Source: Gemmatimonadetes bacterium SCN 70-22
GTDB taxonomy: Bacteria > Gemmatimonadota > Gemmatimonadetes > Gemmatimonadales > Gemmatimonadaceae
DNA length: 64,000 nucleotides
Direction: 5' to 3'
Assembly (NCBI GenBank): GCA_001724275.1
Contig: MEDZ01000002.1
Coordinates: forward strand, 62,001 to 126,000
Of the stretch, positions 1 to 64,000 are shown one piece after another (positions within the stretch are counted from its first letter, which is position 1; every line of letters starts with the position of its first letter). The position numbers and the translations under genes were made by a program. The notes under the pieces were generated by a model, which saw only the letters and a list, made by a program, of their open reading frames with translations, was not told the origin of the DNA and did not search any database.

Positions 1-2
1 GC

Positions 3-506
3 GGGATCGCCATCCTCGAACGCACCCCCCGCACGCTGCACGCGATGCTCGGGGGATTGCCGTCGGCATGGACCGACGCGACCGAGGGCCCCGAGACGTG
101 GAGCCCGTACGTCATCGTGGGACACCTCATCCACGGCGAGCGGGAGGACTGGATTCCGCGCGCACGGATCATCCTGGCCCAGGGCACGCGCCGCCGGTTC
201 GAGCCGTACGACCGCTTCGCCCAGTTCCGCGAGAGCCGGGGCAAGTCGCTGGCGCAGCTGCTGGACGAGTTCACGAGCCTTCGCGCCGCGAACCTCGAGA
301 CGCTGGCCTCGTGGCAGCTGACGGATGCCCGGCTGGCGCTGGAAGGAGAGCACCCCGAGTTCGGGGCGGTCTCACTACGGCAACTCCTGGCCACCTGGGT
401 TGCGCACGACCTGGGGCACGTCGCCCAGGCCGCCCGGGTGATGGCAAAGCAGTACCGGGCGGCGGTCGGGCCCTGGCGCGCCTACCTCCCGATCATGGAT
501 CGTTAG
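3..506 (+). CDS. DinB-family protein, 5' end outside the window
   Basis: The reading frame is open from the left edge, so the N-terminus is missing; the first ATG in view (position 45) lies inside the fold. The protein shows the DinB/YfiT four-helix-bundle pattern: a GHLIHGE segment near nt 120-140 and an HDLGH segment near nt 405-420 supply the histidines that bind a divalent metal in this superfamily. DinB-type proteins are damage-inducible or thiol-dependent transferases, mostly of unknown substrate, so no specific reaction can be assigned. The gene ends with a TAG that lies inside a CGTTAGGC octamer repeated elsewhere in the window. A small membrane protein gene follows 58 nt downstream on the same strand. 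Confidence 0.75.
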   Translation, partial: GIAILERTPRTLHAMLGGLPSAWTDATEGPETWSPYVIVGHLIHGEREDWIPRARIILAQGTRRRFEPYDRFAQFRESRGKSLAQLLDEFTSLRAANLETLASWQLTDARLALEGEHPEFGAVSLRQLLATWVAHDLGHVAQAARVMAKQYRAAVGPWRAYLPIMDR

Positions 507-564
507 GCGAGGACCACGGCATGCCTCGCTCCCGGCGACATGGCCCCCCACCGACGGCGCTGCG

Positions 565-1203
565 ATGAACGAGCGCCTCCTCCCCTGGATCCCGGCGCTG
601 CTGGTGGTCGCCGTGGCGCTCCACGCCATCTGGCGCTATCGAACGGCGCGCCGCATCGCCGAGGAATGGCTCCTCACCCACCACTACCGCCCGCGCGCGA
701 TGCGCCTGGGATGGTTCGGTTTCATGCGTTTCGCCCCGAAGCTGCTACGCGACGAGGGGCGCGCCTTCCAGTTCCGCGCCGAGGTTGACGACATGCGCCT
801 CGGGGGAACCGGAGTGGTGTGGCTCCGCGTCTGGACCGACTGGCTCGGGCTAGCGGGGCTCGCGAGCCGCGAGCCCGACATCCGGTGGGAGCGCATGCCG
901 ACGGCCGTGGACGACGACTCCCGGGCCCTGGATCATCGGCTCGCCGAGTCGCAGCTCGAGCTCCTGCGTCGCGTGGCCGACGGCGAGACGACGTTCCGCT
1001 CGCGCGCGCACGAGATCCGCGAGGGCGCCGACTTCGACGAGATCGTCGAGCACGTGATGGCCATGGTGCGCCGTGGTCTCGTCACCTGTGACGCCCCCCT
1101 GCTCGACATCCGGGGCGACTCGCAGTACGCTGCCGTGACCAACGTCGCCCTGACCGACCTCGGGCGTCGCCTGCTGGCCGAGCACCCGCTGAGGCGCGAC
1201 TGA
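565..1203 (+). CDS. Hypothetical membrane-anchored protein, 212 aa
   Basis: I do not recognise this family. Residues 6-23 form one hydrophobic segment (PALLVVAVALHAIW) followed by positive charges, so it is probably a single-pass inner-membrane protein with its bulk in the cytoplasm. The middle contains an aromatic-rich stretch (about residues 45-95) and the last 90 residues are charged and helical, ending in a TDLGRRLL segment that resembles the end of small winged-helix or restriction-like soluble domains, although no motif is decisive. It lies just downstream of the DinB gene and a hairpin follows its stop. Coding potential is good, with third-position GC as in its neighbours. Confidence 0.6.
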   Translation: MNERLLPWIPALLVVAVALHAIWRYRTARRIAEEWLLTHHYRPRAMRLGWFGFMRFAPKLLRDEGRAFQFRAEVDDMRLGGTGVVWLRVWTDWLGLAGLASREPDIRWERMPTAVDDDSRALDHRLAESQLELLRRVADGETTFRSRAHEIREGADFDEIVEHVMAMVRRGLVTCDAPLLDIRGDSQYAAVTNVALTDLGRRLLAEHPLRRD

Positions 1204-1219
1204 CGGACGTTGGCGTCCG
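1204..1219 (+). terminator. Hairpin directly after the 565-1203 gene
   Basis: CGGACG and CGTCCG form a perfect 6-bp stem with a TTGG loop, starting at the base after the stop codon. There is no T-tract, so it is only terminator-like. The next gene converges from the other strand. Confidence 0.35.
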
Positions 1220-1362
1220 CGTGGAGGAGACGCGGACGGCGTTCCCGGCCCTCATGACACCAAGGCCGGCGACACCGGAGCCGGTCCGCGGGCGCACGAT
1301 CGGCGGCGCGCATCCCGGCGTCTCGATCGCCGTGAACACCCTCGACAACGTCGAGACCGTCT

Positions 1363-2346
1363 TCAGGACGCTCCCCCCACGTACTGGTGCCCATGCGTCA
1401 CGGCCGGGACGCCGAGCGCGCGGGCGGCGTGACGAATGAACTCGGGGCAGAAGTAGTACTGTCGCTGCGCCAGCACGCCGTCCGCGTCCACGTCGAGCGT
1501 CGTGACCCAACCCAGGGCTCGCGGCGCATCGGCGGTGCGATAGAAGACGAAGATCGCTGCACGCCCCTCGAGGTAACCGGGCTCCACCCACTGCTCGCGC
1601 GGGTCCGACGCCCACTCGGCGAGCGACGACGCGCGCACGGTGCTGCGCCCGAGCTCCTCGGCGCAGCCGACGATAGAAACCGTCACCTCCTCGTGGAGGA
1701 GCGCGGCGATCGCATCGGCGTCGCGTGCGTCGAAGGCGGCCAGGTAACGCTCGACCACGGGGTGCTGCGCTGCGGTTCTATCGATGGCGGTGCGTAGGGG
1801 TTCGCTCCCGGGAGCGCTCGCCCGTGCGAGCGTCGTGCGAGCCCGCTGCAGCGCCGACTTCACCGCCCCATCGGTCGCTCCCAGCATGGCCGCCACCTCT
1901 CCCGCCCGGAAGTCGAGCAGGTCGCAGAGAAGGAGCACGACGCGCTGGCGCGGCGGGAGGAGCGTCACGAGCCGCTCCATCGCCTCGCGCACCTCGACGC
2001 GTCGCTCGGAGATCGAGTCGGCTTCGAGCTCCGGATGCGCCTCCAACTCCTCCATGGGGGCACGCCGGGCACGACGCACCTGGTCGATCCATGCATTCGA
2101 CGCAATGCGGAACAGGTATGCGCGCGCATCCACCGGCTGCCAGAGTTTCGCGAGCGAGGCGAAGGCCTTCAGCATCGTCTCCTGCACGAGGTCTTCGGCA
2201 TCCCACGCCGATCCCGTGAGGCGGCGGCAGTAGTCCCAGAGTGCCTCCCGGTGAGGGGCCAGGACAGCCTCGAAACGGAGGCGCATCTCGCGCAGCGGCT
2301 CGGCGAGGGAGTCGAGGGAGGCGGTGCTGTGGCGATCGGATTCCAT
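1363..2346 (-). CDS. ECF-type RNA polymerase sigma factor with C-terminal SnoaL-like domain
   Basis: About 327 aa from the ATG at 2346; a second possible ATG lies 16 codons upstream. Residues ~25-100 match sigma region 2 (AEDLVQETMLKAF, then YLFRIASNAWIDQVRR), and residues ~120-175 match region 4 with a recognition helix (EVAAMLGATDGAVKSALQRA). The remaining ~140 residues are a SnoaL/NTF2-like domain, an architecture known in sigma-J/ECF41-like groups where the extra domain modulates core binding instead of a separate anti-sigma factor. No anti-sigma gene is adjacent, which fits. The oxidoreductase gene at 2565 is divergently transcribed and is the most likely nearby target, by position only. 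Confidence 0.85.
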   Translation of the reverse strand: MESDRHSTASLDSLAEPLREMRLRFEAVLAPHREALWDYCRRLTGSAWDAEDLVQETMLKAFASLAKLWQPVDARAYLFRIASNAWIDQVRRARRAPMEELEAHPELEADSISERRVEVREAMERLVTLLPPRQRVVLLLCDLLDFRAGEVAAMLGATDGAVKSALQRARTTLARASAPGSEPLRTAIDRTAAQHPVVERYLAAFDARDADAIAALLHEEVTVSIVGCAEELGRSTVRASSLAEWASDPREQWVEPGYLEGRAAIFVFYRTADAPRALGWVTTLDVDADGVLAQRQYYFCPEFIRHAARALGVPAVTHGHQYVGGAS

Positions 2347-2564
2347 GAAGCAGGCGTGAAGGGCGATGGCGTTATGGTCGCTAAGGGCGCGCATCCTACC
2401 TCGCTCAACGCTCGGGGAGGGTGAAAGGATGCGGTCGGCGGCGGGGCGCGACCCGCGAAGGGCATCTCCACGCCCCGTCCCACCCGCGGCCTTGTATCAT
2501 CGGCGGTCAGGGTGTACATGCTCTCGGCATGCACTCCCCATCGCTTCCCGACGGTCTGCCCGAC

Positions 2565-4193
2565 ATGTCCGGGGCCGAGACACACGACCGCCGCCAGTAC
2601 GACTACATCGTCATCGGCTCCGGCTTTGGTGGGAGCGTGTCGGCCATGCGGCTGGCCGAGAAGGGATATCGCGTCCTGGTGCTGGAAAAGGGGAAGCGCT
2701 GGCGCTCGCGCGACTTCCCCACCAGCAACTGGCACGTGAAGAAGTTTCTCTGGGCTCCGCTCCTCCGCTGCTTCGGGCCGCAGCGCATCGATTTCCTGGG
2801 ACGACTGATGGTCCTTGGCGGCGTCGGCGTGGGCGGCGGGAGCCTGGTCTACGCCAACACGCACATGCAACCGCCGCGTGACTTCTTCACGCACCCGGCG
2901 TGGAGCCGGTTCGGCGACTGGGAGGCACGGCTCGATCCCTTCTACGCCCTCGCGCGCACCATGCTCGGCAGCACGCGCTACCTCGCGGAAGGGCCGGAAG
3001 ACCGCGCCCTTGCAGCGGTGGCGCGTGACATGGGGCGGGGCGACACGTACGCCCCGGTCGATCACATCGGCGTCTATCTCGGTCCCACCGATCGAGCGGT
3101 CGATCCCTACTTCAAGGGGCTCGGACCCGAGCGCCGCGGGTGCATCGAGTGCGCGGGGTGCATGGTCGGGTGCCGCCACGACGCCAAGAACACGCTCGAC
3201 CGCAACTACCTCTGGTTCGCCGAGCGCTATGGCGCCACGATCGTCCCCGAATCGGAGGCCGAGGCAATCGAGTACGCCGACGGCGAATACCGGGTCCGGG
3301 TGCGACGGTCGACCTCGTTAGGCGGTGGCCGCCGACGCTCGTATCGCGCGCACGGGCTCGTGGTGAGCGCCGGCGTCATCGGGACGCTCAGGCTCCTCCT
3401 GCGGCAGAAGCACGCGCTGGGCACGCTGCCGGCGCTGTCCGGCACGCTGGGGCAGGCGGTGCGCACCAACAGCGAGTCCCTGTGCGGCATCTCGGGGATC
3501 CCCGCGAAGATGAACCACGGCGTAGCCATCAGTCGCGTCTTCACCCCGGACGACCACACCCACATCGAGCTGTGCAAGTACCCCGACGGCTCCGGGGCGA
3601 TGGGACTTCTCTCTGTGCTGGCGGCGCCGGCGGGAGCGCCGCTCGTCCGCACGGCGCGGATGCTGTGGAACACGCTCACCAGCCCCCGCAAGCTGTGGCG
3701 CGTCCTGACCCGCGACTTCGGGCGCCACTCGGTCATCCTGCTCGTGATGCAGACGCTGGACAACGCGGTCGCCGTGCGCTGGGCGAGGGGACCCTTCGGC
3801 GGCCGCCTGCGAGTGATGCGCGACGGCGCCGTCCCGCGCACGCCCGCCTACATCGGCATCGGGCAGGAGGCCATGCACCGCTACGCCGACAAGGTCGGGG
3901 GCGTGGCCATGAACTCGGCCGCCGAGGTGATGTTCGACATGAGCAGCACCGCGCACATCCTGGGGGGGTGCCCCATGGGGAGCGATGCGGCCAGCGGGGT
4001 CGTGAACGAACGCTTCGAGGTCTTCGGCTATCCGAACATGCGCATCCTGGACGGCTCCATCGTCCCGGCAAACCTCGGGGTGAACCCGAGCCTCACCATC
4101 ACCGCGCTCAGCGAGTACGCAATGAGCTTCGTCCCGCGCAAGCCGGGGCATCTGGCCCCCACGCTCGCCGAGGAGCTGGCGGGCAGGCGCTAG
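2565..4193 (+). CDS. GMC-family FAD oxidoreductase (cholesterol-oxidase-like)
   Basis: About 542 aa. The N-terminus has the Rossmann FAD signature (IVIGSGFGGS followed by VLVLEKGKRW). A cysteine-rich segment near residues 190-205 (CIECAGCMVGCRHDAKNT) is typical of the membrane-associated or 4Fe-4S-like branch of GMC enzymes annotated as cholesterol oxidase or long-chain alcohol oxidase. The C-terminal FAD/catalytic region is intact (AHILGGCPMG, then a PANLGVNPSLTITALSE segment). It should oxidise a hydrophobic alcohol or sterol-like substrate; the substrate cannot be read from sequence. I chose the ATG at 2565 because the FAD fold begins about 14 residues later; an ATG at 2529 is also possible. 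The sigma factor gene is divergent. Confidence 0.88.
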   Translation: MSGAETHDRRQYDYIVIGSGFGGSVSAMRLAEKGYRVLVLEKGKRWRSRDFPTSNWHVKKFLWAPLLRCFGPQRIDFLGRLMVLGGVGVGGGSLVYANTHMQPPRDFFTHPAWSRFGDWEARLDPFYALARTMLGSTRYLAEGPEDRALAAVARDMGRGDTYAPVDHIGVYLGPTDRAVDPYFKGLGPERRGCIECAGCMVGCRHDAKNTLDRNYLWFAERYGATIVPESEAEAIEYADGEYRVRVRRSTSLGGGRRRSYRAHGLVVSAGVIGTLRLLLRQKHALGTLPALSGTLGQAVRTNSESLCGISGIPAKMNHGVAISRVFTPDDHTHIELCKYPDGSGAMGLLSVLAAPAGAPLVRTARMLWNTLTSPRKLWRVLTRDFGRHSVILLVMQTLDNAVAVRWARGPFGGRLRVMRDGAVPRTPAYIGIGQEAMHRYADKVGGVAMNSAAEVMFDMSSTAHILGGCPMGSDAASGVVNERFEVFGYPNMRILDGSIVPANLGVNPSLTITALSEYAMSFVPRKPGHLAPTLAEELAGRR

Positions 4194-4211
4194 CGACAGG
4201 CAGCGGCTGTC

Positions 4212-4673
4212 TCATCCTGCACTGGAGCGCTTGATGTGGGCGGTGACGGCCGCGCCATCGCTGAAGACCCGTCGCACGTCGTCACCCACGCGCATCACCC
4301 GCCCCGTGTCACGATTGATCGGGCACCAGAGCGTGCGAGCCTGCGCCAACACCTTGCGATCGCTGGCACGCAGGATCTCGACGAAGCGCTCGAATCGCAC
4401 GGGATCCGCGCTCCCGACCCACGTCGAGGCGACGATGGCGTCGCCCGGCATCGCCGGGTGCCGGTAGTCGATCTCGTGCCGCAGCGCGACCCAGGCGATC
4501 GTCTCCAGCTGGACCCCGGTAGCGGCGGCACGCCAGTGCGCGGTCGCCGCATCCTGCACCCAGCGCAGGTACACCACGTTGTTGACGTGTCCGAGCTCGT
4601 CGATGTCGGCGGGGACGACCTCGACCGGAACCTCGAATCGGCCAGCCGCAGCGGCAGGGAAATCATGGGCCAT
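4212..4673 (-). CDS. Acyl-CoA thioesterase, hotdog fold
   Basis: The 153-aa product has the YbgC/FadM-type hotdog motif DIDELGHVNNVVYLRW near residues 22-37, whose Asp and HVNN residues form the active site in this family, followed by the expected DYRHPAMPGD and CPINRDTGR segments. It should hydrolyse short or medium acyl-CoA thioesters in the cytoplasm. It converges on the GMC oxidoreductase with only 18 nt between stop codons. ATG at 4673 is preferred over an ATG three codons upstream because the hotdog N-terminus fits. Confidence 0.85.
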   Translation of the reverse strand: MAHDFPAAAAGRFEVPVEVVPADIDELGHVNNVVYLRWVQDAATAHWRAAATGVQLETIAWVALRHEIDYRHPAMPGDAIVASTWVGSADPVRFERFVEILRASDRKVLAQARTLWCPINRDTGRVMRVGDDVRRVFSDGAAVTAHIKRSSAG

Positions 4674-4907
4674 GAGAGGCATGATACCGCCCCCCGAACC
4701 CCGGGCGCGAGGGCGAGGCGGCTTCCGCGCCCTGTAGTCAAAGGCCGGATACGATGTCAGCATTCCGGTGGCGGCGAAGCATGGCACGGCCGATGCACCG
4801 TTCAAGTGAGGGCGTCGGTGCGAGGCCATTCCACCCCACCGCCTCCACCGACGGCATTCTGGACGCGCGGGCCCCCCGCGCGCGGTCTCGCGACGAGGCA
4901 CTACGGC

Positions 4908-5816
4908 ATGAGCGGTGCGACGACGCACTCGGCCGATCCCACCAACGGACGGGTTGCCGACATGCTCGAGGAAACGGCGTCGCTCCTCGAGCTGCAGCGG
5001 GCGAACCCCTTCCGGGTGCAGGCCTACCGGAACGCAGCGACGACCATCCGCGAATCGCCGCGCAGCGTATCGGAGATCCTGCGCGAAGAAGGGATCGAAG
5101 GGCTCGATCGACTCCCCGCGATCGGCCCCGCCCTGGCGCGGGCCATCACCCTGATGGTCGATACGGGGCGCTTCCCCATGCTCGACCGCCTGCGCGGCGA
5201 GCATGACCCGCTCGACGTCCTCACCTCGGTCCCCGGTATCGGGCCAAGGCTGGCGCAACGCCTGCACGACGAATTGGGCATCTCCACCCTCGAGGAGCTG
5301 GAGACAGCGGCGCACGATGGCCGCCTCGCCCGCGCCGGAGGGTTCGGCGAGAAGCGCGTGGCCGGCATTCGCGATGCGCTCGCCACCAGGCTTCGCCAGC
5401 GCATCGCTCCGGCGCGCGCTACGCCACGTGGCGAGGGCGGCGAAGTCGTGGCCGAGCCCCCGGTCGCCGAACTCCTCGATGTCGACCGCGAGTACCGCGA
5501 GCAGGCCGAGGCGGGGACACTCCACCTCATCGCCCCGCGGCGATTCAACCCGAAGCGCCGGGCCTGGCTCCCCGTCCTCCACACGCAGCGCGGCGAACGT
5601 CACTACACGGCCCTCTTCTCCAACACCGCCCGCGCGCACCAGCAGGGGCGGACCCACGACTGGGTCGTCCTGTACTTCGACGGCGGCGGCGGCGAGCGCC
5701 AGCACACCGTCGTCACGCAGCTCTCGGGGGCGCTGGGGGGACGGCGCGTGGTACGCGGGCGAGAGCAGGAGTGCGCCGCGTACTACCACGCGCGCGAAAT
5801 CCCCGGTAACAGCTAG
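4908..5816 (+). CDS. PolX-like helix-hairpin-helix protein without a polymerase palm
   Basis: The 302-aa product starts like the 8-kDa domain of family X DNA polymerases (VADMLEETASLLELQRANPFRVQAY), followed by two helix-hairpin-helix segments (LPAIGPALARAI and VPGIGPRLAQRL) within residues ~60-150. The nucleotidyltransferase palm and the PHP domain of bacterial PolX do not follow. Instead there is a ~120-residue tail with a beta-rich HYTALFSNTARAHQQGRTHDWVVLY segment, a pattern I associate with free-standing DNA-binding proteins that carry a RES- or restriction-like tail but cannot name. It is probably a structure-specific DNA-binding protein. A capA remnant begins 7 nt downstream. Confidence 0.72.
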   Translation: MSGATTHSADPTNGRVADMLEETASLLELQRANPFRVQAYRNAATTIRESPRSVSEILREEGIEGLDRLPAIGPALARAITLMVDTGRFPMLDRLRGEHDPLDVLTSVPGIGPRLAQRLHDELGISTLEELETAAHDGRLARAGGFGEKRVAGIRDALATRLRQRIAPARATPRGEGGEVVAEPPVAELLDVDREYREQAEAGTLHLIAPRRFNPKRRAWLPVLHTQRGERHYTALFSNTARAHQQGRTHDWVVLYFDGGGGERQHTVVTQLSGALGGRRVVRGREQECAAYYHAREIPGNS

Positions 5817-5823
5817 AAGTGCG

Positions 5824-6003
5824 ATGACGGATGCGACGGCGCGCAGCGCTCGCATCGGCATCGCGGGTGACGTGATGCTGGGGCGCCTGGTGAACGAGCG
5901 CATGAAGCGCGAAGGGTGGAGCTACCCCTGGGGCGACATGCGCACCGTGCTCGCCAAGCTGGACGCCTTCCTGGTCAACCTCGAGTGCGCCGTGCCGACC
6001 TGG
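5824..6003 (+). pseudogene. Truncated capA-like gene (poly-gamma-glutamate synthesis family), N-terminal remnant
   Basis: The first ~57 codons encode the start of a CapA/PgsA-type metallophosphatase domain (IGIAGDVMLGR, then LDAFLVNLECAV), which normally continues for about 300 residues with a conserved ANNH block. Here similarity stops after LECAV and the frame runs on as low-complexity arginine-rich sequence antisense to the prs gene. The remnant lies head to tail with the HhH gene and tail to tail with prs, so a deletion or rearrangement has probably joined them around nt 6000. It is unlikely to be functional. Confidence 0.65.
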
Positions 6004-6054
6004 CGCTTCGCATCGCTGCCGGCTCGCTGCCGGCGCGCTGCCGGATCGCCGCGA

Positions 6055-7002
6055 CTACGCCAGCGCCCGAAGCGACTCGCCGGCCTCGATGCGCCGGATG
6101 ACCGTCGCCAGGAGGGGAGCCACGCTCACCACGTGGAGGGTCGAGCCCCCCGGCCACTCCCCCTCCGATGGGGTCACGGTGTCCGAGATGACGACGTGCC
6201 GCACCTCGGCAGCTGCAAGCCGTTCGGCGGCACCGGGGGCGAAGACCGCGTGCGTGGCCACGACGGCGCGCACCTCGCTTGCCCCGGCGGCACGCAGCGC
6301 GCGCGCGCTTTCGGCCACCGTCCCCCCCGTGGAGATCATGTCGTCGACGATGATGCACGACCGCCCCGACACATCGCCCACCACCCCCGTCACCTCCACC
6401 TCGGTTCCGGTGCGTCGCTGCTTGAGACAGAGCGCCCTCTCGCGCCCCAGGCGACGGCTCAGGTCGCGCGCCCGGCGGACGGCACCGAGGTCGGGGGCGA
6501 CGATCATCGAGCGATCGTCGAGCAGCGGCACGAACGCCGGCTCCAGCGCGGCCATCGCCGCCACGTCGTCCGTGGGGATGCTGAAGAAGCCCTCCACCTG
6601 CGGCGTGTGGATGTCGACTGTCACCACGTGATCGATCCCGGACGCCTCCAGCACCGTCGCCGCCGCGCGCCCGCTGACGGGGGCGCGCCTCCCCTGCCGG
6701 CGATCGGACCGCGCATAGCCGAAGTACGGGACGATGGCGATGATGTGCGACGCCGCCGCGCGCCGGCAGGCATCCGCCAGCAGCAAGAGCTCGACGAGGT
6801 GATCGTTGACCGGCGGCGCCGTCGCCTGGATCAGGACCACTTCGCGCCGGCGCACGCTCTCGCCGATCTCCACCGACACCTCGCCGTCGGGGAAGCGCTC
6901 GACGCGGCACGGCGAGAGCGCGAGACCCAGCTCGCGCGCCACGGACGAGGCCAGCGGCACACTCGCCGAGCCGGCTACCAGCAGGTACGAAGGTGATGAC
7001 AT
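6055..7002 (-). CDS. prs: Ribose-phosphate pyrophosphokinase (PRPP synthetase)
   Basis: The 315-aa product is of standard length for the enzyme that makes PRPP from ribose 5-phosphate and ATP for nucleotide, His and Trp synthesis. Visible motifs are FPDGEVSVEI (residues ~37-46), the pyrophosphate/ATP region PYFGYARSDRR (~92-102), the VDIHTPQVEGFF block (~129-140) and the PRPP loop CIIVDDMISTGGT (~216-228) with the acidic pair D220/D221. ATG at 7002 begins directly before the first beta-strand. The sequence looks divergent from housekeeping Prs (the usual DLHSxQIQGFF has become DIHTPQVEGFF), so this may be a second copy. A phosphoribosyltransferase gene is divergent about 380 nt away. Confidence 0.9.
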   Translation of the reverse strand: MSSPSYLLVAGSASVPLASSVARELGLALSPCRVERFPDGEVSVEIGESVRRREVVLIQATAPPVNDHLVELLLLADACRRAAASHIIAIVPYFGYARSDRRQGRRAPVSGRAAATVLEASGIDHVVTVDIHTPQVEGFFSIPTDDVAAMAALEPAFVPLLDDRSMIVAPDLGAVRRARDLSRRLGRERALCLKQRRTGTEVEVTGVVGDVSGRSCIIVDDMISTGGTVAESARALRAAGASEVRAVVATHAVFAPGAAERLAAAEVRHVVISDTVTPSEGEWPGGSTLHVVSVAPLLATVIRRIEAGESLRALA

Positions 7003-7379
7003 GTGCGCTCCCGCGCGTGGGTCAGTTGGACTGCATCGCCTGTGCCGCACGCGCCAAGCGATCGGCCTCGAGCATGACATCGCGCCGCTCGTCCATCCGC
7101 ATCAAGTGCCGTTCCCGGCTCCACGGGCCTCGTTGGGCATCACAGCGGGAGCGAGTCGCCAATCCCAAGGCGGTCTGCTGGGGAGCCTACCCACAGGCAG
7201 CATGCGGCGTCGCGCGAGGCGCGACAGTCGGCAAACGCCCTGAGCTCCGTGCGGATTCCCGGTAACGCCGCTCCCCGCGGGCGATCAGGACGCTGCCGGA
7301 CACCACGCTCCGTCCGTCCCGACAGACGACAGCTGGGAAATCGCCGAGCGTTGGCGTGACACCGGCGAGGCAGGGCGAC
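7003..7379. other. 377-nt intergenic region between prs and a phosphoribosyltransferase
   Basis: I see no convincing gene here. It separates two divergently transcribed PRPP-related genes and should contain both promoters. The clearest element is a perfect 7-bp hairpin, GTCGCGC-GAG-GCGCGAC, at 7209-7225. No riboswitch class is recognisable. Confidence 0.5.
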
Positions 7380-8075
7380 ATGAGCGACGGACCGTTCTTC
7401 CCCGAGGCAGGGCTCCCGAGGCTGTTCGCGAACCGGGGCGAGGCCGGGGCACGGCTGGCCCGCGCGCTCCTCGAATACCGCGGAGCGCGTCCGCTGGTGC
7501 TCGGCATCCCGCGCGGCGGCGTGCCGGTCGCCGCCGAAGTCGCCAGGGCGCTCGACGGCGACCTGGACGTCATCGTGGCCAGGAAACTGGGCTCGCCGGT
7601 GTCGCCCGAGCTCGCCGTCGGCGCCGTCACCTCCGATGGCGCCCGCTACCTCAACCAGGAAGCGATCGACATGCTCGAGGTGTCGCCAGAGTATCTCGAA
7701 TCCGTCACCAGGGAGCAGGTGGCCGAGGCACAGGCACGCGAGCAGCGGTTCCGCGCGGGAAGGCCGCCGCTCGCCGTGGAAGGGCGCGTCGTCATCGTGG
7801 TCGATGACGGCCTGGCGACGGGGTCGACGATGATCGCCGCGGTACGCTCGGTGCGAGCGCGCAAGCCAGCCAAGCTCGTCATCGCCGTCCCCGTGGCACC
7901 GCGCGAGACGGTGGCCGCCATGCGCGCCGAGTCGGACGACGTCGTCTGCCCCGAGACGCCAGAGCCGTTCATCGCCGTCGGCATCCACTACCAGGACTTC
8001 TCGCAGACCGAGGACGAAGAGGTGCAGCGGATCATGGGCGAGTGGCACGCCCCAGCGGCGGCGCCGGCGAAGTGA
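7380..8075 (+). CDS. Phosphoribosyltransferase-domain protein
   Basis: The 231-aa product carries a type I phosphoribosyltransferase fold: an early VLGIPRGGVPVAAEVA strand-loop (residues ~41-56), a KLGSP loop and the PRPP-binding loop VVIVVDDGLATGSTM near residues 139-153. Proteins of this group resemble the stand-alone PRTases often fused or linked to alpha/beta hydrolases in bacteria, with unknown base substrate. Its divergence from prs suggests a shared role around PRPP, which is inference. A GC-rich hairpin follows the stop. Confidence 0.83.
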   Translation: MSDGPFFPEAGLPRLFANRGEAGARLARALLEYRGARPLVLGIPRGGVPVAAEVARALDGDLDVIVARKLGSPVSPELAVGAVTSDGARYLNQEAIDMLEVSPEYLESVTREQVAEAQAREQRFRAGRPPLAVEGRVVIVVDDGLATGSTMIAAVRSVRARKPAKLVIAVPVAPRETVAAMRAESDDVVCPETPEPFIAVGIHYQDFSQTEDEEVQRIMGEWHAPAAAPAK

Positions 8076-8083
8076 ACGGCGAC

Positions 8084-8103
8084 GGGCGCCCTCAGGGGCG
8101 CCC
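8084..8103 (+). terminator. GC-rich hairpin after the phosphoribosyltransferase
   Basis: Two copies of GGGCGCCC (itself palindromic) sit 4 nt apart and can form a perfect 8-bp stem. No T-tract follows, so intrinsic termination is uncertain. Confidence 0.45.
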
Positions 8104-8169
8104 CTGTCGGACGCCGTGCACCCTGGCGATGTTTGCGGGACCCACCCGCCACACGCCAGACTCGCGTCC

Positions 8170-9357
8170 ATGACTCACGACCGTCGCTCCTTTCTCAAGC
8201 TCTCGGCCGCCGCAGGCGGCGCGCTCGTCCTCAATGGCGCCGTGGCGCGCGATGGAGGCGCCCAGCCCGCGCAGGTTGGCGAACCGCGCGAACCGCACGT
8301 GCCGCGCGCGTCCGCATCGCTCAACATCCTCATCCTGGGCGGCACCGGCTTCACCGGCCCGGAGCAGGTGGAGTACGCGCTGGCGCGCGGGCACAAGGTC
8401 ACGCTCTTCAACCGCAACCGCACCCGCCCCGACTTCTTCAAGGGGAAGGTCGACCAGCTCATCGGCGACCTGGCGGGCGACGCGAGCGCACTGGCGGGGA
8501 AGAAGTTCGACGTGGTCCTCGACAACCCCACGACCTTTCCCTTCTGGGTGCGCAACGCCGCGCAATACCTCAAGGGGAACGTGGGGCACTACATCTTCAT
8601 CTCCACGATCTCCGTCTACCCGGACAACAGCGTCCCCGATGCCAACGAGGACGCGCCCACGACGCCGATGCCGGCGGGCGTCGACCCGTACACCACCGTG
8701 CGCGAGCACGCGGGGCAGTACTACGGCGCGCTCAAGACCTTCGCCGAGCAGGAAGTCGCGCGCCACTACGGGACAGCGCACACGATCGTGCGTCCGGGGC
8801 TGATCGTCGGGCCGCTGGACCGCTCCGACCGCTTCACCTACTGGCCGGCGCGCATCGATCGCGGGGGTGAAGTGCTCGCTCCTGGAACTCCCGACGACCC
8901 CGCGCAATACATCGACTCGCGCGACCTGGCCGAGTTCATGATCCGGCTGGCGGAGAACAAGGTGTTCGGCACCTTCAACGCCACCGGGCCCGCGAAGCCG
9001 ACGACGATGGCCGAGACGCTCTACGGCATCAAGGCGGTGACGACGGCGGGGGCGAGCTTCACCTGGGTCCCGGCCGACTTCCTTGCCAGCCACGAGGTGC
9101 GCGGCTGGCGCCACATGCCCATCTGGCTCCCCCCGCAGGGGGCGACGGCGGGTTTCCTGCGCCGCAACATCTCGCGCGCGCTCGCGCAGGGGCTCACCTT
9201 CCGCCCGCTGGCGGTGACGGCGAAGGACACGCTCGACTGGCACAAGACCAGGAGCGAGGCGGAGCTGAAGGCGATGGCCGAAGGCGCGGTGGCGGGGATC
9301 TCGGCGCAGAAGGAGGGCGAAGTCCTGGCGGCCTGGAAGGCCCGGCGAACGGAGTAG
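8170..9357 (+). CDS. Tat-exported NAD-dependent epimerase/dehydratase
   Basis: The 395-aa product begins with a twin-arginine signal (DRRSFLKLSAAAGGALVL), so it is likely folded in the cytoplasm and exported. After ~50 residues comes a Rossmann domain with the extended-SDR signature ILGGTGFTGPEQVEYAL and an NRNRTRPDFF segment that binds the nucleotide. Downstream are IFISTISVYPD and a YGALKTFAE segment supplying the catalytic Tyr-xxx-Lys. The ~150-residue C-terminal half binds an unknown, probably sugar-like, substrate. Tat export of an SDR is uncommon but recurrent in this branch of bacteria. trmO follows 9 nt downstream, so the two may be cotranscribed. Confidence 0.87.
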   Translation: MTHDRRSFLKLSAAAGGALVLNGAVARDGGAQPAQVGEPREPHVPRASASLNILILGGTGFTGPEQVEYALARGHKVTLFNRNRTRPDFFKGKVDQLIGDLAGDASALAGKKFDVVLDNPTTFPFWVRNAAQYLKGNVGHYIFISTISVYPDNSVPDANEDAPTTPMPAGVDPYTTVREHAGQYYGALKTFAEQEVARHYGTAHTIVRPGLIVGPLDRSDRFTYWPARIDRGGEVLAPGTPDDPAQYIDSRDLAEFMIRLAENKVFGTFNATGPAKPTTMAETLYGIKAVTTAGASFTWVPADFLASHEVRGWRHMPIWLPPQGATAGFLRRNISRALAQGLTFRPLAVTAKDTLDWHKTRSEAELKAMAEGAVAGISAQKEGEVLAAWKARRTE

Positions 9358-9366
9358 CGAGCTGCA

Positions 9367-9861
9367 ATGCGGACGTTCACGTTGTCGCCCATCGGCCAGG
9401 TGCACAGCCCGTTCACCGGGCCGCACCAGGTCCCCAAGGGCCCGGGGGCAAAGCACGACGCGGAAGGCGTCCTCGAAATCTCCCCGGAGTACGAGGAGGG
9501 GCTGGCGGACATCGAGGGGTTCTCGCACCTGTTCGTCCTCTGGGTCTTCGACCAGATCGATGACTTCCACCTCACCTCGACTCCGCCGACGGACGATCGT
9601 CCTCACGGCGTCTTTGCCACCCGCTCCCCACGTCGCCCCAATCACATCGGGCTCACCGTGGTGGAGCTGCTGGGGCGCGACGGCCGTCGGCTGCGCGTGC
9701 GGGGCGTCGACATGCTCGACGGCACGCCGATCGTCGACATCAAGCCGTACCTCAGCAGCGTACCGGCAGAGCGCATCCGGCGCGGGTGGCTGGCGGACGC
9801 AGAGCGACGGCAGGCGGCGCAGGGCGGGCCCTTGCCAGCGGGGGGGAGCGACACGCCCTGA
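9367..9861 (+). CDS. trmO: tRNA (N6-threonylcarbamoyladenosine37-N6)-methyltransferase, TrmO/TsaA family
   Basis: The 164-aa product is a TsaA-like single-domain protein. The family fingerprint is clear: an N-terminal PIGQVHSPF, a FSHLFVLWVFD segment near residue 52, and GVFATRSPRRPNHIGL near residues 81-96, which forms the S-adenosylmethionine/tRNA site. In characterised members this enzyme methylates t6A at position 37 of threonine tRNAs using SAM. It has no C-terminal extension of the E. coli type, so it is the minimal version. Confidence 0.88.
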   Translation: MRTFTLSPIGQVHSPFTGPHQVPKGPGAKHDAEGVLEISPEYEEGLADIEGFSHLFVLWVFDQIDDFHLTSTPPTDDRPHGVFATRSPRRPNHIGLTVVELLGRDGRRLRVRGVDMLDGTPIVDIKPYLSSVPAERIRRGWLADAERRQAAQGGPLPAGGSDTP

Positions 9862-10104
9862 CGCCATGGTCGTCGCCCCTCCTCGCGAGAGACAGGCTTG
9901 CACGCGTATGGTGCGGAGTTTTCCGGGACCTGCCGGCTGGTGCTCGGCGGTTACGGCAGCGCTGCGATCGGCGCCCGGGCCTACAAGTCCGTTGCGGGCG
10001 GCACCCGGAAGTCACATGGTGACCGATAGGGGTGGCATGCCCGCGGTTCATTGCGAGGTCCCCGCGGTCGCGGTGCGGCGCCCCTCCTGCCCCCTGGGCT
10101 GATC

Positions 10105-10371
10105 ATGGGCGAGGCCCCGTGCTCGGAGCTCGAGATCCGGCGCGCCCAGGTCGCCGACGTCGCGCGCGGCATCCTGGAGCAGCGCATCCGGCTCGATGAG
10201 GGGGCCAGGGCGCTGGCCGCGTTGCAGCCGGATGTGGACCCGGGAGAGGAAGACCCGGAGCTGCGGTTCTTCCGCGAGATCGCCCGGCACCTCGGCGACG
10301 AACGGCCGCCCCGCGAGCTGGTGGCCCGGGCATGCCACGCCCTCGTGGTGCGCTACGGCGCGCCGTCCTGA
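10105..10371 (+). CDS. Hypothetical small acidic protein, 88 aa
   Basis: An open frame with an ATG at 10105 encodes an 88-aa, Glu/Asp/Arg-rich, all-helical-looking protein (EIRRAQVADVARGILEQ, then FFREIARHLGDERPPREL). I do not recognise it. Spacing and codon usage are consistent with a real gene; the region upstream (9862-10104) carries nothing I can assign. It is followed by a palindrome-rich stretch before the next gene. Confidence 0.5.
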   Translation: MGEAPCSELEIRRAQVADVARGILEQRIRLDEGARALAALQPDVDPGEEDPELRFFREIARHLGDERPPRELVARACHALVVRYGAPS

Positions 10372-10389
10372 CGGCCGGCGCCGAACCAG

Positions 10390-10538
10390 GCAATAATTGC
10401 CGGGTCGACCGGCATCTCGGGCGTGACCGCCGACGCCGCTGCGGCGGCGCAACAATCTTGAATGCTGCGAGATTGTTCGGTATTTCTGAAGTCCTCCCGA
10501 TGTTCGGGGATCCACCTTCAGGTGGCCGGCATCGCCGG
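10390..10538 (+). promoter_or_regulatory. Cluster of palindromes and hairpins upstream of a lipoprotein gene
   Basis: In order: a perfect palindrome GCAATAATTGC (10390-10400); an inverted repeat AACAATCT-N11-AGATTGTT (10451-10458 with 10470-10477); CCCGA-TGT-TCGGG (10496-10508); CCACCT-TC-AGGTGG (10512-10525); and CCGGC-ATC-GCCGG (10526-10538). The first two are AT-richer and look like protein operators. The last three are adjacent, and the final one ends just before the ribosome-binding GGAGG at ~10541, so they may fold in the mRNA leader. Confidence 0.45.
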
Positions 10539-10556
10539 CCCGGAGGCACCACGTCA

Positions 10557-11111
10557 ATGCGCGCCCATGCCAAGCACACCGCAACGCTGACCCTTGTCCT
10601 CGCCGCGCTGGTCTCCGCCAGCTGCAGCGACCTCCCGAGCGCGGCGGGCACGCACGCCACGCTCCACGCGAACGCGGCCGCGGTGCCCGCGAGCGCCGCG
10701 GTCGCCTCGCCCGGCCTCCTGAAGGAGGTGCACGCCGCCACCGCGCGCTTCCACTCGACCACGCAGGCCACCAAGGGCGGTTACGTCCTCTCGTCGCCCT
10801 GCATCGCGCATCCGACCCTCGGCGGGATGGGCTTCCACTGGGTGGACAACAACAAGGTCGATCCGGTGTTCGATCCGCTCGAGCCTGAGGCGCTCGTGTA
10901 CGCTCCGGACGCGAGCGGCGCACCCAAGCTCGCCGCGGTGGAGTACATCGTGATCAACGTGGGGCAGCCGGCACCGACCTTCGACGGCCAGCCGTTCGAC
11001 GTCGGCGGTACCCCGGTCCCGGTGCCGCACTGGAGCCTGCACGTCTGGGTGCACCGCGACAATCCCGCCGGCACCTTCACCCCCTTCAATCCGGACGTCT
11101 CGTGCCAGTGA
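10557..11111 (+). CDS. Hypothetical exported lipoprotein
   Basis: The 184-aa product has a lipoprotein signal peptide (TLTLVLAALVSASC, modified Cys at residue 23). The mature part contains a low-complexity Ala-rich linker to about residue 60, then a compact domain with an invariant-looking SPCIAHPTLGGMGFHW motif and a C-terminal PHWSLHVWVHRDNPAGTF segment. These resemble small secreted proteins found repeatedly in soil bacteria with no assigned function; histidines in the last third could bind metal, which is speculation. A GGAGG ribosome-binding site lies 10 nt before the ATG. A strong intrinsic terminator follows. Confidence 0.7.
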   Translation: MRAHAKHTATLTLVLAALVSASCSDLPSAAGTHATLHANAAAVPASAAVASPGLLKEVHAATARFHSTTQATKGGYVLSSPCIAHPTLGGMGFHWVDNNKVDPVFDPLEPEALVYAPDASGAPKLAAVEYIVINVGQPAPTFDGQPFDVGGTPVPVPHWSLHVWVHRDNPAGTFTPFNPDVSCQ

Positions 11112-11137
11112 ACGTCCCGGAGCGGTGACACGTCGTG

Positions 11138-11168
11138 ACGGGGGCGCGCGAGCGCTCCCGTTTTCTTT
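11138..11168 (+). terminator. Rho-independent terminator
   Basis: ACGGGGGCGC and GCGCTCCCGT pair over 10 bp (one G-T wobble) around a GCGA loop, followed directly by TTTCTTT. This is the most canonical intrinsic terminator in the window and closes the lipoprotein transcript. Confidence 0.85.
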
Positions 11169-11285
11169 CCCGGATCGCGCCGCCCGCGTACTCTCCCCCA
11201 CCCACTGGCGCGAGGCCAGATTGTCCATCGTCCCACTGGCGTGGCACGATGGGCGTGCCCGCGCGGGGGGCGCAGGGAGATTCCA

Positions 11286-12632
11286 GTGAAGCAGGTTCCG
11301 CAGATCACCGCTGCCCAGGCCGCGCGTCTCGTGAAGGACGGCGACACCCTCATGGCCGGCGGCTTCGGGATGACGGGGAACCCCGTGCACCTCCTGCACG
11401 CCTTGGCCGAAACGACGGTCCGCGGGTTGACCTACATCGGGAACAACGTCGGCGAGAAGGGGCTCGGGGGTGGGCGCCTCCTGCGCAATGGGCAGATCGC
11501 GAAGGCGATCGGGTCGTACTTCACGAGCAACCCCGAGGCGGTCGCCGCGGCCCAGGCGGGGACCATCGAGGTGCAACTCCTCCCCCAAGGGTCACTGGCC
11601 GAGGCGATTCGCGCCGGCGGCGCCGGGGTCGGCGGCTTCTTCACGCCGACCTCATACGGGACGGTGGTCGCCGAGGGGAGCGACGTGCGCGACTTCGACG
11701 GGACGCCACAGGTCTTCGTGCGCGCACTGCGCGCCGACGTCGCCTTCATCCGCGCCTGGCGCGCCGACACCGCGGGCAACCTGGTCTATCGCCTCACCGA
11801 GCAGAACTTCAACAAGGCGATGGCCACGGCGGCCGATATCGTCGTCGCCGAAGTGGAGGAGATCGTCCCCGTCGGGGCGCTGCATCCGAACGAGATCCAG
11901 ACTCCTGGCGCGTACGTCGACTACCTCGTGCAGGCGCACGTGACGCTCGACGACCTGGGGTCCTCGGCATCGATGGAGTCGAGCGGGCGCAAGGCCGACG
12001 ATGTGCGCCTGCACATGGCGCGCCGTGCGCTCGCCGAGCTCCGGGCGGGAGACGTGGTCAACCTCGGCGTCGGGATCCCCACGCTCGTCGCCGACCTGGT
12101 GGGGCCCGACGACGGGATCATGCTGCAGACCGAGAACGGGATGCTCGGCGTGGGGCCGTCGCCGGCCGACGGCGGTGCGCTCGACTATCCTGTCAACGCC
12201 GGCAAGGTTCCGGTCACCGCGCTCCCCGGCAGCAGCTACTTCGACAGCGCCGACTCCTTCGCGATGATTCGCGGCGGGCACGTGGACGTCGCGATCATGG
12301 GCGGGCTGCAGGTGGACGAGGAGGCAAGCCTCGCCAACTGGGCCGTTCCCGGGAAGCCGCTCCTCGGCGTGGGCGGGGCCATGGACCTGGCGTCGGGAGC
12401 GCGAAAGCTGATCGTCATGATGACCCACGTTGCGCCCGACGGATCGCCGAAGGTCGTCCCCGCCTGCACGCTCCCGCTCACCGCGCGGGGGGTGGTCGAC
12501 GTGGTCATCACCGACCTCGCCGTCTTCATGTATCCCGAGGGGCGCCTGACCCTGGTCGAGCTGATGCCCGGGGCGACGCTCGAGGCGGTGCGCGCGAGGA
12601 CGTCGGCCGCCTTCGTGGAAGCGCTGCGCTGA
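11286..12632 (+). CDS. Fused 3-oxoacid/acetate CoA-transferase, alpha plus beta subunits
   Basis: The 448-aa product joins both subunits of a class I CoA-transferase in one chain. The alpha half starts with [12 protein letters not shown] (residues ~22-33) and includes the [15 protein letters not shown] block. The beta half starts near residue 240 and carries the catalytic glutamate in [12 protein letters not shown] (about residues 279-290). It transfers CoA between succinyl- or acetyl-CoA and a 3-oxoacid or short acid. Start is a GTG at 11286 preceded by AGGGAG. A patatin-barrel gene follows 11 nt downstream, so the two are probably cotranscribed although no functional link is obvious. Confidence 0.9.
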
Positions 12633-12643
12633 CGGGAGGAAGG

Positions 12644-14740
12644 ATGGTGCCGCCACCGATGCGCCTGCGCGCCTTGCTGCTGACGATCGCCCTCGTCGCC
12701 GCCCCCCTCACCCCCGCGCATTTGCGCGCCCAGGCGTGCCCGGCGGGGAAGGTGGCCCTCGTCCTTCCCGGCGGCGGGGTGCTGGGCATCGCCCACGTGG
12801 GGGTCATGCAGGTGATGGACTCGCTGGGCATCGTCCCCGACCTCATCGTGGGGACGAGCATGGGGGCCATCACCGGCGCCCTCTATGCCAGCGGCTACAC
12901 CGGGCGACAGATCGATTCCCTGGCCCGCGACTACAACTTCGGCCCGCTCATCGGGAAGTACGCCCCCCGCGCGCCGCGATCGCTCGGCGCCAACCCGCCC
13001 CTCATCATCTGGGAGCAGGGGGATTCGTCGAGCCTCGCGCTGCAGACGAGCGCGGTGCGCGAAGGCGAGGTGAACACCCTAATGGCAGCGATGCTGCTGC
13101 GAGGCAACCTGCTGGCGCGCGGCGACTTCGACTCGCTCCCGATTCCCTTCCGCGCCGTGGCCGCCGAGCTGCAGACCGGGAAGCGCGTGACCCTGTCGAA
13201 GGGTGACCTCGCGCAGGCGGTGCGCGCGTCGTTCGCGATCCCGCTCGTCTTCAAGCCGGTGACGATCGATGGCCTCGCCCTGGTCGACGGGGGGCTGGCC
13301 GAGAATGCCCCCGTGCGCGTCGCCCGCGAGCTGGGAGCAACGCGCGTCATCCTGTCGCGGCTCGAGCCCAGGCTCCCTCCCGCCGATCCCTCGTCGTACG
13401 CGTCGGTCGCCCTCAAGCTGGTCGACTACCTGTTCCAGGCCAACCCGCCGGTGCTGGAGCCGGGCGACGTGGACGTCCGGACCGACGTGTCGGGCTACGG
13501 CAACCTCGACTTCTCCGATGTGGCCATGACGGAGCTGGTGGCCCGCGGGCGCAAAGCGGCGTTGCAACTGGCGGATGACCCGTGCCTCCCCCGGCGCCCG
13601 CGCCGGCAGGTCGCGCTCCTTCCGTTGGCCAGCTCCGTGGTGGTCGACCGGTCGAGCGCCACGAGCCGCCGCGTCATCGTGCAATCGCTCAGTCCGGTGC
13701 CGGGGGCGATCCCTGACGTCCCGGCGCTCCAGCAGCGGATGCGCGACTTCGGCGAATCGGAGTTCTTCCGCGGGATCTGGCTCAACCCGCGGGTTCGCGA
13801 CGACTCCATTGTCTTCGCGCCGCTCGTCGAGCGCGCGCCTCACCGCGCGCTGGCGGCGGGGCTGGTGTACGACCAGGACCTGGGCGGGAGCGTCTGGGTG
13901 GGAGGGGTGGAGCGCGGCTTCGCCAGCCGCAACCTCGAAGCCTCCGTCCGCACGCGCTTCGGCGTCTACCGGCAGGAGGCGACGGCCGGACTCCGTCCGT
14001 CGTTCCAGCTGGGACGGACGATCCTGCGCCCGTTCGGATCGCTGGCCGTCTCCATCGAGGACATCCGCCTGTTCGACTCCAGCGGGGTCGCGACGCCCCT
14101 CGAGCGCGCCCCCGAGGTGCGCGAGCGGATGGTGCAAGGGGGAGCCGAACAGCTCCTCGGGAGGGACTGGATGCTGCGCCTGGCCGCCATCTACCGCGGG
14201 TGGAGCACGCGGCGCGGCGATTCCCTCGCCGCCGGCGACCGCGACGCCTTCGGCGCCGTGGCGCGCATCGAGCACACGCCCGACCGTCACGCCTATGGCG
14301 GCGCCGTCGAGCTGGACTGGACCAACCGCTACCGCCGCGTCGCCGTCACTGTGTCGCGTCCGCACGCCTGGGGAGGCGTGCGCGCGGTCACGAGGTTGCA
14401 CCTGGGGTGGTCCAGCCGTGAGGCGCCGCTCACCGCGCGGTTCACGTTAGGCGACAAGGACGGCTTCGCCGGTTTCCACATCGGCGAGAAGCTGGCCAAC
14501 ACCGAGACCGTGCTGCAGACCGACCTGGGGCTCCCCCTCCGCGGCCCGCTGCAGGCGATCGCCACCGTCATGGGAGGACAGGTGTCGAGCGATCCCGCGC
14601 GCCCGCTCTCGGGGAGCTGGTACACGGGGGCACGCCTCGGACTCGGCGCCGACTCGCCCCTCGGCCCCCTGCGCCTCCAGTATGGCGTGAACAACGAGGG
14701 GCGGACCGCCTGGTACTTCCGCATCGGCCGCTGGTTCTGA
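12644..14740 (+). CDS. Patatin phospholipase fused to a C-terminal outer-membrane beta-barrel (PlpD-like)
   Basis: The 698-aa product has a signal peptide (residues 1-~29), then a patatin domain with the oxyanion loop [13 protein letters not shown] (41-53), nucleophile elbow GTSMG (Ser72) and the DGG dyad (Asp215). From about residue 340 the sequence becomes alternating-strand beta sequence ending in an aromatic terminal strand ([12 protein letters not shown]), typical of BamA/Omp85-type barrels. This is the type Vd autotransporter layout, in which the barrel secretes or tethers the phospholipase at the cell surface. The POTRA region between them appears short. ATG at 12644 sits behind GGGAGGAAGG. 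Confidence 0.87.
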
Positions 14741-14748
14741 CGCCGGGT

Positions 14749-14777
14749 CAGGTTCCGGCGGGGCAGGTTCCGGCGGG
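14749..14777 (+). repeat. Two tandem copies of CAGGTTCCGGCGGG
   Basis: The 14-mer occurs at 14749-14762 and 14764-14777, a 15-nt period, just after the patatin-barrel stop. Its function is unknown; it lies in the leader region of the selenium-binding-protein gene. Confidence 0.7.
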
Positions 14778-14891
14778 ACCACGGACGATCCTCGCCCGGC
14801 CCATGTCGGCGAAGAGGCGCACGTCAGTCGTCGCGCGGCCAGGACCACCGGCGAGGAGCGGTGTCCGCGGCGGCGTGCCGTCTCCGCAACA

Positions 14892-14921
14892 CTCCAGTGA
14901 GGACCCACAACCCGACTGGAG
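14892..14921 (+). promoter_or_regulatory. Hairpin that can mask the ribosome-binding site of the SBP56 gene
   Basis: CTCCAGT (14892-14898) pairs perfectly with ACTGGAG (14915-14921), and the second arm contains the GGAG Shine-Dalgarno 7 nt before the ATG at 14929. Folding would hide the ribosome-binding site, a common layout for translational control. Confidence 0.5.
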
Positions 14922-14928
14922 AAGTCCG

Positions 14929-16344
14929 ATGAGCCGCTGGACTCCTGACCCCACCTTCTACCCGTCCCCTGCCCTGGCGATGGAAGCGCCCGCCGAGCAG
15001 CTGGCGTACGTCGCCCTCCTCGCCCCGGGCGGCAACGGGAAGCGCGACGCCATCGGCGTCGTCGACACCAACCCTGCCTCGCCCACCTACGGCCGCCTGG
15101 TGGGCCGCGTGGATTTCCCCCACGGGGGGAACGAGCTGCACCACTTCGGCTGGAATGCGTGCAGCTCCCACCTCTGCCCCTACGCCCCGAACGCGCACGT
15201 GGAGCGTCGCTACCTGGTCGTCCCCGGGACGCACTCGTCGCGGATCCACATCGTCGACACCCGGCCCGACCCGCGCAATCCGAAGCTCGTGAAGGTGATC
15301 GAGGGGCGCGAGGTGATGCAGAAGACCGGGTACGCCGCCCCGCACACCGTGCACTGCGGCCCCGACGGTATCTACCTGAACGCGTTAGGCGCCCCCGGCG
15401 GCGATGGCCCGGGTGGGATCTTCACCCTCGACCACGAGACGTTCGAGGTGCAGGGGAAGTGGGAGCGGGCCCGCGGCCCGCAGTACCTGGCCTACGACTT
15501 CCTCTGGCACCTCGGCCACGACACCATGATCACCAGCGAGTGGGGGACGCCGAACATGGTGAAGGAGGGCGTGAACCCGGAGTTGCTGCTGGCGGGGAAG
15601 TACGGGCACGCGCTGCACGTCTGGAACCTGCGCACGCGCCGCCACGAGCAGGCCATCGACCTCGGGGCCGAGCAGCAGATGGTCCTCGAGCTGCGCCCCG
15701 CGCACAACCCCAAGCGCGCCTACGGCTTCGTCGGCGTCGTCCTGTCGCTCACCGACCTCTCGTCGTCGATCTTCCTCTGGTACCTCGACGGCGAGGCCAA
15801 CGGCGGCAAGGGCGAGTGGAAGGCGAGGAAGGTCATCACCATCCCCGCGCAGCCGGCCGCCCCCGACCAGCTCCCCCCGCTCCTCAAGGGCTTCAGCGCC
15901 GTGCCGCCGCTGGTCACCGACATCAACCTCTCGGTGGACGATCGCTGGCTGTACGTCTCGTGCTGGGGAACGGGCGAGCTGCGCCGCTACGATGTCAGCG
16001 ACCCGTTCAACCCGGTCTTCACCGGCTCGGTCCAGATCGGCGGGATCGTGGCCCGCTCGCCGCACCCCAGCGCCCCCGAGCGCGCGCTCAATGGCGCGCC
16101 GCAGATGGTCGAGGTGAGCCGCGACGGCAAGCGCGTCTACATCACCAACTCGCTGTACTCGCCGTGGGATGCGCAGTTCTACCCCGACGGGATCAACGGC
16201 TGGATGGCGAAGATCGACACGCGCTCCGACGGAACGATGGCGCTCGACAAGGACTTCCTGGTCGAGTTCGACGAGGGGATCCGTCCGCACCAGGTGCGGC
16301 TCGAGGGAGGGGACGCGTCCTCGGACTCGTTCTGCTTCTCGTGA
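14929..16344 (+). CDS. Selenium-binding protein SBP56 / methanethiol oxidase family
   Basis: The 471-aa length is typical for SBP56. Family hallmarks are present: YVALLAPGGNGKRDAIGVVD near the N-terminus, HHFGWNACSSHLC near residues 68-80, an APHTVHCGPDGIYLNALG block, SEWGTPNM in the middle and the C-terminal RPHQVRLEGGD. Bacterial members act as periplasmic or cytoplasmic copper-dependent methanethiol oxidases, forming formaldehyde, sulfide and peroxide; the His- and Cys-containing motifs are the likely metal ligands. There is no signal peptide, so it looks cytoplasmic as written. Its stop codon overlaps the start of a membrane protein by one base. Confidence 0.9.
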   Translation: MSRWTPDPTFYPSPALAMEAPAEQLAYVALLAPGGNGKRDAIGVVDTNPASPTYGRLVGRVDFPHGGNELHHFGWNACSSHLCPYAPNAHVERRYLVVPGTHSSRIHIVDTRPDPRNPKLVKVIEGREVMQKTGYAAPHTVHCGPDGIYLNALGAPGGDGPGGIFTLDHETFEVQGKWERARGPQYLAYDFLWHLGHDTMITSEWGTPNMVKEGVNPELLLAGKYGHALHVWNLRTRRHEQAIDLGAEQQMVLELRPAHNPKRAYGFVGVVLSLTDLSSSIFLWYLDGEANGGKGEWKARKVITIPAQPAAPDQLPPLLKGFSAVPPLVTDINLSVDDRWLYVSCWGTGELRRYDVSDPFNPVFTGSVQIGGIVARSPHPSAPERALNGAPQMVEVSRDGKRVYITNSLYSPWDAQFYPDGINGWMAKIDTRSDGTMALDKDFLVEFDEGIRPHQVRLEGGDASSDSFCFS

Positions 16345-17087
16345 TGCACGCGGCCTGGCCGTGGCTCGCCCTCCTGCTGCTGGGGGCGCTCCACGGCCTC
16401 AATCCCGGGATGGGGTGGCTCTTCGCCGTCGCGCTCGGGTTGCAGCAGGAGGAGCGGCGCGCCGTCTGGCGCGCCCTCCTCCCGCTCACCGCGGGGCACG
16501 CCCTGGCCATCATCGTGGCGGTCGCGCTCGCGATGGCGGCCGGCCGGGTCATGCCGCCGGACGTGCTGCGCTGGGTGGTGATCGGCGCGCTCGCGCTCCT
16601 GGGTTTCCGCCAGCTGCAGCGGCATCGGCACCCGCGGCTTGGCGGGATGCGCGTGGGGGCGCGTGATCTCGTGGCGTGGTCGTTCCTGGTGGCCACGGCG
16701 CACGGCGCCGGCCTGATGGCGGTACCGTTCGCCGCCGAAGCCGGTGCCCTGGGCGCACCTCCCGCCGCCCATGCGGCGCAGGGAGGTGCCCCAGTGCTCG
16801 CTCCGCCCGCACGGGGCGCTGCGCGGCACGACGCGCACGCGGCGCACCGACTCGCGGGCGTTCGGGCAATGACGCCGCAGGGCCGGCCCGCCAGCACCTC
16901 GCCCTCCTTGGGCGCCATCATGGCGACCCTCGTGCACACCCTCGGCTACATTCTGGTCACCGCTCTCCTCGCCATCGTGGTATACGAACGCGCGGGACTC
17001 CGTGTGCTGCGGCGAGCCTGGGTGAACCTGGACCTCATCTGGGCGGCCTCGCTCCTCCTGACCGCGGGAGCATTGGCCGTCTGGTGA
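16344..17087 (+). CDS. Polytopic membrane protein paired with SBP56
   Basis: The 247-aa product has six hydrophobic segments (residues ~4-22, 25-40, 50-70, 78-92, 195-220 and 230-247) and an early LGALHGLNPGMGWLFAVALG motif resembling the His-Gly-Leu-x-Pro signatures of HupE/NiCoT-type and TauE-like metal or small-anion transporters. A His/Ala-rich hydrophilic loop (~residues 140-180, including AAHAAQ and ARHDAHAAHR) could bind metal. Its start overlaps the SBP56 stop (TGATG), implying translational coupling. It may deliver metal to, or export a product of, the SBP56 enzyme; that is inference. Confidence 0.72.
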   Translation: MHAAWPWLALLLLGALHGLNPGMGWLFAVALGLQQEERRAVWRALLPLTAGHALAIIVAVALAMAAGRVMPPDVLRWVVIGALALLGFRQLQRHRHPRLGGMRVGARDLVAWSFLVATAHGAGLMAVPFAAEAGALGAPPAAHAAQGGAPVLAPPARGAARHDAHAAHRLAGVRAMTPQGRPASTSPSLGAIMATLVHTLGYILVTALLAIVVYERAGLRVLRRAWVNLDLIWAASLLLTAGALAVW

Positions 17088-17118
17088 TTCGCCGAGGAGG
17101 GTGGCGTAAATTCCCGCC

Positions 17119-17706
17119 ATGCAGCACGCCGACCTCCCCGGAATCCTCGCGTTTCTCCGCGCCGCCGAGGCGCTCAAGACCGCCACGCGCAGCGGTTGGA
17201 CCACCGCCGGACAACCGGAGAGCGTCGCCGAGCACACCTGGCGGCTCTGCCTGATGGCGCTGGTGCTGCATCACGGCTTCCCCGAGGTCGACTTCGCGCG
17301 CCTGATCAGGATCTGCATCGTGCACGACCTCGGCGAGGCGATCGGCGGCGACGTCCCGGCCCCCGAGCAGGCGCTCCGCCCCGAGGGAAAGGCGGCCGAC
17401 GAACGGCGCGACTTGTTGCGGCTGCTGGCCCCCCTCCCCCCGGCACAGCGCGACGAGATCACCGCGCTCTGGGACGAGTACGAAGCGGCGTCGACCCCCG
17501 AGGCACGGCTGGCCAAGGGGCTCGACAAGCTCGAGACGATCCTGCAGCACACCCAGGGCGCCAACCCGCCGGACTTCGATTACCGCTTCAACCTGGGGTA
17601 CGGACGGCGCTACACCGAGGGGCACCCGATGCTGGAGGCGCTCAGGGCGCTCCTCGACCAGGAGACGGAGCGCCGCGCGCGCGAGAGGGACGACGCGCGA
17701 GAGTGA
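17119..17706 (+). CDS. HD-domain hydrolase, YfbR/HDDC2-like
   Basis: The 195-aa product shows the HD metal-binding series in order: an AEHTWRL segment (His ~residue 39), IVHDLGEAIGGDV (His-Asp ~69-70) and AKGLDKLETILQH (Asp ~139). This matches the small nucleotidase HD family (5'-deoxynucleotidase YfbR or HDDC2), which dephosphorylates nucleoside monophosphates in the cytoplasm using a divalent metal. The C-terminus is a charged Arg/Glu tail (ETERRARERDDARE) that merges with repetitive DNA at the stop codon. Confidence 0.85.
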   Translation: MQHADLPGILAFLRAAEALKTATRSGWTTAGQPESVAEHTWRLCLMALVLHHGFPEVDFARLIRICIVHDLGEAIGGDVPAPEQALRPEGKAADERRDLLRLLAPLPPAQRDEITALWDEYEAASTPEARLAKGLDKLETILQHTQGANPPDFDYRFNLGYGRRYTEGHPMLEALRALLDQETERRARERDDARE

Positions 17707-17719
17707 CGACGCGCGCGAG

Positions 17720-17750
17720 CGAGACGACGTGCACGAACGAGACGACGTGC
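17720..17750 (+). repeat. 13-mer direct repeat in purine-rich spacer
   Basis: CGAGACGACGTGC occurs at 17720-17732 and 17738-17750, inside a longer run of GACGACG-type units that starts in the last codons of the HD gene. It resembles the other polypurine spacers near 26.4, 48.2 and 49.8 kb. Confidence 0.65.
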
Positions 17751-17809
17751 GCGACGAAGCCCCCTCGCCCTGAGGCGGCTACGGCCCATCGCCGACTGCC
17801 TGGCTCTCC

Positions 17810-18850
17810 TCAGGCACCCTGGCCACCGGCTGTCGCGGGCGCGCCCCGCCGCCCCTGGCGCCACTCGTGCGGCGTCTCTCCCGTCCACCGCCGAAATGCC
17901 CGGATGAACGTCGCCGGCTCGGCGAAGCCCAGCAGGAAGGCGACCTCCGAGCTGCTCAGCCGCCTGTCCTCCAGCAGGAGCATCGCCCGCTCGCGGCGTG
18001 CCTCGTCGACGATCGCGGCGAACGACGTCCCCTCCCCCGCCAGCCGTCGGTGGAGGGTGCGCTCCGACATCGCCAGCCGGCGCGCGATCGCCGCCAGTCG
18101 CGGCTCCCCGCTCGCCAGAGACGCTCCGACTTCCCGGCGCACGCGCCCGGTCGCGCTCTCGACCTCGGGGAGCCGCGCCAGCAACTCGTCGGCGCGGCGC
18201 GCCAGGTATGAGAACAGGTGCGGATCCGAGCGCGGGAGCGGCAGCGTCAGCTCCGTCGCATCGAAGGCGATCTCGAACTCCGCCGCTCCCCAGGCCACGG
18301 GACAGGCGAAGTACCGCTCGTGACGCCCGGGATCGTCGGGACGGGGGAGCGGGTAGCGGACGTGGCGCGCCTTGATGTTGCTGCGTCCCGTTAGCGTCCG
18401 CATCGTCGACACCATCGCCGAGGCCAGCGTGTAGACCGGCTCGCGCAGCCGCGCGAAGGGAGGAGGGATGACCTTGGCGAAGACGATGCGATCGCCCTCG
18501 GGGCCGCTCCGCCGCTCCATGCGCGGCACCAGGTCGGGGTGCAACACGGCGCGATAGCGTTCCAGCCACTCGAGCGCCTCGAGCGCAGTGGCGCCGTGCC
18601 GCATGGCATATCCCACCACCCCCATCGACGCGAGGCCAAGCCGCTCCCCCAGCTCCAGCCCCACCGGCTCTCGCGAGAGCACCTCCCAGACGCGGATCTC
18701 GTGGACGAGGGGGACACGCGCATCGGGGTCTGCCAGCAGCGCGCCATCGAGCCCCGCCTCGGCAATCAGGGCATCCCGATTCCAGCCGAGGGCGACGGCA
18801 CCCTCCACCACGCCCGCCGTCACCGCCGCCAGGAGGGAATGATCCGACAT
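17810..18850 (-). CDS. AraC-family transcriptional regulator
   Basis: The 346-aa product has an N-terminal AraC-like ligand-binding domain of the OruR/ArgR type (Arabinose_bd group, residues ~20-200). A C-terminal double helix-turn-helix follows (RLAMSERTLHRRLAGEGTSF near 250-270 and SSSEVAFLLGFAEPATFIRAF near 295-315). It is divergent from an FAD monooxygenase gene with 107 nt between the two starts, the usual position for a regulator of that enzyme. The inducer cannot be read from the sequence. Confidence 0.88.
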   Translation of the reverse strand: MSDHSLLAAVTAGVVEGAVALGWNRDALIAEAGLDGALLADPDARVPLVHEIRVWEVLSREPVGLELGERLGLASMGVVGYAMRHGATALEALEWLERYRAVLHPDLVPRMERRSGPEGDRIVFAKVIPPPFARLREPVYTLASAMVSTMRTLTGRSNIKARHVRYPLPRPDDPGRHERYFACPVAWGAAEFEIAFDATELTLPLPRSDPHLFSYLARRADELLARLPEVESATGRVRREVGASLASGEPRLAAIARRLAMSERTLHRRLAGEGTSFAAIVDEARRERAMLLLEDRRLSSSEVAFLLGFAEPATFIRAFRRWTGETPHEWRQGRRGAPATAGGQGA

Positions 18851-18957
18851 GCGGGGAACATGCCGCCGTGGCGGCGACGGTCACAAGGATGGCGGCAGGC
18901 GACAACGCTCGTCGCCACGCCCCCCCGTACTCTCCCTGCGAACCCACGGAGAGTCTC

Positions 18958-20112
18958 ATGAACGTTAAAGAACTGGATGTCATCGTCGTCGGCGGCGGCA
19001 TGGGAGGGTGTGCCGCGGCACTGCTGCTCGCCCGCGCGGGCGCCCGAGTCACGATCGTCGAACGAGTGGCCCGCCCGGAGGGCGTCGGCGCCGGGATCGC
19101 GCTGGCTGCCAACGGTCTCGCGGTCCTCGAATCGCTCGGCCTCACCCCCGCCCTCGCCTCGGCGCGGCCGGCCCTGGCCCCGCGCATCACCGACGCGCGC
19201 GAGCGCACCCTGCTCACGCCTCCAGACACGACGCCGCGCATCGCCCTGCTCCGTCGGGCGACGCTCCTGGGAGTCCTCCTCGATGCCCTCGCCGCCGAGG
19301 GGAGGATCACGCGGCGATTCGGCACCACGCTCGTGCGCGTCACTCCTGACGGCGACGTGATCGTGCGCGATGCAGACGGCGACCACGCGATGCACGCCGA
19401 CCTCGTGATCGGCGCCGACGGCGTTCACTCGCGCGTGCGGGAATGCGGAGCCTTCGGGGCGAAGGTACACGGCACCGGCATTCGCTACCTGCGGGCGCTG
19501 GTCGCTGAAGGCTTCGCGACCGGGGTCGAGGCGTGGACCTCGGTCGGCCTGTTCGGCGCATTCGCCGTTGACGGCGGGACGTACGTGTACGCCAGCTGCT
19601 GCTCGCGCCCCTGCCGCGACGCGCTCCAGCGCCGGGACCTCGAGGCGCTGCGCGCGGCGTGGGGGAAGGCCTATCCGCCAGCGGCACGGGTGCTGGGTGC
19701 CGTCGATCGATTCAGCGACCTGATCGTGAATGAAGTGCAGCGCGTGGAGTGCCAGCGCTGGTCCGACGGGGCGCTGGTCCTGCTGGGTGACGCGGCGCAC
19801 GCCATGGCGCCCAACCTCGGCCAGGGAGCCAACAGCGCCTTCGTCGACGCCGCGGTACTCCTCGACGAGCTCCGCCGTGCCCCCGCGCTCGGCCAGGCGC
19901 TCGCCGCCTACGAACGACGTCGGCGTCCTGCCGTCACGCGCGTCGCCACCGCCGCGGGGCGGCTCGGGCGACTTGCCGATGCGACGCACCCCGTGGTGCG
20001 CGCCATCCGCCCGCAAGTGTTGCGCCTGGCGGGAAGGTTCGACGGGGCGCGGTCGGCCGCCATGGTCCTCCAGGAAGCGCCGGCCACGCTCGTCGCCATC
20101 GGTCGGGCGTGA
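18958..20112 (+). CDS. FAD-dependent monooxygenase (aromatic hydroxylase family)
   Basis: The 384-aa product follows the class A flavin monooxygenase plan: N-terminal IVVGGGMGGCAAALLLARAG for the ADP part of FAD, a LVIGADGVHSRVRE segment (residues ~150-163, the DG motif) and GDAAHAMAPNLGQGANSAF (~278-296) for the FAD ribityl chain. These enzymes hydroxylate aromatic or polyketide substrates with NAD(P)H and oxygen. The divergent AraC regulator (17810-18850) probably controls it. The start codon follows an AGAGTCTC stretch and gives a standard N-terminus. Confidence 0.87.
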   Translation: MNVKELDVIVVGGGMGGCAAALLLARAGARVTIVERVARPEGVGAGIALAANGLAVLESLGLTPALASARPALAPRITDARERTLLTPPDTTPRIALLRRATLLGVLLDALAAEGRITRRFGTTLVRVTPDGDVIVRDADGDHAMHADLVIGADGVHSRVRECGAFGAKVHGTGIRYLRALVAEGFATGVEAWTSVGLFGAFAVDGGTYVYASCCSRPCRDALQRRDLEALRAAWGKAYPPAARVLGAVDRFSDLIVNEVQRVECQRWSDGALVLLGDAAHAMAPNLGQGANSAFVDAAVLLDELRRAPALGQALAAYERRRRPAVTRVATAAGRLGRLADATHPVVRAIRPQVLRLAGRFDGARSAAMVLQEAPATLVAIGRA

Positions 20113-20175
20113 AGGCCCTCGTCCCGCCGTGAGCCTTCAGGGTGCGGTGAGCATCCACCATAATGGCCGAGTCCG

Positions 20176-20247
20176 CCTGACGAGTGAAATCGCCCCCATG
20201 GTGATTTAGGCGACAGCGGAAAGTCGCCTCCGGGAGCATTCGTCAGG
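20176..20247 (+). ncRNA. Possible structured leader RNA (three-way junction) of the bactofilin gene
   Basis: Three helices nest cleanly. The closing stem is CCTGACGA (20176-20183) with TCGTCAGG (20240-20247). Hairpin A is AAATC (20187-20191) with GATTT (20203-20207). Hairpin B is AGGCGAC (20208-20214) with GTCGCCT (20223-20229). Hairpins A and B abut without a gap. The element ends 22 nt before the GTG start of the bactofilin gene. No known riboswitch class is recognisable, so this is a structural prediction by eye. Confidence 0.4.
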
Positions 20248-20269
20248 GACCCCAACAGGAGTCTGTCCC

Positions 20270-20755
20270 GTGGCACTCTGGAAGGAGACCTCCTCCCCCC
20301 GCAAGGAGGGGGCTGGCGTGGCGACCGATGTCGTCGCCCCGAGCGATGCGCCGGCCGAGCTGGCGTACAGCCGCGAAGCGCGGCGCCCACTGCCACGCGA
20401 CGCCACCGAGTCCATCCTCGGCGCCGACCTCACGATCCAGGGAAAGGTCGAGGGGTCGGGTCACCTGCGCATCGCCGGGCGATTCACCGGCGACGTGACC
20501 ATCGACGGCAACCTCACCATCGACGCCGGGGCCAGGCTGGCCGGCGGGGTGCGCGCCCACGCCGTCGTCATCGCCGGTGAATTGGAGGGAAATGTGCTGG
20601 ACGCGGAGCGCGTCGAACTGCAATCATCAGGGGTGCTGCTCGGTGACCTCAAGGCGGGGTCGCTGACAGTCGCCGCAGGCTCACGCATGCGCGGGCACGT
20701 GGAATTCGGGTGGGGCGAGCGAGGTGCCCCTGGCGCGGGATCGGCCAAGGGGTAG
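20270..20755 (+). CDS. Bactofilin-family cytoskeletal protein
   Basis: The 161-aa product has the DUF583/bactofilin pattern: a ~45-residue disordered head, then repeated beta-helix turns (SILGADLTIQGKVEGSGHLRI, GRFTGDVTIDGNLTI, ARLAGGVRAHAVVIAGELEGNV, GVLLGDLKAGSL) and a disordered Gly-rich tail. Bactofilins polymerise into membrane-associated filaments that organise cell-wall synthesis, stalks or polar proteins. Translation starts at a GTG downstream of a possible structured leader. A 52-aa basic protein gene follows. Confidence 0.9.
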   Translation: MALWKETSSPRKEGAGVATDVVAPSDAPAELAYSREARRPLPRDATESILGADLTIQGKVEGSGHLRIAGRFTGDVTIDGNLTIDAGARLAGGVRAHAVVIAGELEGNVLDAERVELQSSGVLLGDLKAGSLTVAAGSRMRGHVEFGWGERGAPGAGSAKG

Positions 20756-20831
20756 GGTGCCACCTCCCGAGGCACGCGCAGCGGCTGGCGCCTGACGAGT
20801 GGTGGACGGTGCGCGACACGAGGCGAGTGCA

Positions 20832-20990
20832 ATGAAGAAGAAGAATCGCATCCCCGATTTCTCCCCCAAACGCCCGGGCGGCGCACAGCACGTTGCCGGG
20901 CCGGCCAAGGGACACCCCCCTGCCCCGCCCAAGTCGGGCGGGGTGAAGCCGCAGGCGACTTCGGCCAAGTCGGGGCGGCGCGGACAGTAG
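20832..20990 (+). CDS. Small basic protein, 52 aa
   Basis: An ATG at 20832 opens a 52-codon frame for a Lys/Pro/Gly-rich, probably disordered protein (MKKKNRIPDFSPKR, then repeated PAKGHPPAPPKSGG-like segments). I recognise no domain. Lysine clusters at both ends suggest nucleic-acid or membrane-surface binding. It follows the bactofilin gene by 76 nt. Confidence 0.5.
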   Translation: MKKKNRIPDFSPKRPGGAQHVAGPAKGHPPAPPKSGGVKPQATSAKSGRRGQ

Positions 20991-21071
20991 CGCGACAGGA
21001 AGACGCTCCCTCCCGTTGCGCTGCCGGGGCGCCCCGCCCAGTCTTCGGCGTTCAACGCCCTCGACAACGCG

Positions 21072-22574
21072 ATGTCCCTACCTGCACGTAACGCCGTCAC
21101 CGCACGCTTCGCCGTTTCGCGCTCGGAGCCGAAGCATCGCGCACCCTGGCGCCGCTTCCTCGCGCTCGCCGCCGCGCTCTCGAGCGTCGCCTGCGACAAC
21201 AACGCCCCACCAAGGGCCGGCGCGCAGGAGACGCACGCCGCCGACGCGTCGAGCGAGCGTGCCACCGGACGGGCGCGCGCGCGTACGCCCGAGGAGCGCG
21301 CCGCCGACAGCCTGGCCGCGTGGCGCGCACGCTTCGGCAACCGCGTCCCGCGTCCCGATTCGGTGCGCGCCCTCTACGTGAACGCCTGGGCCGCCGGCTC
21401 CCGGAGCCGCATGGCCGAGCTCATCGCCATCGCCGACTCGACGGAGATCAACGCCTTCGTCATCGACGTGAAGGAGTCGGACACCTACCTGGCGTACGAC
21501 AGCACGGCCATCCCGCTGGCCAGGGAGATCGGCGCCGACCAGCGCCCGGCCACGAAGTGGCTCCCGGCGCTGATCGACACGCTGCAGGCGCACGGCATCT
21601 ACTCCATCGCCCGCATCGTCGTCTTCAAGGACCGGCAACTCGCCGAGCGGAAGCCCGAGCTGGCCATTCGCCACGTGAATGGCAGCGTCTGGCGCGACAA
21701 CAAGGGCGGGGCGTGGGTGAATCCCTACGACAAGCGCGTGTGGGACTACAACATCGCCATCGCCCGCGAGGCGCTCGACATGGGCTTCTCCGAGCTGCAG
21801 TGGGATTACGTACGCTTCCCCGACGTCACGTCGCGCATGCGCGAGGTGATGACGTATCCCGGGAGCAACGACGTTTCCCGAGCCGACAACATCCGCAACT
21901 TCCTGCGCTACTCCCGGCAGCAGTTGCAGGACTACCAGGTTCCCGTCACCGCCGACGTCTTCGGCCTGGTGACGCACCTCGAGGGCGACGTCGAGATCGG
22001 GCAGCATTGGGAGACCGTCATCTCGAACGCCGACGTCGTCCTCCCGATGGTGTATCCATCGCACTACTCGGCGGGGCTCTACGGCTTCAAGCGCCCGCAT
22101 GCCAACCCGTACGAGGTCGTGCGCCTGGCGACGACCGATGCCATGGAGCGCACGCGATTCGTGCGCGACTCGGCCAGGGTGCGGGTGGGCGAGGTGATGC
22201 CCTGGCTGGAGGCGATGAGCATCCGCGGGCTCACCTACGGCGCCGCCGAGTTGCGGGCGCAGATTCAGGGGGCGTACGACGCCGGGGCGAAGAGCTGGGC
22301 GTTGTGGAATCCCGGATCGCGGTACCGCGAGTTCCTCGGCGCGTTGCGGCCGGCGGGTGGCGGGCTGTCGCCCGTCGAGCGGGGCGGGTGGAAGGCACCC
22401 GAGTGGACGCTGCCGCGGGAGCGGTTGAGCAAGGTTATCGCGGCGCGCGAGCGCCGGGCCGCGGCCGACTCGATTGCCACGGGCGACTCGATCGCCGCCG
22501 CCGGGCGCGCCGCGGGGCGCGCCCCGGGAAACCCAGTAGCACCGGCAGCACCGAAGCCCCGCAGCACTCCCTGA
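21072..22574 (+). CDS. Putative glycoside hydrolase lipoprotein (DUF4015)
   Basis: The 500-aa product starts with a long basic segment and a lipoprotein-type signal (FLALAAALSSVAC, Cys41). Residues ~95-430 form a TIM-barrel-like DUF4015 domain: VRALYVNAWAAGS, NAFVIDVKESD, YSIARIVVFKD, GFSELQWDYVRFPD and VLPMVYPSHYSAGLYG follow the order of strands in this putative glycoside hydrolase family, and the acidic residues in DVKESD and QWDYVRFPD are plausible catalytic groups. The tail is Ala/Ser-rich and disordered. It probably acts on envelope polysaccharide; the substrate is unknown. Confidence 0.85.
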   Translation: MSLPARNAVTARFAVSRSEPKHRAPWRRFLALAAALSSVACDNNAPPRAGAQETHAADASSERATGRARARTPEERAADSLAAWRARFGNRVPRPDSVRALYVNAWAAGSRSRMAELIAIADSTEINAFVIDVKESDTYLAYDSTAIPLAREIGADQRPATKWLPALIDTLQAHGIYSIARIVVFKDRQLAERKPELAIRHVNGSVWRDNKGGAWVNPYDKRVWDYNIAIAREALDMGFSELQWDYVRFPDVTSRMREVMTYPGSNDVSRADNIRNFLRYSRQQLQDYQVPVTADVFGLVTHLEGDVEIGQHWETVISNADVVLPMVYPSHYSAGLYGFKRPHANPYEVVRLATTDAMERTRFVRDSARVRVGEVMPWLEAMSIRGLTYGAAELRAQIQGAYDAGAKSWALWNPGSRYREFLGALRPAGGGLSPVERGGWKAPEWTLPRERLSKVIAARERRAAADSIATGDSIAAAGRAAGRAPGNPVAPAAPKPRSTP

Positions 22575-22653
22575 CCGGGCACAACCCATAGACGCACGCA
22601 CCCCGGCGCGAAGCCCTCGCGCCGCCCTTCCTCACTGTACCGGAGAGTTCCTG

Positions 22654-23037
22654 ATGCCACGCAAGCACGTCGAGAGTGCCCGCGGACCGGCGGCCATCGG
22701 CCCGTACTCCCACGCCGTCTGGGCGGGAGAGCTTTTGTACCTGTCGGGGCAGACGCCGATCGACCCCTCGACGGGGAAGCTGGTCGAGGGCGACGTCGAG
22801 GCGCAGACGCACCGCGCCTTCGACAACCTCCAGGCGGTGCTGGAAGATTCCGGGATGTCGATGGACGACGTGATCAAGTGCAACGTCTACCTCACCGACA
22901 TGGCGAACTTCCCGCAGATGAACAAGGCGTACGGCGCGCGCTTCACGAAGCCGTATCCGGCGCGCACGACGGTGGCGGTGGCTGGGCTGCCGTTGGGTGC
23001 GTCGGTCGAGATCGAGTTGGTGGCGCGGCGTAGTTGA
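22654..23037 (+). CDS. ridA: RidA-family reactive intermediate/imine deaminase
   Basis: The 127-aa product is a full-length YjgF/YER057c/UK114 protein. It keeps GPYSHAVWAGELLYLSGQ (residues 16-33), the VIKCNVYLTDM strand and the substrate-binding arginine in YPARTTVAV (Arg104) with the matching glutamate in ASVEIE (Glu119), the pair that defines the RidA subfamily with hydrolytic activity on 2-aminoacrylate. It acts in the cytoplasm as a trimer. A strong bidirectional hairpin terminator follows. Confidence 0.9.
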   Translation: MPRKHVESARGPAAIGPYSHAVWAGELLYLSGQTPIDPSTGKLVEGDVEAQTHRAFDNLQAVLEDSGMSMDDVIKCNVYLTDMANFPQMNKAYGARFTKPYPARTTVAVAGLPLGASVEIELVARRS

Positions 23038-23057
23038 GCCTCGGATGACGCCCTGAA

Positions 23058-23090
23058 CGAACGGCCCGGCGCAGGTTGCCGGGCCGTTCG
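23058..23090. terminator. Bidirectional terminator hairpin
   Basis: CGAACGGCCCGGC and GCCGGGCCGTTCG form a perfect 13-bp stem with a 7-nt loop, between the convergent ridA and gluQ-like genes. It can serve both transcripts. Confidence 0.8.
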
Positions 23091-23140
23091 TCATCGCGGA
23101 TGGCGAGGCGCGTGCTCGCGTGACAGTCCAGAGGGCGGAT

Positions 23141-24004
23141 TCACCCATGGGACGAGGCGGCCGCCTCTCCATCGCCAAGACCCGCCATGCCGTCACCGCG
23201 TGCCAGCAGTTCCTCGAAAGTGAACCCCCGCTCCCGCAACGTCCTGAGCGACAACGCCTGGTACCGCTTCGCCAGCCGCCGCCCCTGCGCGTCGCGCACC
23301 AGCGGCTCGTGGCGCCACGCGGGCGGCGTGGCGCCGAGTGCGCGATAGACCAGCAGCTGCCGCGCCGTCGACTTGAGGAGGTCCTCGCCCCGCACCACCT
23401 CGGTGATCCCCATCGCGACGTCGTCGGCCACGACGGCCAGCTCGTAGGCGGGGACCCCGTCCTTGCGCCAGATCACGAAATCACCGAAGTCGACCCCGGC
23501 CGTGTACGCCTGCATTCCACGCTTGGCGTCGTCGAAACGGATCGTCTCGCCATCGGGAACGCGAAAGCGCCACGCCACGCCCCACGGCGCCTCGTACTCG
23601 CGTTCGGCGCCGATGCGCGCTCGCCACTTCACCGGGAAGATCGGCTCCGCCCCCTCCTCGTCCTCGTGCGGCGCATGCGCCGCATCGCGCAGCTCCTTGC
23701 GGGAAACGTGGCTCGGGTAGATCACCCCCGCGTCACGCAGGCGGCGCCAGGCGTCCACGTACACCTCGGTGCGCTGCGACTGGAAGTACGGCCCCTCGGT
23801 GCAGTGCACCCCCATCCAGCGCAGGTCGTCGATGGCCTGCTGCGTATACTCGGGGCGGCAGCGCAGCGGGTCGAGGTCCTCGATGCGGAGGACCAGCGCG
23901 CCGTGTGCAACCATGGCGCGCTCGAATGCGGCGTGGAAGGTACGCGCGTGTCCCAGGTGGAGCTCCCCGGTCGGCGTCGGGGCAATACGGCCGCGATAAA
24001 TCAC
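23141..24004 (-). CDS. gluQ: Glutamyl-tRNA synthetase-like enzyme, GluQ (glutamyl-Q tRNA(Asp) synthetase) family, lacking zinc-site cysteines
   Basis: The ~287-aa product is a class I glutamyl-tRNA synthetase catalytic core without an anticodon-binding domain, as in GluQ, which attaches glutamate to queuosine on tRNA(Asp). The HIGH-type motif is HLGHAR (residues 16-21) in GRIAPTPTGELHLGHA, and the KMSKS-type loop is RRLAKR near residue 235. The zinc-binding CxC pair of typical GluQ is replaced by SHV in IYPSHVSRKEL, and the later YxxxC is missing. Start is taken as the GTG at 24004, placing MIYRGRIAP at the N-terminus; upstream codons are low complexity. Confidence 0.8.
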   Translation of the reverse strand: MIYRGRIAPTPTGELHLGHARTFHAAFERAMVAHGALVLRIEDLDPLRCRPEYTQQAIDDLRWMGVHCTEGPYFQSQRTEVYVDAWRRLRDAGVIYPSHVSRKELRDAAHAPHEDEEGAEPIFPVKWRARIGAEREYEAPWGVAWRFRVPDGETIRFDDAKRGMQAYTAGVDFGDFVIWRKDGVPAYELAVVADDVAMGITEVVRGEDLLKSTARQLLVYRALGATPPAWRHEPLVRDAQGRRLAKRYQALSLRTLRERGFTFEELLARGDGMAGLGDGEAAASSHG

Positions 24005-24216
24005 GATGACGCGCTTCCAGCAGGGGGCGCCTCGGTGCCGTGCGGCGCGAACGCGGTCGACATGGACGGGAAGGTAGCGGCGATCCTCCGCGGTTGGAGG
24101 GGGACGCAGCAACGCCCCCTATCCGGCGCGCGCCGCGGCGCGCATCCTGTCACAGGATCGTCGACCGTCCACCCCCGCGCACCGTCCGCTCCCCCGCACC
24201 GCCGCATACGCACGCC

Positions 24217-24756
24217 ATGCGCATCCGACCCGCCACTCGCGACGACATCCCGCTCCTCAACGCCCTCATCACCCGCTCGGCGCGAGAGTTGAGCCGCGGC
24301 TTCTACACCGAGGCAGAGACAGAAGCGGCGATACGCTTCGTCTTCGGCGTCGACACGTCGCTGGTGGATGACGGGACGTACTTCGTGGTGGAGGATGGCG
24401 CGACACTCCTCGGATGCGGCGGATGGAGCCGGCGGCGCACGCTGTATGGCGGCGACCAGCGCCCCATGGGCGAGGTGGCCGAGTTGCTCGACCCGGCGCG
24501 CGACGCCGCGCGCATCCGCGCCTTCTTCGTCGCCCCCGAAGCGGCGCGCCGCGGGGTGGGGCGCGCCCTCCTTGCGGCCTGTGCCGCGGCCGCACACGAC
24601 GCCGGATTTCGCTCACTGGAGCTGATGGCCACGCTCCCTGGTGTCCCGTTCTACGCGGCCAGCGGCTTCGTCGAACGGGAGCGGGTCGTCGATGCCCTCC
24701 CCGACGGAACTCCGTTGCGCTTCGTGCGCATGACGCGCGGCGTCGCCGTCACCTGA
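24217..24756 (+). CDS. GNAT-family N-acetyltransferase
   Basis: The 179-aa product follows the GNAT order: an N-terminal MRIRPATRDDIPLLNAL strand-helix, a beta-strand pair around residues 55-72 (VEDGATLLGCGGW), the acetyl-CoA loop in AFFVAPEAARRGVGRALLAACA (R-x-x-G-x-G/A type, ~108-129), and a C-terminal FYAASGFVERE strand. It should transfer an acetyl group from acetyl-CoA to a small amine or protein N-terminus; the acceptor is unknown. Confidence 0.87.
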   Translation: MRIRPATRDDIPLLNALITRSARELSRGFYTEAETEAAIRFVFGVDTSLVDDGTYFVVEDGATLLGCGGWSRRRTLYGGDQRPMGEVAELLDPARDAARIRAFFVAPEAARRGVGRALLAACAAAAHDAGFRSLELMATLPGVPFYAASGFVERERVVDALPDGTPLRFVRMTRGVAVT

Positions 24757-24767
24757 CTCGTCAGGTG
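24750..24767 (+). terminator. Hairpin overlapping the GNAT stop codon
   Basis: CACCTGA and TCAGGTG form a perfect 7-bp stem around CTCG, spanning the TGA stop. A second, imperfect GC hairpin follows at 24778-24795. There is no T-tract. The next gene converges. Confidence 0.45.
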
Positions 24768-24820
24768 CAACATGGGCCCGGCGCGACGCGCCCGGACCTC
24801 ACGGCGACGCGCTCACGCGC

Positions 24821-26359
24821 TCATGCCTGCTCGATCCCCGGGCGGCCGTGCTCGACCCGCCAGCTCGTCGCCGTCTCGATGGGCGCCCCCGGGCGCGAGA
24901 TGTACGGGACGATGCGATAGTCGGCGCGCCATTCGTCGCGCGTCACCCGGCAGCGCACGTAGCCGCGCCGGGCGTTGTGCCACTTGATGTGCGGGTTGTC
25001 GGCGCGTGCGGCATCCCACCCCTGGTACGCCCGATAGCCATCGCCGCCCGATGAAATGCTCGTCCCCACGAACTCCGCGGCCACCACCGGACGACCGGGA
25101 CGGTCGAAGCCCGCGTGCAGCTCGTTCACGAAGTTGGCGTGGATGTCCCCCGTCAGCACCACGGTGCGCCCCCTGGCACGCTCGGCGATGGCCCCCAGCA
25201 ACCGCTCGCGCGCGGCTGGGTAACCGGACCACTGGTCCATCGACACCTGCGCCTCCGCTCCCGGCCTGCTGTCGAAGGGGGCCATCATCACCTGCTGGGC
25301 CAGCACCTGCCAGGTCGCCCGCGACGTCCCGAGGCCGCTGGTCACCCACCGTTCCTGCGCGGCGCCGAGGAGGGTGCGAGACGGGTCGCTCCAGTTTCCG
25401 CACGGGACCACACGGCTGCCGTCGCCGCACGCCTGGTCGCTGCGGTATTGTCGCGAGTCCAGCACCCAGAAGCGCGCCAGCGCCCCCCAGTTGGCCGTGC
25501 GCGTGATGTTGAGGTCGGCCCACGACGTGGCCCGCGGGACGCGCACCGGCTGGTGCTCCCACCACGCCTGGTACGCCGCCGCGCGCCGCGCGCGCATCTG
25601 CTCGTCCGATTCGTACAGGTTCTCGCCCACCGTCCCCGCGTAGTTGTTGTCCACCTCGTGGTCGTCCCACGTCACGATCCACGGACACGTCAGGTGCGCG
25701 GCCTGCAGCGCGGGGTCCAGCTTGTACTGTGCGTAGCGATTGCGATAGTCGTCGAGCGAGATCGGCTCGTAGCCATGGTGCCTGCGCACCTGGGCCCCCG
25801 TCCCCAACGATTCGTAGATGTAGTCGCCCAGGTGCGCCACCAGGTCGAGTCGCTCCGCCGCCATGTGCTCGTACGCCGTGAACAGCCCCTGCTCGTAGTG
25901 CTGGCACGACGCGAAGGCGAGGTCGAGCGGCGTGGTCGCGCCCTCCGGTGGCGTCGTCCGCAGGCGCCCGACCGGGCTCGTCCCCTCGGCCAAGGTGAAG
26001 CGGTAGTAGTACCAGCGATCGGGAGCGAGCCCCTGCACGTCCACGTGCACCGAATAGCCCAGCTCGGGCGCCGCCGTATGGCGCCCACGCTGCACGACCC
26101 TGCCGAAACTCTCGTCCTCCGCCACTTCCCACGCCACTGCCGCCTTGCTCCCGTCCATTCCGCCCAGCGGGGCAAAGGGATCCGGCGCCAGGCGAGTCCA
26201 GATTACGCACGCGTCAGGCGTGGGATCGCCGCTGGCCACGCCCAAGGTGAAGGGGTAGCCCGTCAGGAAGGGGCGGCTGGTCACGCGCCAAAGGGTCGGC
26301 GTGCCGGCACAGAGGGCGGCGTAGCGCGCGAGGTCGGAGAGAAAGAGGCGGCGGTGCAC
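24821..26359 (-). CDS. phoD: PhoD-family alkaline phosphatase/phosphodiesterase
   Basis: The 512-aa product carries a short RRLFLSDL twin-arginine-like N-terminus, then the PhoD_N immunoglobulin-like domain (SGDPTPDACVIWTRLAP, residues ~43-59). The PhoD metallophosphatase follows: FASCQHYEQG (~150), VAHLGDYIYE (~174), WDDHEVDNNYAG (~227) and VLTGDIHANFVNEL (~400). In characterised enzymes these residues bind an iron-calcium cluster and hydrolyse phosphate mono- and diesters in the periplasm under phosphate limitation. No Pho-box is recognisable upstream. The YdeI gene is divergent. Confidence 0.9.
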   Translation of the reverse strand: MHRRLFLSDLARYAALCAGTPTLWRVTSRPFLTGYPFTLGVASGDPTPDACVIWTRLAPDPFAPLGGMDGSKAAVAWEVAEDESFGRVVQRGRHTAAPELGYSVHVDVQGLAPDRWYYYRFTLAEGTSPVGRLRTTPPEGATTPLDLAFASCQHYEQGLFTAYEHMAAERLDLVAHLGDYIYESLGTGAQVRRHHGYEPISLDDYRNRYAQYKLDPALQAAHLTCPWIVTWDDHEVDNNYAGTVGENLYESDEQMRARRAAAYQAWWEHQPVRVPRATSWADLNITRTANWGALARFWVLDSRQYRSDQACGDGSRVVPCGNWSDPSRTLLGAAQERWVTSGLGTSRATWQVLAQQVMMAPFDSRPGAEAQVSMDQWSGYPAARERLLGAIAERARGRTVVLTGDIHANFVNELHAGFDRPGRPVVAAEFVGTSISSGGDGYRAYQGWDAARADNPHIKWHNARRGYVRCRVTRDEWRADYRIVPYISRPGAPIETATSWRVEHGRPGIEQA

Positions 26360-26365
26360 GGAGCT

Positions 26366-26396
26366 GAGACGGGAGGCGGGAGTTGGGAGACGGGAG
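26366..26396 (-). repeat. Direct repeat GAGACGGGAG upstream of phoD
   Basis: The 10-mer occurs at 26366-26375 and 26387-26396, exactly 21 nt (two helical turns) apart, within a polypurine stretch just upstream of the phoD ATG at 26359. Confidence 0.55.
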
Positions 26397-26491
26397 CTCG
26401 GCTTCCGAGACGCTGACTCCTGCTCGCTCGCGTGGCAAGAGTACTCGGGCGCAACTGGGTACTGGCCGCGTCACGAAGTCACAAAGAGATT

Positions 26492-26511
26492 GTCGGGGAA
26501 TCCACCCCGAC
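26492..26511 (+). promoter_or_regulatory. Hairpin just upstream of the YdeI-family start codon
   Basis: GTCGGGG and CCCCGAC pair perfectly over 7 bp with a 6-nt loop, ending 2 nt before the ATG at 26514. If the TTG at 26490 is the true start, the hairpin would instead be inside the coding region. Confidence 0.4.
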
Positions 26512-26513
26512 TC

Positions 26514-27101
26514 ATGGTGCCCACCTACTTCTCCTCCCCCGGCGAATGGCGCGCGTGGCTGGCGCGGCATCACGCATCGGCCACGGAGATCTGGGTCGGT
26601 TTCCACAAGGTGGGGACCGGGAGGCCGTCGCTCACCTGGCCGCAGTCGGTGGACGAGGCGCTTTGCTACGGGTGGATCGACGGCATAAGGAAGCGGGTCG
26701 ACGACGAGCGGTACGTCATCCGCTTCACGCCCCGGAAGCCAACCAGCACCTGGAGCGCGGTGAACATCAGGCGTGTCGCCGAACTCGAGGCGCTGGGGCA
26801 CATGCGCGAACCCGGCCGCAAGGCGTTCGCCGCGCGCCGGGAGGAGCGATCCGCGACCTACTCCTACGAGCGGCGCCCCACCGCGTTCGGCGAACCGTAT
26901 GCGAAGGCGTTCCAGAAACACCGGGCTGCGTGGACGTTCTTCGAAGCCCAGCCGGCCGGCTACCGCGGGACGGCGATCGCGTGGGTCATGAGCGCCAAGC
27001 AGGAGGCGACGCGGGAGCGGCGACTCGCGCAACTCATCCAGGACTCGGCGCAGAAGAAGCGACTGTCGCTCCTGGCGCGGACGAATGGCTCGTCCGCGTA
27101 G
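26514..27101 (+). CDS. YdeI/OmpD-associated (OmdA) family protein
   Basis: The 195-aa product begins with the family signature VPTYFSSPGEWRAWLARHH, then the conserved WPQSVDEALCYGWIDGIRK block (~residues 42-60) and RFTPRKPTSTWSAVNIRRV. The C-terminal half contains the helical AWTFFEAQPAGYRGTAIAWVMSAKQEATRERRL region. Members are small cytoplasmic proteins implicated in envelope stress or antimicrobial peptide tolerance, with no known enzymatic activity. It is divergent from phoD. Confidence 0.83.
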   Translation: MVPTYFSSPGEWRAWLARHHASATEIWVGFHKVGTGRPSLTWPQSVDEALCYGWIDGIRKRVDDERYVIRFTPRKPTSTWSAVNIRRVAELEALGHMREPGRKAFAARREERSATYSYERRPTAFGEPYAKAFQKHRAAWTFFEAQPAGYRGTAIAWVMSAKQEATRERRLAQLIQDSAQKKRLSLLARTNGSSA

Positions 27102-27122
27102 CGCGCGGTGGTTTCGGAACGC

Positions 27123-28457
27123 TCACGGCACCTGAAACGGCGTCATCGGCGCGAGGTACCAATCCGCCGCCGAGTCACGCGTGCGCTGCAGGATGGCCCG
27201 CCCGCTTCGTAGCGTGCGAGCCACACGACGATGCAACGAATACGGTCCCGCCCCCGGAAGCAGCCGAGCCGTCTCGGCATCGAGCGACGGTAGCAGCGTT
27301 GGCGGGCACGCAGGATACAGCGAGGGCTGTGTGCGATCCGCCGAGAGGACGTCCAGCACTGCCGTCTTCGGAATCCGAACGAAGTCGGAGCCACCCGACC
27401 AGATGGCGTTGAACTGCCTGGGGAGCGTATCGAGCGCCAGCGGTGCCGCCAGACCGTAGATCGGGCTGGTTTCGTACGCTATCCAGCCGTGCCCGTCCAC
27501 GTCGAGCGTGTATGGGCCGACGCTGATGACATTCGGTACAGCGGGATTGTCAACGTCGGAGCGACCGATGAACTCGAAGTTTGCCATGAAGTCTGCCATG
27601 GAGAAATCGTGGAAACCCGGCTGATCCGGAGCGACGCGGCGGTGATCGATCGCATCCGTGACCGCCAATGCAGACTCTCCAGGCTGGAGGGAACGAGCGT
27701 CAGGCGGGAAGCGATAGATCCGCTGTGCCCAGATCCCGCCGGGGTCTCGCATCAGAGGAGCGAAGGTGGAGCAGCTGTTCACCGGATTGGCGGACGAGTA
27801 GTCCCGCCAGTTGGGCAAGGCCGAGACGAAGAGGACGTTCGCGAGCGATATCGTACTGTCAGCGTTGTTGTGTATGCGCAAGTAGTTGGCGAATCGGTAG
27901 GCTACTCCTCTGACATCCTCGAGCACGAGCGGCGCGAGTTCGCTCACGAGCAGTGACCCGCGCTCCGGCCGGACGAGCCGAAGGCTCTCCCTTGCGTCTT
28001 CCTCGACGTCAAGCGTCACCGTGACTCGCGCGGTGAACATCGTTTCATCGCCAAGTGCATCTCCAGCAAGGGAGATCTCACGCTCCGTCAGTGTCCGAAT
28101 CGCGGTGATGGCATAGTCACCGGCCGCCCGGTTGCGGAATAGCGCCACGCCCATCGTGTCCGCATATAGGGAGTCTGGCGCAGCGTCCGGCGGCGTCAGC
28201 CGCTGTACTACCACCAACGCCCCGGGGACGCTCTCACCGGGCCATCCGAGCCTTGCCGCGGCAGTCGCGAGTTCCGGCGGCGATACGACGCGGACCGTGA
28301 GCGCCAACGTTGCCGGATCACTGCCGACGACGCGTCGTGGATCACACGCGATGGCCAGGGGCGCCACGACAGCCAAGAGCGCGGAGCGCCACCGCACCGG
28401 TCGCCTTGGTGAGACCACCGTGGTGCGCGAGCACCTGTTCTGTAGCGCATCCTGCAT
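27123..28457 (-). CDS. DUF4876-like exported lipoprotein, copy 1
   Basis: About 444 aa from the ATG at 28457; a GTG at 28418 would give a more usual signal length. A hydrophobic signal ends at a lipobox-like LAIAC (Cys38). Residues ~45-165 are a beta-sandwich-like domain of the type found in surface lipoproteins (LTVRV, VLVVVQRLTPP-like strands). The rest matches the DUF4876 pattern known from Bacteroidota: FANYLRIHNNADSTISLANVL, WRDYSSANP, IWAQRIYRFP, LQPGESALAVTDAIDHR and FHDFSMADF. Its C-terminus (RDSAADWYLAPMTPFQVP) nearly matches that of the next copy, including a 40-bp identical DNA stretch. GC is visibly lower than in flanking genes. Confidence 0.78.
   Translation of the reverse strand: MQDALQNRCSRTTVVSPRRPVRWRSALLAVVAPLAIACDPRRVVGSDPATLALTVRVVSPPELATAAARLGWPGESVPGALVVVQRLTPPDAAPDSLYADTMGVALFRNRAAGDYAITAIRTLTEREISLAGDALGDETMFTARVTVTLDVEEDARESLRLVRPERGSLLVSELAPLVLEDVRGVAYRFANYLRIHNNADSTISLANVLFVSALPNWRDYSSANPVNSCSTFAPLMRDPGGIWAQRIYRFPPDARSLQPGESALAVTDAIDHRRVAPDQPGFHDFSMADFMANFEFIGRSDVDNPAVPNVISVGPYTLDVDGHGWIAYETSPIYGLAAPLALDTLPRQFNAIWSGGSDFVRIPKTAVLDVLSADRTQPSLYPACPPTLLPSLDAETARLLPGAGPYSLHRRVARTLRSGRAILQRTRDSAADWYLAPMTPFQVP
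27136..27175. repeat. 40-bp perfect direct repeat, copy 1 (3' end of DUF4876-like gene 1)
   Basis: This segment is identical to 28651-28690. It encodes the shared SAADWYLAPMTP region at the C-terminus of the two paralogous lipoproteins, whereas most of the rest of the genes has diverged. Confidence 0.9.
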
Positions 28458-28543
28458 TACCACTCGCCAAGATGACTTCACTCGAGAGGAGCGCAACTCA
28501 CGCGTGCTTGACACCGCATGCCTCGCCGTCCCTTCGCAAGATG

Positions 28544-28637
28544 TCAGTAGTAGCAGTTGCAGCACCTCGACAGCGGCCGTAAGCCCACCCTCCTATGCGA
28601 AGCTGACCCGGGGTGGCGCGCGGCGGTCTCGAAGTGC
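28544..28637 (-). pseudogene. Decayed copy of the Cys-rich peptide gene
   Basis: Reading the minus strand, the last 20 bases before the TGA at 28546-28544 match the 3' end of the peptide gene at 30061 with one difference and encode CCNCYY. Further upstream GTGGGCTT and CCGCTGTCGA also match the intact gene, but the intervening segment has a short insertion and the ~30 nt encoding TGFCQGPGGE is deleted. No start codon or signal-peptide part remains because the DUF4876-like gene 2 ends at 28638. It is a relic of a tandem duplication of peptide plus lipoprotein. Confidence 0.7.
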
Positions 28638-29894
28638 TTACGGAACTCGCAACGGCGTCATCGGCGCGAGGTACCAATCCGCCGCCGAGTTGCGCGACCT
28701 CTGTAAGATGACTCTACCGCTTGGGAGTGTTCGGGCCACGCGACGGTGTACCGACATCGCACCCCCTCCTTCCGGGAGGATCCGCGCCTCTTCCGCGTCG
28801 AGCGACGGGAGAATTGCCGGACGACACTCTGGATAGGGTGACGACCGCTCAAACGCGGTGGAGAGAACATCCAGTATCGCGGCCGTCGGAATGCGTACAA
28901 ACGGGGCCCCGTCCGCGTAAGGTGTGCTTTGCCTTGGAAGTGTATCGAGGCGGAGGGGAGATGCGAGGAGGTAGATCGCGCGCAGATCATACGCCATCCA
29001 CCCGTGCCCGAGCGCCACGTCGCCACTTCGTGGACCAACGCTGTGCATGTTCGGCACTGACGGATTGTCGACATCTGCAGTACCGATGAACTCGAAGTCC
29101 GCCCCGGTGAAGTCATGAAAGCCGGGAGAACCACCTCCGATCGGGCGATGGTCCACGGCGTCCGTTACCACGAGTGCGGCCTGCCCCGGCAGAAGGACCC
29201 GTGCGCCCGGCGGGAACTGATATATCCGCTGCGCCCACACGCCGAGCGGATCTCGCTCGAGGCGCTCTCGGATGTCACAGTTGTTGTCGGGATTGGCGGA
29301 CGAATAGTCACGCCAGCTGGGAAAGGCGGGAATGAACAGCTTGTCTGCGAGTGCGATGACGGTGTCGGTGTTGTTATAGATCCGGAAGTAATTGCTGTAG
29401 TAGTAGTACACTCCCTTCGCCGGATCCTCCTGTGCAAGTGGTGAGAACTCACTGAACAGCAGAGACCCCTGCTCCAGCGGGGCAAGTCGGACCTCGGCAA
29501 ATTGATCGTCCACCTCACCCAGCTCCGCAGTAGCGGTGCTGGTGAACACGGTGTGGTCCCCGACGGCCGAGCCGGCGGCGGCAATCTCGGCGTCCGACAG
29601 CGATCGAGACGCCGTGATGTTGTAGGCGCCGCTCACGAGGCTTCGAAACCGCACTTCCCCTCGTTCGTCGGTCTGTGCCGTGTCCGACGGTGTAGGCGGC
29701 GAAGTGAGGCGGGTGAGAACGACCACCGCAGTGGGCACAGCATTCGACGTCCACCCCAAGCGCGCCGCCGCCAGTGCAAGTGACGGCGGCGCGGTGACAC
29801 GGACAGTCAGAGTCAGCTGTGCTGCGTCGCCAGAGACGGTGCGTCGGCCCTCGCAGCTTGAGGCAAGACACGCCGCCATCACCAGCGATGTCAT
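28638..29894 (-). CDS. DUF4876-like exported lipoprotein, copy 2
   Basis: About 418 aa from the ATG at 29894, which yields a compact lipoprotein signal (MTSLVMAACLASSC, Cys14). The plan is the same as in copy 1: VTAPPSLALAAARLGW and an N-terminal beta-sandwich to ~residue 140, then YYYSNYFRIYNNTDTVIALA, WRDYSSANPDNNC, VWAQRIYQFPPGARVL, LPGQAALVVTDAVDHR and FHDFTGADFEFIG. The two copies align along their full length but differ at many positions, so the duplication is old, with the last 40 bp kept identical. It is probably anchored in the outer membrane next to the receptor and barrel encoded upstream. Confidence 0.78.
   Translation of the reverse strand: MTSLVMAACLASSCEGRRTVSGDAAQLTLTVRVTAPPSLALAAARLGWTSNAVPTAVVVLTRLTSPPTPSDTAQTDERGEVRFRSLVSGAYNITASRSLSDAEIAAAGSAVGDHTVFTSTATAELGEVDDQFAEVRLAPLEQGSLLFSEFSPLAQEDPAKGVYYYYSNYFRIYNNTDTVIALADKLFIPAFPSWRDYSSANPDNNCDIRERLERDPLGVWAQRIYQFPPGARVLLPGQAALVVTDAVDHRPIGGGSPGFHDFTGADFEFIGTADVDNPSVPNMHSVGPRSGDVALGHGWMAYDLRAIYLLASPLRLDTLPRQSTPYADGAPFVRIPTAAILDVLSTAFERSSPYPECRPAILPSLDAEEARILPEGGGAMSVHRRVARTLPSGRVILQRSRNSAADWYLAPMTPLRVP
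28651..28690. repeat. 40-bp perfect direct repeat, copy 2 (3' end of DUF4876-like gene 2)
   Basis: Identical to 27136-27175; the distance between the two copies (1515 nt) is the duplication unit of peptide plus lipoprotein gene. Confidence 0.9.
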
Positions 29895-30060
29895 CCGCCA
29901 GGCAATGGCGTGCCTGAAGCCATTGGTTGGTCGCACCTCGGCGTGAGCGCGGCTCTGACTGCCATGTGTCGACAGGGCGCTCCAACTCGGCGTGTGCACC
30001 GGTAAGATCCCCGCCGCGTCGCCGACGGTGCCTACCCCTACGATGCCCAGCATCAAGTGC

Positions 30061-30297
30061 TCAGTAGTAGCAATTGCAGCACTCGCCTCCTGGACCCTGA
30101 CAGAACCCTGTCGACAGCGGAAAGCCCACGTCGCAAAGCGCCTGGCACGCTTCGGTCGTGCAACCAGGAAAGTAGTAGTGACACAACAGCTCTTGAGGTT
30201 GCGCCTTGAGTGGTACAAGAGCCGCACTGAGTCCGATGCCCGCCATCACAGCTGCGAGTATGAAGCTGGCCTTCGCGGGAGAATACTTCGCACGCAT
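30061..30297 (-). CDS. Secreted cysteine-rich small peptide ending CCNCYY
   Basis: The 78-aa precursor has a basic N-region, a hydrophobic stretch (ASFILAAVMAGIGLSAALV) and a likely signal cleavage after LKAQ (residue ~33). The ~45-residue mature part contains eight cysteines (39, 46, 51, 55, 66, 73, 74, 76), few charges and an aromatic end, and would be cross-linked or modified outside the cytoplasm. A GGAGG ribosome-binding site lies 6 nt before the ATG. It sits 43 nt downstream of a membrane thioredoxin gene and upstream of a DUF4876-like lipoprotein gene, and a relic of its 3' end lies beyond that lipoprotein. I recognise no family. Signal peptide plus Cys-rich tail beside a TlpA-type gene recalls the NVEALA peptides of Bacteroidota, without sequence identity that I can see. 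Confidence 0.75.
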   Translation of the reverse strand: MRAKYSPAKASFILAAVMAGIGLSAALVPLKAQPQELLCHYYFPGCTTEACQALCDVGFPLSTGFCQGPGGECCNCYY

Positions 30298-30340
30298 GTC
30301 TCGCCTCCGATGAATGAGGTATCACGGAATGAGCCGCGGG

Positions 30341-30946
30341 TCAGTCCGACACGCCGAAGCGTCCGCTGACCGCTGCTGACGGCCGTCCCAGCACTGCCGT
30401 CAGCACAGAATCGACACTCGCGCGCGTCACGAGCGCCCCAGCGCGCGTGAACACCGCACGACCCGATGAGTCGATCACCATCAACTGCGGTACCGCGCGC
30501 ACACGATACAGCAAAGCGAGTCGAAGGCTCGGCATGGTGAGCACCGGCACGTCGAGCGAGAGGCTGTCGGCGTATCGTCGAACGAGTTCCGCCGAATCGA
30601 GGCCAATGAGAAGCAGGGCCCCTGAACGACCGGTCGCGCTCGTGAGCTCGGCATCGAGACGTCGAAGCTGCTCGAGCGAAGCGCCGCAGTAACCGCACGT
30701 CGTGGTGAAAAAGAAGACGACTTGCCGCAGGTCGCCAGCCGGCGTTCCGACGAGAATGGAATCGCCGCTCACGCTCGTTGTCGTGAAGGCGGGGACCAAC
30801 ATTCCAGGATGCGGTTCCGTGAATCGTCGCATCAGTCCGCGATTGCGCGCCTCGAGCGTGCGAATCCGCAGGCCCAGCGCCATCACCGTCGCCGCCAGCG
30901 CGATCACGAATACGGCGACTGGCAGTGAACGACGTTGTACGTTCAT
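30341..30946 (-). CDS. Membrane-anchored thioredoxin-fold (TlpA-like) oxidoreductase
   Basis: The 201-aa product starts at the ATG at 30946 behind GGAGGG. One N-terminal transmembrane segment (residues ~8-27) anchors a periplasmic thioredoxin fold with active site TTTCGYCGAS (Cys84, Cys87), the expected IGLDSAE strand and a cis-Pro loop in AVPQLMVID (Pro153). TlpA/ResA-type proteins reduce or exchange disulfides in the periplasm. Directly downstream lies the eight-cysteine peptide gene, making that peptide the obvious client; this is inference from position. A short charged stretch after the anchor (RTLEARNRGL) may be a coiled-coil linker. Confidence 0.85.
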   Translation of the reverse strand: MNVQRRSLPVAVFVIALAATVMALGLRIRTLEARNRGLMRRFTEPHPGMLVPAFTTTSVSGDSILVGTPAGDLRQVVFFFTTTCGYCGASLEQLRRLDAELTSATGRSGALLLIGLDSAELVRRYADSLSLDVPVLTMPSLRLALLYRVRAVPQLMVIDSSGRAVFTRAGALVTRASVDSVLTAVLGRPSAAVSGRFGVSD

Positions 30947-31056
30947 GCCCGACCCTCCCAATGTCCGCCACTCGCACCGACACCCACACGCCGCCTCATA
31001 CTCCATCGTAACTGCGCACGTGACAATGCGCACTGACCGTACGGGCCAACCGACCT

Positions 31057-31623
31057 CTACAAGCCCCCAACAGATGCGTTGCGTTCGAGCCTCAGCGTCA
31101 CGCCCGCATCCTGTGACTCACGCCCAGGCGCGTCACCGCACGACCTCGTCCGCGTCCGAATCTGCGTGCGCAAGATCTCGACAGCGGCCGGAGTTCCGCC
31201 TTGCAGGCGCAGCTGACCCGGGGTAGTGCCCGCGTAACTCCTGAAAAGATGGACGATCGCCGCGGATCCATCGCGCCGTGTTCGCACGGCCACTTGCTCC
31301 AGAGTCAGCCCAGCTTCATGGTATCGACACGCCACCAGAAGCTTAGCCCAGGCAAGCACGTACCTGGGCGAGCAAAGTCCAGCCCTGTCGAGCCGGCGGT
31401 GCAGCGTGCGGCGTGAAACACCAACGGCACGGGAAAGCCCCTCTCGGTCACGACACCAAGCTGATTCACGAATGGCAACTGTCAACACCCGCAGCGCGTG
31501 ATGTGACAGCTCGCCGGTGAGCGCATGCTCGACCATCCGCGCAACGACTTCTCTATCGTTTCGCGCACCGCTTTGCGACTCGTCATGTGAAGACGGCTCA
31601 CGGCGCGCCATGCGGCCGCACAC
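31057..31623 (-). CDS. AraC-type helix-turn-helix regulator, short form
   Basis: The 188-aa frame has no obvious ligand domain. Its core is a double helix-turn-helix of AraC type: GLSRAVGVSRRTLHRRLDRAG (~residues 63-83), then LTLEQVAVRTRRDGSAAIVHLFRSYAGTTPGQLR (~104-137). The N-terminal 30 residues overlap the end of the barrel gene by 26 nt, so an internal ATG at 31536 (MVEHALTGE) may be the real start. Its place inside the island, between the barrel and the thioredoxin genes, suggests it controls this locus. Confidence 0.75.
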   Translation of the reverse strand: MCGRMARREPSSHDESQSGARNDREVVARMVEHALTGELSHHALRVLTVAIRESAWCRDREGLSRAVGVSRRTLHRRLDRAGLCSPRYVLAWAKLLVACRYHEAGLTLEQVAVRTRRDGSAAIVHLFRSYAGTTPGQLRLQGGTPAAVEILRTQIRTRTRSCGDAPGRESQDAGVTLRLERNASVGGL

Positions 31624-33226
31624 TCAACGAAATCGTCCATGCGCCTCGACTCCCCCGAGGGAGATAGTACGCATCCATCGCACGCTGCGTCGCCGCGGTG
31701 CTCGACCATGCGGCCCGAAGCACCACCATGCGGTTCTCTCCATCGCGCCGAATCGTGATCGCGCTCCCGATGGTGCGCGCCGGTGCCGCCGCGACCTCGA
31801 AGGCGGGAGCCAGCAGCGCCAGGTATGACGCGCTGCGCGCGGTCAACGACGGTATGATCGCAATCGGCGTGTAGTGCCCCATGGCCACGCCGGCACCGGC
31901 GGTCCACCCGCGGCGCCAACGCCGACTCACCTCGAGGCTTCCTGCGGGGCTCCACGCCGTGATGTCCGTGGCGCTCCGAGCGCCCCGATCCGTGGCCCGC
32001 TGCCACTGTCGTACCGCGTCCACCGTTATCGCCCCCCCCCACGCGGAGCCGGTCGGCGACCACCGTGCATCGCCGTGAAGGGCCGCGCGACTCGCGTCGG
32101 ATTCGAACTCCCGTGTCGTGGCCGGGGTCCGCACGCTGGCCCCGCGCTGCACCACGGCCGTGGCAACCGTCGAAAGCATCACGGCGCCAAACCGTCCCTG
32201 CGACGCGATGCCGAGGTCGTAGCCCGTGGTATTCCATCGCTGCACGGGCGTGTTGGCCGCCACGGCGCTCACTTGTCGTTCCCCTGTGCGCAGGCGCTGT
32301 ACCCACGTGCTCCATTCGATGGCACGCCATCGCCCGGCCGCATCGACGCCGATACCCTCACCCCATCGGTCGGCGCGTCGCAGGAATGGAGTGCTCGCCG
32401 GCGAGTAGTCCTGGGGATTCACATTCAGGAATCCGTCGAGCAGATACAGTCGGGCGGTAGCGGGATTCGCGAACACGTTCGCGGTCTCGTTGCGCGAGAT
32501 GCGGCGCGCACTCACCCCCACGCGACCGTGCTCCCCAAGTGTTCGCGCCAGCCCCAAGCTGGCGCCGCCCACGGCGGCACGCCGGATGACAGCGATCGTG
32601 GATCCCCGCGCGTTGTCGGAGGTCCCGCTATAGCCGAGCGAAATGCCCATCCGCCAGCGCCCGAGCGCGACGCCCTGCGCACCTTCGAACGTCACCCGCG
32701 TTCGGGCCGTCGCCGGCGCGTTGGTGTCAGTGGGGACGAAGGGACTCGACGGGTCTGGTAGCACGAACACGGCGCCGTTCCCTTCGCCCTGCTCACCTCG
32801 CTCGACCGCCGCTCGCCCAATCACGGCGCTTCGGTTGCCGAGACGTCGCCACCCGCCATACTCTGCCAGGAGCCCCGACATACGGCGGGGAGTCAACGGA
32901 GCGCGGTAGGTACCCTGGATACCGCTATTGACCAGCGAGAGCTGCGCATAGGTCTCACGCACATCATCGCTCATTCCCGCAGGATTGCGCGCGCTCCACG
33001 CAAGGCCAACGACTGGCGCCGGGAGATCGAGGAGGTGCGGGGTCCGAAGCGGGCCAGGCGCCGGAAGTCCGACCTCACCAACGGTGCGCAGCGGCGTCCA
33101 CGCCCAGCGCCACGGAGAGTCGCCCAACACGCCGGTATCCTGCGCCGCGGCAGCACGGCATAGCGCGCCCGCAGGAATCGCGAACGCCACGACAGCCAGC
33201 GCGCTCCTCAAGACGCGCACACTCAT
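31598..33226 (-). CDS. Outer-membrane beta-barrel protein, DUF6850-like
   Basis: The 542-aa product has a signal peptide (LRSALAVVAFAIPAGALCRAAAAQ). The rest is made of alternating hydrophobic/hydrophilic strands with Arg/Tyr-rich turns and ends in a beta-signal-like strand, as in porin-sized barrels. Length, composition and position next to a TonB receptor and DUF4876 proteins match the DUF6850 barrels seen with these partners in Bacteroidota; that identification is by context more than motif. Its start overlaps the receptor stop by 4 nt (ATGA), so translation is coupled. A run of nine G on the coding strand (32032-32040, codons ~396-398) could allow slippage. Confidence 0.72.
   Translation of the reverse strand: MSVRVLRSALAVVAFAIPAGALCRAAAAQDTGVLGDSPWRWAWTPLRTVGEVGLPAPGPLRTPHLLDLPAPVVGLAWSARNPAGMSDDVRETYAQLSLVNSGIQGTYRAPLTPRRMSGLLAEYGGWRRLGNRSAVIGRAAVERGEQGEGNGAVFVLPDPSSPFVPTDTNAPATARTRVTFEGAQGVALGRWRMGISLGYSGTSDNARGSTIAVIRRAAVGGASLGLARTLGEHGRVGVSARRISRNETANVFANPATARLYLLDGFLNVNPQDYSPASTPFLRRADRWGEGIGVDAAGRWRAIEWSTWVQRLRTGERQVSAVAANTPVQRWNTTGYDLGIASQGRFGAVMLSTVATAVVQRGASVRTPATTREFESDASRAALHGDARWSPTGSAWGGAITVDAVRQWQRATDRGARSATDITAWSPAGSLEVSRRWRRGWTAGAGVAMGHYTPIAIIPSLTARSASYLALLAPAFEVAAAPARTIGSAITIRRDGENRMVVLRAAWSSTAATQRAMDAYYLPRGSRGAWTISLSVRPHGAP
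32032..32040 (-). repeat. Poly-G(9) tract inside the outer-membrane barrel gene
   Basis: Nine consecutive C on the plus strand (G on the coding strand) encode Trp-Gly-Gly-Ala. It is the longest homopolymer I see in the window; loss or gain of one base would truncate the barrel after about residue 395. Confidence 0.85.
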
Positions 33227-36057
33227 CTTGCGAGGGCTCGCGGCATCAGCGGGAGCGTGATTTCGAGGCCGAATCGACTGCGAGGAAAGAGGCGCCCCAG
33301 GCGCCCACTCCGTGAGGGTTCACCCAGTCGATCGAGCGCATTGAATGCATAGAACGAGAGCCGGCCGCTCCCGAGAACTGTCTTGGTGAGTTGTACGCTG
33401 AGCAGCCAATCGGGTGGCGGCGACGCCGGGATGGTGACCAGCCCCTGCCTCGGCCGTCGCAGATCGGCGTACTGCGCCTCCACTCGCGCGCTCGCCGGCA
33501 CCGCGACCAACTCTCCTGTACGGGTCACATACCCGCGCCACGCCAGCGTATCGGATGCCCCCTCCTGCACGTTGCGCTCGTGCAGGAAGTACTGCAGCGT
33601 CCCCGTGATGACGAGTCCGAGCGCAGGCTGATGGTGCACGACACGCGCAGTAGCCAGCGATCGTTCGCCACGCTGCCGATCGCCCCGCCAGTACGCCGTT
33701 CGTGACTGGCGTGGATCGAGCTGGAACTGCGCAAGTCGCGAGAACGGGCCGAAGTCGAGCGCGTCGTTCACGAGTCGCGTCACGGCCCACGCTCCTGTGA
33801 TCTCGGCACGCAGATGCAGAGCAGGAATCTCGGGCAGCGAGAACGTCCATTCGACTCCGGTATTGGTTATTGCATTGAGGTTCGCCGGTACATCCACAAA
33901 TACCGGTACGGTGTCAGCCGACGTCGGCGTGGCGGAGTACGTGGGTGGACGTCCACTTCCGATCGTGGTATCGGAGAGCGTGAATCGGCCACGCATCAGG
34001 TGCGATGGTCGAGCCTCGAACCCCACGCCGCCGCGCGTTTCATCGCGAAAGCCCACCACGCTCACAGCGGCGCCGCTGTGCCCGAGATCGATCTCGATCC
34101 CGACCTCGTGCTTGCGTGCGATCGCCAGTCCCAGTCGTGCATTCGTCGGGTCGACGATCGACGTCGTGAGCACCGCCAATCGCTCGGCGGGGTTCGGCGG
34201 GAACCAGTTCACGTTCACGACGTCGAAGTACTGCGGGGCGGGGTAGAGATCGCCCGTCGTCGGCTGCTTCGCGGTGATTCCCAGTCCCCCACGCAGGCGG
34301 AGCCAGGGACGGGGGGCAACCTCGACGCTGATGCGGGGCTGGACTGCCGCATCCCGCGCGCTGGAGCTCCACCATCCTCCCGAATGCAGCGCGTCCACCC
34401 TGACACCCGCCTGGACGTCGAACGCGCCTCGCGTCCAGAGCGAGCGGGTCAGCCGCGCGTCCAGATATACCGCGCTCGACGCAACCGGTGGCACGGCGTC
34501 GAAGCGCCGAGGACGGTCGTAGCCGTTGATACCATTGAAGGCGACCTGCGGTGGCGACGCAATGTCGAATTGGTATCCGGCGCCGCCCGTCCAGTCTCGC
34601 CGTAACTCCACACCCGCCCGGAGTGTGCGCACACCGCCCCACGCGTCTCCCGGAAGTACTCCCTCGGCGCGCGTGTACAGGTGCCACGGAAGCCCTTGCA
34701 GCTGCAAGGCCGCAAGGTACGTCCCCTGAACGAACCGCCCCACGCTCGTTCCGGGCGTCAGGCGATCGGTGAACGGCTCGGCGCCGCGTATCACGTACTG
34801 CTGCGCGCGGCTCAACTGCCATTCATGCTCCAGCGAGGCGGTGACCTCGATGTGACGCCGTGCGGCCATCCCGAACCGCGCTCGCTCCGCCAGTCGCACG
34901 CCCCCGCTTCGATCTTCACTCGACAGCCCGGGGCGCACGTCGCGTTGTTCCGGTTCACTCCGATAGACCTGAAACGCGCTCAGGCGGGTGTCCAGAACGA
35001 CCGGACCCTCATCGACCCTGGTTCCGAGAGGATCGTCTTGCGCACGCGAGCCCTTCACGAGTCGGTGCGCGACATTCAGCGCCCCACGCCATACCGAGGC
35101 ATCGCGTACTCCCGGTGCCACCTGGGTGCGCGTGAGGTCGGAGGTGATCGATACGTCCTGTCGTGCCGACTGCGCGCGACCGCTCGCCAACGCGCCCCCC
35201 GTGGTGCTCGGATCGAAGCGACCCACGACGTCGGTCGGGAGGGCGCCCGCCCGGGTTTCGATCACGATCGCGCCAGCGGTAAGGTCACCATAGCGCGCTG
35301 ATGGTACGCCGCGGATTACCTCCACGCGCTCGAGCATCGTGGCCGGGATTCGTCGAAGATCGATGCTCCCTCCCGCTGCCGTGCCAAGCACGAATTCGCC
35401 GCGCGGCCCGGTGGACTGGAGGTTCGCATTGTTCGACATCGGAACGCCGTTCATCACGATGAGCGTGCCAAACGCGGACGTGCGCTCGGCAATCCCGCTC
35501 GGAGTGGGCACCGCGCGAAGCGCCACCTGCTGTGTGCCCTCGAGGCCCGGAGTCTGCAGCGGAATGCCGGGGAGCAGTTCGAGCAGGCCTGCGAGGCTCA
35601 CGGCATTCTGGACCTGGATGGCATCGCGATTGATCACGGTCGCAGTGCCGAGTTCGCCACGAGCTCGCCCAATGCCCTCGGCGGTAACCCGGACCTGGGG
35701 CATCTGCAGGGCAGTCCGCGCCAGCTCCACGTCGCGCACGATGCGGCCGATCGCGGGGACGGTGACGGGAACGCGCGCGAGCGAATAGCCGAGCGCCCGC
35801 ACGACGAGCACCTGCGGCCCCGGAGGCACGGCGGACAGCCGATACACACCGGCGCTATCGGTGCGCGCGCTCCGAGCTAGTCCATCAATCGAAACGGTCG
35901 CTTGGCCGATGCCGCGACCCGTCGCCGCCTCGACGACTCGACCGGTGATGAAGGCGCCTGCCTGGGCCTCGGCCCGGAGTGCGCCGAAAGCGAGGACACT
36001 CGCCCCCAAAAGACCACAACAGCCTCGTCGCGCCAGCCACCGCCGCAGGGATAGCAT
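33223..36057 (-). CDS. TonB-dependent outer-membrane receptor with carboxypeptidase-regulatory-like N-terminal domain
   Basis: About 944 aa. ATG at 36057 follows GGAGGG, better than a TTG four codons upstream. A signal peptide ends near AEAQA (~residue 33). Residues ~36-115 are a CarboxypepD_reg-like domain (ITGRVVEAATGRGIGQATVSI, then VPPGPQVLVVRALGYSLARV). The plug follows at ~120-270 (INRDAIQVQNAVSLAGLLELLPGIP, VEVIRGVPSARYGDLTAGAIVIET). The last ~670 residues are the 22-strand barrel ending SRFGLEITLPL. It takes up a scarce ligand across the outer membrane with TonB energy; the substrate is unknown. It is the first gene of the island, and its promoter is recognisable. Confidence 0.9.
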   Translation of the reverse strand: MLSLRRWLARRGCCGLLGASVLAFGALRAEAQAGAFITGRVVEAATGRGIGQATVSIDGLARSARTDSAGVYRLSAVPPGPQVLVVRALGYSLARVPVTVPAIGRIVRDVELARTALQMPQVRVTAEGIGRARGELGTATVINRDAIQVQNAVSLAGLLELLPGIPLQTPGLEGTQQVALRAVPTPSGIAERTSAFGTLIVMNGVPMSNNANLQSTGPRGEFVLGTAAGGSIDLRRIPATMLERVEVIRGVPSARYGDLTAGAIVIETRAGALPTDVVGRFDPSTTGGALASGRAQSARQDVSITSDLTRTQVAPGVRDASVWRGALNVAHRLVKGSRAQDDPLGTRVDEGPVVLDTRLSAFQVYRSEPEQRDVRPGLSSEDRSGGVRLAERARFGMAARRHIEVTASLEHEWQLSRAQQYVIRGAEPFTDRLTPGTSVGRFVQGTYLAALQLQGLPWHLYTRAEGVLPGDAWGGVRTLRAGVELRRDWTGGAGYQFDIASPPQVAFNGINGYDRPRRFDAVPPVASSAVYLDARLTRSLWTRGAFDVQAGVRVDALHSGGWWSSSARDAAVQPRISVEVAPRPWLRLRGGLGITAKQPTTGDLYPAPQYFDVVNVNWFPPNPAERLAVLTTSIVDPTNARLGLAIARKHEVGIEIDLGHSGAAVSVVGFRDETRGGVGFEARPSHLMRGRFTLSDTTIGSGRPPTYSATPTSADTVPVFVDVPANLNAITNTGVEWTFSLPEIPALHLRAEITGAWAVTRLVNDALDFGPFSRLAQFQLDPRQSRTAYWRGDRQRGERSLATARVVHHQPALGLVITGTLQYFLHERNVQEGASDTLAWRGYVTRTGELVAVPASARVEAQYADLRRPRQGLVTIPASPPPDWLLSVQLTKTVLGSGRLSFYAFNALDRLGEPSRSGRLGRLFPRSRFGLEITLPLMPRALAR

Positions 36058-36362
36058 GAGTCCCTCCAATGCCTAGCAGCGCATTGCCGCCTCCTCCACA
36101 TCACGCACCGCGCCGGATTGCAGTCGTTCGGCGCGGTCCCTCTCTCGCCTCATACCGATCGCCGGCGCATTGACCAGCCACGGCGGACTCGACTCGCGAG
36201 AGTATCGACGCGCCTGAACTCCGTGTCAAGCACCGGGGGTCGATGTTCACTCGCAGCGGGCGTATCGGGCCCTGCCTGCCTTCTCCCGTCGGTTCACAGT
36301 GGGGTGCACTCTGCTGGCGCACGCCGTCTAGCCGCACACTGCATCAGGTTGGCCCCCGGCAA
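36058..36362. other. 305-nt intergenic region upstream of the receptor operon
   Basis: Apart from the promoter at 36201-36229 and the receptor ribosome-binding site near 36062, I see no gene or RNA element. Both flanking genes are on the minus strand, so this region also holds the 3' end of the serine hydrolase transcript's upstream neighbour space, with no clear terminator. Confidence 0.5.
36201..36229 (-). promoter_or_regulatory. Sigma-70-like promoter of the TonB receptor operon
   Basis: Minus strand: a perfect -35 TTGACA (36229-36224), a 17-nt spacer, then GATACT (36206-36201, 4 of 6 consensus matches). It would start transcription near 36195, giving a leader of roughly 135 nt before the receptor ATG. 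Confidence 0.6.
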
Positions 36363-37889
36363 TCACTGCTTGGCCGGCACCGCCTCCATCAGCAGCCGCA
36401 ACGCCGCATCCAGCGCCCGGTCGCCAGCACGCGAACCCGCGTACTTCCCGATGCGCACCACCACCATGTCGCGATCGGGGATGATGATCGTGCTCTGCCC
36501 CCCGGCACCCCGGAACGAGAAGGCATCCTTCGGGATGGGATCGGCGCCGTCGCCATTCACCCACATGAAGCCGCCGCCGTACACCGGGCGACCGTCGGCC
36601 GCCCACGCCGGCGCCACCGTCTTCACGTGGTCGACGTATCCCTCGGGGAGGAGGCGCTCGCCGTTCCACACGCCGTCCTGCACGTAGAGGTTGCCCAGGC
36701 GTGCCCAGTCGCGCGCGGAGAGATATTCGGCCCCCTGCGTGAGGTTGTTCCCGTAGGGATCGGTCATGAGCGTCGCGTCGCGAATCCCGATCTTGTCGAA
36801 GAGGTTGCGCTGCGGCCAGCTGCGGTAGTCCTCGCCGCGCTTCTCCACCGCCAGGCGGATGAGGTAGTTGGCGAGGACCGGGTCGGTGTTGCGGTAGCGG
36901 CCGACGGTGTTCGGCTTCCACTGCTGCGGGCGCGTCACCGCCCACTGGAAGGAATTCCCCGCTCCCGTGTAGTACCAGAGGTGGTCCGGATAGCCTAACG
37001 ACTTGTCGTAGTCGGGGTCCTGCGGGGCACGGATGCGCAGTCCACTCGACATCCGCATGATGTCCATGATGCGGATCTCCTGGCGCGGGTCGCCGGGCTG
37101 CTGCCACTCGGGAATGGGCGCCGGCTGGTCGAGCGTGTATGCGCCCATCTGGATGAGGCGCGCCAGTAACGTCCCGGTGAGGCTCTTCCCCATCGACCAG
37201 CTCTCGAGCGGCGTGTGGATCCCGATCCCCACGCCATAGCGCTCGCCAAGGATGCGCCCCTTGTAGGTGACGAGGAACGCCTCGGTCATGGCCGAGTCGG
37301 GGCCGAAGCCTGTTTCGACGGCCTGCGCGACCTTGGCCGAATCGACGCCAGCAGGCCACGCGGCCGGGGTGATGACGTCGCCCATCGGCCACGGCGTGGT
37401 AGCTGCTTCCGGGAGTTGGGGCTTCACTACGACCGGCGTGAAGTGCACCGAGTCCTGTCCCTTCGGGAGCGGGATGCACCCCTGGCTCCCGTAGCGACGC
37501 GCTGCGACCCACACCCCGGACGGGAGCTTGAGGCGCACGGTCTGCGTGGCGCGGTCGATGACGGTGTCGGTGACCACCTTCCGCTCATCGGGCGGACTGG
37601 TGAACCAGCCCACGTTCGCCGCGGCGTCGGCGGGGTCGAGCCCGGTGATGAAGACCGCGGCGCAGAGCGTCGTGGCGAAACCCGCGGTCGAGTGTTCGAG
37701 CGCATCGCCCGGCGGCGGTGTCCACTCGCCCGGGAGCGCAAGCGAGTCGCCGCGCGCGATCAGGGCCGCGCGCCGAGTCGCGGCGTCGCCCCGCGGCTCG
37801 GTCCGTCGTTCACGCGAGCAGCCGACGGCGGCAAGGGCCGCCAGCAACACGAGCCCGCGGTGGGAGTTGCGCCAGGTGGAAGAGGACAC
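36363..37889 (-). CDS. Serine hydrolase lipoprotein, beta-lactamase/penicillin-binding-protein fold
   Basis: With a GTG start at 37889 the product is 508 aa with a lipoprotein signal (LVLLAALAAVGC, Cys24). An N-terminal ~150-residue domain of unknown type precedes a class C beta-lactamase-like domain. The nucleophile is in SWSMGKS (Ser232, Lys235, the SxxK motif), the second motif is YRN (Tyr332, YxN type), and a C-terminal FRGAGGQSTIIIPD segment stands where the KTG-like triad lies. Such proteins act as periplasmic esterases, D-Ala-D-Ala peptidases or 6-aminohexanoate-dimer hydrolase-like enzymes. Start choice is uncertain; no ribosome-binding site is visible. Confidence 0.83.
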   Translation of the reverse strand: MSSSTWRNSHRGLVLLAALAAVGCSRERRTEPRGDAATRRAALIARGDSLALPGEWTPPPGDALEHSTAGFATTLCAAVFITGLDPADAAANVGWFTSPPDERKVVTDTVIDRATQTVRLKLPSGVWVAARRYGSQGCIPLPKGQDSVHFTPVVVKPQLPEAATTPWPMGDVITPAAWPAGVDSAKVAQAVETGFGPDSAMTEAFLVTYKGRILGERYGVGIGIHTPLESWSMGKSLTGTLLARLIQMGAYTLDQPAPIPEWQQPGDPRQEIRIMDIMRMSSGLRIRAPQDPDYDKSLGYPDHLWYYTGAGNSFQWAVTRPQQWKPNTVGRYRNTDPVLANYLIRLAVEKRGEDYRSWPQRNLFDKIGIRDATLMTDPYGNNLTQGAEYLSARDWARLGNLYVQDGVWNGERLLPEGYVDHVKTVAPAWAADGRPVYGGGFMWVNGDGADPIPKDAFSFRGAGGQSTIIIPDRDMVVVRIGKYAGSRAGDRALDAALRLLMEAVPAKQ

Positions 37890-37994
37890 GCCGAGGGGGG
37901 AGTTGGAAGTGGTCGAATGGCCTGACGGTCGGCACAAGACGATGTACGCCGGACAAGGCGGCGGCAACCCGGTGCGCGGCCGCGTGCCGCGCGA

Positions 37995-39371
37995 TCACCC
38001 CGCGGCGCCCTGGGCGTCGCCCTCGGCGTGGCGAGCATCTTCCTCCCCGCGGGCCACGATCACCGCCGCCGCCACGTCGCCCGTGACGTTCACCACGGTG
38101 GCGCACATGTCGGGGATCAGGTCCACGGCGATGAGGACGCCGATCCCCTCGGCGGGGAGCCCGATCGCCGAGAAGAGCGGCGTGAGGAGGAGGAAGGCAC
38201 CCCGCGGCACGCCGGGGGCGGCGAACGACAGGAAGACCGCCGCCGCCGCCACGATCCCCAACTCGCGCGCCCCGATGTCGAGGCCGTAGACGCGGGCCAC
38301 GAAGAGCGCCCCGGCGATCCACGCCACCCCGGCGGCCGGCTTGAAGACCGAGACCGCGAGCGGGAGGACGAAGCCGCTCACCCGTGCCGGGACCCCGAGG
38401 GCATCGGCGCTCGCCACCATCGCGGGGAGCGAGGCGATCGAGGAGCTGCAGCTGATGCCGATGAGCTGCGTGGGGAGCACCGCCCGCGCGAAGCGCCTCG
38501 GTCCGACCCCCGCGAGCAGCGCGACGATCGGGTAGCAGGCGGCGGTGACGATCGCGCAGCCGATGGCGAAGGCGGCGACGTAGAACCCGACCGCGCCCAC
38601 CAGCAGCGCCCCGCTCTGCGCCGCCAGCGGCAAGACGAGGGCGAACACGGCCACCGGGGCGAGGGCGATGATCCAGCGGACCAGGAGGAGCATCACCTCG
38701 CCTAACGACTTGAAGAAGCGCACCAGCGGCTCGCGCACGGCGCCGTCGCTGCGGGCGGCGGCCAGCGCCACGAGAAAGGTGAACACGATCAGCGACACCA
38801 TGTTGCCGCTGGCGGCCGCCTCCACCGGGTTGGGCGGGACGAGCGACGTGAACCAATCCACGATGCCGGCCTGCGCGTCGCCGGTGCGCAATGCTCGCGC
38901 CGCCTCGGCCGCCCCCGGCGGGAGCGGCACGCCGCCCGACGGCCACGGAAACAGGGCGAAGACGGGGGGAAGGACGAGCGCGGGGATCACCGCGCACACC
39001 AGCAGCAGCCCGCCGAAGGTGAGGAGGGTGCGCCCGCCCAGCCGCCCCATCCTCCCCAGGTCGGCCACCGACGCCACCCCGGTGATGAGGAGCGAGACGA
39101 CGAGCGGTATCACCGTCATCCGGATCGCGTTGACCCAGAGCGTCCCGATCGGCTGGATGGCGGTGGCCCAGGCCAGGAGGCGCGGGCTGCCGGAGGCGGC
39201 CACGGCGGTGCCTAACGCGAGGCCGGCCACGAGGGCCGCGAGGACCGCGGTCCCTTCGGCACCGCGGCGTGCGAAAGTGGTGGGGTGTGTCGGCAACGCA
39301 GGGAGGGTGCGGGTGGACGGCCGGCCGGAATGTGATGGCCGGGAATCACCGGGGCCAGCCACCGGAATCAC
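37995..39371 (-). CDS. Dicarboxylate/amino acid:cation symporter (DAACS family)
   Basis: About 458 aa from a GTG at 39371 (start uncertain; the fold begins near 39260). It has the DAACS plan with about eight membrane segments: LWVNAIRMTVIPLVVSLLITGVAS, the serine-rich hairpin LIGISCSSSIASLPA, and a C-terminal PGVPRGAFLLLTPLF and AVDLIPDMCATVVNVTGDVAAA, which carry the cation and substrate site residues of GltP/DctA-type carriers. It imports glutamate, aspartate or C4-dicarboxylates with Na+ or H+. The segment of charged residues before the first helix is unusually Pro/Arg-rich. The fabH-like gene is divergent. Confidence 0.85.
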   Translation of the reverse strand: MIPVAGPGDSRPSHSGRPSTRTLPALPTHPTTFARRGAEGTAVLAALVAGLALGTAVAASGSPRLLAWATAIQPIGTLWVNAIRMTVIPLVVSLLITGVASVADLGRMGRLGGRTLLTFGGLLLVCAVIPALVLPPVFALFPWPSGGVPLPPGAAEAARALRTGDAQAGIVDWFTSLVPPNPVEAAASGNMVSLIVFTFLVALAAARSDGAVREPLVRFFKSLGEVMLLLVRWIIALAPVAVFALVLPLAAQSGALLVGAVGFYVAAFAIGCAIVTAACYPIVALLAGVGPRRFARAVLPTQLIGISCSSSIASLPAMVASADALGVPARVSGFVLPLAVSVFKPAAGVAWIAGALFVARVYGLDIGARELGIVAAAAVFLSFAAPGVPRGAFLLLTPLFSAIGLPAEGIGVLIAVDLIPDMCATVVNVTGDVAAAVIVARGEEDARHAEGDAQGAAG

Positions 39372-39459
39372 CCTTGTCCCGCACGGCCCTCCCGGCGCGG
39401 GCTCCCGCCCCCCATGTTCCACGCATCCTCGTGCCTGCGACCCTCTCGCGACACCACTC

Positions 39460-40587
39460 ATGACCTTTGCTGCGATCACCGGGTGGGGAAAGTGCATGCC
39501 CCCCGCCATCCTCACCAACGACGACCTCTCCACCTTCCTCGACACCTCGGACGAGTGGATCACCTCGCGCACGGGGATGAAGGAGCGGCGCGTCTCGCAC
39601 GTGAGCGCGATCGAGATGTCCACCATCGCGGCGTCGCGCGCCCTCGCCTGCGCCGGGCTCGCCGCCGACGACGTGGACCTGATCATCTATGGCGGGGTGA
39701 GCAACGACGAACTCTGTCCCAATAGCGCCTCGGGGGTCCAGGTGGCCCTCGGCGCCACGCGCGCCGCCTCGGTCGACCTCAACACGGCCTGCACCTCCTT
39801 CTGCTACGGACTGGCCACGGCGACCGCGATGATCCGCACCGGGATGGTGCGCAACGTCGTCGTGATCGGCGTCGAGCTCATCTCGCGCTACATGGACTGG
39901 AGCAACCGCAACGTCGCCGTCCTGTTCGGCGACGGCGCGGCGGCGGTCGTCTTGCAGCCGGCGGTCGAGGAGGTCGGGCTCCTCGGCAGCGTCCTGGGGT
40001 GCGACGCCGAGGCGCGCGGGAGCCTGCGCGTGCGCGGCTTCGGCTGCACCTACGCGGGGCTCGGCATCAACTACGGCGACACGCTGTGGGACTTCGACGG
40101 CCAGGTGATCTTCAAGCGCGCCGTCGGCGCCATGGCCGAGGCGTCGGTCCGCGTCCTCAAGGAGTGCGGGATGACCGCCGAGCAGGTGGATCTCGTCGTC
40201 CCGCACCAGGCCAACCTGCGCATCATCGAATCGGTGGCCAAGTACGCCGGCGTCCCGATGGAGAAGGTGATGCTCACCGTGCAGAAGTACGGCAACATGA
40301 GCGCCGCCACCGTCCCCGTGGCGCTGGTCGAGGCGCTGGAGGAGGGGCGCGTGAGGCCCGGGAGCAACATCCTCATCCCCGCCTTCGGCGGCGGCCTCAC
40401 CTACTGCGCCCTCCTCGTGCGGTGGGGAGGGCGCATCACCCCGTTAGGCACCTCCGACCGCGAGCTTCCGCCCTGCGACCGCACGGCGCTCGAGATGGTG
40501 AACGCGGTGCGCGCCCACCAGGACCCGAACGGACGCTCGCGCGCCGGGCTCATGGCACCGGTCTTCGCCGAGGCGGGTCAGCGATAG
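39460..40587 (+). CDS. fabH: Beta-ketoacyl-ACP synthase III (FabH) family
   Basis: The 375-aa product has the FabH catalytic triad: Cys111 in LNTACTSFCYG, His249 in VVPHQANLRI and Asn279 in KYGNMSAATVP. The N-terminal WGKCMPPAILTNDDL and RTGMKERRV segments are typical. FabH condenses acetyl-CoA (or a branched starter) with malonyl-ACP to begin fatty acid synthesis. The last ~50 residues after ALLVRW extend beyond E. coli FabH and have no recognised domain. No other fab genes adjoin, so this could also be a paralogue priming a secondary product. It overlaps the convergent namZ-like gene by 10 nt. Confidence 0.87.
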   Translation: MTFAAITGWGKCMPPAILTNDDLSTFLDTSDEWITSRTGMKERRVSHVSAIEMSTIAASRALACAGLAADDVDLIIYGGVSNDELCPNSASGVQVALGATRAASVDLNTACTSFCYGLATATAMIRTGMVRNVVVIGVELISRYMDWSNRNVAVLFGDGAAAVVLQPAVEEVGLLGSVLGCDAEARGSLRVRGFGCTYAGLGINYGDTLWDFDGQVIFKRAVGAMAEASVRVLKECGMTAEQVDLVVPHQANLRIIESVAKYAGVPMEKVMLTVQKYGNMSAATVPVALVEALEEGRVRPGSNILIPAFGGGLTYCALLVRWGGRITPLGTSDRELPPCDRTALEMVNAVRAHQDPNGRSRAGLMAPVFAEAGQR

Positions 40588-41900
40588 AGGAGGTACTTCT
40601 CGCGCAGCGCGCCGAAGGCCGCCACTTCGCCCTGCCACGACGCGAAGATCTCGGCCGGCGATGCGCCGCCCTCGAGCATCGCCTTGAGCCGCGGGGTCGC
40701 CACCAGGCGGTCGAGCGTCGCCTCGTTCCACACGAGGCGGTCGCGATGCAGCGCGTGCACGGCCCATAACAGCGCCACCCCCACCCTGTATGGCTCGTAG
40801 GCATCGCGATCGGTGATCCGTACGCGGATGCCGCGCAGCGCCTGTCCGGCCAGCTCGGGCGGGCGCCCGTGATACGGCTTCTGCTCCGGCGTGAACGTCA
40901 CCGCATCGAAGGCGACGCCACGCAGCGGCACGTCGCGCAGGAGCGCGATCGCGCGTTCATGGTCGAGCCATGGCGCGCCGAGCAGCTGGAAGGGGTAGTC
41001 GGTCCCCCGCCCTTCGCTCACGTTGACCGCCTCGAACAGGCACGTCCCCACATAGGCCAGGAGCGACTCCAGCGTGAGGAGGTTGGGCGACGGCTTGCGC
41101 CACTCCAGCCCCGTCTGGTCGTACCACATGCCGCGCGTCCATCCGCGCATCGGGACGACGTCGAGCTTGACCGTACGCGCGCCGCGCAGCATGCGCTCGC
41201 CGTTGTAGAGGCGCGCGAGCTCACCCATCGTCATGCCATGCACGACGGGGACGCGGGCGTACGACCCGAAGCGAAAGCGCGCCGCGCTGTCCGTCACGAA
41301 GCCGTCCATCGCGCGCCCGGTGATCGGATTGGGACGATCGAGGACGACGACGGCGATCCCCTGTTCCGCCGCCGCCTCCATTACGAAGCCCAGGATGTTG
41401 ATGTGCTCGTAGAAGCGGGCGCCCACCTCCTGGATGTCGAAGACGATCACGTCCACGCCCGCCAGCGACTCGGCGCTCGGCTTGTGGTGCTCCCCATAGA
41501 GGTTGTACTTGGGAAGCCCGGTCCCGCGATCGGTGGCCACCTCGCCGTCACGGGTCGCCGAGTAGTCGTTGGACCTGATGTCGTACTCCATCCCGAACAG
41601 GACCTTGAGCCTGGCCTCGGGATGGCGATAGAGCGCATCCGCCAGGTGTGTCCCGTCGGCCAGGCGTGCGCTGTGGTTCGCCACGAGCGCCAGCGCCTTG
41701 CCGCGGATCAGGTGCGCGTACTCGCCGAGCAGGCGATCGGCCCCCACGATCACCGGGGCCGTGGCAGCGGAGACCGTCGGGGCGGGAGCCGTCACCGCCA
41801 TGGGCGCAGCCGAATCGTGCGCGGGGGGCGGGTGCGCCGTGGCCGACGTGGCGAGCGTCGCGATCAGGACAGGGAGCATGGGGAAAGGAAGGGACATCAA
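40578..41900 (-). CDS. namZ: NamZ-family (DUF1343) exo-beta-N-acetylmuramidase, exported
   Basis: The 440-aa product has a signal peptide and a Pro/Ala-rich linker to ~residue 50, then the DUF1343 fold. Visible blocks are GKALALVANHSARLADGTHLAD, the LFGMEYDIRS segment in place of the usual LFGPEHGIRG, VDVIVFDIQEVGARFYEHI, VLDRPNPITGRAMDG, VPVVHGMTMGELARLYN and VSEGRGTDYPFQLLGAPWLD. NamZ releases N-acetylmuramic acid from the non-reducing end of peptidoglycan fragments during cell-wall recycling. The altered GMEYDIRS block may affect specificity. The patatin gene is divergent, about 145 nt away. Confidence 0.87.
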   Translation of the reverse strand: MMSLPFPMLPVLIATLATSATAHPPPAHDSAAPMAVTAPAPTVSAATAPVIVGADRLLGEYAHLIRGKALALVANHSARLADGTHLADALYRHPEARLKVLFGMEYDIRSNDYSATRDGEVATDRGTGLPKYNLYGEHHKPSAESLAGVDVIVFDIQEVGARFYEHINILGFVMEAAAEQGIAVVVLDRPNPITGRAMDGFVTDSAARFRFGSYARVPVVHGMTMGELARLYNGERMLRGARTVKLDVVPMRGWTRGMWYDQTGLEWRKPSPNLLTLESLLAYVGTCLFEAVNVSEGRGTDYPFQLLGAPWLDHERAIALLRDVPLRGVAFDAVTFTPEQKPYHGRPPELAGQALRGIRVRITDRDAYEPYRVGVALLWAVHALHRDRLVWNEATLDRLVATPRLKAMLEGGASPAEIFASWQGEVAAFGALREKYLLYR

Positions 41901-42044
41901 TTGCCTCTGGAATGTCGTGGGCCGCTGGGCCGCCGCTTGAACTCTGAGGGAGAGCGGTGCTCGAACGCGGAGAGGGGCCTCCGCTTGAGCGCGGCGATGG
42001 CGCTGGCGACGTTTGAGGAGCCTCGCGCTCCCGACAACGATTCC

Positions 42045-43244
42045 ATGACGATACGCCTTGCCTCACTTCGGTGCTGGCGCGCCCTTGCGCTGCTCGCGGC
42101 CCTCCACGCAGTCGCCGGCTGCGCCGCCGTGCACCGCCCGCCGGCGACCGCCGCCTCGCTCGAGCGCGACGCGGTCGCCGCTCGTGACGTCGAACAGGCG
42201 ACCACCGATACCATCGTGAGCCGCCTCGCCCGCCGGGCGCTGGCCCGCGGGGACCGTACGGTCGACATCCTGCTGCTCTCCGGCGGCGGGCAAGGAGGCG
42301 CATACGGCGCCGGCTTCCTGCGTGGGTGGAAGGCGCGCACCGACGCCCCCATGCCCACCTTCGACCTCGTCTCCGGCATCTCCACGGGGGCGCTGCAGGC
42401 GCCGTTCGCCCTCCTGGGGACGGATGCGGCCCTCGATACCGTCGCCGCCTTGTACCGCCGCGCCGCCGAGAGCATCGCCCCGACCATCGACTGGCTCTTC
42501 TGGCTGCGCAGGACCGGGGGGCTCGTGAAGACGAAGCGCCTGGAACGCACCATCGCCTCCGCCATCGACACCGCGATGCAGGGGGCGCTGCAACGAGCAT
42601 TTGGAGAGGGGCGCCAGCTGGTGATCGGGACGACGGACTTCGACCTCGGGATCGGGCGCACGTGGGACATGTCGGGGGAGCTCGCCGGCGGTGCCGCCGC
42701 CCTTCGCCGCGCGCACACGCTCTTCCTTGCCGCGTCAGCGATTCCCGGGATCTTCCCGCCCAAGGTGATCGACGGGCGCGTGCATGCCGATGGCGGGGTT
42801 GTCTCCAACGTGCATCCGGTGCTCGCCCTGTCGCACTACGAGCGTCTGGCGCAGCAGGTCCGCGCGCTTGGCTTCAAGGAGCCGGTGACCGTGCGGCTGT
42901 GGGTGGTCATGAACCTGTGGACGCAGCTCGAGACCAAGGTCGTCGACCCGGCCAGTCGCGGCGGGATGCACGATCGCGCGTTCCTCCTCCTCTTCTGGAC
43001 CCAGCAGCCGCAATTCCTGCAGCGGCTCACCGAGCTGGCGCGGGCCGTGAACAGCGACGTGGACGGGCTGCGCATGGAGCTGCGCTTCACGACCATGCCC
43101 GCCGCGTTGGCCAGTGATCCCGCGGCGAAGAAGCTCTTCGACCGCGACTTCATGTTGCGCCTCGAGCGGCTCGGCTACGAGCGGGCGCAGGGTCCCTCGC
43201 CGTGGGACGCGGCGCCGCCCACGCCTTACCAGCGGTCGCAGTAG
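42045..43244 (+). CDS. Patatin-like phospholipase, lipoprotein
   Basis: The 399-aa product has a lipoprotein signal (LALLAALHAVAGC, Cys26), then a patatin domain. The oxyanion loop is LLSGGGQGGAYGAGFL (78-92), the nucleophile elbow VSGISTGAL (Ser113) and the catalytic dyad HADGGV (Asp249). After the catalytic core come helices typical of the larger bacterial patatins (WVVMNLWTQLETK). It probably hydrolyses phospholipids on the periplasmic face. Unlike the patatin at 12644 it has no barrel. Confidence 0.85.
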   Translation: MTIRLASLRCWRALALLAALHAVAGCAAVHRPPATAASLERDAVAARDVEQATTDTIVSRLARRALARGDRTVDILLLSGGGQGGAYGAGFLRGWKARTDAPMPTFDLVSGISTGALQAPFALLGTDAALDTVAALYRRAAESIAPTIDWLFWLRRTGGLVKTKRLERTIASAIDTAMQGALQRAFGEGRQLVIGTTDFDLGIGRTWDMSGELAGGAAALRRAHTLFLAASAIPGIFPPKVIDGRVHADGGVVSNVHPVLALSHYERLAQQVRALGFKEPVTVRLWVVMNLWTQLETKVVDPASRGGMHDRAFLLLFWTQQPQFLQRLTELARAVNSDVDGLRMELRFTTMPAALASDPAAKKLFDRDFMLRLERLGYERAQGPSPWDAAPPTPYQRSQ

Positions 43245-43277
43245 CGCGTACGGCGCCATCGTCAGGCGCGAACGAAA

Positions 43278-43313
43278 CCGCCCCGCGCCTCCACGTGGAG
43301 AGGCGCGGGGCGG
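43278..43313. terminator. Bidirectional GC-rich terminator hairpin
   Basis: CCGCCCCGCGCCTC and GAGGCGCGGGGCGG form a perfect 14-bp stem with an 8-nt loop, between the convergent patatin and cytochrome genes. Confidence 0.8.
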
Positions 43314-43328
43314 CGTGACGGCGCGAGC

Positions 43329-43835
43329 TTACTTCAGCTTCGCCGCCTTCACCTCTTCGATCGTCCACGGACCGGTGCGCGACGACGTCGCCGCGCGCAC
43401 GGTTGCAACTTCCTCGGCCGTCACGGCCGGGGCGCTGTTCCCCCACGACGAGCGCTCGTAGGTCAGGATCGCCGCGATCTGCGCGTCAGACAGCGACGCC
43501 CAGGGCGCCATCACGTTGTTGAACTTCTGCCCCTTGACGGTGACCTCGCCCTGCAGACCGTGGAGCACGATCGCGATCGGGATCGAGGGATCACCCGTGA
43601 GGATCTCCGACCCGGCCAGCGGCGGATACAGGTTCGGCAGCCCCTCGCCGTTCTCCTGGTGGCAGGTCTGGCAGACGAGGTACTCCGCCTTACCGTCGAG
43701 GCCGGCGGTGGCCGCAGGGGCCGCCCCGGCGGCCGGCGCCGCAGCCGTCGTGTCAGGAGTGGCCTGCTTCTCGCCGCCGCCGCACGCGGCCAGCGCGAAC
43801 AGGAGGGCTGGGGTCATCAGAACGAAGCGTCGCAT
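43329..43835 (-). CDS. Exported c-type cytochrome lipoprotein
   Basis: The 168-aa product has a lipoprotein signal (LLFALAAC, Cys18), an Ala/Pro/Thr-rich flexible linker (residues ~25-47), and one class I cytochrome c domain with CQTCH (Cys55, Cys58, His59) for covalent heme and Met109 in NNVMAPW as the sixth ligand. It carries single electrons in the periplasm, presumably tethered to a membrane. The flexible linker fits a shuttle between membrane complexes. No oxidase genes lie in the window. Confidence 0.9.
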   Translation of the reverse strand: MRRFVLMTPALLFALAACGGGEKQATPDTTAAAPAAGAAPAATAGLDGKAEYLVCQTCHQENGEGLPNLYPPLAGSEILTGDPSIPIAIVLHGLQGEVTVKGQKFNNVMAPWASLSDAQIAAILTYERSSWGNSAPAVTAEEVATVRAATSSRTGPWTIEEVKAAKLK

Positions 43836-43952
43836 GTAACTGTCGTCCTCTTGGGGTTACGTGGTGGGAGCGCAAAAGATAAGGCACCTTCCCGCGGGAA
43901 GGCACTAGCCGAGATGCAGCATCTGCGCAAAAAAGCGGGAAATCGCGCGCAA

Positions 43953-44471
43953 CTATGGCACCACCCGAAACGCGCGCCGCACGTACTCCATCGTCACCGT
44001 ACGCTTGTCGAACTCGACGGAATCCGCGCTCCCCGGCGCGAAAGGGTTGGACTGCGGGAAGCCGGCCACATAGGCCACCCCGGCGCCACGCGTCACGAGC
44101 TCGCCCTGTGGCGGCCCCTCCTCCGCCTCGAGCCTCGCCCAGGCCGTGGAGTCGTAGACGTAGATCCCGAGCAGCGCCTGCGGCGCGATAGTGGTGTCGT
44201 GCGGGAGGTACTCGAAGAGGCGCGCGGCGCGGATCCCCTGCTCCGCCAGCCGCTTCTCCCCCTCGGGATCGTCGACCAAACGAACGCGATCGTCCCACGA
44301 TTGAGGCGCTTCAAAGCGCCATGACAGCGCCTGTTGTGCGCCACCGCCCGTGCCGATCGACACGCTGACCGCCGAATCCGCGTCGCCACGCGCAACACCG
44401 CCCCCGCATGCCGCCACGCCCACACCCACCGTCAGGATCCACACGCCAGCCATCAACCACTTCCTGCCCAT
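43953..44471 (-). CDS. Hypothetical lipoprotein, 172 aa
   Basis: From the ATG at 44471 the product has a lipoprotein signal (LMAGVWILTVGVGVAAC, Cys22). The mature part (about 150 aa) is mixed alpha/beta with conserved-looking RFEAPQSWDDRVRLVDD, FEYLPHDTTIAPQALLGIYVYDSTAW and a C-terminal VTMEYVRRAFRVV. I do not recognise a named domain; the pattern recalls small hypothetical proteins that sit beside peptidases. It lies 45 nt downstream of an M20 peptidase gene, likely in one transcript. Confidence 0.65.
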   Translation of the reverse strand: MGRKWLMAGVWILTVGVGVAACGGGVARGDADSAVSVSIGTGGGAQQALSWRFEAPQSWDDRVRLVDDPEGEKRLAEQGIRAARLFEYLPHDTTIAPQALLGIYVYDSTAWARLEAEEGPPQGELVTRGAGVAYVAGFPQSNPFAPGSADSVEFDKRTVTMEYVRRAFRVVP

Positions 44472-44516
44472 CGCATCGCTCCCAAGTCCAAGGGTGTCCA
44501 CGCCAGCACTTCGGCG

Positions 44517-45989
44517 CTACGTCCGGGGGCGCCCCCCGGTCAGCTCCTTCACGAGCCGGTACCAGAACTCACGCACCTCGTTGAAGTGGCGGATGCTCAT
44601 CCGCTCGTCCTGGCCATGTGCACGATCGTCGGCCGCGTCGTAGATCGGCCCCGCGAGCCCATACACCGGAACGCCGAGGTTGCGGAGGTACAGGCCATCG
44701 GTCGCCCCGTTCTCCATGATCGGAATGACGAGCGCGCGCGGCCACACCTCGCTGGCGAGCGCCTCCACCACCCGCATCATGTCGGGACGAAGCGGAGACG
44801 CCTCACTCGGCGTCGCCTGCGCCACGGGGGTGACGTGGATCGAGCTGTCGGCCAGGACACGCACCAGCGTGTCCTGCACCGACTGCGACGACACCCCGGG
44901 GAAGATGCGGCAGTTGACGGTCGCCGTGACCCGCTGGGGGAGGGCGTTCTCGGCGTGGCCGCCGGAGAGCATCGTCGCCACACACGTCGTGCGCAGGTTG
45001 CCGTTGACCTGGGGATCGCGCGACAGCCGCTCGATCGCCGCCCCCGTGGTGGCGCCTCGCGACGCCGCGCGGAAGTCCGCGCCGCGCTGGCCGCTTTCCA
45101 ACGTGGCCATGCGGCCAAAGGACTCGCGCGTCACTTCGTTGTACATCACCGGAAAGCGGTACTGCGCCAGGCGCGCGAGGGCGCGGGCCAGCGAGTAGAT
45201 CGCGTTGTCGCTCCGGGGGACCGAGGAGTGTCCCCCTCGATTGGTCACCTCGAGCGTGAAGCTCTGGTACATCTTCTCCGACGACTGGGCGAAGAAGAGC
45301 GGACGACGCCCCGCTTCTTCCAGCAGCCCCCCCGCATCCGTGTTCAAGGCGTACTCCGCATTCCGCAGCGCGGGGACGTTGTCGAGCAGCCAACGGATCC
45401 CCTGCTCGCCCGACGTCTCCTCATCGGTGGTCAGGACGGCGATGACGTCGCGCGAGGGGATGAATCCCTCGCGCTTCCAGCGGACCATGTTGGCGACGAT
45501 GACGGCGGCGCCCCCCTTGTTGTCCGTCACTCCGCGCCCGTAGAGGTAGCCCTCCTTCTCGTGGAGGATGTACGGGTCCATCGTCCAGTCGCGCGCCAGC
45601 GCCTCGACCACGTCGACGTGGGCCATGAGGACGATGGGCTTGGCCCGTGCATCGCGCCCCCGCAGCGTCGCGACGAGGTTGCGGTGGAGCGTGCCGGGAC
45701 CCGCCAGCTGCACGTCGGCGGCGGGATAGCCGGCCGCGAGGAGGCGGTTCGCCATGGCCTGGTTCGCCCGGCTCATCTCCCGCCCGCTCGGCGCGGTGTT
45801 GATGTCGACCAGCTCCTTCAGGATCGCGCGACCCAGCGTGTCGCGCGCGCCGGCGGGGCGCTGGGCCGCTCCGCGCGCAGGAACCGCCACCAGGGCGAAC
45901 CCCAGCACGACGGTGGCGACGCAGGCGCGTGCGCCCCGCGGAACGACCTGCTGGACGAGTGCAGGGGCAACGCCCTGGAGGGGTGACAT
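44517..45989 (-). CDS. Exported M20-family metallopeptidase
   Basis: The 490-aa product has a signal peptide ending near ARGAAQ (residue ~43), then a co-catalytic zinc peptidase of the M20 family. Ligand and catalytic motifs in order are MAHVDVVEA (~124), [11 protein letters not shown] (~152), DEETSGEQG (~189), NTDAGG (~217) and the last histidine in DRAHGQDER (~458). The dimerisation insert starts at [17 protein letters not shown]. It should cleave dipeptides, N-acyl amino acids or carboxy-terminal residues in the periplasm. It is divergent from transketolase. Confidence 0.87.
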
Positions 45990-46163
45990 GGTGGAAGGGG
46001 CGATATGGAGCCTGCGCGGTTCGGCCGGAGAGAAGTCTCTAACGTACCTCGGCGATGCCCGGACGGCACGGGGCGGCCGGGGCGCATCGCGGGAGCGGGG
46101 CTGCTAGCTTTCACCCGCTTCGCCCTTTCGACACCCCTCGCCTTTCCGTCAGGAGATCCCTCC

Positions 46164-48182
46164 GTGTCCGCACCGGCCGACGCCGCTTCGCCGACGCTCG
46201 ACGCGCTCTGTGTCAATACAGTCCGCACCCTGTCCATCGATGCCGTCCAGAAGGCCGACAGCGGCCATCCGGGGGCGCCGATGGGGCTGGCCCCGCTGGC
46301 CTATGCCCTCTTCACGAAGCACATGCGGCACAACCCCGCCGACCCGGCGTGGCCCAACCGCGACCGCTTCGTCCTGTCCAACGGGCATGCCTCCATGCTC
46401 CTGTACTCCGCCTTGCACCTGTCGGGGTACGACCTCTCGCTGGACGACATCAGGAACTTCCGCCAGTGGGGGAGCAAGACCCCCGGGCACCCCGAGCATG
46501 GCCACACCCCGGGCGTCGAGACCACGACGGGCCCGCTGGGACAGGGGTTGGCGAATGCGGTCGGGATGGCGGTCGCCGAGGCGCACCTCGCGGCCACCTT
46601 CAACCGTGCAGGGCACTCCATCGTCGACCACTACACCTACTTCATCGCCGGCGACGGCTGCCTGATGGAGGGGATCTCGCACGAGGCCGCCTCGTTCGCC
46701 GGGCACTTCGGGCTCGGCAAGCTGATCGGGTTCTACGACGACAACGGCATCTCGATCGACGGCGAGACGAGCCTCACCTACAGCGACGACGTCGCCAAGC
46801 GCTTCGCGGCCTACGGCTGGCAGGTGCTTCGCATCGACGACGTCAACGACCTGGCGGCGATCGACGCCGCCGTGGCTGAAGCCAAGACCGACACGACCCG
46901 CCCGACGCTGGTGATCACGAAGACCCACATCGGCTACGGCTCGCCCAACCGGCAGGATTCGCACAACGCCCACGGCGCCCCGTTAGGCGTGGCAGAGGTG
47001 GCCCTCACCAAGCAGGCGCTGGGCTGGGCGTGGACCGAGCCGTTCACCATCCCCGCCGAGGTGCTCGCCCACTGGCGCGGCGCCACCGCGCGCGGCGCGG
47101 TGGAGAACGATGCGTGGCGCAAGTCGCTCATCGCCTACGCCAAGGCGCACCCCGAGCTGGCCAAGGAGTTCGGGCGCCGGATGCAGGGCGACCTCCCCGC
47201 CGGGTGGCAGCAGGCGCTCCCCGTCTTCAACAGCAAGAACGGCAACGTCGCCACCCGCAGCGCCTCCGAGGTGGTCCTCAATGCCCTGGCGGCCAGGATC
47301 CCCGAGCTCGTCGGCGGATCGGCCGACCTCAGCTGGTCGAACCTGACGGTCATCAAGGACGACCCGATGTTCGCCGCCGGGAACCTCGGCGGGCGCAATT
47401 TCCACTTCGGGGTGCGCGAGCACGCCATGGGGGCGATGATGAACGGGATGGCGCTGCACGGCGGCGTGATCCCGTACGGCGGGACCTTCCTCGTCTTCGC
47501 CGACTACATGCGCCCGGCCATCCGCCTCGCGGCGCTGATGGGGCAGCGGGTCATTTACGTCCTCACGCACGACTCCATCGGGCTGGGAGAGGACGGCCCC
47601 ACGCACCAGCCGGTCGAGCACCTGGCATCGCTTCGGTGCATCCCCAACCTCACCGTCATTCGCCCTGCCGACGCGGCGGAAACGGCCGAGGCCTGGCGCT
47701 CGGCGCTGCTGCACAAGGGCGGGCCGGTGGCGCTCGTCCTCACGCGGCAGAAGCTCCCCCTCATCGACCGAGAGAAGTACGCCGCCGTCAACGGCGCCGC
47801 ACGCGGGGGGTACATCCTCGCCGATGCGCCTAACGGTGCCCCCGCGGTCATCCTCATCGCCAGCGGCTCGGAGGTGGCGCTGGCCCTCGACGCGCAGGCG
47901 GCGCTGGCGGGCGAAGGGATCGCGGCGCGGGTGGTGAGCATGCCCAGCCAGGAGCTCTTCCTCAAGCAGCCGGCTGACTACCAGGCGTCGGTGCTGCCGT
48001 CAGGCACAAAGCGGGTGGCCGTCGAGGCGGCGCACCCCATGTCGTGGTATCGCTTCACCGGGATGGACGGCGCCGTGGTCGGGATCGAGACCTTCGGGGC
48101 GAGCGCGCCGTACCAGCGGCTGTTCAAGGAATACGGGATGACCGCGGAGGCAGTGGTCGCGGCGGCGAAGCGCGTGCTGTAG
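46164..48182 (+). CDS. tkt: Transketolase
   Basis: The 672-aa product starts at a GTG (46164) behind AGGAG. All TPP-enzyme parts are present: [19 protein letters not shown] and [10 protein letters not shown] near the N-terminus, the TPP/Mg motif [18 protein letters not shown] through DDNGISIDG (~residues 158-195), the middle pyrimidine domain with [15 protein letters not shown] (~418) and [15 protein letters not shown] (~468), and the C-terminal domain. It exchanges two-carbon units in the pentose phosphate pathway, cytoplasmic. The stop codon is immediately followed by one arm of a 28-bp inverted repeat. Confidence 0.93.
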
Positions 48183-48209
48183 GAGAAGACGAGAAGACGA
48201 GAAGACGAG
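48182..48209. repeat. 28-bp inverted repeat, left arm (three GAGAAGACG units)
   Basis: Three tandem 9-mers of the type GAGAAGACG. The exact reverse complement lies at 49836-49863, so the LanC-like gene between them is bracketed by a perfect 28-bp inverted repeat. The first base is the last base of the transketolase stop codon. Confidence 0.9.
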
Positions 48210-48289
48210 GGGCGGGCGCCTGGGCGGGCGGCCGCCCCTCGTGCGTCGGCGCACCCCGCGAATCGGGACGCCACCCGATCATCGCGCGA

Positions 48290-49708
48290 TCAGTCCCAGG
48301 ACGGCGCGTCGGGGAGCGCGACGAGCGGCTTCCGGCCGGTGATGGCGCCGTCCAGGTGCAACAACGCGAGCCCCACCCCGGCAGCGCCTTGCATCAGCCC
48401 GGTCTGCGCCACGAGCAGGTCGGGGCGCACGCGGTGCTCGGCCTGCACCCACTTGAGTCCGTCGCCATCGGCGGTCGCCCGCGAGAGCGCATCGTCCATC
48501 ACGCGCCGGGCGAACTCCAGGTGGCGCGCCTCGCCCGACATGGCGTGGAGCGCGAGGAAGAACTCGGCGACCCCGCAGTTGCCGCAGCACTGGGAGATGT
48601 TGTTCCAGTAGCCCGAGCGGTCGGGGTGCCGCTCGGGAACGCCGCTGTCGATCGTGGCCCGCTCGAGCCGGGGGAGCATGGCGCGCCACGTCGCGTCTCC
48701 CGTCACCTCGGCCAGCCGATGGTACAACCGTGCGGTCCCCGCCGGGCCGTGGCACCAGCTCAGGTAGTACAACTCCTCGCCCCCCGGCTCGGAGTGGAAG
48801 ACCTTCACCCCGCCATTGGGCATGCGGGTGGCAATGGACTGCAGGTAGCGCTCGCCGGCCAGGGCCGCGTCGAGGAAGCGCGACTCGCCGCACTCCTTCG
48901 AGAGCGTCGCGAGCGTGTAGGAGACGCCCGCCGTCCCGTGGGAGAAGTTCGGGTAGCGCCGAGGGACGGCGTCGGAGATGGCCCACTTGAGGCCGCCGTG
49001 CTCCGGCACCGCCACCTCGACGAGTCGTTCGCCCACGCGCCTGGCATCGCGGCGCCAATTGCTCCACGCCCCGCCGTTGCGGTCGAGCCACGCAAGGGTG
49101 AGGACGATCCCCGCGCTCCCCGAGATGATATCGGTGGAGGGGTTCCACGCCGCCCCCTTCCCCGCCGGGGCGAGCGAATCGCGCAGCAGTGCCACCGCGC
49201 GCGCACGCCCCTCCGCCAGGCGAGTGTCGCCGGTAGCCTGCCGGACCATCTCCAGGACGTATGCAGTCCCGGCAACCCCGGTGTAGAGTCCCGCCCCGCC
49301 CTCATCGAGGCTCGACGCCCGTGCCGGCAGCGTCGCCATGAGGTAGGCGCCCCCGTCGCGCGCCAGGTCGAGCCAACGGCGATCTCCCGTCGCATGCGCC
49401 AGCTCCAGGTAGAGGAGGACGACGCCGGGGCTCCCGCTGTACAGGTTCTCCTGGATGCTCTTCGCGTCCGCCGGGTCGGCCGGCCACGTTACCCCCCGTC
49501 CGTCACGCACCGCCGCGCGTGCGATCCACCGTTCGGCTGCCAGCGCGCCGTCGAGGTACGGGCGCGCCGCGCGCTGCCGGCCGAACAGGACGCCCCCGTC
49601 GCCCCACTGCGCCGGCACGATCGCCAGCGCGGCCGCGGCCAGTCCGCGTTCGAGCGCGTCGCGGCGGGTGATCGACCGGCTATCGAGGGGGAGGCGGGGC
49701 TCGCACAT
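48290..49708 (-). CDS. Exported LanC-like protein (lanthionine synthetase C-like domain)
   Basis: The 472-aa product starts at an ATG behind AGGAG and has a twin-arginine signal (SITRRDALERGLAAAALAI). It then shows the seven glycine motifs of the LanC toroid: SGSPG (91), TGVAG (143), SGSAG (196), HGTAG (257), HGPAG (320), CGNCG (375) and QGAAG (440). Zinc-site residues are Cys319 in SWCHG and Cys374 in SQCCGNCG; the usual third ligand, His of CHG, is replaced by Cys375. LanC enzymes form thioether rings in peptides. Here there is no precursor or dehydratase gene nearby and the protein is probably periplasmic, so catalysis of classical lanthionine formation is doubtful. Confidence 0.82.
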   Translation of the reverse strand: MCEPRLPLDSRSITRRDALERGLAAAALAIVPAQWGDGGVLFGRQRAARPYLDGALAAERWIARAAVRDGRGVTWPADPADAKSIQENLYSGSPGVVLLYLELAHATGDRRWLDLARDGGAYLMATLPARASSLDEGGAGLYTGVAGTAYVLEMVRQATGDTRLAEGRARAVALLRDSLAPAGKGAAWNPSTDIISGSAGIVLTLAWLDRNGGAWSNWRRDARRVGERLVEVAVPEHGGLKWAISDAVPRRYPNFSHGTAGVSYTLATLSKECGESRFLDAALAGERYLQSIATRMPNGGVKVFHSEPGGEELYYLSWCHGPAGTARLYHRLAEVTGDATWRAMLPRLERATIDSGVPERHPDRSGYWNNISQCCGNCGVAEFFLALHAMSGEARHLEFARRVMDDALSRATADGDGLKWVQAEHRVRPDLLVAQTGLMQGAAGVGLALLHLDGAITGRKPLVALPDAPSWD

Positions 49709-49835
49709 CGTGTCTCCTGCTGTAGGGCGTCCGCGTTCACCGCCCAACCTACCCCGGCGGACGCACTGGCGTCCAGCAATTCCCCCCTCCCCCGCTGGCT
49801 TTCCCCCACGCCGCAACACATAGTCCATCAGCGCA

Positions 49836-49863
49836 CTCGTCTTCTCGTCTTCTCGTCTTCTCC
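49836..49863. repeat. 28-bp inverted repeat, right arm
   Basis: Exact reverse complement of 48182-48209. It lies 128 nt upstream of the LanC-like start and 7 nt before the ATG of the HerA-like gene, so it occupies the place of that gene's ribosome-binding site; no Shine-Dalgarno sequence is visible there. Confidence 0.9.
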
Positions 49864-49869
49864 TGATTC

Positions 49870-51432
49870 ATGTCCCGCATCCTCGACTCCGCCCGATCCG
49901 CCTTCGCCTCCCAGGGTGACGCCATCACCCTGGGCGCCGTCGTCCACGAGGGGACCTGCTACAACGAGCCCATCGTGCGCATCCCGCTGGCGATGATGAA
50001 TCGCCACGGCCTGATCGCCGGGGCGACGGGGACGGGGAAGACGAAGTCGTTGCAGCTGATCGCCGAGCAGCTGTCGAACGCGGGGGTCCCGGTCTTCATG
50101 GCCGACATCAAGGGCGACCTCTCGGGGATCGGCGTCCCGGGCGAGGCGAACGACAAGATCGCCCAGCGCGCCACCGACACCGGCTACGCCTGGACCCCGG
50201 CGGGCTTTCCCGTCGAATTCCTGAGCCTCACGGGCGAGAAGGGGGCGCAGCTGCGCGCCACCGTCTCCTCGTTCGGCCCGCAACTCCTGGCCAAGGTCCT
50301 CGACCTCAACGAGACGCAGACGTCCGTCCTCGCCCTCGTCTTCAAGTACTGCGACGACAAGGGGCTCCTCCTCCTCGACCTCGCCGACCTCCGCAGCGTG
50401 CTGCAGCACCTCACCGAGGATGGCGCGGACGAGCTGCGTGACTACGGCGGGATGTCGAAGGCGACGGTCGGGGTCCTCCTGCGCGAGATGGTCGAGCTGG
50501 AGCAGCAGGGGGCCGGGAGGTTCTTCGGCGAGCCGATGTTCGACCTCGACGACCTGTTGCAGGTGGAGCGTGACGGGCGCGGCCTGGTGAGCATCCTCGA
50601 GCTCAGCGACGTGCAGCAGAAGCCGGCGCTCTTCTCGACCTTCATGCTCTGGATGCTGGCCACGCTGTACAACGAGCTCCCCGAGGTGGGCGATCTCGAC
50701 CGTCCCAAGCTCGCCTTCTTCTTCGACGAGGCGCACCTCCTCTTCGACAACGCCAGCAAGGCGCTGCTGGCGCAGATCGAGCAGGTGGTCCGGCTGATCC
50801 GCTCCAAGGGGGTCGGCGTCTACTTCATCACCCAGAGCCCCAAGGACATCCCCGAGAGCGTCCTGGCGCAGCTGGGGAACCGCGTCCAGCACGCCCTGCG
50901 CGCCTTCACCCCCGACGACGAGAAGGCGTTGCGCGCCGCGGCGCGCACCTTCCCGAAGACCGAGTTCTACGACGTGCAGCAGACGCTGACGTCGCTGGGC
51001 ATCGGCGAGGCGCTCGTCGTCACGCTCACCCCCAAGGGGACGCCGACACCGCCCTTCGCCACGCGCATGATCCCCCCGCAGGGGCGGATGTCGCCGATGA
51101 GCGACTCCGAGTTCGCCCGCCGGCTGCAAACCCCGCAGGTCAAGAAGTACGCCACCCCGGTCGATCGCGAGAGCGCGTACGAGATCCTCAAGGCCCGCTA
51201 CGAGCAGAAGGCCGCCGAGGAGGCCAGCGCGGCGGCCGAGGCGCCACCCGCGCGACGGGGACGCACCGCCGCCGCCCCCGCCCCTGGCGACGCGGGGGTG
51301 CTGGGGCAAGTGCTCAACTCGTCGGTGGGGAAGAGCGTGATCCGCACCGCCGCCGTCGCGGTGACGGGCACCCTGGTGCGCGGCATCCTCGGGGCGCTGG
51401 TCGGGGGATCGCGGACCACGCGACGGCGGTAG
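49870..51432 (+). CDS. HerA/YjgR-type ATPase (DUF853)
   Basis: The 520-aa product carries Walker A GATGTGKT (residues 51-58) and Walker B LAFFFDEAHLLF (~281-292), with a sensor-like YFITQSPKDIP segment (~318) and an arginine-finger region AFTPDDEKALRAAA. This is the full YjgR/DUF853 plan, an AAA+ FtsK/HerA-superfamily ATPase with a cytoplasmic location and unclear role, possibly DNA translocation or complex remodelling. The tail after residue ~435 is Ala/Pro-rich and ends in a Gly/Thr-rich amphipathic segment (TAAVAVTGTLVRGILGALVGG) that may associate with membrane. Confidence 0.88.
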   Translation: MSRILDSARSAFASQGDAITLGAVVHEGTCYNEPIVRIPLAMMNRHGLIAGATGTGKTKSLQLIAEQLSNAGVPVFMADIKGDLSGIGVPGEANDKIAQRATDTGYAWTPAGFPVEFLSLTGEKGAQLRATVSSFGPQLLAKVLDLNETQTSVLALVFKYCDDKGLLLLDLADLRSVLQHLTEDGADELRDYGGMSKATVGVLLREMVELEQQGAGRFFGEPMFDLDDLLQVERDGRGLVSILELSDVQQKPALFSTFMLWMLATLYNELPEVGDLDRPKLAFFFDEAHLLFDNASKALLAQIEQVVRLIRSKGVGVYFITQSPKDIPESVLAQLGNRVQHALRAFTPDDEKALRAAARTFPKTEFYDVQQTLTSLGIGEALVVTLTPKGTPTPPFATRMIPPQGRMSPMSDSEFARRLQTPQVKKYATPVDRESAYEILKARYEQKAAEEASAAAEAPPARRGRTAAAPAPGDAGVLGQVLNSSVGKSVIRTAAVAVTGTLVRGILGALVGGSRTTRRR

Positions 51433-51483
51433 CCGCGCGCCACCATCCGGACCCGCTTCGCCCTCGGCCGGCAAGGAGTACCC

Positions 51484-53172
51484 ATGCGTTGGCGACCGCA
51501 CGCGCTCGCATTGCTCCTGGCGGCCCTGGCGCCGCGATTCGCCGTGGCGCAGGTGGTGCGCGGGACGGTGCGCGAGGCGGGGAGCGGCGTCCCGCTGGCG
51601 GGGGTCGTGGTCTCCATCTACCGCTCCCCGCCCGGAACCGCCTCCCCTCCCCTGGCCGCGACGCTCACCGACGCCGAGGGGCACTACGCCCTCTCGGCCG
51701 GCGTGGCCGGACCGTTCGTTGCGACGGCGAAGCGCATCGGGGTCCGGCAGTTCGAGTCGGCAACCTTCGGCCTGGCGCTGGGTGAGACGCGGCAGCTGGA
51801 CGTCACCCTCGATGCCGTCCGCTACGACTACACGCTCCCGGCGGTGACGGTGTCGGACGCCACCCCGTGCCGCGCCCGCCCCGAGGATCGCACGCGCATC
51901 GCATCCCTGTGGGAGGAGGCGCGTGCGGCGATCACCGCCAGCGAGCTCTCCCTCCGCGACCGCCTCTTTCGCGCGACCATCACCCGCTACCAGCGCGAGC
52001 TCGAGCCGCGACGACTCGTCACCCGCTCCGAGACGCGGAACACCCGGAGCGGGGTGACCGAGCACGCCTTCGTCAGCGTCGCCGCCGAGTCGCTCGCCGT
52101 CCACGGCTATGCGCGAATGCTCCCCGGCGACGTCCTGGAGTACTTCGCCCCCGACGAGCGCGTCCTCCTGTCGGAGGCCTTCGTGCGCGATCACTGCTTC
52201 GGGCTTGCACGTGACGGACGGGCGAGCGAGGTGGGGATCACCTTCGAGCCGGTGCGCCAGCGGCGCGCGAGCGACATCGAGGGGACGATCTGGCTCGATG
52301 CCCGCACGTACGAGCTGCGGCGCGTGGCCTTCGCGTACACCAACTTCCCCGCACCCGTGCGCGACCCGCGCATCGGCGGCGAGGTCCACTTCGCGCGGCT
52401 CGCCAGCGGGGCATGGCACGTCTCGCGCTGGTTCATGCGCATCCCGCGCATCGAGGTGCAGCGCGAGACCAGCGGGACGCCGCGCACGGGGCGCGTCGTC
52501 GTCGATCGCCCGGTCATCGTGGCGTTCGTCGAGGATGGCGGGACGGCGGTCTCGGACGACGCCCGCGACGCCGTGCACATGGCGTCGCTGAGCGGGCGCG
52601 TGGTGGACAGCGCCGCCTCCCCCCTGCGCGACGCACGCGTCTCGCTCTCGGGGCTTGCGCTCGCCACCGTGAGCCGCGGCGACGGCTCCTTCCGGCTCGA
52701 TCGCATCCCGGCCGGGAACTACACGCTCCAGGTCGAACACCCGGACTACGCGCGCCTCGGCCTCGTGGCGGCCGAACAGGTCCTCACCATCGAGGAGGGG
52801 AAGGCATCGCTGACGCTGGTCCAGGCGCTGCGGACGTCGCAGATCCTCCGGCAGCTCTGCGGGTATGATCAGGTTCCCGACTCCCTCGCCAGCCTGCGCC
52901 TGCTCGTCTCGCCGATGCCCGATGCCCCACCCCGCCGGGTGCTCCACCTCTCCTGGCCCTCCCGGACCGTGCTGGTGGGCGACGTCGTCCGGACGCGCAC
53001 GCTCGGCGTGGACCTCCCGGTCGATGCCGCCGGCGGCGTGACGATGTGCGACCTTCCGCGCCATGTGCGACTGCACGTGGAAGAGCGCGACGCGGCGGGC
53101 ACCCTCCTGCGGCAGTGGGACGTCACGCCGCCCGCGGTGGGCTTCGCCGTCATCGAGCTGCGGGAACGATAG
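51484..53172 (+). CDS. Exported protein with carboxypeptidase-regulatory-like domains, paralogue 1
   Basis: The 562-aa product has a signal peptide (ALALLLAALAPRFAVAQ). An N-terminal CarboxypepD_reg domain follows (VRGTVREAGSGVPLAGVVVSIY, then VATAKRIGVRQFES, residues ~20-110). A central ~220-residue domain starts at CRARPEDRTRIASLWEEARAAI and includes SLRDRLFRATITRYQREL and AFAYTNFPAPV. A second carboxypeptidase-regulatory domain follows (SLSGRVVDSAASPLRDARVSL, GNYTLQVEHPDYARLG, ~370-460), then a C-terminal beta domain. These Ig-like modules are common in envelope proteins of this phylum. Function unknown; probably a periplasmic or outer-membrane-associated structural or sensing protein. Only 3 nt separate it from its paralogue. 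Confidence 0.78.
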   Translation: MRWRPHALALLLAALAPRFAVAQVVRGTVREAGSGVPLAGVVVSIYRSPPGTASPPLAATLTDAEGHYALSAGVAGPFVATAKRIGVRQFESATFGLALGETRQLDVTLDAVRYDYTLPAVTVSDATPCRARPEDRTRIASLWEEARAAITASELSLRDRLFRATITRYQRELEPRRLVTRSETRNTRSGVTEHAFVSVAAESLAVHGYARMLPGDVLEYFAPDERVLLSEAFVRDHCFGLARDGRASEVGITFEPVRQRRASDIEGTIWLDARTYELRRVAFAYTNFPAPVRDPRIGGEVHFARLASGAWHVSRWFMRIPRIEVQRETSGTPRTGRVVVDRPVIVAFVEDGGTAVSDDARDAVHMASLSGRVVDSAASPLRDARVSLSGLALATVSRGDGSFRLDRIPAGNYTLQVEHPDYARLGLVAAEQVLTIEEGKASLTLVQALRTSQILRQLCGYDQVPDSLASLRLLVSPMPDAPPRRVLHLSWPSRTVLVGDVVRTRTLGVDLPVDAAGGVTMCDLPRHVRLHVEERDAAGTLLRQWDVTPPAVGFAVIELRER

Positions 53173-53175
53173 GCG

Positions 53176-54888
53176 ATGCCTCCCCCGGGTCGCGCGTTGC
53201 TGCTGGCGGCGCTCGTCGCGGCCGCGGCGACCGCCTCCCCGTCCCCGCTTGCCGCCCAGCTGGTGCGCGGAACCGTGACGCAGGCAGCGTCGGGAGCACC
53301 GATAGCCGGCGTGCTCGTCGAGCTCCTGGCGGCCGACAGCGCCGGACCGCGGGTGGCGTCGGCCCTTACCGACGTCGCTGGCGCCTTCGCCCTCCGCGCC
53401 CCTGCACCGGGGCGCTATGTGCTGGCGGCGAAGCGCATCGGCGTGCGCAGGGTCACGTCGCCCCCCTTCCTGCTCGCGGCTGGGGAGACCCGTACCATCC
53501 CCGTCGTCCTCGAGGCAGTGGAGTACCGCCTCCCCGAGGTCGTCGTCACCGCGAACCGCGCCTGCGCCGCGACGCCGGGTGACAGCGCCCGCGTGATCGC
53601 GCTCTGGGACGAGGCGCGCACGGCCCTCGACGCCGCCGAGATCTCGCTGCGCGACAGGCTCTTCACCGCCCAGGTATCGCGATACGTGCGCGAGCTCGAG
53701 CCGGGGACGCTGCGCGTGTTGCGCGAGACCACGAGCGACGTGCGCGGCGCGGTCGCCTCGCCGTTCGGGTCACCGCCCCCGGAATCGCTCGCCACGGCGG
53801 GGTATTGGCGCGTGGGCGGGGACGGGCGGACGACGTACCATGGCCCCGATGCGCGGACGATCCTGAGCGACGAGTTCCTCGGGGACCACTGCTTCCATCC
53901 GGTGACGGGGCAAGGCGCGCGGCGGGGGCTGGTGGGGCTGGCCTTCGCGCCACGGTCCGACCGGGGCGTCCCCGAGGTACGCGGGACGCTCTGGCTCGAC
54001 GGGCGTTCCCTCGAATTGCAGCTGGTGGAGTTCACCTACGACCGCCTCGCCACCGGGACGGATACCGTCGGGGTCGGGGGCGAGTTGCACTTCGCGCGAC
54101 TCCCGGGCGGGGCGTGGATCGTGCGCCGCTGGTACCTCCGCGTCCCGGCCAACGCCCTCTCCACGCAGCCGCTCTCGACCGAGGGAAGCGCCCCATGGGT
54201 CCTCGTCCGCCCCACGACGGCGCGACTGCGGGAGGAGGGAGGCGTGGTCACGCCCGACGAGCTGCGCCCGGCATTGCGGCTGGCGGCAATCGAGGGGACG
54301 GTTCGCGACAGCACGAGGAAGCGCCCGCTGCGAGGGGCCGTCGTGGCCCTGGGCGGGTCGTCACGGAGTGCCACCGCCGACTCCTCCGGCCGCTTCCGCC
54401 TCGACGACGTGACGCCCGGCGCCTACCAGCTCCTCGTGCGCGCTTCCGGCTACGACACGCTCGGCGTCGCCGCCGTCGAGCGATCGGTCGGACCCGGCGA
54501 CGGCGAGCAGCTGCGTCTCACGCTCGACGCCCTCGATACGAGGGCGCTCACGACGCGGCTGTGCGGCGGACGCGCCGCGGCGTGGGGACGCGGGACCCTG
54601 CACGTGACCGTGCGGGATTCGGCATCGGGGGCCACGCGCCCCGGGGTGCAGGGGACGCTCCGGTGGATGAGCACCACCGGGCGCGAAACCGGGGACTCGG
54701 TCGCGGTCACCGTGCAGGCGACGAGCGATGCCAATGGCCACCTGACCTTCTGCGACGTGGCTTCGGGCCGCGCGCTGACCCTGCAGTTGCGCGACGGAGC
54801 CGCGGGGACGGGCGCGCGGTTGCGTACCATGATCCCGGCGCGCGCGGTGCGGCACTTCGACGTCTCCCTGGCGCCCGCGCCGGGCTAG
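53176..54888 (+). CDS. Exported protein with carboxypeptidase-regulatory-like domains, paralogue 2
   Basis: The 570-aa product has the same domain order as its upstream neighbour: a signal peptide ending near LAAQ, the regulatory-like domain VRGTVTQAASGAPIAGVLVELL, then VLAAKRIGVRRVTSPP. The central domain contains CAATPGDSARVIALWDEARTAL and ISLRDRLFTAQVSRYVRELEPG, and a second Ig-like module is VRDSTRKRPLRGAVVALGG. The shared KRIGVR and SLRDRLF blocks show a tandem duplication. An extra beta domain ends the protein. The stop codon overlaps the stop of the convergent TolC-like gene inside a shared CTAG. Confidence 0.78.
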   Translation: MPPPGRALLLAALVAAAATASPSPLAAQLVRGTVTQAASGAPIAGVLVELLAADSAGPRVASALTDVAGAFALRAPAPGRYVLAAKRIGVRRVTSPPFLLAAGETRTIPVVLEAVEYRLPEVVVTANRACAATPGDSARVIALWDEARTALDAAEISLRDRLFTAQVSRYVRELEPGTLRVLRETTSDVRGAVASPFGSPPPESLATAGYWRVGGDGRTTYHGPDARTILSDEFLGDHCFHPVTGQGARRGLVGLAFAPRSDRGVPEVRGTLWLDGRSLELQLVEFTYDRLATGTDTVGVGGELHFARLPGGAWIVRRWYLRVPANALSTQPLSTEGSAPWVLVRPTTARLREEGGVVTPDELRPALRLAAIEGTVRDSTRKRPLRGAVVALGGSSRSATADSSGRFRLDDVTPGAYQLLVRASGYDTLGVAAVERSVGPGDGEQLRLTLDALDTRALTTRLCGGRAAAWGRGTLHVTVRDSASGATRPGVQGTLRWMSTTGRETGDSVAVTVQATSDANGHLTFCDVASGRALTLQLRDGAAGTGARLRTMIPARAVRHFDVSLAPAPG

Positions 54889-56381
54889 CGGATCGTACTC
54901 CCGGCCACGAAGTCGAAGAGGGTGACCCGCCGCAGTCGATAGTACGCCAGCCAGAAGCCGCGCAGCGACTGCACGTACTGCTGGAGCGCCTGGTCCTTCT
55001 CGTTCTGTGCCAGGTACAGGTTGTCCATGCCGATGCGTCCGATGACGTAGCGGTTGTACGCCACCTCGAAGCGCTTGGCGGCCACGGTGTCGGCCTTGGC
55101 CGCCAGCGCGAGCTGCCGGCGCGACTGCGACAGCTGCAAGGCCGCAAAATGGGCGTCCTGCGCCACCTGCTCGCGCGCGAGCCGGCCGTTGGCTTCGACG
55201 CGGTCCTGGTCCGCGCGCGCCGCCTGCACGTCGTTGCTCCGTGCCCCCCACTGGATCAGCGGCATCTGCACGGCCAGCGAGAAGCGCTGCTGGTTGAGGA
55301 GGTCGCGATAGGCGGCGTTGACGTCGGCCGCCGTCTGGTTGAGCCCGACCGAAGCCTGCAGCGTCGCCCCGACCCCGTTCAGCAGCCGGGCCTCGCTGAT
55401 GCGCCGCCGGGCCTGCACGCCTTGCAGCTGAAGGTCGAGGACCTGCGCCCGGTTCCGCAGCGCCTGCTCCACGGCGACGACGGTGTCGGCCACCACGTCG
55501 GGGACCGTGGTGGGGACGTCGATGTCGAGCGGGACCTCGGGCGCGACGTTGAGCGCCAGCCGCAACGCGGCGAGTGCCCGGTCGTGGTTCAGGCGCGCCT
55601 CGTCGGCGGAGTTGCGGGCCCGCAGCAGCGCCAGCTCGCTCTGCAGGAGGTCGTTCTCGCCGATCTTCCCGACCTCGAAGCGCCCCTTGTTCAGCGTGTA
55701 CAGCGTGTCGTTCACCGCCGCGTTCGTCGTGGCGTTGGCCAGCGCCATGCGCGCCGAGTAGAGGTCGAAGAAGGCGGTGGTGATGCCGATCGCCACCTCC
55801 TCGCGCGCCTCCACGTACTGGCGCTCGGCGACCTCGGCCCGCAGGTCCTGCTCGCGCCCGTCCCACTTGAAGGTGTTGGGGCGGAGGATGTCCTGGCGGA
55901 TCCCGAACGACAGCGGGGTCGACGACCAGTTGCGGAGGTCACGCTGCCCGCTCACCTCGAGGCGCGACAGTTCCGACGACATGAACAGGCTCCCCCCGGT
56001 GAGCGGGATGCGCTGCGACATCGTCAGGGCGAGTGACGCGTCGGTCTGCTGCTGCGCCTTGAACTCGGTGCTCCCATCCGGCTGGAGGACGGGGATGATG
56101 GACCGGTTGTAGATGGGGAGGTTGCCGCCTAACGCCAACTGCGGCAGGCGGCGGGCGGTGAAGGCGCGGTCGCGGCTTCGCGCCGCCTCCCGCGCGCTCG
56201 AGGCGGCGCGCGCCTGCAGCCCCTGCCGCTGCGCGAGCTCGATGGCCTGGTCGAGCGTCAGCGCACGCTGCGCCAGCACGGCCCCGGGCATGAACAGCGC
56301 GACGCCCAGCACGCACGCCAGCGCCCCCCACCACGCCGGACGCCCCGCCGCGCGTCGGCCGGTGCACCCACACGCGCTCAT
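54885..56381 (-). CDS. TolC-family outer-membrane efflux protein
   Basis: About 498 aa from the ATG at 56381 (an ATG at 56411 that overlaps the permease stop is possible). A signal peptide ends at GAVLAQ. Two OEP repeats follow, each with long helices: ALTLDQAIELAQRQGLQARAASSAREAARSRD and, in the second half, VEQALRNRAQVLDLQLQGVQARRRISEARLL. It forms a trimeric outer-membrane channel with a periplasmic tunnel. It is the last gene of the adaptor-permease-TolC operon read on the minus strand, so it should export a substrate together with those two. Confidence 0.88.
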   Translation of the reverse strand: MSACGCTGRRAAGRPAWWGALACVLGVALFMPGAVLAQRALTLDQAIELAQRQGLQARAASSAREAARSRDRAFTARRLPQLALGGNLPIYNRSIIPVLQPDGSTEFKAQQQTDASLALTMSQRIPLTGGSLFMSSELSRLEVSGQRDLRNWSSTPLSFGIRQDILRPNTFKWDGREQDLRAEVAERQYVEAREEVAIGITTAFFDLYSARMALANATTNAAVNDTLYTLNKGRFEVGKIGENDLLQSELALLRARNSADEARLNHDRALAALRLALNVAPEVPLDIDVPTTVPDVVADTVVAVEQALRNRAQVLDLQLQGVQARRRISEARLLNGVGATLQASVGLNQTAADVNAAYRDLLNQQRFSLAVQMPLIQWGARSNDVQAARADQDRVEANGRLAREQVAQDAHFAALQLSQSRRQLALAAKADTVAAKRFEVAYNRYVIGRIGMDNLYLAQNEKDQALQQYVQSLRGFWLAYYRLRRVTLFDFVAGSTIR

Positions 56382-56407
56382 GCACGTCCCCGCCTCCCGG
56401 TGCTCCA

Positions 56408-57808
56408 TCATTCGTACCTCAGGCAGACGACGGGATCCTGTTGGGCGGCACGGTGCGCGGGGACGATCCCGAAGATGATCCCCACCGTGAACGAGACGCC
56501 GAAGGCGACGATGACCGAGAGCGGCGAGACGATCGTCCGGATCCCCGCCAGCTGCTCGATGCCGAACGAGAGCCCCCCGCCCACCAGGATCCCCGCCACG
56601 CCGCCCGCCACGCTGATCAGGACGGCCTCGCTCAGGAACTGGGCCAGGATGTCCTTCTGCGTCGCCCCCATGGCGCGGCGCACCCCGATCTCGCGAATGC
56701 GCTCCAGCACCGACGCCAGCATGATGTTCATGATCCCGATCCCGCCGACGACGAGCGAGATCGAGGCGATGGCGCCAAGCACGACGTTGAAGATGGTCTT
56801 CGTCCGTTGCTCCTGCTTGAGCAGGAGCTCGGGGACGGTGATCTCGAAGTCGACGACGCTGTTGTGCCGCCGCGTGAGCATGCGCCGCACCACGTCGGCC
56901 ACCGGCGGCACCATCGACGCCTCGTGCACGCGGACGACGATGCGATCCAGCTGGTGGTAGTTGGCCCGCTCGGCGCGCGTCTCCGGATCCTCGTTGGCCT
57001 GTTCGCCCGGCGGCTGGTCGGCGAACGGGCTCGCCACCCGCTCCATCTCCGCCTGCGTGAGCTGCGCGCGGTCGCGGTAGCGCAGCAGCATCGTGTTGAG
57101 CGGGACGTACACGTCCATGCTGGCATCGCGAATGCCGAGGCGCTGCGAGGTCGTCTCGCTCACCTTGCGGTCCGCCAGGACGCCGACGACCGTGAGCCAG
57201 TTGTCTCCCACCTTGATCGGCTTTCCCAGCGGGTCCTCGGTGGTGAAGAAGCGCGTGCGGACCCCGCTGCCGATGATCGCGACCGGTCGCCCTCGTTGGA
57301 CCTGCGCCGGGGAGAACCACGCCCCCGCCGCGAGCGCGAGGTTGGTCAGGCGGAAGTAGGTCGTGTCGACTCCCACCACCTTGCCCGAGCGGCGTCGCCC
57401 CTCGCGCGTGATGAGCGTGTTGAGGACCACCTCGGCGCTCGCCGTCTCCACGTCGGGGACCACCCGGGCGATGGCGCGGGCGTCGTGCACGGTCAGCCCC
57501 GGCGTGTACTTCCGGGGCTCCTTCTTCCCCTCGTCCTTCGCCGCCTCTTCCTTCTGCTGGATGATGGGGGTGATGACGATGTTGTTGGACCCGAGCAGGC
57601 GCATCTGCTCGAGGATCTCCTGCTCGGCCCCCTTGCCGATGGCCAGCATGGCGATGACCGAGGCCACGCCGAACAGGATGCCGAGCGAGGTGAGGCCGGC
57701 ACGCAGCTTGTTGTGCCCCACCGCCTCGAGGGCGGTGCGCATGCTGAACGCCACGTGCGCGCCGACCTGCGCGCGCGCCTCGCGCCAGGTAGGGTAGCCG
57801 AGGGGCAC
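56408..57808 (-). CDS. MacB-type ABC transporter permease (no ATPase domain)
   Basis: The 466-aa product has the MacB-like plan of one N-terminal membrane helix (GLTSLGILFGVASVIAMLAIG, ~residues 39-59), a large periplasmic MacB_PCD domain (~60-330), and three FtsX helices (~345-455) including SLVVGGIGIMNIML and REIGVRRAMGATQKDIL. E. coli MacB carries its ATPase on the same chain; here the ATP-binding half is absent. It stands 5 nt behind the adaptor gene and the TolC gene follows, so the operon encodes an export machine whose ATPase must come from elsewhere. Confidence 0.88.
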   Translation of the reverse strand: MPLGYPTWREARAQVGAHVAFSMRTALEAVGHNKLRAGLTSLGILFGVASVIAMLAIGKGAEQEILEQMRLLGSNNIVITPIIQQKEEAAKDEGKKEPRKYTPGLTVHDARAIARVVPDVETASAEVVLNTLITREGRRRSGKVVGVDTTYFRLTNLALAAGAWFSPAQVQRGRPVAIIGSGVRTRFFTTEDPLGKPIKVGDNWLTVVGVLADRKVSETTSQRLGIRDASMDVYVPLNTMLLRYRDRAQLTQAEMERVASPFADQPPGEQANEDPETRAERANYHQLDRIVVRVHEASMVPPVADVVRRMLTRRHNSVVDFEITVPELLLKQEQRTKTIFNVVLGAIASISLVVGGIGIMNIMLASVLERIREIGVRRAMGATQKDILAQFLSEAVLISVAGGVAGILVGGGLSFGIEQLAGIRTIVSPLSVIVAFGVSFTVGIIFGIVPAHRAAQQDPVVCLRYE

Positions 57809-57813
57809 GGCGC

Positions 57814-59214
57814 CTATCCCTTGCGGGGAGCGGCGGATTGCGGCTGACGGGACGGGCCGTCGGGCGCGGGTGCCGGCGACGAACCCGGAGGACGCACCGG
57901 GATGGGGCGCGCGGGGAGCGCCGAGTCGCCCGGCTTCGCGTCGCGCACGTCCGCCGAGCCCGGAAGGCGCTCGAGCGCCAGCTCCGCCGCGCGCGGCGGC
58001 GGCGACAGCAGCACGCGGTCACCCTCGGACAGCCCGCGCTTGATGATGATCTCGTCGTCGTTCATCGCCCCCACCTCCACCTCCTGCCGCCGCACGGCAC
58101 TGCCACTGCGCTTGAAGACGTAGGCCACGCCCCCCTCGTTCATCAATGCCTCGAGGGGGATGAAGAGGGCGTCGTCGACCACCAGCGTCTCCACGGCATT
58201 GCTCGTCGTCATGCCGGGACGCAGCGTGGTGTCGGCCTGCTCCACCAGGACCTTGACCTCGAAGACCTTGGCGTCGGAGTTGGGACGCTGCTCGCCGACG
58301 TTGGCCACGGCCGTGACCTTCCCCGGGAGGCGCTTGCTGGGGTCGGAGTCGAGCGAGACGTCGACCGGTTGCCCCACGCCGATCTTCCGTACGTCGATCT
58401 CGTTGACGTAGGTGATGGATTCCATCTGCGACAGGTCCGGGAGCGTCGCCACGGTGGGCTCCCACGGGTTCACCTGGGAGCCGGCCACCTTCTTCTTCCC
58501 GTTCCACTCCTTCACGTAGATGACCATTCCCTGCGCCGGGGCACGGATGCTGAAGCCCTGCATCACGTCCTGCATCAGCTTGAGGCGATTGCGCTGGCGC
58601 TCGAGATCCGCCCCCACCTCACGCATCTTCGCCTGTGCCTGCTCGGTCTTGGTCTTGTAGTCCACCTTGGCCTGGGCGAGGGCGCGCGTGGCCTTCTCGT
58701 GGTCGATCTCGGCCTGCCGCTTGACCGTCGGCGCCTCGTAGACGGCCTGCTCCTTGGCCAGCTTCTTCTCCTCCAGCGCCAGATCCATGGAGCGCATGTC
58801 TTCGCGCGCCTTGGACAGGTTGAGCGTCGAGTCGAGCATCGCCTGCTCGTATTGCGCCTGCGCCTTCTGCAGCGCGAGGTTCACCTCCGACATCTTCGCC
58901 GCGATCCCCGACCGATCCAGCTCCGCGACGATGTCCCCCTCCTTGACGACCGTCCCTTCCGGGACGATGGAGGCGATCTTCGTCTGGTAGGTTTCCGCCT
59001 GCTGCATGTTGGGCGGCCCCTGGATCTGCACGAACTTGCGGGCCCGCAGCTCACCAGCGGTGGTGACCACCGCCTTGAAGGTTCCGCGCTTGACCGTCGC
59101 CACCACGGCCGGGTCGTCGGTGCCGGTGTCGCGCGCCAGGAGCCAGGCACCAGGAATGCCAAGGGCAACCGCAACGACGATCACGAGGGAAGTGCGACGT
59201 GAGGGGAAGCGCAT
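57814..59214 (-). CDS. MacA-like periplasmic adaptor (membrane fusion protein)
   Basis: About 466 aa from the ATG at 59214. One N-terminal membrane helix (LVIVVAVALGIPGAWLL) is followed by a lipoyl-like half-motif, a long alpha-helical hairpin with heptad character (~residues 105-230, e.g. LALQKAQAQYEQAM and LEEKKLAKEQAVYEA), the second lipoyl half, the beta-barrel domain (VGQPVDVSLDSD) and the membrane-proximal domain. The C-terminus is a Pro-rich tail. It links the inner-membrane permease to the TolC channel. It is the first gene of the three-gene operon. Confidence 0.87.
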   Translation of the reverse strand: MRFPSRRTSLVIVVAVALGIPGAWLLARDTGTDDPAVVATVKRGTFKAVVTTAGELRARKFVQIQGPPNMQQAETYQTKIASIVPEGTVVKEGDIVAELDRSGIAAKMSEVNLALQKAQAQYEQAMLDSTLNLSKAREDMRSMDLALEEKKLAKEQAVYEAPTVKRQAEIDHEKATRALAQAKVDYKTKTEQAQAKMREVGADLERQRNRLKLMQDVMQGFSIRAPAQGMVIYVKEWNGKKKVAGSQVNPWEPTVATLPDLSQMESITYVNEIDVRKIGVGQPVDVSLDSDPSKRLPGKVTAVANVGEQRPNSDAKVFEVKVLVEQADTTLRPGMTTSNAVETLVVDDALFIPLEALMNEGGVAYVFKRSGSAVRRQEVEVGAMNDDEIIIKRGLSEGDRVLLSPPPRAAELALERLPGSADVRDAKPGDSALPARPIPVRPPGSSPAPAPDGPSRQPQSAAPRKG

Positions 59215-59380
59215 GTCCCGGCACTCGGCGTGTTGGGGTACGGCACGATGCGGCACTCGGGCGGCATTGGCCAGAGTCCCTACATTACTTCTGGATTACG
59301 TTCGATGTTCCGTCCCCCAGCCGCACCGGGGCCGAACGTTGGACACGCGCCCGGGGCGGATGGTTGGGCGCCGGCGCGGC

Positions 59381-60853
59381 TCAGGGCACGCGGATCTCCA
59401 GCGTGCGCCCGCGCCACCGCGCGGCGGTCACGTTCCGCACGCGCTTCCGCGCCCCGCCGCCAGCGGCCGGGGCCACGACGTCGATATCGACCGGCTCGGC
59501 TGAGGCAAGGCCGATGTGGAGTGCCATGTCGTTCTGGGCGTCGTACCCCGATCCGCCGTCCACGAGGTACGCGCCAAGCACCTGGCCGCGACGCGAGACA
59601 CGCACCACGGCGCCCGCGCGTGTGGCGTGCCCGTTCGCATCGACGACGCGCACCCGCAGCGAACGCCCGGCGTCGGCCACCGTGAGGTCGTTGCGCAGCA
59701 GGAGGTGCATCCCCGTCGGCTGCACCCCGGTGAGGGCCAGGTCGGCGTCACCGTCGGCATCGTAGTCGTGCCATTGCGCGCCATGGTCGCCTTCGAGCGC
59801 CCGCACGTTGGCCGGAGTGACGTCCTCGAAGCGCGCCCCGGTGTTGCGGTACAGGAAGTCGGGATAGCTCTTCCCGCCGGTGACGGTCCCGTTCACGTAC
59901 AGGTCCACGCGGCCGTCGTTGTCGAAGTCATCGAGTGCGCAGGTGTCGAAGCGCGCGTCCACGTCCACCCCCCACGCCGCGCTCGCATCATCGAAGCGAC
60001 CGTCGCCCCGGTTCAGGAAGAGCCCGTTCCGCCCGTAGTTGGCCGTGACCAGGTCGAGGCGACCGTCGCCGTTCACGTCGGCCACGCACGTGCGCACCGT
60101 CCCGTTGGACTTGTCGTGCGGCGTACGCCCGCCCCACGCCACCCCGGCCTCGGCGGCAACGTCCGTGAACCGCCCGCCGTCGTTGCGCCAGAGGGCGTTG
60201 GCATCCCCGTCCATGTTCCCCTGATACAAGTCGAGGTCGCCGTCATCGTCGAGGTCGAACCAGCTACCCCCAACGCTCTTGCGGCTGTCGGCGAGCCCTG
60301 CCTCCGGCGCCACGTCGGCAAAGCGCATGGCTTCATTGCGGAACAGGACGTTGGCCCGGTCGCGGTACGCCACGTACAGATCGAGGTCGCCGTCCCCATC
60401 GAAGTCGATGAAGGCGGGCTGTCGCACGGCCCCCGAATCCATGGCCACCCCCGCGGCGCGCGTGACGTCGGTGAATCGCCCGCCATCGTTCCGGTAGAGG
60501 CGCAGCACCCCGCCGGCGCCGGGGGTAAAGCCCACCAACAGGTCCGGGTCGCCGTCGGCGTCGTAGTCTCCCCACGCCGCCGCGCGCGTCGGGCGCGCAT
60601 CGGCAACCCCGGCCATCACCGCGACGTCGATGAAGACCCCCTTGTCGTTCCGGTAGAGGCGATTGGGGGCGCCATTGAAGCCCACGAAGAGGTCGGCGTC
60701 GCCATCGCCATCGAAATCGCCCCACGCATTGGTGAAGCTACCGCCCGTGCCGAACAGCTCCGGCTGCACCGGGGTGAAGCGCACGGCCGGCACCAACGGC
60801 GCGATGAGCGCGGCGCCGCCGAGAGCCATGAGGTGCAATGACCGGAGCTTCAT
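59381..60853 (-). CDS. CRTAC1-type FG-GAP/VCBS repeat protein with ASPIC/UnbV C-terminus
   Basis: The 490-aa product has a signal peptide and about seven FG-GAP-like repeats, each with a calcium-binding DxDxDG loop: GDFDGDGDADLFVG, GDYDADGDPDLLVG, IDFDGDGDLDLYVA, FDLDDDGDLDLYQG, ADVNGDGRLDLVTA, DDFDNDGRVDLYVN and HDYDADGDADLALT. These form a beta-propeller. The last ~90 residues (LRVRVVDANGHATRAGAVVRV to GGSGYDAQNDMALHIGL) are the ASPIC/UnbV domain. It is an exported adhesion or matrix-like protein. It follows the selenoprotein candidate gene by 19 nt. Confidence 0.9.
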   Translation of the reverse strand: MKLRSLHLMALGGAALIAPLVPAVRFTPVQPELFGTGGSFTNAWGDFDGDGDADLFVGFNGAPNRLYRNDKGVFIDVAVMAGVADARPTRAAAWGDYDADGDPDLLVGFTPGAGGVLRLYRNDGGRFTDVTRAAGVAMDSGAVRQPAFIDFDGDGDLDLYVAYRDRANVLFRNEAMRFADVAPEAGLADSRKSVGGSWFDLDDDGDLDLYQGNMDGDANALWRNDGGRFTDVAAEAGVAWGGRTPHDKSNGTVRTCVADVNGDGRLDLVTANYGRNGLFLNRGDGRFDDASAAWGVDVDARFDTCALDDFDNDGRVDLYVNGTVTGGKSYPDFLYRNTGARFEDVTPANVRALEGDHGAQWHDYDADGDADLALTGVQPTGMHLLLRNDLTVADAGRSLRVRVVDANGHATRAGAVVRVSRRGQVLGAYLVDGGSGYDAQNDMALHIGLASAEPVDIDVVAPAAGGGARKRVRNVTAARWRGRTLEIRVP

Positions 60854-60872
60854 CGGGCCTCTGGATAGGCGT

Positions 60873-61220
60873 TCACTTGAACAGCTTGTCGTACGTCGCC
60901 TCGTCGAACCCCACGATCAGCGTGCGCCCCTTGCGCAACGCGGGGGCGCGCAGCGTCCCGTACGGGCCGAGGATGGCGGCGTGCACCTCCTCCTGCGACG
61001 GCTTGTCCTTCGCCAGGCGCAGGTGGATGAACTTCTTTCCCTTCATCGAGTAGATCTCGTCCACTCCCTTCAGCACCTCGCGCACCGCCTCGGCGTCGTA
61101 GCGCTTCTTCCTGGCGTCTTCCACCTGGCCGAGCGCGACGTGCTTCCGTCCCAGGAACTCCTGGGTCTTGGCGCAGGTGTTTCAACCGGGGCGCAGGTAG
61201 CTCCAGTCCAGCTTCGGCAT
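60873..61220 (-). CDS. ArsC/Spx-like thioredoxin-fold protein with in-frame TGA (probable selenocysteine) at residue 13
   Basis: An ATG at 61220 with GAGG 8 nt upstream opens MPKLDWSYLRPG, then TGA (61184-61182), then NTCAKTQEFLGRKHVAL and 86 further in-frame codons to a normal stop, 115 residues in all, the usual length of small ArsC-like (YffB-type) proteins. The TGA occupies the first cysteine of the C-x-x-C redox motif (U-N-T-C), exactly where selenocysteine occurs in redox selenoproteins. The fold continues through KGKKFIHLRL and APALRKGRTLIVGFDEATYDKLF. A perfect hairpin lies at the SECIS position. Without readthrough only 12 residues are made; a GTG restart at 61124 lacks the active site and a ribosome-binding site. 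A nonsense mutation or sequencing error (TGT or TGC to TGA) is the alternative. Confidence 0.75.
61150..61165 (-). promoter_or_regulatory. Candidate SECIS hairpin downstream of the in-frame TGA
   Basis: In the mRNA, CCCAGG and CCUGGG form a perfect 6-bp stem closed by an AGUU loop. The stem begins 17 nt after the UGA and the loop G is the 24th base after it, within the range known for bacterial SECIS elements, which need a G (often GU) at the first or second loop position. The hairpin lies in coding sequence, as bacterial SECIS elements do. Confidence 0.65.
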
Positions 61221-61269
61221 GTCGTCCTCGTGGTTCGGGTGGTGTCGGGGGTGCCCTCGATGCCGGGCG

Positions 61270-61905
61270 TCAGCGCGAGGGCTGTCGTGGGAAACGGATG
61301 GTCGGCGCCGCCCAGGTGACGGTGTCGCCGGCCATCCCCTCGCCGGGGCTGACGACCTCCGCACGCTCGGGGATCACCTCGTACAACGTCGCATCGCGCT
61401 CGCGTCCTGGGTAGAAGGGGGTCCACTCGGCATGCCACAGGCGCCGCTTGGCCGCCCCGTCGCGTACCTCGCGGGCACGGCCGTATAGCGTCACGTAGCG
61501 CAGCCCCTTGGCGTCGAAGTAGTGGAGCGCCACGCGCGAGTCGCGTCCGATCTGGCGCACCTTGCGCGAGCGCGGATTCGTCACGAACCGCACCACCATC
61601 CCGGAATCCGGCGGCGCCGGGTCGATCGTACGGGCGGCGGCCCCGGCCCCGACGTCCTGGGTGATGAGCGCGGCATATCGGGCGGCGCGCATGATGTCGC
61701 GCGCGACGCGAAGCACGGCGGCATTCGCCTCCGCGGCCTGCGCCGGCGAGGCGTTCGCCCGAGCGGCGTTCCCCGCCGTCCCATTCCCGCCTCGCGTGCC
61801 GAGCCGTGGCGCGATTCCCTGTGCCGTCGCCTCGCCAAACGCCAGCAGCATCAGGGCGATCAGCGCCGTCCGCGCCCGCCGGAGCGTTCGGGAACCGTGC
61901 ATCAT
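61270..61905 (-). CDS. Exported pyridoxamine 5'-phosphate oxidase-like FMN-binding protein
   Basis: The 211-aa product has a signal peptide (LRRARTALIALMLLAFGEATAQ), a low-complexity linker and a split-barrel domain from ~residue 60 (ARYAALITQDVGAG, then RFVTNPRSRKVRQIGRDSRVALHYFDAKGLRYVTLYGRAREV). The layout resembles general stress protein 26-type PNPOx relatives, which bind flavin or heme. Export of a PNPOx fold is unusual. Its ATG overlaps the stop of the AKR-RidA gene (ATGA), and the ArsC-like gene follows 49 nt downstream, so the three form one unit. Confidence 0.8.
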   Translation of the reverse strand: MMHGSRTLRRARTALIALMLLAFGEATAQGIAPRLGTRGGNGTAGNAARANASPAQAAEANAAVLRVARDIMRAARYAALITQDVGAGAAARTIDPAPPDSGMVVRFVTNPRSRKVRQIGRDSRVALHYFDAKGLRYVTLYGRAREVRDGAAKRRLWHAEWTPFYPGRERDATLYEVIPERAEVVSPGEGMAGDTVTWAAPTIRFPRQPSR

Positions 61906-63395
61906 GCGCGATGCGCCGATAGCGACGCCCCCTGGGTGGGGACCACCGCCTCGGCCTCCATCTCGACCAGGAACTCCTCGCCGACCAGCTCTGCCCGTAC
62001 GAGGGTGTTGGCGGGGAGGATCCCGCCGAATCGCTCGCCGTGCGCACGCGCAATCGCTTCCCACTGCTCCATGCGCGACACGAAGACACGGGTACGGACC
62101 ACGTCCTCGAGCCGTGCGCCGAGCGAACGAAGCGCCCCCTCGATCTTGTCGATGACGAAGTGTGCCTGGGCGGCGGGGTCGGTTCCGCCGATGAGCCGGT
62201 CGCCGTGCGAGGCGGTCGTCCCCGAGACCACGATGCGGTCACCAAGCCGGACCGCGCGAGAGTACCCGAACTGCGTCTCCCACGAGGTGCCGCTCAGGCA
62301 GGTGAGCCGCCCGCCGTCGCCCCGCCGGGTGGCGAAGGGTGCGGGGAATTCCTCGAGGTGGTGGCTCAGGTCGCCCGACGCCGTGAGATACGGCGGCTTC
62401 CGGTACTCATCACCGCAGTCGCCGGGAATCGGCGCGAGCGTCGCCGCAGCCGCATCGATCTCCTCCCGATCTTGCCTCGAGAGCGCGAAGGAGAAGAGTC
62501 GCGCATTGTCCTCGATGTGCGCGCTGGCCCCGATCCGGGCACCGATGATCACGCCCCCCACCGCCGGCTGCTCGAGGATGTAGCGGCTGGCGACGTTCGC
62601 GACCGAGACCTCGTGGCGCCGAGCCACGCCGTCGAGCGCCGTCAGCACGCGTTGCAGCCCCTCCCACCCTCCAGCCGCGCGGATGAAGCGCCCGTACTTC
62701 ATCTGCGACCATGTGTCGAGATGCTCCCAGTCGGGCTCCGCCTTGCCTAACCAGCGTGTGCTGAGGAATCCCCCCTGCACCGTGCCGTAGGCCAGGAGCT
62801 TCACGCCGTGCGCCAGGCAGAGCGCCGTCATCGGCCCCGCCGCCCGGCGGTCGATGAGCGAGTAGCTCACCTGATTGCTGACGATCGGGATGCCGCTGGC
62901 GAGGGCGATGCGCAGGTGCGCGGCATCGAAGTTCGTGAGTCCCAGGTGGTGAATGACCCCCTCGCGCCGCAGCTCATCCAGGTAGAAGAGCGCGTCGAGC
63001 CATCGCGGGTCGGCGAAGGTCCACGCGTGGAACTGCATGAGGTCGATGGACCGCCCTCGCAGTCGCGCGAGGGCGCGGTCCACGGCGGCGCGCACGTCGT
63101 CCCGCGAGACGGGGCCCGGTTTGGGGACCCACTTGGTGAGGAGCTGCACCGCGGTGCCGGGGGCCATCTCCGCACGAAAGATCCCCGCGACGACTTCGGC
63201 CGACCCGTAGTGATCGGCCATGTCGAAGGTGGTGAATCCGGCGGCGGCATACGGCGCCATCGCCTGGGCGGTGGCCCGGAGGTCCATGGTGCGCCCGTCG
63301 CGCTCCAGGTCGGCGACCTGCCAGAGCCCGGTGAGGACCCTGGAGATCTCCAGCCCTGGGGCGAGGGTGCAGCGTTCGACGACGAAAGGCGTCAT
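61902..63395 (-). CDS. Aldo/keto reductase fused to a RidA-like domain
   Basis: The 497-aa product joins two enzymes. Residues ~1-330 are an aldo/keto reductase barrel with the catalytic tetrad positions visible (Asp and Tyr in FDMADHYGSAE, Lys in LLTKWVPKPG, His in LMQFHAWTF) and a C-terminal NADPH-binding part (IIGARIG). Residues ~350-490 are a RidA/YjgF-like domain (GYSRAVRLGDRIVVSGTTASHGD, then VVRTRVFVSRMEQWEAIARAH and LVRAELVGEEFLVEMEAEAVV) that retains an Arg and Glu in the expected places. The fusion suggests reduction of a carbonyl or imine produced or cleared by the RidA part. ATG at 63395 starts the barrel. Confidence 0.87.
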   Translation of the reverse strand: MTPFVVERCTLAPGLEISRVLTGLWQVADLERDGRTMDLRATAQAMAPYAAAGFTTFDMADHYGSAEVVAGIFRAEMAPGTAVQLLTKWVPKPGPVSRDDVRAAVDRALARLRGRSIDLMQFHAWTFADPRWLDALFYLDELRREGVIHHLGLTNFDAAHLRIALASGIPIVSNQVSYSLIDRRAAGPMTALCLAHGVKLLAYGTVQGGFLSTRWLGKAEPDWEHLDTWSQMKYGRFIRAAGGWEGLQRVLTALDGVARRHEVSVANVASRYILEQPAVGGVIIGARIGASAHIEDNARLFSFALSRQDREEIDAAAATLAPIPGDCGDEYRKPPYLTASGDLSHHLEEFPAPFATRRGDGGRLTCLSGTSWETQFGYSRAVRLGDRIVVSGTTASHGDRLIGGTDPAAQAHFVIDKIEGALRSLGARLEDVVRTRVFVSRMEQWEAIARAHGERFGGILPANTLVRAELVGEEFLVEMEAEAVVPTQGASLSAHRA

Positions 63396-63521
63396 GGCAT
63401 CACGCGGTGTGAAGCGACTCGAAGCGCGGGACGATCGCCTCGGCGCCGACGGCGTCAAACGCCCGTCCGGCGGCTCCCCCCATTCCGCACCCACGGCGTC
63501 GACGTGCGGGAGCGCCGCGCC

Positions 63522-64000
63522 TCACGTCGCCCCTCCCTCCCCCATGCGCGCGCGCCAGCGCACCGCCCCGTGCGCCACGACGGCGACCGCCACCGAGGCG
63601 ACCACCCCGGCCAGTGCCGGGGTCACCCCTTGCACCCCGCCTGCCCCCGCCGTCAGCTGCAGTGCGAGCATCACGGCCATCCCGGCCACGATGGCCGCCA
63701 TCGCCTCCAGCGCACGAAAGCGGCGCATGAAGAGCCCTCCCAGCACGGGGACGAAGAGCGTGACGCCGAGGACGCTGTAGAAGAAGGAGAGCGTCCCGAT
63801 GATCGTCTGCGCAACGAGCGCCAGAGCCACGCCGAGCGTCCCGCCGAGAATGGCGGCGCCACGCGCGACGCGCAGCACCTGCCCGTCGCTCGCCCCGGGA
63901 GCGAGGAAGCGCCGATAGAGGTCCTGCGACAGCGAGGTGGAGAGCATGAAGAGGATGGCGTCGGCGGTGCTCACCTCCGCCGAGAAGAGTGCCGCCAGCC
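63522..64000 (-). CDS. Sodium:solute symporter (SSS family), C-terminal part; gene continues past the window
   Basis: The frame is open to the right edge; only the last ~158 residues are visible. They begin with LAALFSAEVSTADAILFMLSTSLSQDLYRRF, the conserved SSS segment in TM8 with its Ser-Thr sodium-site residues, then three further membrane helices (LGGTLGVALALVAQTIIGTLSFFYSV, VPVLGGLFMRRF, AAIVAGMAVMLALQL, VVASVAVAVVAHGAV). The substrate cannot be told from this part. A GTG within the segment is internal, not a start. Confidence 0.85.
   Translation of the reverse strand, partial: LAALFSAEVSTADAILFMLSTSLSQDLYRRFLAPGASDGQVLRVARGAAILGGTLGVALALVAQTIIGTLSFFYSVLGVTLFVPVLGGLFMRRFRALEAMAAIVAGMAVMLALQLTAGAGGVQGVTPALAGVVASVAVAVVAHGAVRWRARMGEGGAT

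What the first reader, a model, noticed from the sequence alone, without database searches (positions are those of the whole stretch)
30061..30297. Novel eight-cysteine secreted peptide with CCNCYY terminus
The 78-aa frame has a strong GGAGG site, a signal peptide and a mature part in which 8 of ~45 residues are cysteine, ending in C-C-N-C-Y-Y. I know no bacteriocin, metallothionein or RiPP family with this ending. The even number of cysteines fits four disulfides, or thiol ligands for metal.
Basis: partly seen in the sequence, partly recalled or inferred. Interest (0 to 1): 0.7.

Follow-up and report, generated by a model that had tools for sequence, protein, structure and literature searches.

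The report
Defensin-fold peptide paired with TonB uptake genes
The cysteine-rich frame is a real gene of a family of secreted bacterial mini-proteins predicted to fold like plant defensins and scorpion peptides; here its gene sits beside its own redox helper and beside surface genes of a nutrient-uptake type, a setting that no paper found here describes for such peptides.

Summary
The frame is real and lies on the minus strand (30297-30061): a 78-aa pre-peptide with a GGAGG site, a signal peptide and 8 Cys. A direct protein search found nothing convincing, but synteny then profiles uncovered a family: 20 of 395 Gemmatimonadota genomes at E<=1e-5 (12 of the 20 gave alignment rows, 8 did not), and 92 unique peptides in the loci collected. 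Spacing, Pfam and PDB profile matches, shuffle controls and an AlphaFold2 model all say CSαβ fold (cis-defensin/scorpion-toxin-like). The eight-Cys form is the six-Cys core plus one extra pair; cysteines are lost in pairs that fit the CSαβ bonds, so disulfides are favoured over metal thiolates. This branch is acidic (-4 here), unlike classical cationic defensins. It travels with a membrane thioredoxin-like gene (44 bp upstream here), a DUF4876 lipoprotein gene, a DUF6850 gene and a TonB receptor. In one genome DUF4876 and peptide genes alternate one to one; the window keeps a relic of a second peptide. Best reading: a disulfide-locked extracellular partner of the DUF4876/TonB surface system, with an antimicrobial role as the main rival. 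Fold confidence about 0.93, partner role about 0.45. A new variant of a known kind.

The parts
30061..30297 (-). Cys-rich pre-peptide, 78 aa, ATG, ending CCNCYY, stop included
   Evidence: translation; family alignment; RBS
30202..30297 (-). signal peptide (about residues 1-32, cut inferred near LKA-Q)
   Evidence: hydrophobic stretch and A at -1; inferred, no signal-peptide program available
30064..30201 (-). mature peptide, CSαβ framework, net charge -4
   Evidence: AlphaFold2 (mean pLDDT 82.9; helix 16-26, strands 31-35 and 41-45); charge
30341..30946 (-). TlpA/MauD-like membrane-anchored redoxin, CGYC
   Evidence: Pfam Redoxin 7.6e-7 and AhpC-TSA 4.5e-6; 44 bp upstream of the peptide
28638..29888 (-). 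DUF4876 lipoprotein, copy a (start uncertain; longest ORF runs to 30227)
   Evidence: Pfam PF16215 2.2e-7; AlphaFold2 and Foldseek match to 4q1z, E 5.5e-22
27123..28514 (-). DUF4876 lipoprotein, copy b
   Evidence: Pfam PF16215 4.2e-7; 62% DNA identity to copy a
28537..28620 (-). relic: AraC-gene 3' tail joined to a peptide 3' tail (CCNCYY codons 28564-28547) before DUF4876 copy b
   Evidence: 64 bp at 75% to 31170-31232; 29 bp at 86% to 30054-30082
31057..31623 (-). AraC-type HTH_18 regulator
   Evidence: Pfam 8.3e-10
31598..33226 (-). DUF6850 protein
   Evidence: Pfam PF21012 2.4e-12
33223..36069 (-). TonB-dependent receptor with carboxypeptidase-regulatory-like N-terminal domain
   Evidence: Pfam Plug 1.8e-13, CarboxypepD_reg 1.8e-14; subfamily alignment

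Best explanation
The gene makes a secreted mini-protein of the CSαβ fold held by four disulfides (three core bonds plus an extra one, probably C1-C6). It is exported by a signal peptide (inferred), oxidised outside the inner membrane with help from the redoxin encoded 44 bp upstream (inferred from adjacency), and then works outside the cell as the dedicated partner of the DUF4876 surface lipoprotein and its TonB receptor, for example as a ligand-capturing or complex-forming subunit of an uptake system (inferred). Gene, family and gene pairing are shown; the fold is well supported by prediction; partner role and cargo are not shown.
For: Fold: 58 peptides scanned in Pfam gave SLR1-BP 13, Defensin_2 12, Gamma-thionin 10, Toxin_2 7, Toxin_3 5 at E<=0.1; fully shuffled controls 0 of 58 in these families, Cys-fixed shuffles 1 of 58. 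PDB profile: 132 matches at E<=10, the best 60 shown all CSαβ, best 2.2e-4; the 16-row, mostly eight-Cys set alone also gives defensins and toxins; shuffled profile 0. AlphaFold2 pLDDT 82.9. Cysteines: 49 six-Cys, 38 eight-Cys, 3 nine-Cys, one 5, one 4 of 92; CCxC in 28 and CxxCC in 8 of 38, never both; one member lacks exactly C2 and C5, another the equivalent core pair, the CSαβ 1-4 bond. Partnering: redoxin within 1.5 kb upstream for 23 of 41 peptides with 8-9 Cys and 1 of 51 others; DUF4876 within 1 kb for 24 of 92, 23 of these within 421 bp, in both orientations; alternating DUF4876/peptide genes in one genome; distance matrices correlate, r 0.56 over 24 pairs and 0.54 over 7 pairs inside one genome; a relic peptide end beside the second DUF4876. 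Relatives of the TonB/DUF4876 genes are listed in iron-dependent stimulons of Porphyromonas and Bacteroides (PMC10434189, passages).
Against: Most six-Cys relatives stand alone or in tandem arrays without redoxin or DUF4876, so the fold does not need that partner. DUF4876/TonB loci of Bacteroidota and other phyla in the scan show no such peptide, so the uptake genes do not need the peptide either. Some Gemmatimonadota loci also lack it, and the window's copy b lost its peptide. Foldseek E-values are weak (best 0.52) and VIA Z at most 3.8, which may partly reflect the 46-residue length. Tandem duplication of whole units alone could give the correlated distances. Most of the unlinked group comes from one bacterial family, so the redoxin test is confounded by descent.
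Confidence: 0.45

Rival explanations
1. It is a defensin-like bacteriocin: the peptide kills or inhibits neighbours, the redoxin folds it, and the DUF4876 lipoprotein gives self-protection.
For: CSαβ fold; close peptide-lipoprotein pairing; tandem arrays with a fast-changing mature part in one family; actifensins with the same fold are bacteriocins (PMC6989792, search listing with start of abstract).
Against: The DUF4876-linked branch is acidic, mean -4.3 and never above 0 in 24, whereas classical defensins are cationic. DUF4876 is found with TonB receptors where no peptide exists. No dedicated exporter was seen among the six neighbour genes scanned.
Confidence: 0.3
2. It is a secreted metal-binding peptide (metallophore or metallothionein-like) re-imported through the TonB receptor.
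For: TonB locus; iron-dependent expression of related operons elsewhere (PMC10434189); acidic surface; the title and abstract start of PMC7557933 name some plant defensins as metal-binding (search listing).
Against: Even Cys number and paired Cys losses favour disulfides over thiolate clusters. No metallothionein profile matched the real peptides.
Confidence: 0.15
3. It is a structural or signalling peptide of the cell surface unrelated to uptake, next to the TonB genes only by locus history.
For: Orphan copies exist; G+C is lower over 27-32 kb, which fits a mobile island.
Against: Pairing with DUF4876 survives inversion of gene orientation and recurs in many loci.
Confidence: 0.1

Closest known systems
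Bacterial cis-defensins, classes I-V (xanthusin and others; PMC11561630, abstract and first part of the Results read)
   Same: CSαβ framework, signal peptide, GxC; class III there also has a fourth bond written as Cys 1-6
   Different: That paper lists 74 peptides from Proteobacteria, Acidobacteria and Actinobacteria, and the words Gemmatimon and Longimicrob do not occur in its text; here TonB/DUF4876/redoxin genes adjoin, the CCxC ending is common and the charge acidic
Actifensin / actinodefensin (NCBIfam NF038042; PMC6989792, listing only)
   Same: CSαβ framework; 10 of 58 members touch the model at E<=0.1, best 9.3e-5
   Different: No Gemmatimonadota genome of 395 passes its cut-off; the window peptide does not match at all
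Plant gamma-thionins and scorpion K-channel peptides (PDB)
   Same: Best PDB profile matches; listed VIA matches, best Z 3.8
   Different: Eukaryotic; fourth bond of plant defensins joins the first and last Cys (per PMC11561630), here probably C1-C6
MauD, partner of the Cys-rich methylamine dehydrogenase small subunit (role recalled)
   Same: Redoxin gene beside a Cys-rich exported protein; MauD is the top NCBIfam hit, E 3.6e-5
   Different: 23.3 bits against a cut-off of 188.6, so not a MauD
DUF4876/TonB operons of Bacteroidota (PG1019-22, BT3625-33; PMC10434189 passages; structure 4q1z of BT_1938)
   Same: TonB receptor plus DUF4876; Foldseek E 5.5e-22
   Different: No CSαβ peptide found beside the Bacteroidota-type loci scanned

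Membership tests
CSαβ / cis-defensin superfamily | Core framework C...C-x3-C...C...C-x-C | tested here: met
   spacing 6-4-3-10-6-0-1 holds the core
CSαβ / cis-defensin superfamily | One helix packed on a beta hairpin | tested here: met
   AlphaFold2 H16-26, E31-35, E41-45, pLDDT 82.9; predicted, not solved
CSαβ / cis-defensin superfamily | GxC gamma-core | tested here: met
   GFC in the window peptide; GxC in 86 of 92 members
CSαβ / cis-defensin superfamily | Disulfide pairing of the core | tested here: inconclusive
   paired losses fit; bonds not measured and model coordinates not available
CSαβ families of Pfam (each single model) | Profile match above the curated cut-off | tested here: not met
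   window peptide: only SLR1-BP, E 0.024, 15.5 against 22.7 bits; the family as a set matches at lower E, so it is placed by fold and framework, not as a member of one Pfam family
Actinodefensin NF038042 | Score above 65 bits | tested here: not met
   0 of 395 genomes over the cut-off; no match for P0002
Bacterial cis-defensin class III (PMC11561630) | Fourth disulfide between Cys 1 and 6 | tested here: inconclusive
   the extra pair is C1 plus the Cys before CxC by spacing; bond not measured; the paper also writes 1 and 5 in one place
Classical antimicrobial defensin | Cationic surface | tested here: not met
   net charge -4; DUF4876-linked set -7 to 0
Classical antimicrobial defensin | Antimicrobial activity | not testable with these tools
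   needs the folded peptide
Metallothionein | Thiolate metal cluster | not testable with these tools
   indirect evidence against: paired Cys losses
RiPP | Modifying enzyme beside the precursor | tested here: not met
   the Pfam scan covered the peptide and six neighbour genes; none is a known maturation enzyme apart from the redoxin

The most novel reading that the evidence does not exclude
The defensin (CSαβ) fold has been recruited in a Gram-negative phylum not as a weapon but as the dedicated, disulfide-locked extracellular partner of a TonB/DUF4876 surface uptake machine, with its own redox chaperone and co-duplicating one-to-one with the lipoprotein; arrays of six-Cys cousins in the same phylum would then make Gemmatimonadota a rich and previously unrecognised reservoir of the fold.
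Probability: 0.35. Interest if true: 0.85.

Novelty: new variant of a known kind. Interest (0 to 1): 0.62.

Why it matters
Bacterial cis-defensins are few in print (74 peptides in three phyla in PMC11561630; PMC8819291 found them only in actinobacteria and myxobacteria). Here 92 unique family members come from a sample of one further phylum, some in arrays of up to nine genes, with a redoxin and a surface lipoprotein as recurring neighbours. That bears on where the defensin fold comes from and gives a testable non-antimicrobial role for it.

Tried and rejected
Direct protein search of 60 relatives: no other match better than E 0.043, apparently chance. NCBIfam on the single peptide: none. Actinodefensin model over the phylum: 9 of 395 at E<=0.01, none over the cut-off, some with stops inside, so not used as family evidence. 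Promoter and terminator consensus scan of 29880-31100: 0 and 0. The 97%-similar locus L093 ends just after the redoxin gene, so no close orthologue could be compared; its genome gave no peptide match. Literature: gemmatimonadetes+defensin (29 papers, 15 listed), gemmatimonadota+defensin (11, 8 listed), longimicrobium+cysteine-rich (1) showed no such peptide family; the last paper mentions ranthipeptide clusters as cysteine-rich, a different thing. A work reported in PMC11561630 as finding defensin-like peptides in many bacterial phyla (Dash and coworkers) could not be read, so earlier mention of this phylum there is not excluded. Rows dropped before counts: two doubtful HMM rows before the 84-peptide reference list, and hits with fewer than 4 Cys before the 92.

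Full report
OBSERVATION. The frame at 30061-30297 reads on the minus strand as a 78-residue protein with a hydrophobic N-terminus and 8 Cys in the last 40 residues, GGAGG 6 nt before ATG.

NEIGHBOURS. On the same strand, upstream to downstream: TonB receptor, DUF6850, AraC-type regulator, TlpA-like redoxin, peptide, DUF4876 copy a, DUF4876 copy b. Between the DUF4876 copies a short relic joins the 3' tail of the AraC gene to the 3' tail of a peptide gene, with the same CCNCYY codons. It suggests that an AraC-redoxin-peptide-DUF4876 unit was once doubled and the second redoxin and peptide lost. The region is 63-66% G+C over 27-32 kb against about 70% around it.

FAMILY. A single-sequence search of 60 relatives gave nothing convincing. 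Searching DUF4876 instead (25 of 395 genomes at E<=0.001) and scanning the flanks showed short signal-peptide ORFs with the same Cys order next to DUF4876 and redoxin genes. Their alignment (16 rows) found 37 of 395 genomes at E<=0.05 and 20 at E<=1e-5; 12 of these 20 had supplied rows, the other 8 are independent. One family (f6) holds up to 14 matches per genome, which is the cap of candidates scored, and tandem arrays of up to nine. A further genome, reached through L097, has 8. In all 92 unique peptides were gathered.

FOLD. Members read C...C-x3-C...GxC...C-x-C. Of 58 scanned, several defensin and scorpion-toxin Pfam families matched; full shuffles matched none of these families, Cys-fixed shuffles one in 58, so more than cysteine content or spacing is shared. 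The PDB profile search listed only CSαβ chains among the best 60 of 132; the 16-row, mostly eight-Cys profile alone did likewise among 60 shown of 90; the shuffled profile found none. AlphaFold2 on the mature window peptide with 11 relatives gave one helix and a hairpin at pLDDT 82.9, pTM 0.58. Foldseek's best matches are plant defensins and scorpion peptides at E above 0.5 (77 matches at E<=10, none at E<=0.001, a few unrelated larger proteins among those listed). VIA gives Z up to 3.8 with 89 of 129 chains at Z>=2. These values are weak, which the 46-residue length may partly explain, but nearly all listed rows are of one fold.

CYSTEINES. Of 92 members 49 have six Cys, 38 eight, three nine, one five, one four. 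The nine-Cys peptides carry one Cys in a lipobox-like spot (sequence reading), so may have eight free. The eight-Cys forms add an N-terminal Cys and one more, either just before the final C-x-C (CCxC, 28 of 38) or just before the second helix Cys (CxxCC, 8 of 38), never both; two have another arrangement. One member keeps the rest but lacks exactly C2 and C5, another lacks the equivalent core pair: the CSαβ 1-4 bond. The five-Cys member lost a single helix Cys, against the pattern. On the whole this favours disulfides; bonds were not measured.

PARTNERS. A TlpA-like ORF lies within 1.5 kb upstream on the same strand for 24 of 92 peptides, 18 of them within 102 bp: 23 of 41 with 8-9 Cys against 1 of 51 with fewer, Fisher p 1.3e-9. 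Shared descent inflates this, and contig ends hide some neighbours. DUF4876 lies within 1 kb of 24 of 92 (23 within 421 bp), on the same or the opposite strand. In the genome of L097 DUF4876 and peptide genes alternate. Peptide and DUF4876 distances correlate (r 0.56 over 24 pairs, r 0.54 over 7 within that genome); duplication of whole units alone could also give this. DUF4876-linked peptides are acidic (mean -4.3, n=24) against -0.8 for the other 68. DUF4876 copy a folds confidently and matches the solved DUF4876 protein BT_1938; 14 of the 24 paired DUF4876 ORFs show a lipobox-like motif by a simple pattern.

DISTRIBUTION. Of 67 named loci with related TonB receptors, 19 have the Gemmatimonadota type (42% identity or more) and 10 of these hold a peptide; several of the other nine are cut by contig ends. 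None of the remaining 48 holds a family peptide. Elsewhere, TonB/DUF4876 operons are listed in iron-dependent stimulons with large fold values (PMC10434189, passages).

MECHANISM. Shown: gene, family, gene pairing. Well supported: fold. Inferred: secretion, oxidation by the neighbour redoxin, work as partner of DUF4876/TonB. An antimicrobial role is the main rival; the acidic charge speaks against a classical one. Close pairs mostly evolve with dN below dS, while some arrays in f6 have mature parts with dN near dS and a conserved signal peptide, so orphan arrays may do another job, perhaps antagonism.

NOVELTY. Bacterial cis-defensins are known (PMC11561630, abstract and first part of the Results read; PMC8819291, passages; PMC6989792 and PMC12284004, search listing). 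My searches listed no paper describing them in this phylum; the work of Dash and coworkers cited in PMC11561630 was not read. Hence a new variant of a known kind.

Noticed in passing
window 28537-28620: Relic joining an AraC-gene 3' tail to a peptide 3' tail between two DUF4876 genes: fossil of a doubled unit.
   Followed up: yes
window 27000-31999: G+C of 63-66% against about 70% around it; the locus may be an acquired island (no DUF4876 match in same-genus genome G002).
   Followed up: no
L189-L222 (family f6): Orphan tandem arrays of six-Cys CSαβ peptides, up to nine in a row (L213), with conserved signal and faster-changing mature part.
   Followed up: partly
L233, L234, L235: Peptides with nine Cys, the first in a lipobox-like ATGC: possibly lipid-anchored members.
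   Followed up: no
L099: Record labelled Gammaproteobacteria carries the Gemmatimonadota TonB/DUF6850/redoxin locus at 48% identity: probably a misbinned assembly.
   Followed up: no
L096 9945-10127, L105 15960-16178 and 17115-17303: Other short Cys-rich signal-peptide ORFs of unknown kind in the same loci.
   Followed up: no

Follow-up and report, generated by a model that had tools for sequence, protein, structure and literature searches.

An in-frame UGA in a Gemmatimonadota gene of the NF041106 family is very probably read as selenocysteine in an ArsC/Spx-like protein

The window, that is, the whole stretch of 64,000 nucleotides analysed here, comes from contig MEDZ01000002.1 of Gemmatimonadetes bacterium SCN 70-22 (assembly GCA_001724275.1). 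On its minus strand, the frame running from 61220 to 60873 consists of an ATG and 11 further codons, a TGA as codon 13, 102 sense codons and a TGA stop, which reproduces the layout given in a preliminary description of this DNA (12 codons, TGA, 102 codons). The same description reported a strong ribosome-binding site. A Shine-Dalgarno sequence is indeed present 5 nt before the ATG, but its strength was slightly overstated, as GAGG is a moderate match. The features of the locus are as follows.

60873–61220, minus strand: predicted coding sequence of an ArsC/Spx-like selenoprotein, 115 residues, with Sec13 in the motif RPG-U-NTC
61226–61229, minus strand: putative Shine-Dalgarno sequence GAGG, 5 nt upstream of the ATG, a moderate match only
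61182–61184, minus strand: in-frame UGA codon, putatively read as Sec13, from the direct sequence (TCA on the plus strand) and from the relatives
61173–61175, minus strand: codon (TGC) for Cys16, the presumed resolving residue of U-x-x-C, invariant in an 18-row alignment
61150–61165, minus strand: putative SECIS core hairpin CCCAGG-AGUU-CCUGGG, from its perfect 6-bp stem, the hairpins of the relatives and covariation
60873–60875, minus strand: terminal stop TGA, which ends the ArsC/Spx-like gene

Also in the window, positions 61911–62900 of the minus strand form a single open stretch with an aldo/keto reductase match followed by an L-PSP/RidA-type domain, possibly an aldo/keto reductase–L-PSP/RidA fusion protein.

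When the TGA was translated as U, the product matched the NCBIfam model NF041106, 'ArsC family (seleno)protein', with 125.8 bits (cut-off 85) over positions 1–107 of the 107 in the profile, and the family motif [U/C]xxC, with Sec or Cys first, was found as the TGA at codon 13 followed by Cys16. The window protein has the full-length match, the UxxC motif and the in-frame TGA in common with NF041106 (ArsC_rel_Se_1), and no difference of substance was seen. In the 18-row alignment, Sec13, Cys16, R91, P93 and G104 are invariant, and the homologues are colinear over their entire length.

Among 395 Gemmatimonadota genomes sampled, 66 contained matches above the NF041106 cut-off (67 matches), and all 67 carried exactly one stop, always TGA; its location at the aligned UxxC position was confirmed in the loci that were read out, and the remaining matches are represented by the stop count alone. 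Homologues were to be aligned at residue 13 according to the preliminary description, and every over-cut-off relative read out has TGA at that residue. The same TGA also occurs in relatives from records labelled Acidobacteria, Melainabacteria and Planctomycetes. The nearest public relative, from a Gemmatimonadetes metagenome-assembled genome, is 87% identical.

These comparisons bear on two explanations that would dispense with selenocysteine. One substitution would suffice to convert TGC or TGT to TGA, and the assembly is a draft of 84 contigs; the gene might then encode an ordinary Cys-containing ArsC/Spx-like protein, obscured by a sequencing or assembly error. However, every over-cut-off relative that was read, from several phyla, has the TGA at the aligned residue, and the SECIS hairpin covaries. 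For the family, such an error is refuted by the independent assemblies, and for the window gene it is regarded as highly improbable. It is just as improbable that the gene is a pseudogene with a genuine stop at codon 13. The TGA does break an otherwise open frame, but 102 intact codons lie downstream, relatives that are 36–88% identical to the window protein carry the TGA at the same site with no further disruption, and no relative has another stop there. Conservation of the TGA across phyla contradicts the pseudogene explanation.

The genome, which is 99.98% complete, contains all four components of the selenocysteine machinery that the preliminary description had named for checking. A tRNA-Sec with the anticodon UCA was detected by a covariance model (65.6 bits, cut-off 47) and by ARAGORN, and profile searches detected selA (528 bits, contig C15), selB (313 bits, cut-off 242, contig C23) and selD (384 bits, contig C53, 11412–12332, minus strand). 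The selD gene adjoins the tRNA-Sec gene on its contig, and selA and selB sit on other contigs. Since selD has one in-frame TGA of its own, in the motif CAGUAAK, the genome has two UGA-containing genes that need the same machinery. Formate dehydrogenase alpha gave no match over the cut-off in a profile search of the genome.

The gene and the machinery are also associated across the phylum. Of the 66 genomes with over-cut-off TGA matches, 65 have selA (hypergeometric p of about 5e-9, with relatedness ignored), and the exception, in which selA was not detected, is 89% complete (G346). In more distant relatives, the position of Sec13 is occupied by the redox Cys of CxxC, and of the 19 genomes with stop-free, more distant relatives, 16 are without selA.

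In some bacteria, alternative genetic codes are in use, and the UGA might accordingly be read as tryptophan or otherwise suppressed. However, TGA also terminates the same gene (60873–60875), the genome has a dedicated tRNA-Sec(UCA) with selA, selB and selD, and the UGA position corresponds to the redox Cys of CxxC in the more distant relatives. In view of the conservation and the machinery, an alternative code has a negligible probability.

The hairpin downstream of the UGA was found at 61150–61165 as previously described, with a perfect 6-bp stem and an AGUU loop. Its first base is nucleotide 17 after the UGA, 22 nt separate the UGA from the loop, and the second loop position is G. A bacterial SECIS model requires 16–37 nt between the UGA and the loop and a G within the first two loop positions (PMC13188914), and the window hairpin agrees with this model. 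On its own, the hairpin is weak evidence in GC-rich DNA: by a simple rule, approximately 9% of all TGAs in the window have a hairpin at least as good, single-sequence RNA folding of the SECIS region gave a weak z of −1.3 to −1.8, and the hairpin was not better than those of synonymous recodings of the same gene (p = 0.41). What raises it above chance is its conservation in the relatives, together with the NF041106 match and the presence of the Sec machinery.

Each of the 33 distinct TGA loci that were scored had an equivalent hairpin, with 22–23 nt from the UGA to the loop and an invariant GUU, and the mean z against synonymous recoding of the same genes was −2.5. Conversely, the Cys-containing relatives showed a hairpin at the equivalent place in none of 7 cases, and a strong hairpin anywhere in range in one of the 7. 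Covariation was assessed for the 28 rows in the main register against 500 shuffles. With relatedness uncorrected, 97.4% of the stem cells were paired, changes on both sides numbered 18 as compared with 4.3 in the shuffles, and the covariation score was 0.358 as compared with 0.178, a value reached in none of the 500 shuffles. Sliding the position of the stem abolished the signal. For the same 28 rows, two of the five covariation measures (pairs with double change and pair types) did not exceed the shuffles. A register shifted by one base, with a 4-nt loop, was seen in four loci: besides the window locus, these are from two congeners and one family member. Read in the register of most relatives, the window stem contains mismatches. 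The SECIS check that had been proposed for this region thus yields a conserved hairpin with compensatory changes in the relatives.

The stem also overlies coding sequence. The peptides TQEFLA, TREFLE and TQEFLG each accompany matching stem sequences, those of TQEFLA and TREFLE being different and self-consistent, and at the stem pairs in alignment columns 18/32 and 20/30 (window 61164–61150) a silent site covaries with a residue-changing site (Ala/Glu and Gln/Arg). RNA structure thus seems to drive linked residue changes in the protein, as judged from these alignments.

What the sequence shows is the UGA within the frame, the machinery, the family, the fold and a hairpin that is both conserved and covarying. 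The locus is almost certainly the gene of a genuine bacterial selenoprotein in the NF041106 family, with UGA13 as selenocysteine, and we infer that Sec is actually inserted in the cell. During translation, SelB with Sec-tRNA(UCA) would bind the hairpin just 3' of codon 13, and the SelB-bound hairpin would cause the UGA to be decoded as selenocysteine. Without selenium, translation would end after 12 residues.

Other TGA-containing proteins of the ArsC family were seen in the sampled phylum. Locus L080 (G199:C68), and likewise G290, G341 and G109, encode a different protein (IYEKPTUTTCRK), which lies under the NF041106 cut-off and has a Cys counterpart in L077. Its gene contains a TGA in frame, together with a SECIS-like hairpin, and it may represent a second group of ArsC-family selenoproteins in this phylum. 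Two loci of one genus (L078 and L079, g77) form a divergent NF041106-like subgroup under the cut-off, with TGA in FYQRPGUTSCKR and a hairpin at 18 nt, not 23, that lacks the GUU loop.

The preliminary term 'ArsC-like' holds at the level of the ArsC/Spx superfamily, within which profiles and structure comparison place the window protein nearer to Spx than to arsenate reductase. The protein matched Pfam ArsC PF03960 with 32.5 bits (cut-off 24). An AlphaFold2 model built from 18 relatives (pLDDT 91, pTM 0.82) had Spx and ArsC-related proteins as its top structural matches, at a moderate level (Z no higher than 8.9, rmsd of 2.9 across 90 residues). The product would belong to the ArsC/Spx branch as a small protein with a thioredoxin fold. 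Its Sec13 and Cys16, located where the first helix begins, would act as a selenenylsulfide/selenol-thiol redox pair. A selenol/thiol oxidoreductase role is probable: the selenol would most likely carry out the redox catalysis, on a substrate proposed to be a disulfide or of the peroxide type.

Alternatively, the protein might bind RNA polymerase as a redox-switched regulator of the Spx/MgsR type, its sensor being Sec13-Cys16. Spx proteins are the closest solved structures by sequence profile (E 5.5e-10) and by Foldseek with the AlphaFold2 model (E 1.9e-4), and the fold, the location of CxxC, which is the Spx switch position, and a colinear alignment are common to both (TIGR01617; PDB 6ghb, 1z3e and 3l78). 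In contrast, the window protein scored 32.7 bits against TIGR01617, under its curated cut-off of 75.05, has Sec for the first Cys, and, within the Spx-aligned segment, has Arg-Ala-Pro, invariant in the family, in place of the Arg-Arg-Pro of Spx. The conserved UxxC pair alone fits a plain oxidoreductase as well. An Spx-type regulator is therefore considered unlikely, and it is a little less likely still that the selenol acts as a redox switch controlling transcription in the Spx manner, which would make the product a selenoprotein transcription regulator.

It is similarly doubtful, and slightly more so, that the protein is an arsenate reductase in which Sec serves as the nucleophile towards arsenate. 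The window protein has the Pfam ArsC match and the thioredoxin-like ArsC fold in common with glutaredoxin-linked ArsC, whose structures share that fold. However, the arsenate reductase model TIGR00014 gave no match to the window protein even at E 1, and picked up only one of 18 relatives, weakly (4e-4). In addition, the motif is UxxC rather than the single-Cys active site of ArsC, Arg is replaced by Ala within the RRP segment as aligned to Spx, and no ars genes were recognised beside the locus. Across the neighbourhoods of 13 loci, virtually all gene conservation was confined to the genus or to a single other genus, and the other ORFs shared among them were frame shadows or scattered genes. 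Since the neighbouring genes are not conserved beyond the genus, no pathway is indicated for the putative oxidoreductase.

ArsC-like selenoproteins were reported as early as 2006 (PMC1794560). The preliminary description mentioned a report of such proteins from marine metagenomes, and this report exists: the Global Ocean Sampling selenoproteome of 2008 described 'Arsenate reductase 2' (cd03032, ArsC_Spx), a UxxC family with 42 Sec forms (PMC2398784). Those forms are marine metagenome reads, and are likened to the window protein by superfamily and UxxC motif, not sequence by sequence. A 2022 review lists a UxxC ArsC-like protein, carrying this report forward (PMC9312934), and a 2026 review continues the family as NF041106, 'Arsenate reductase-like protein', with UxxC, noting that almost all of these families are still largely uncharacterised in function (PMC13188914). 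No literature linking Gemmatimonadota to ArsC-like selenoproteins was found.

Overall, the family is already catalogued, and the window gene is a well-supported further example rather than a discovery. It adds a gene that a standard gene caller would truncate or miss, and, above the NF041106 cut-off, the sampled phylum shows the Sec form only. As the NF041106 family is without a characterised physiological role, the window gene would be reasonably worth studying by biochemical means.
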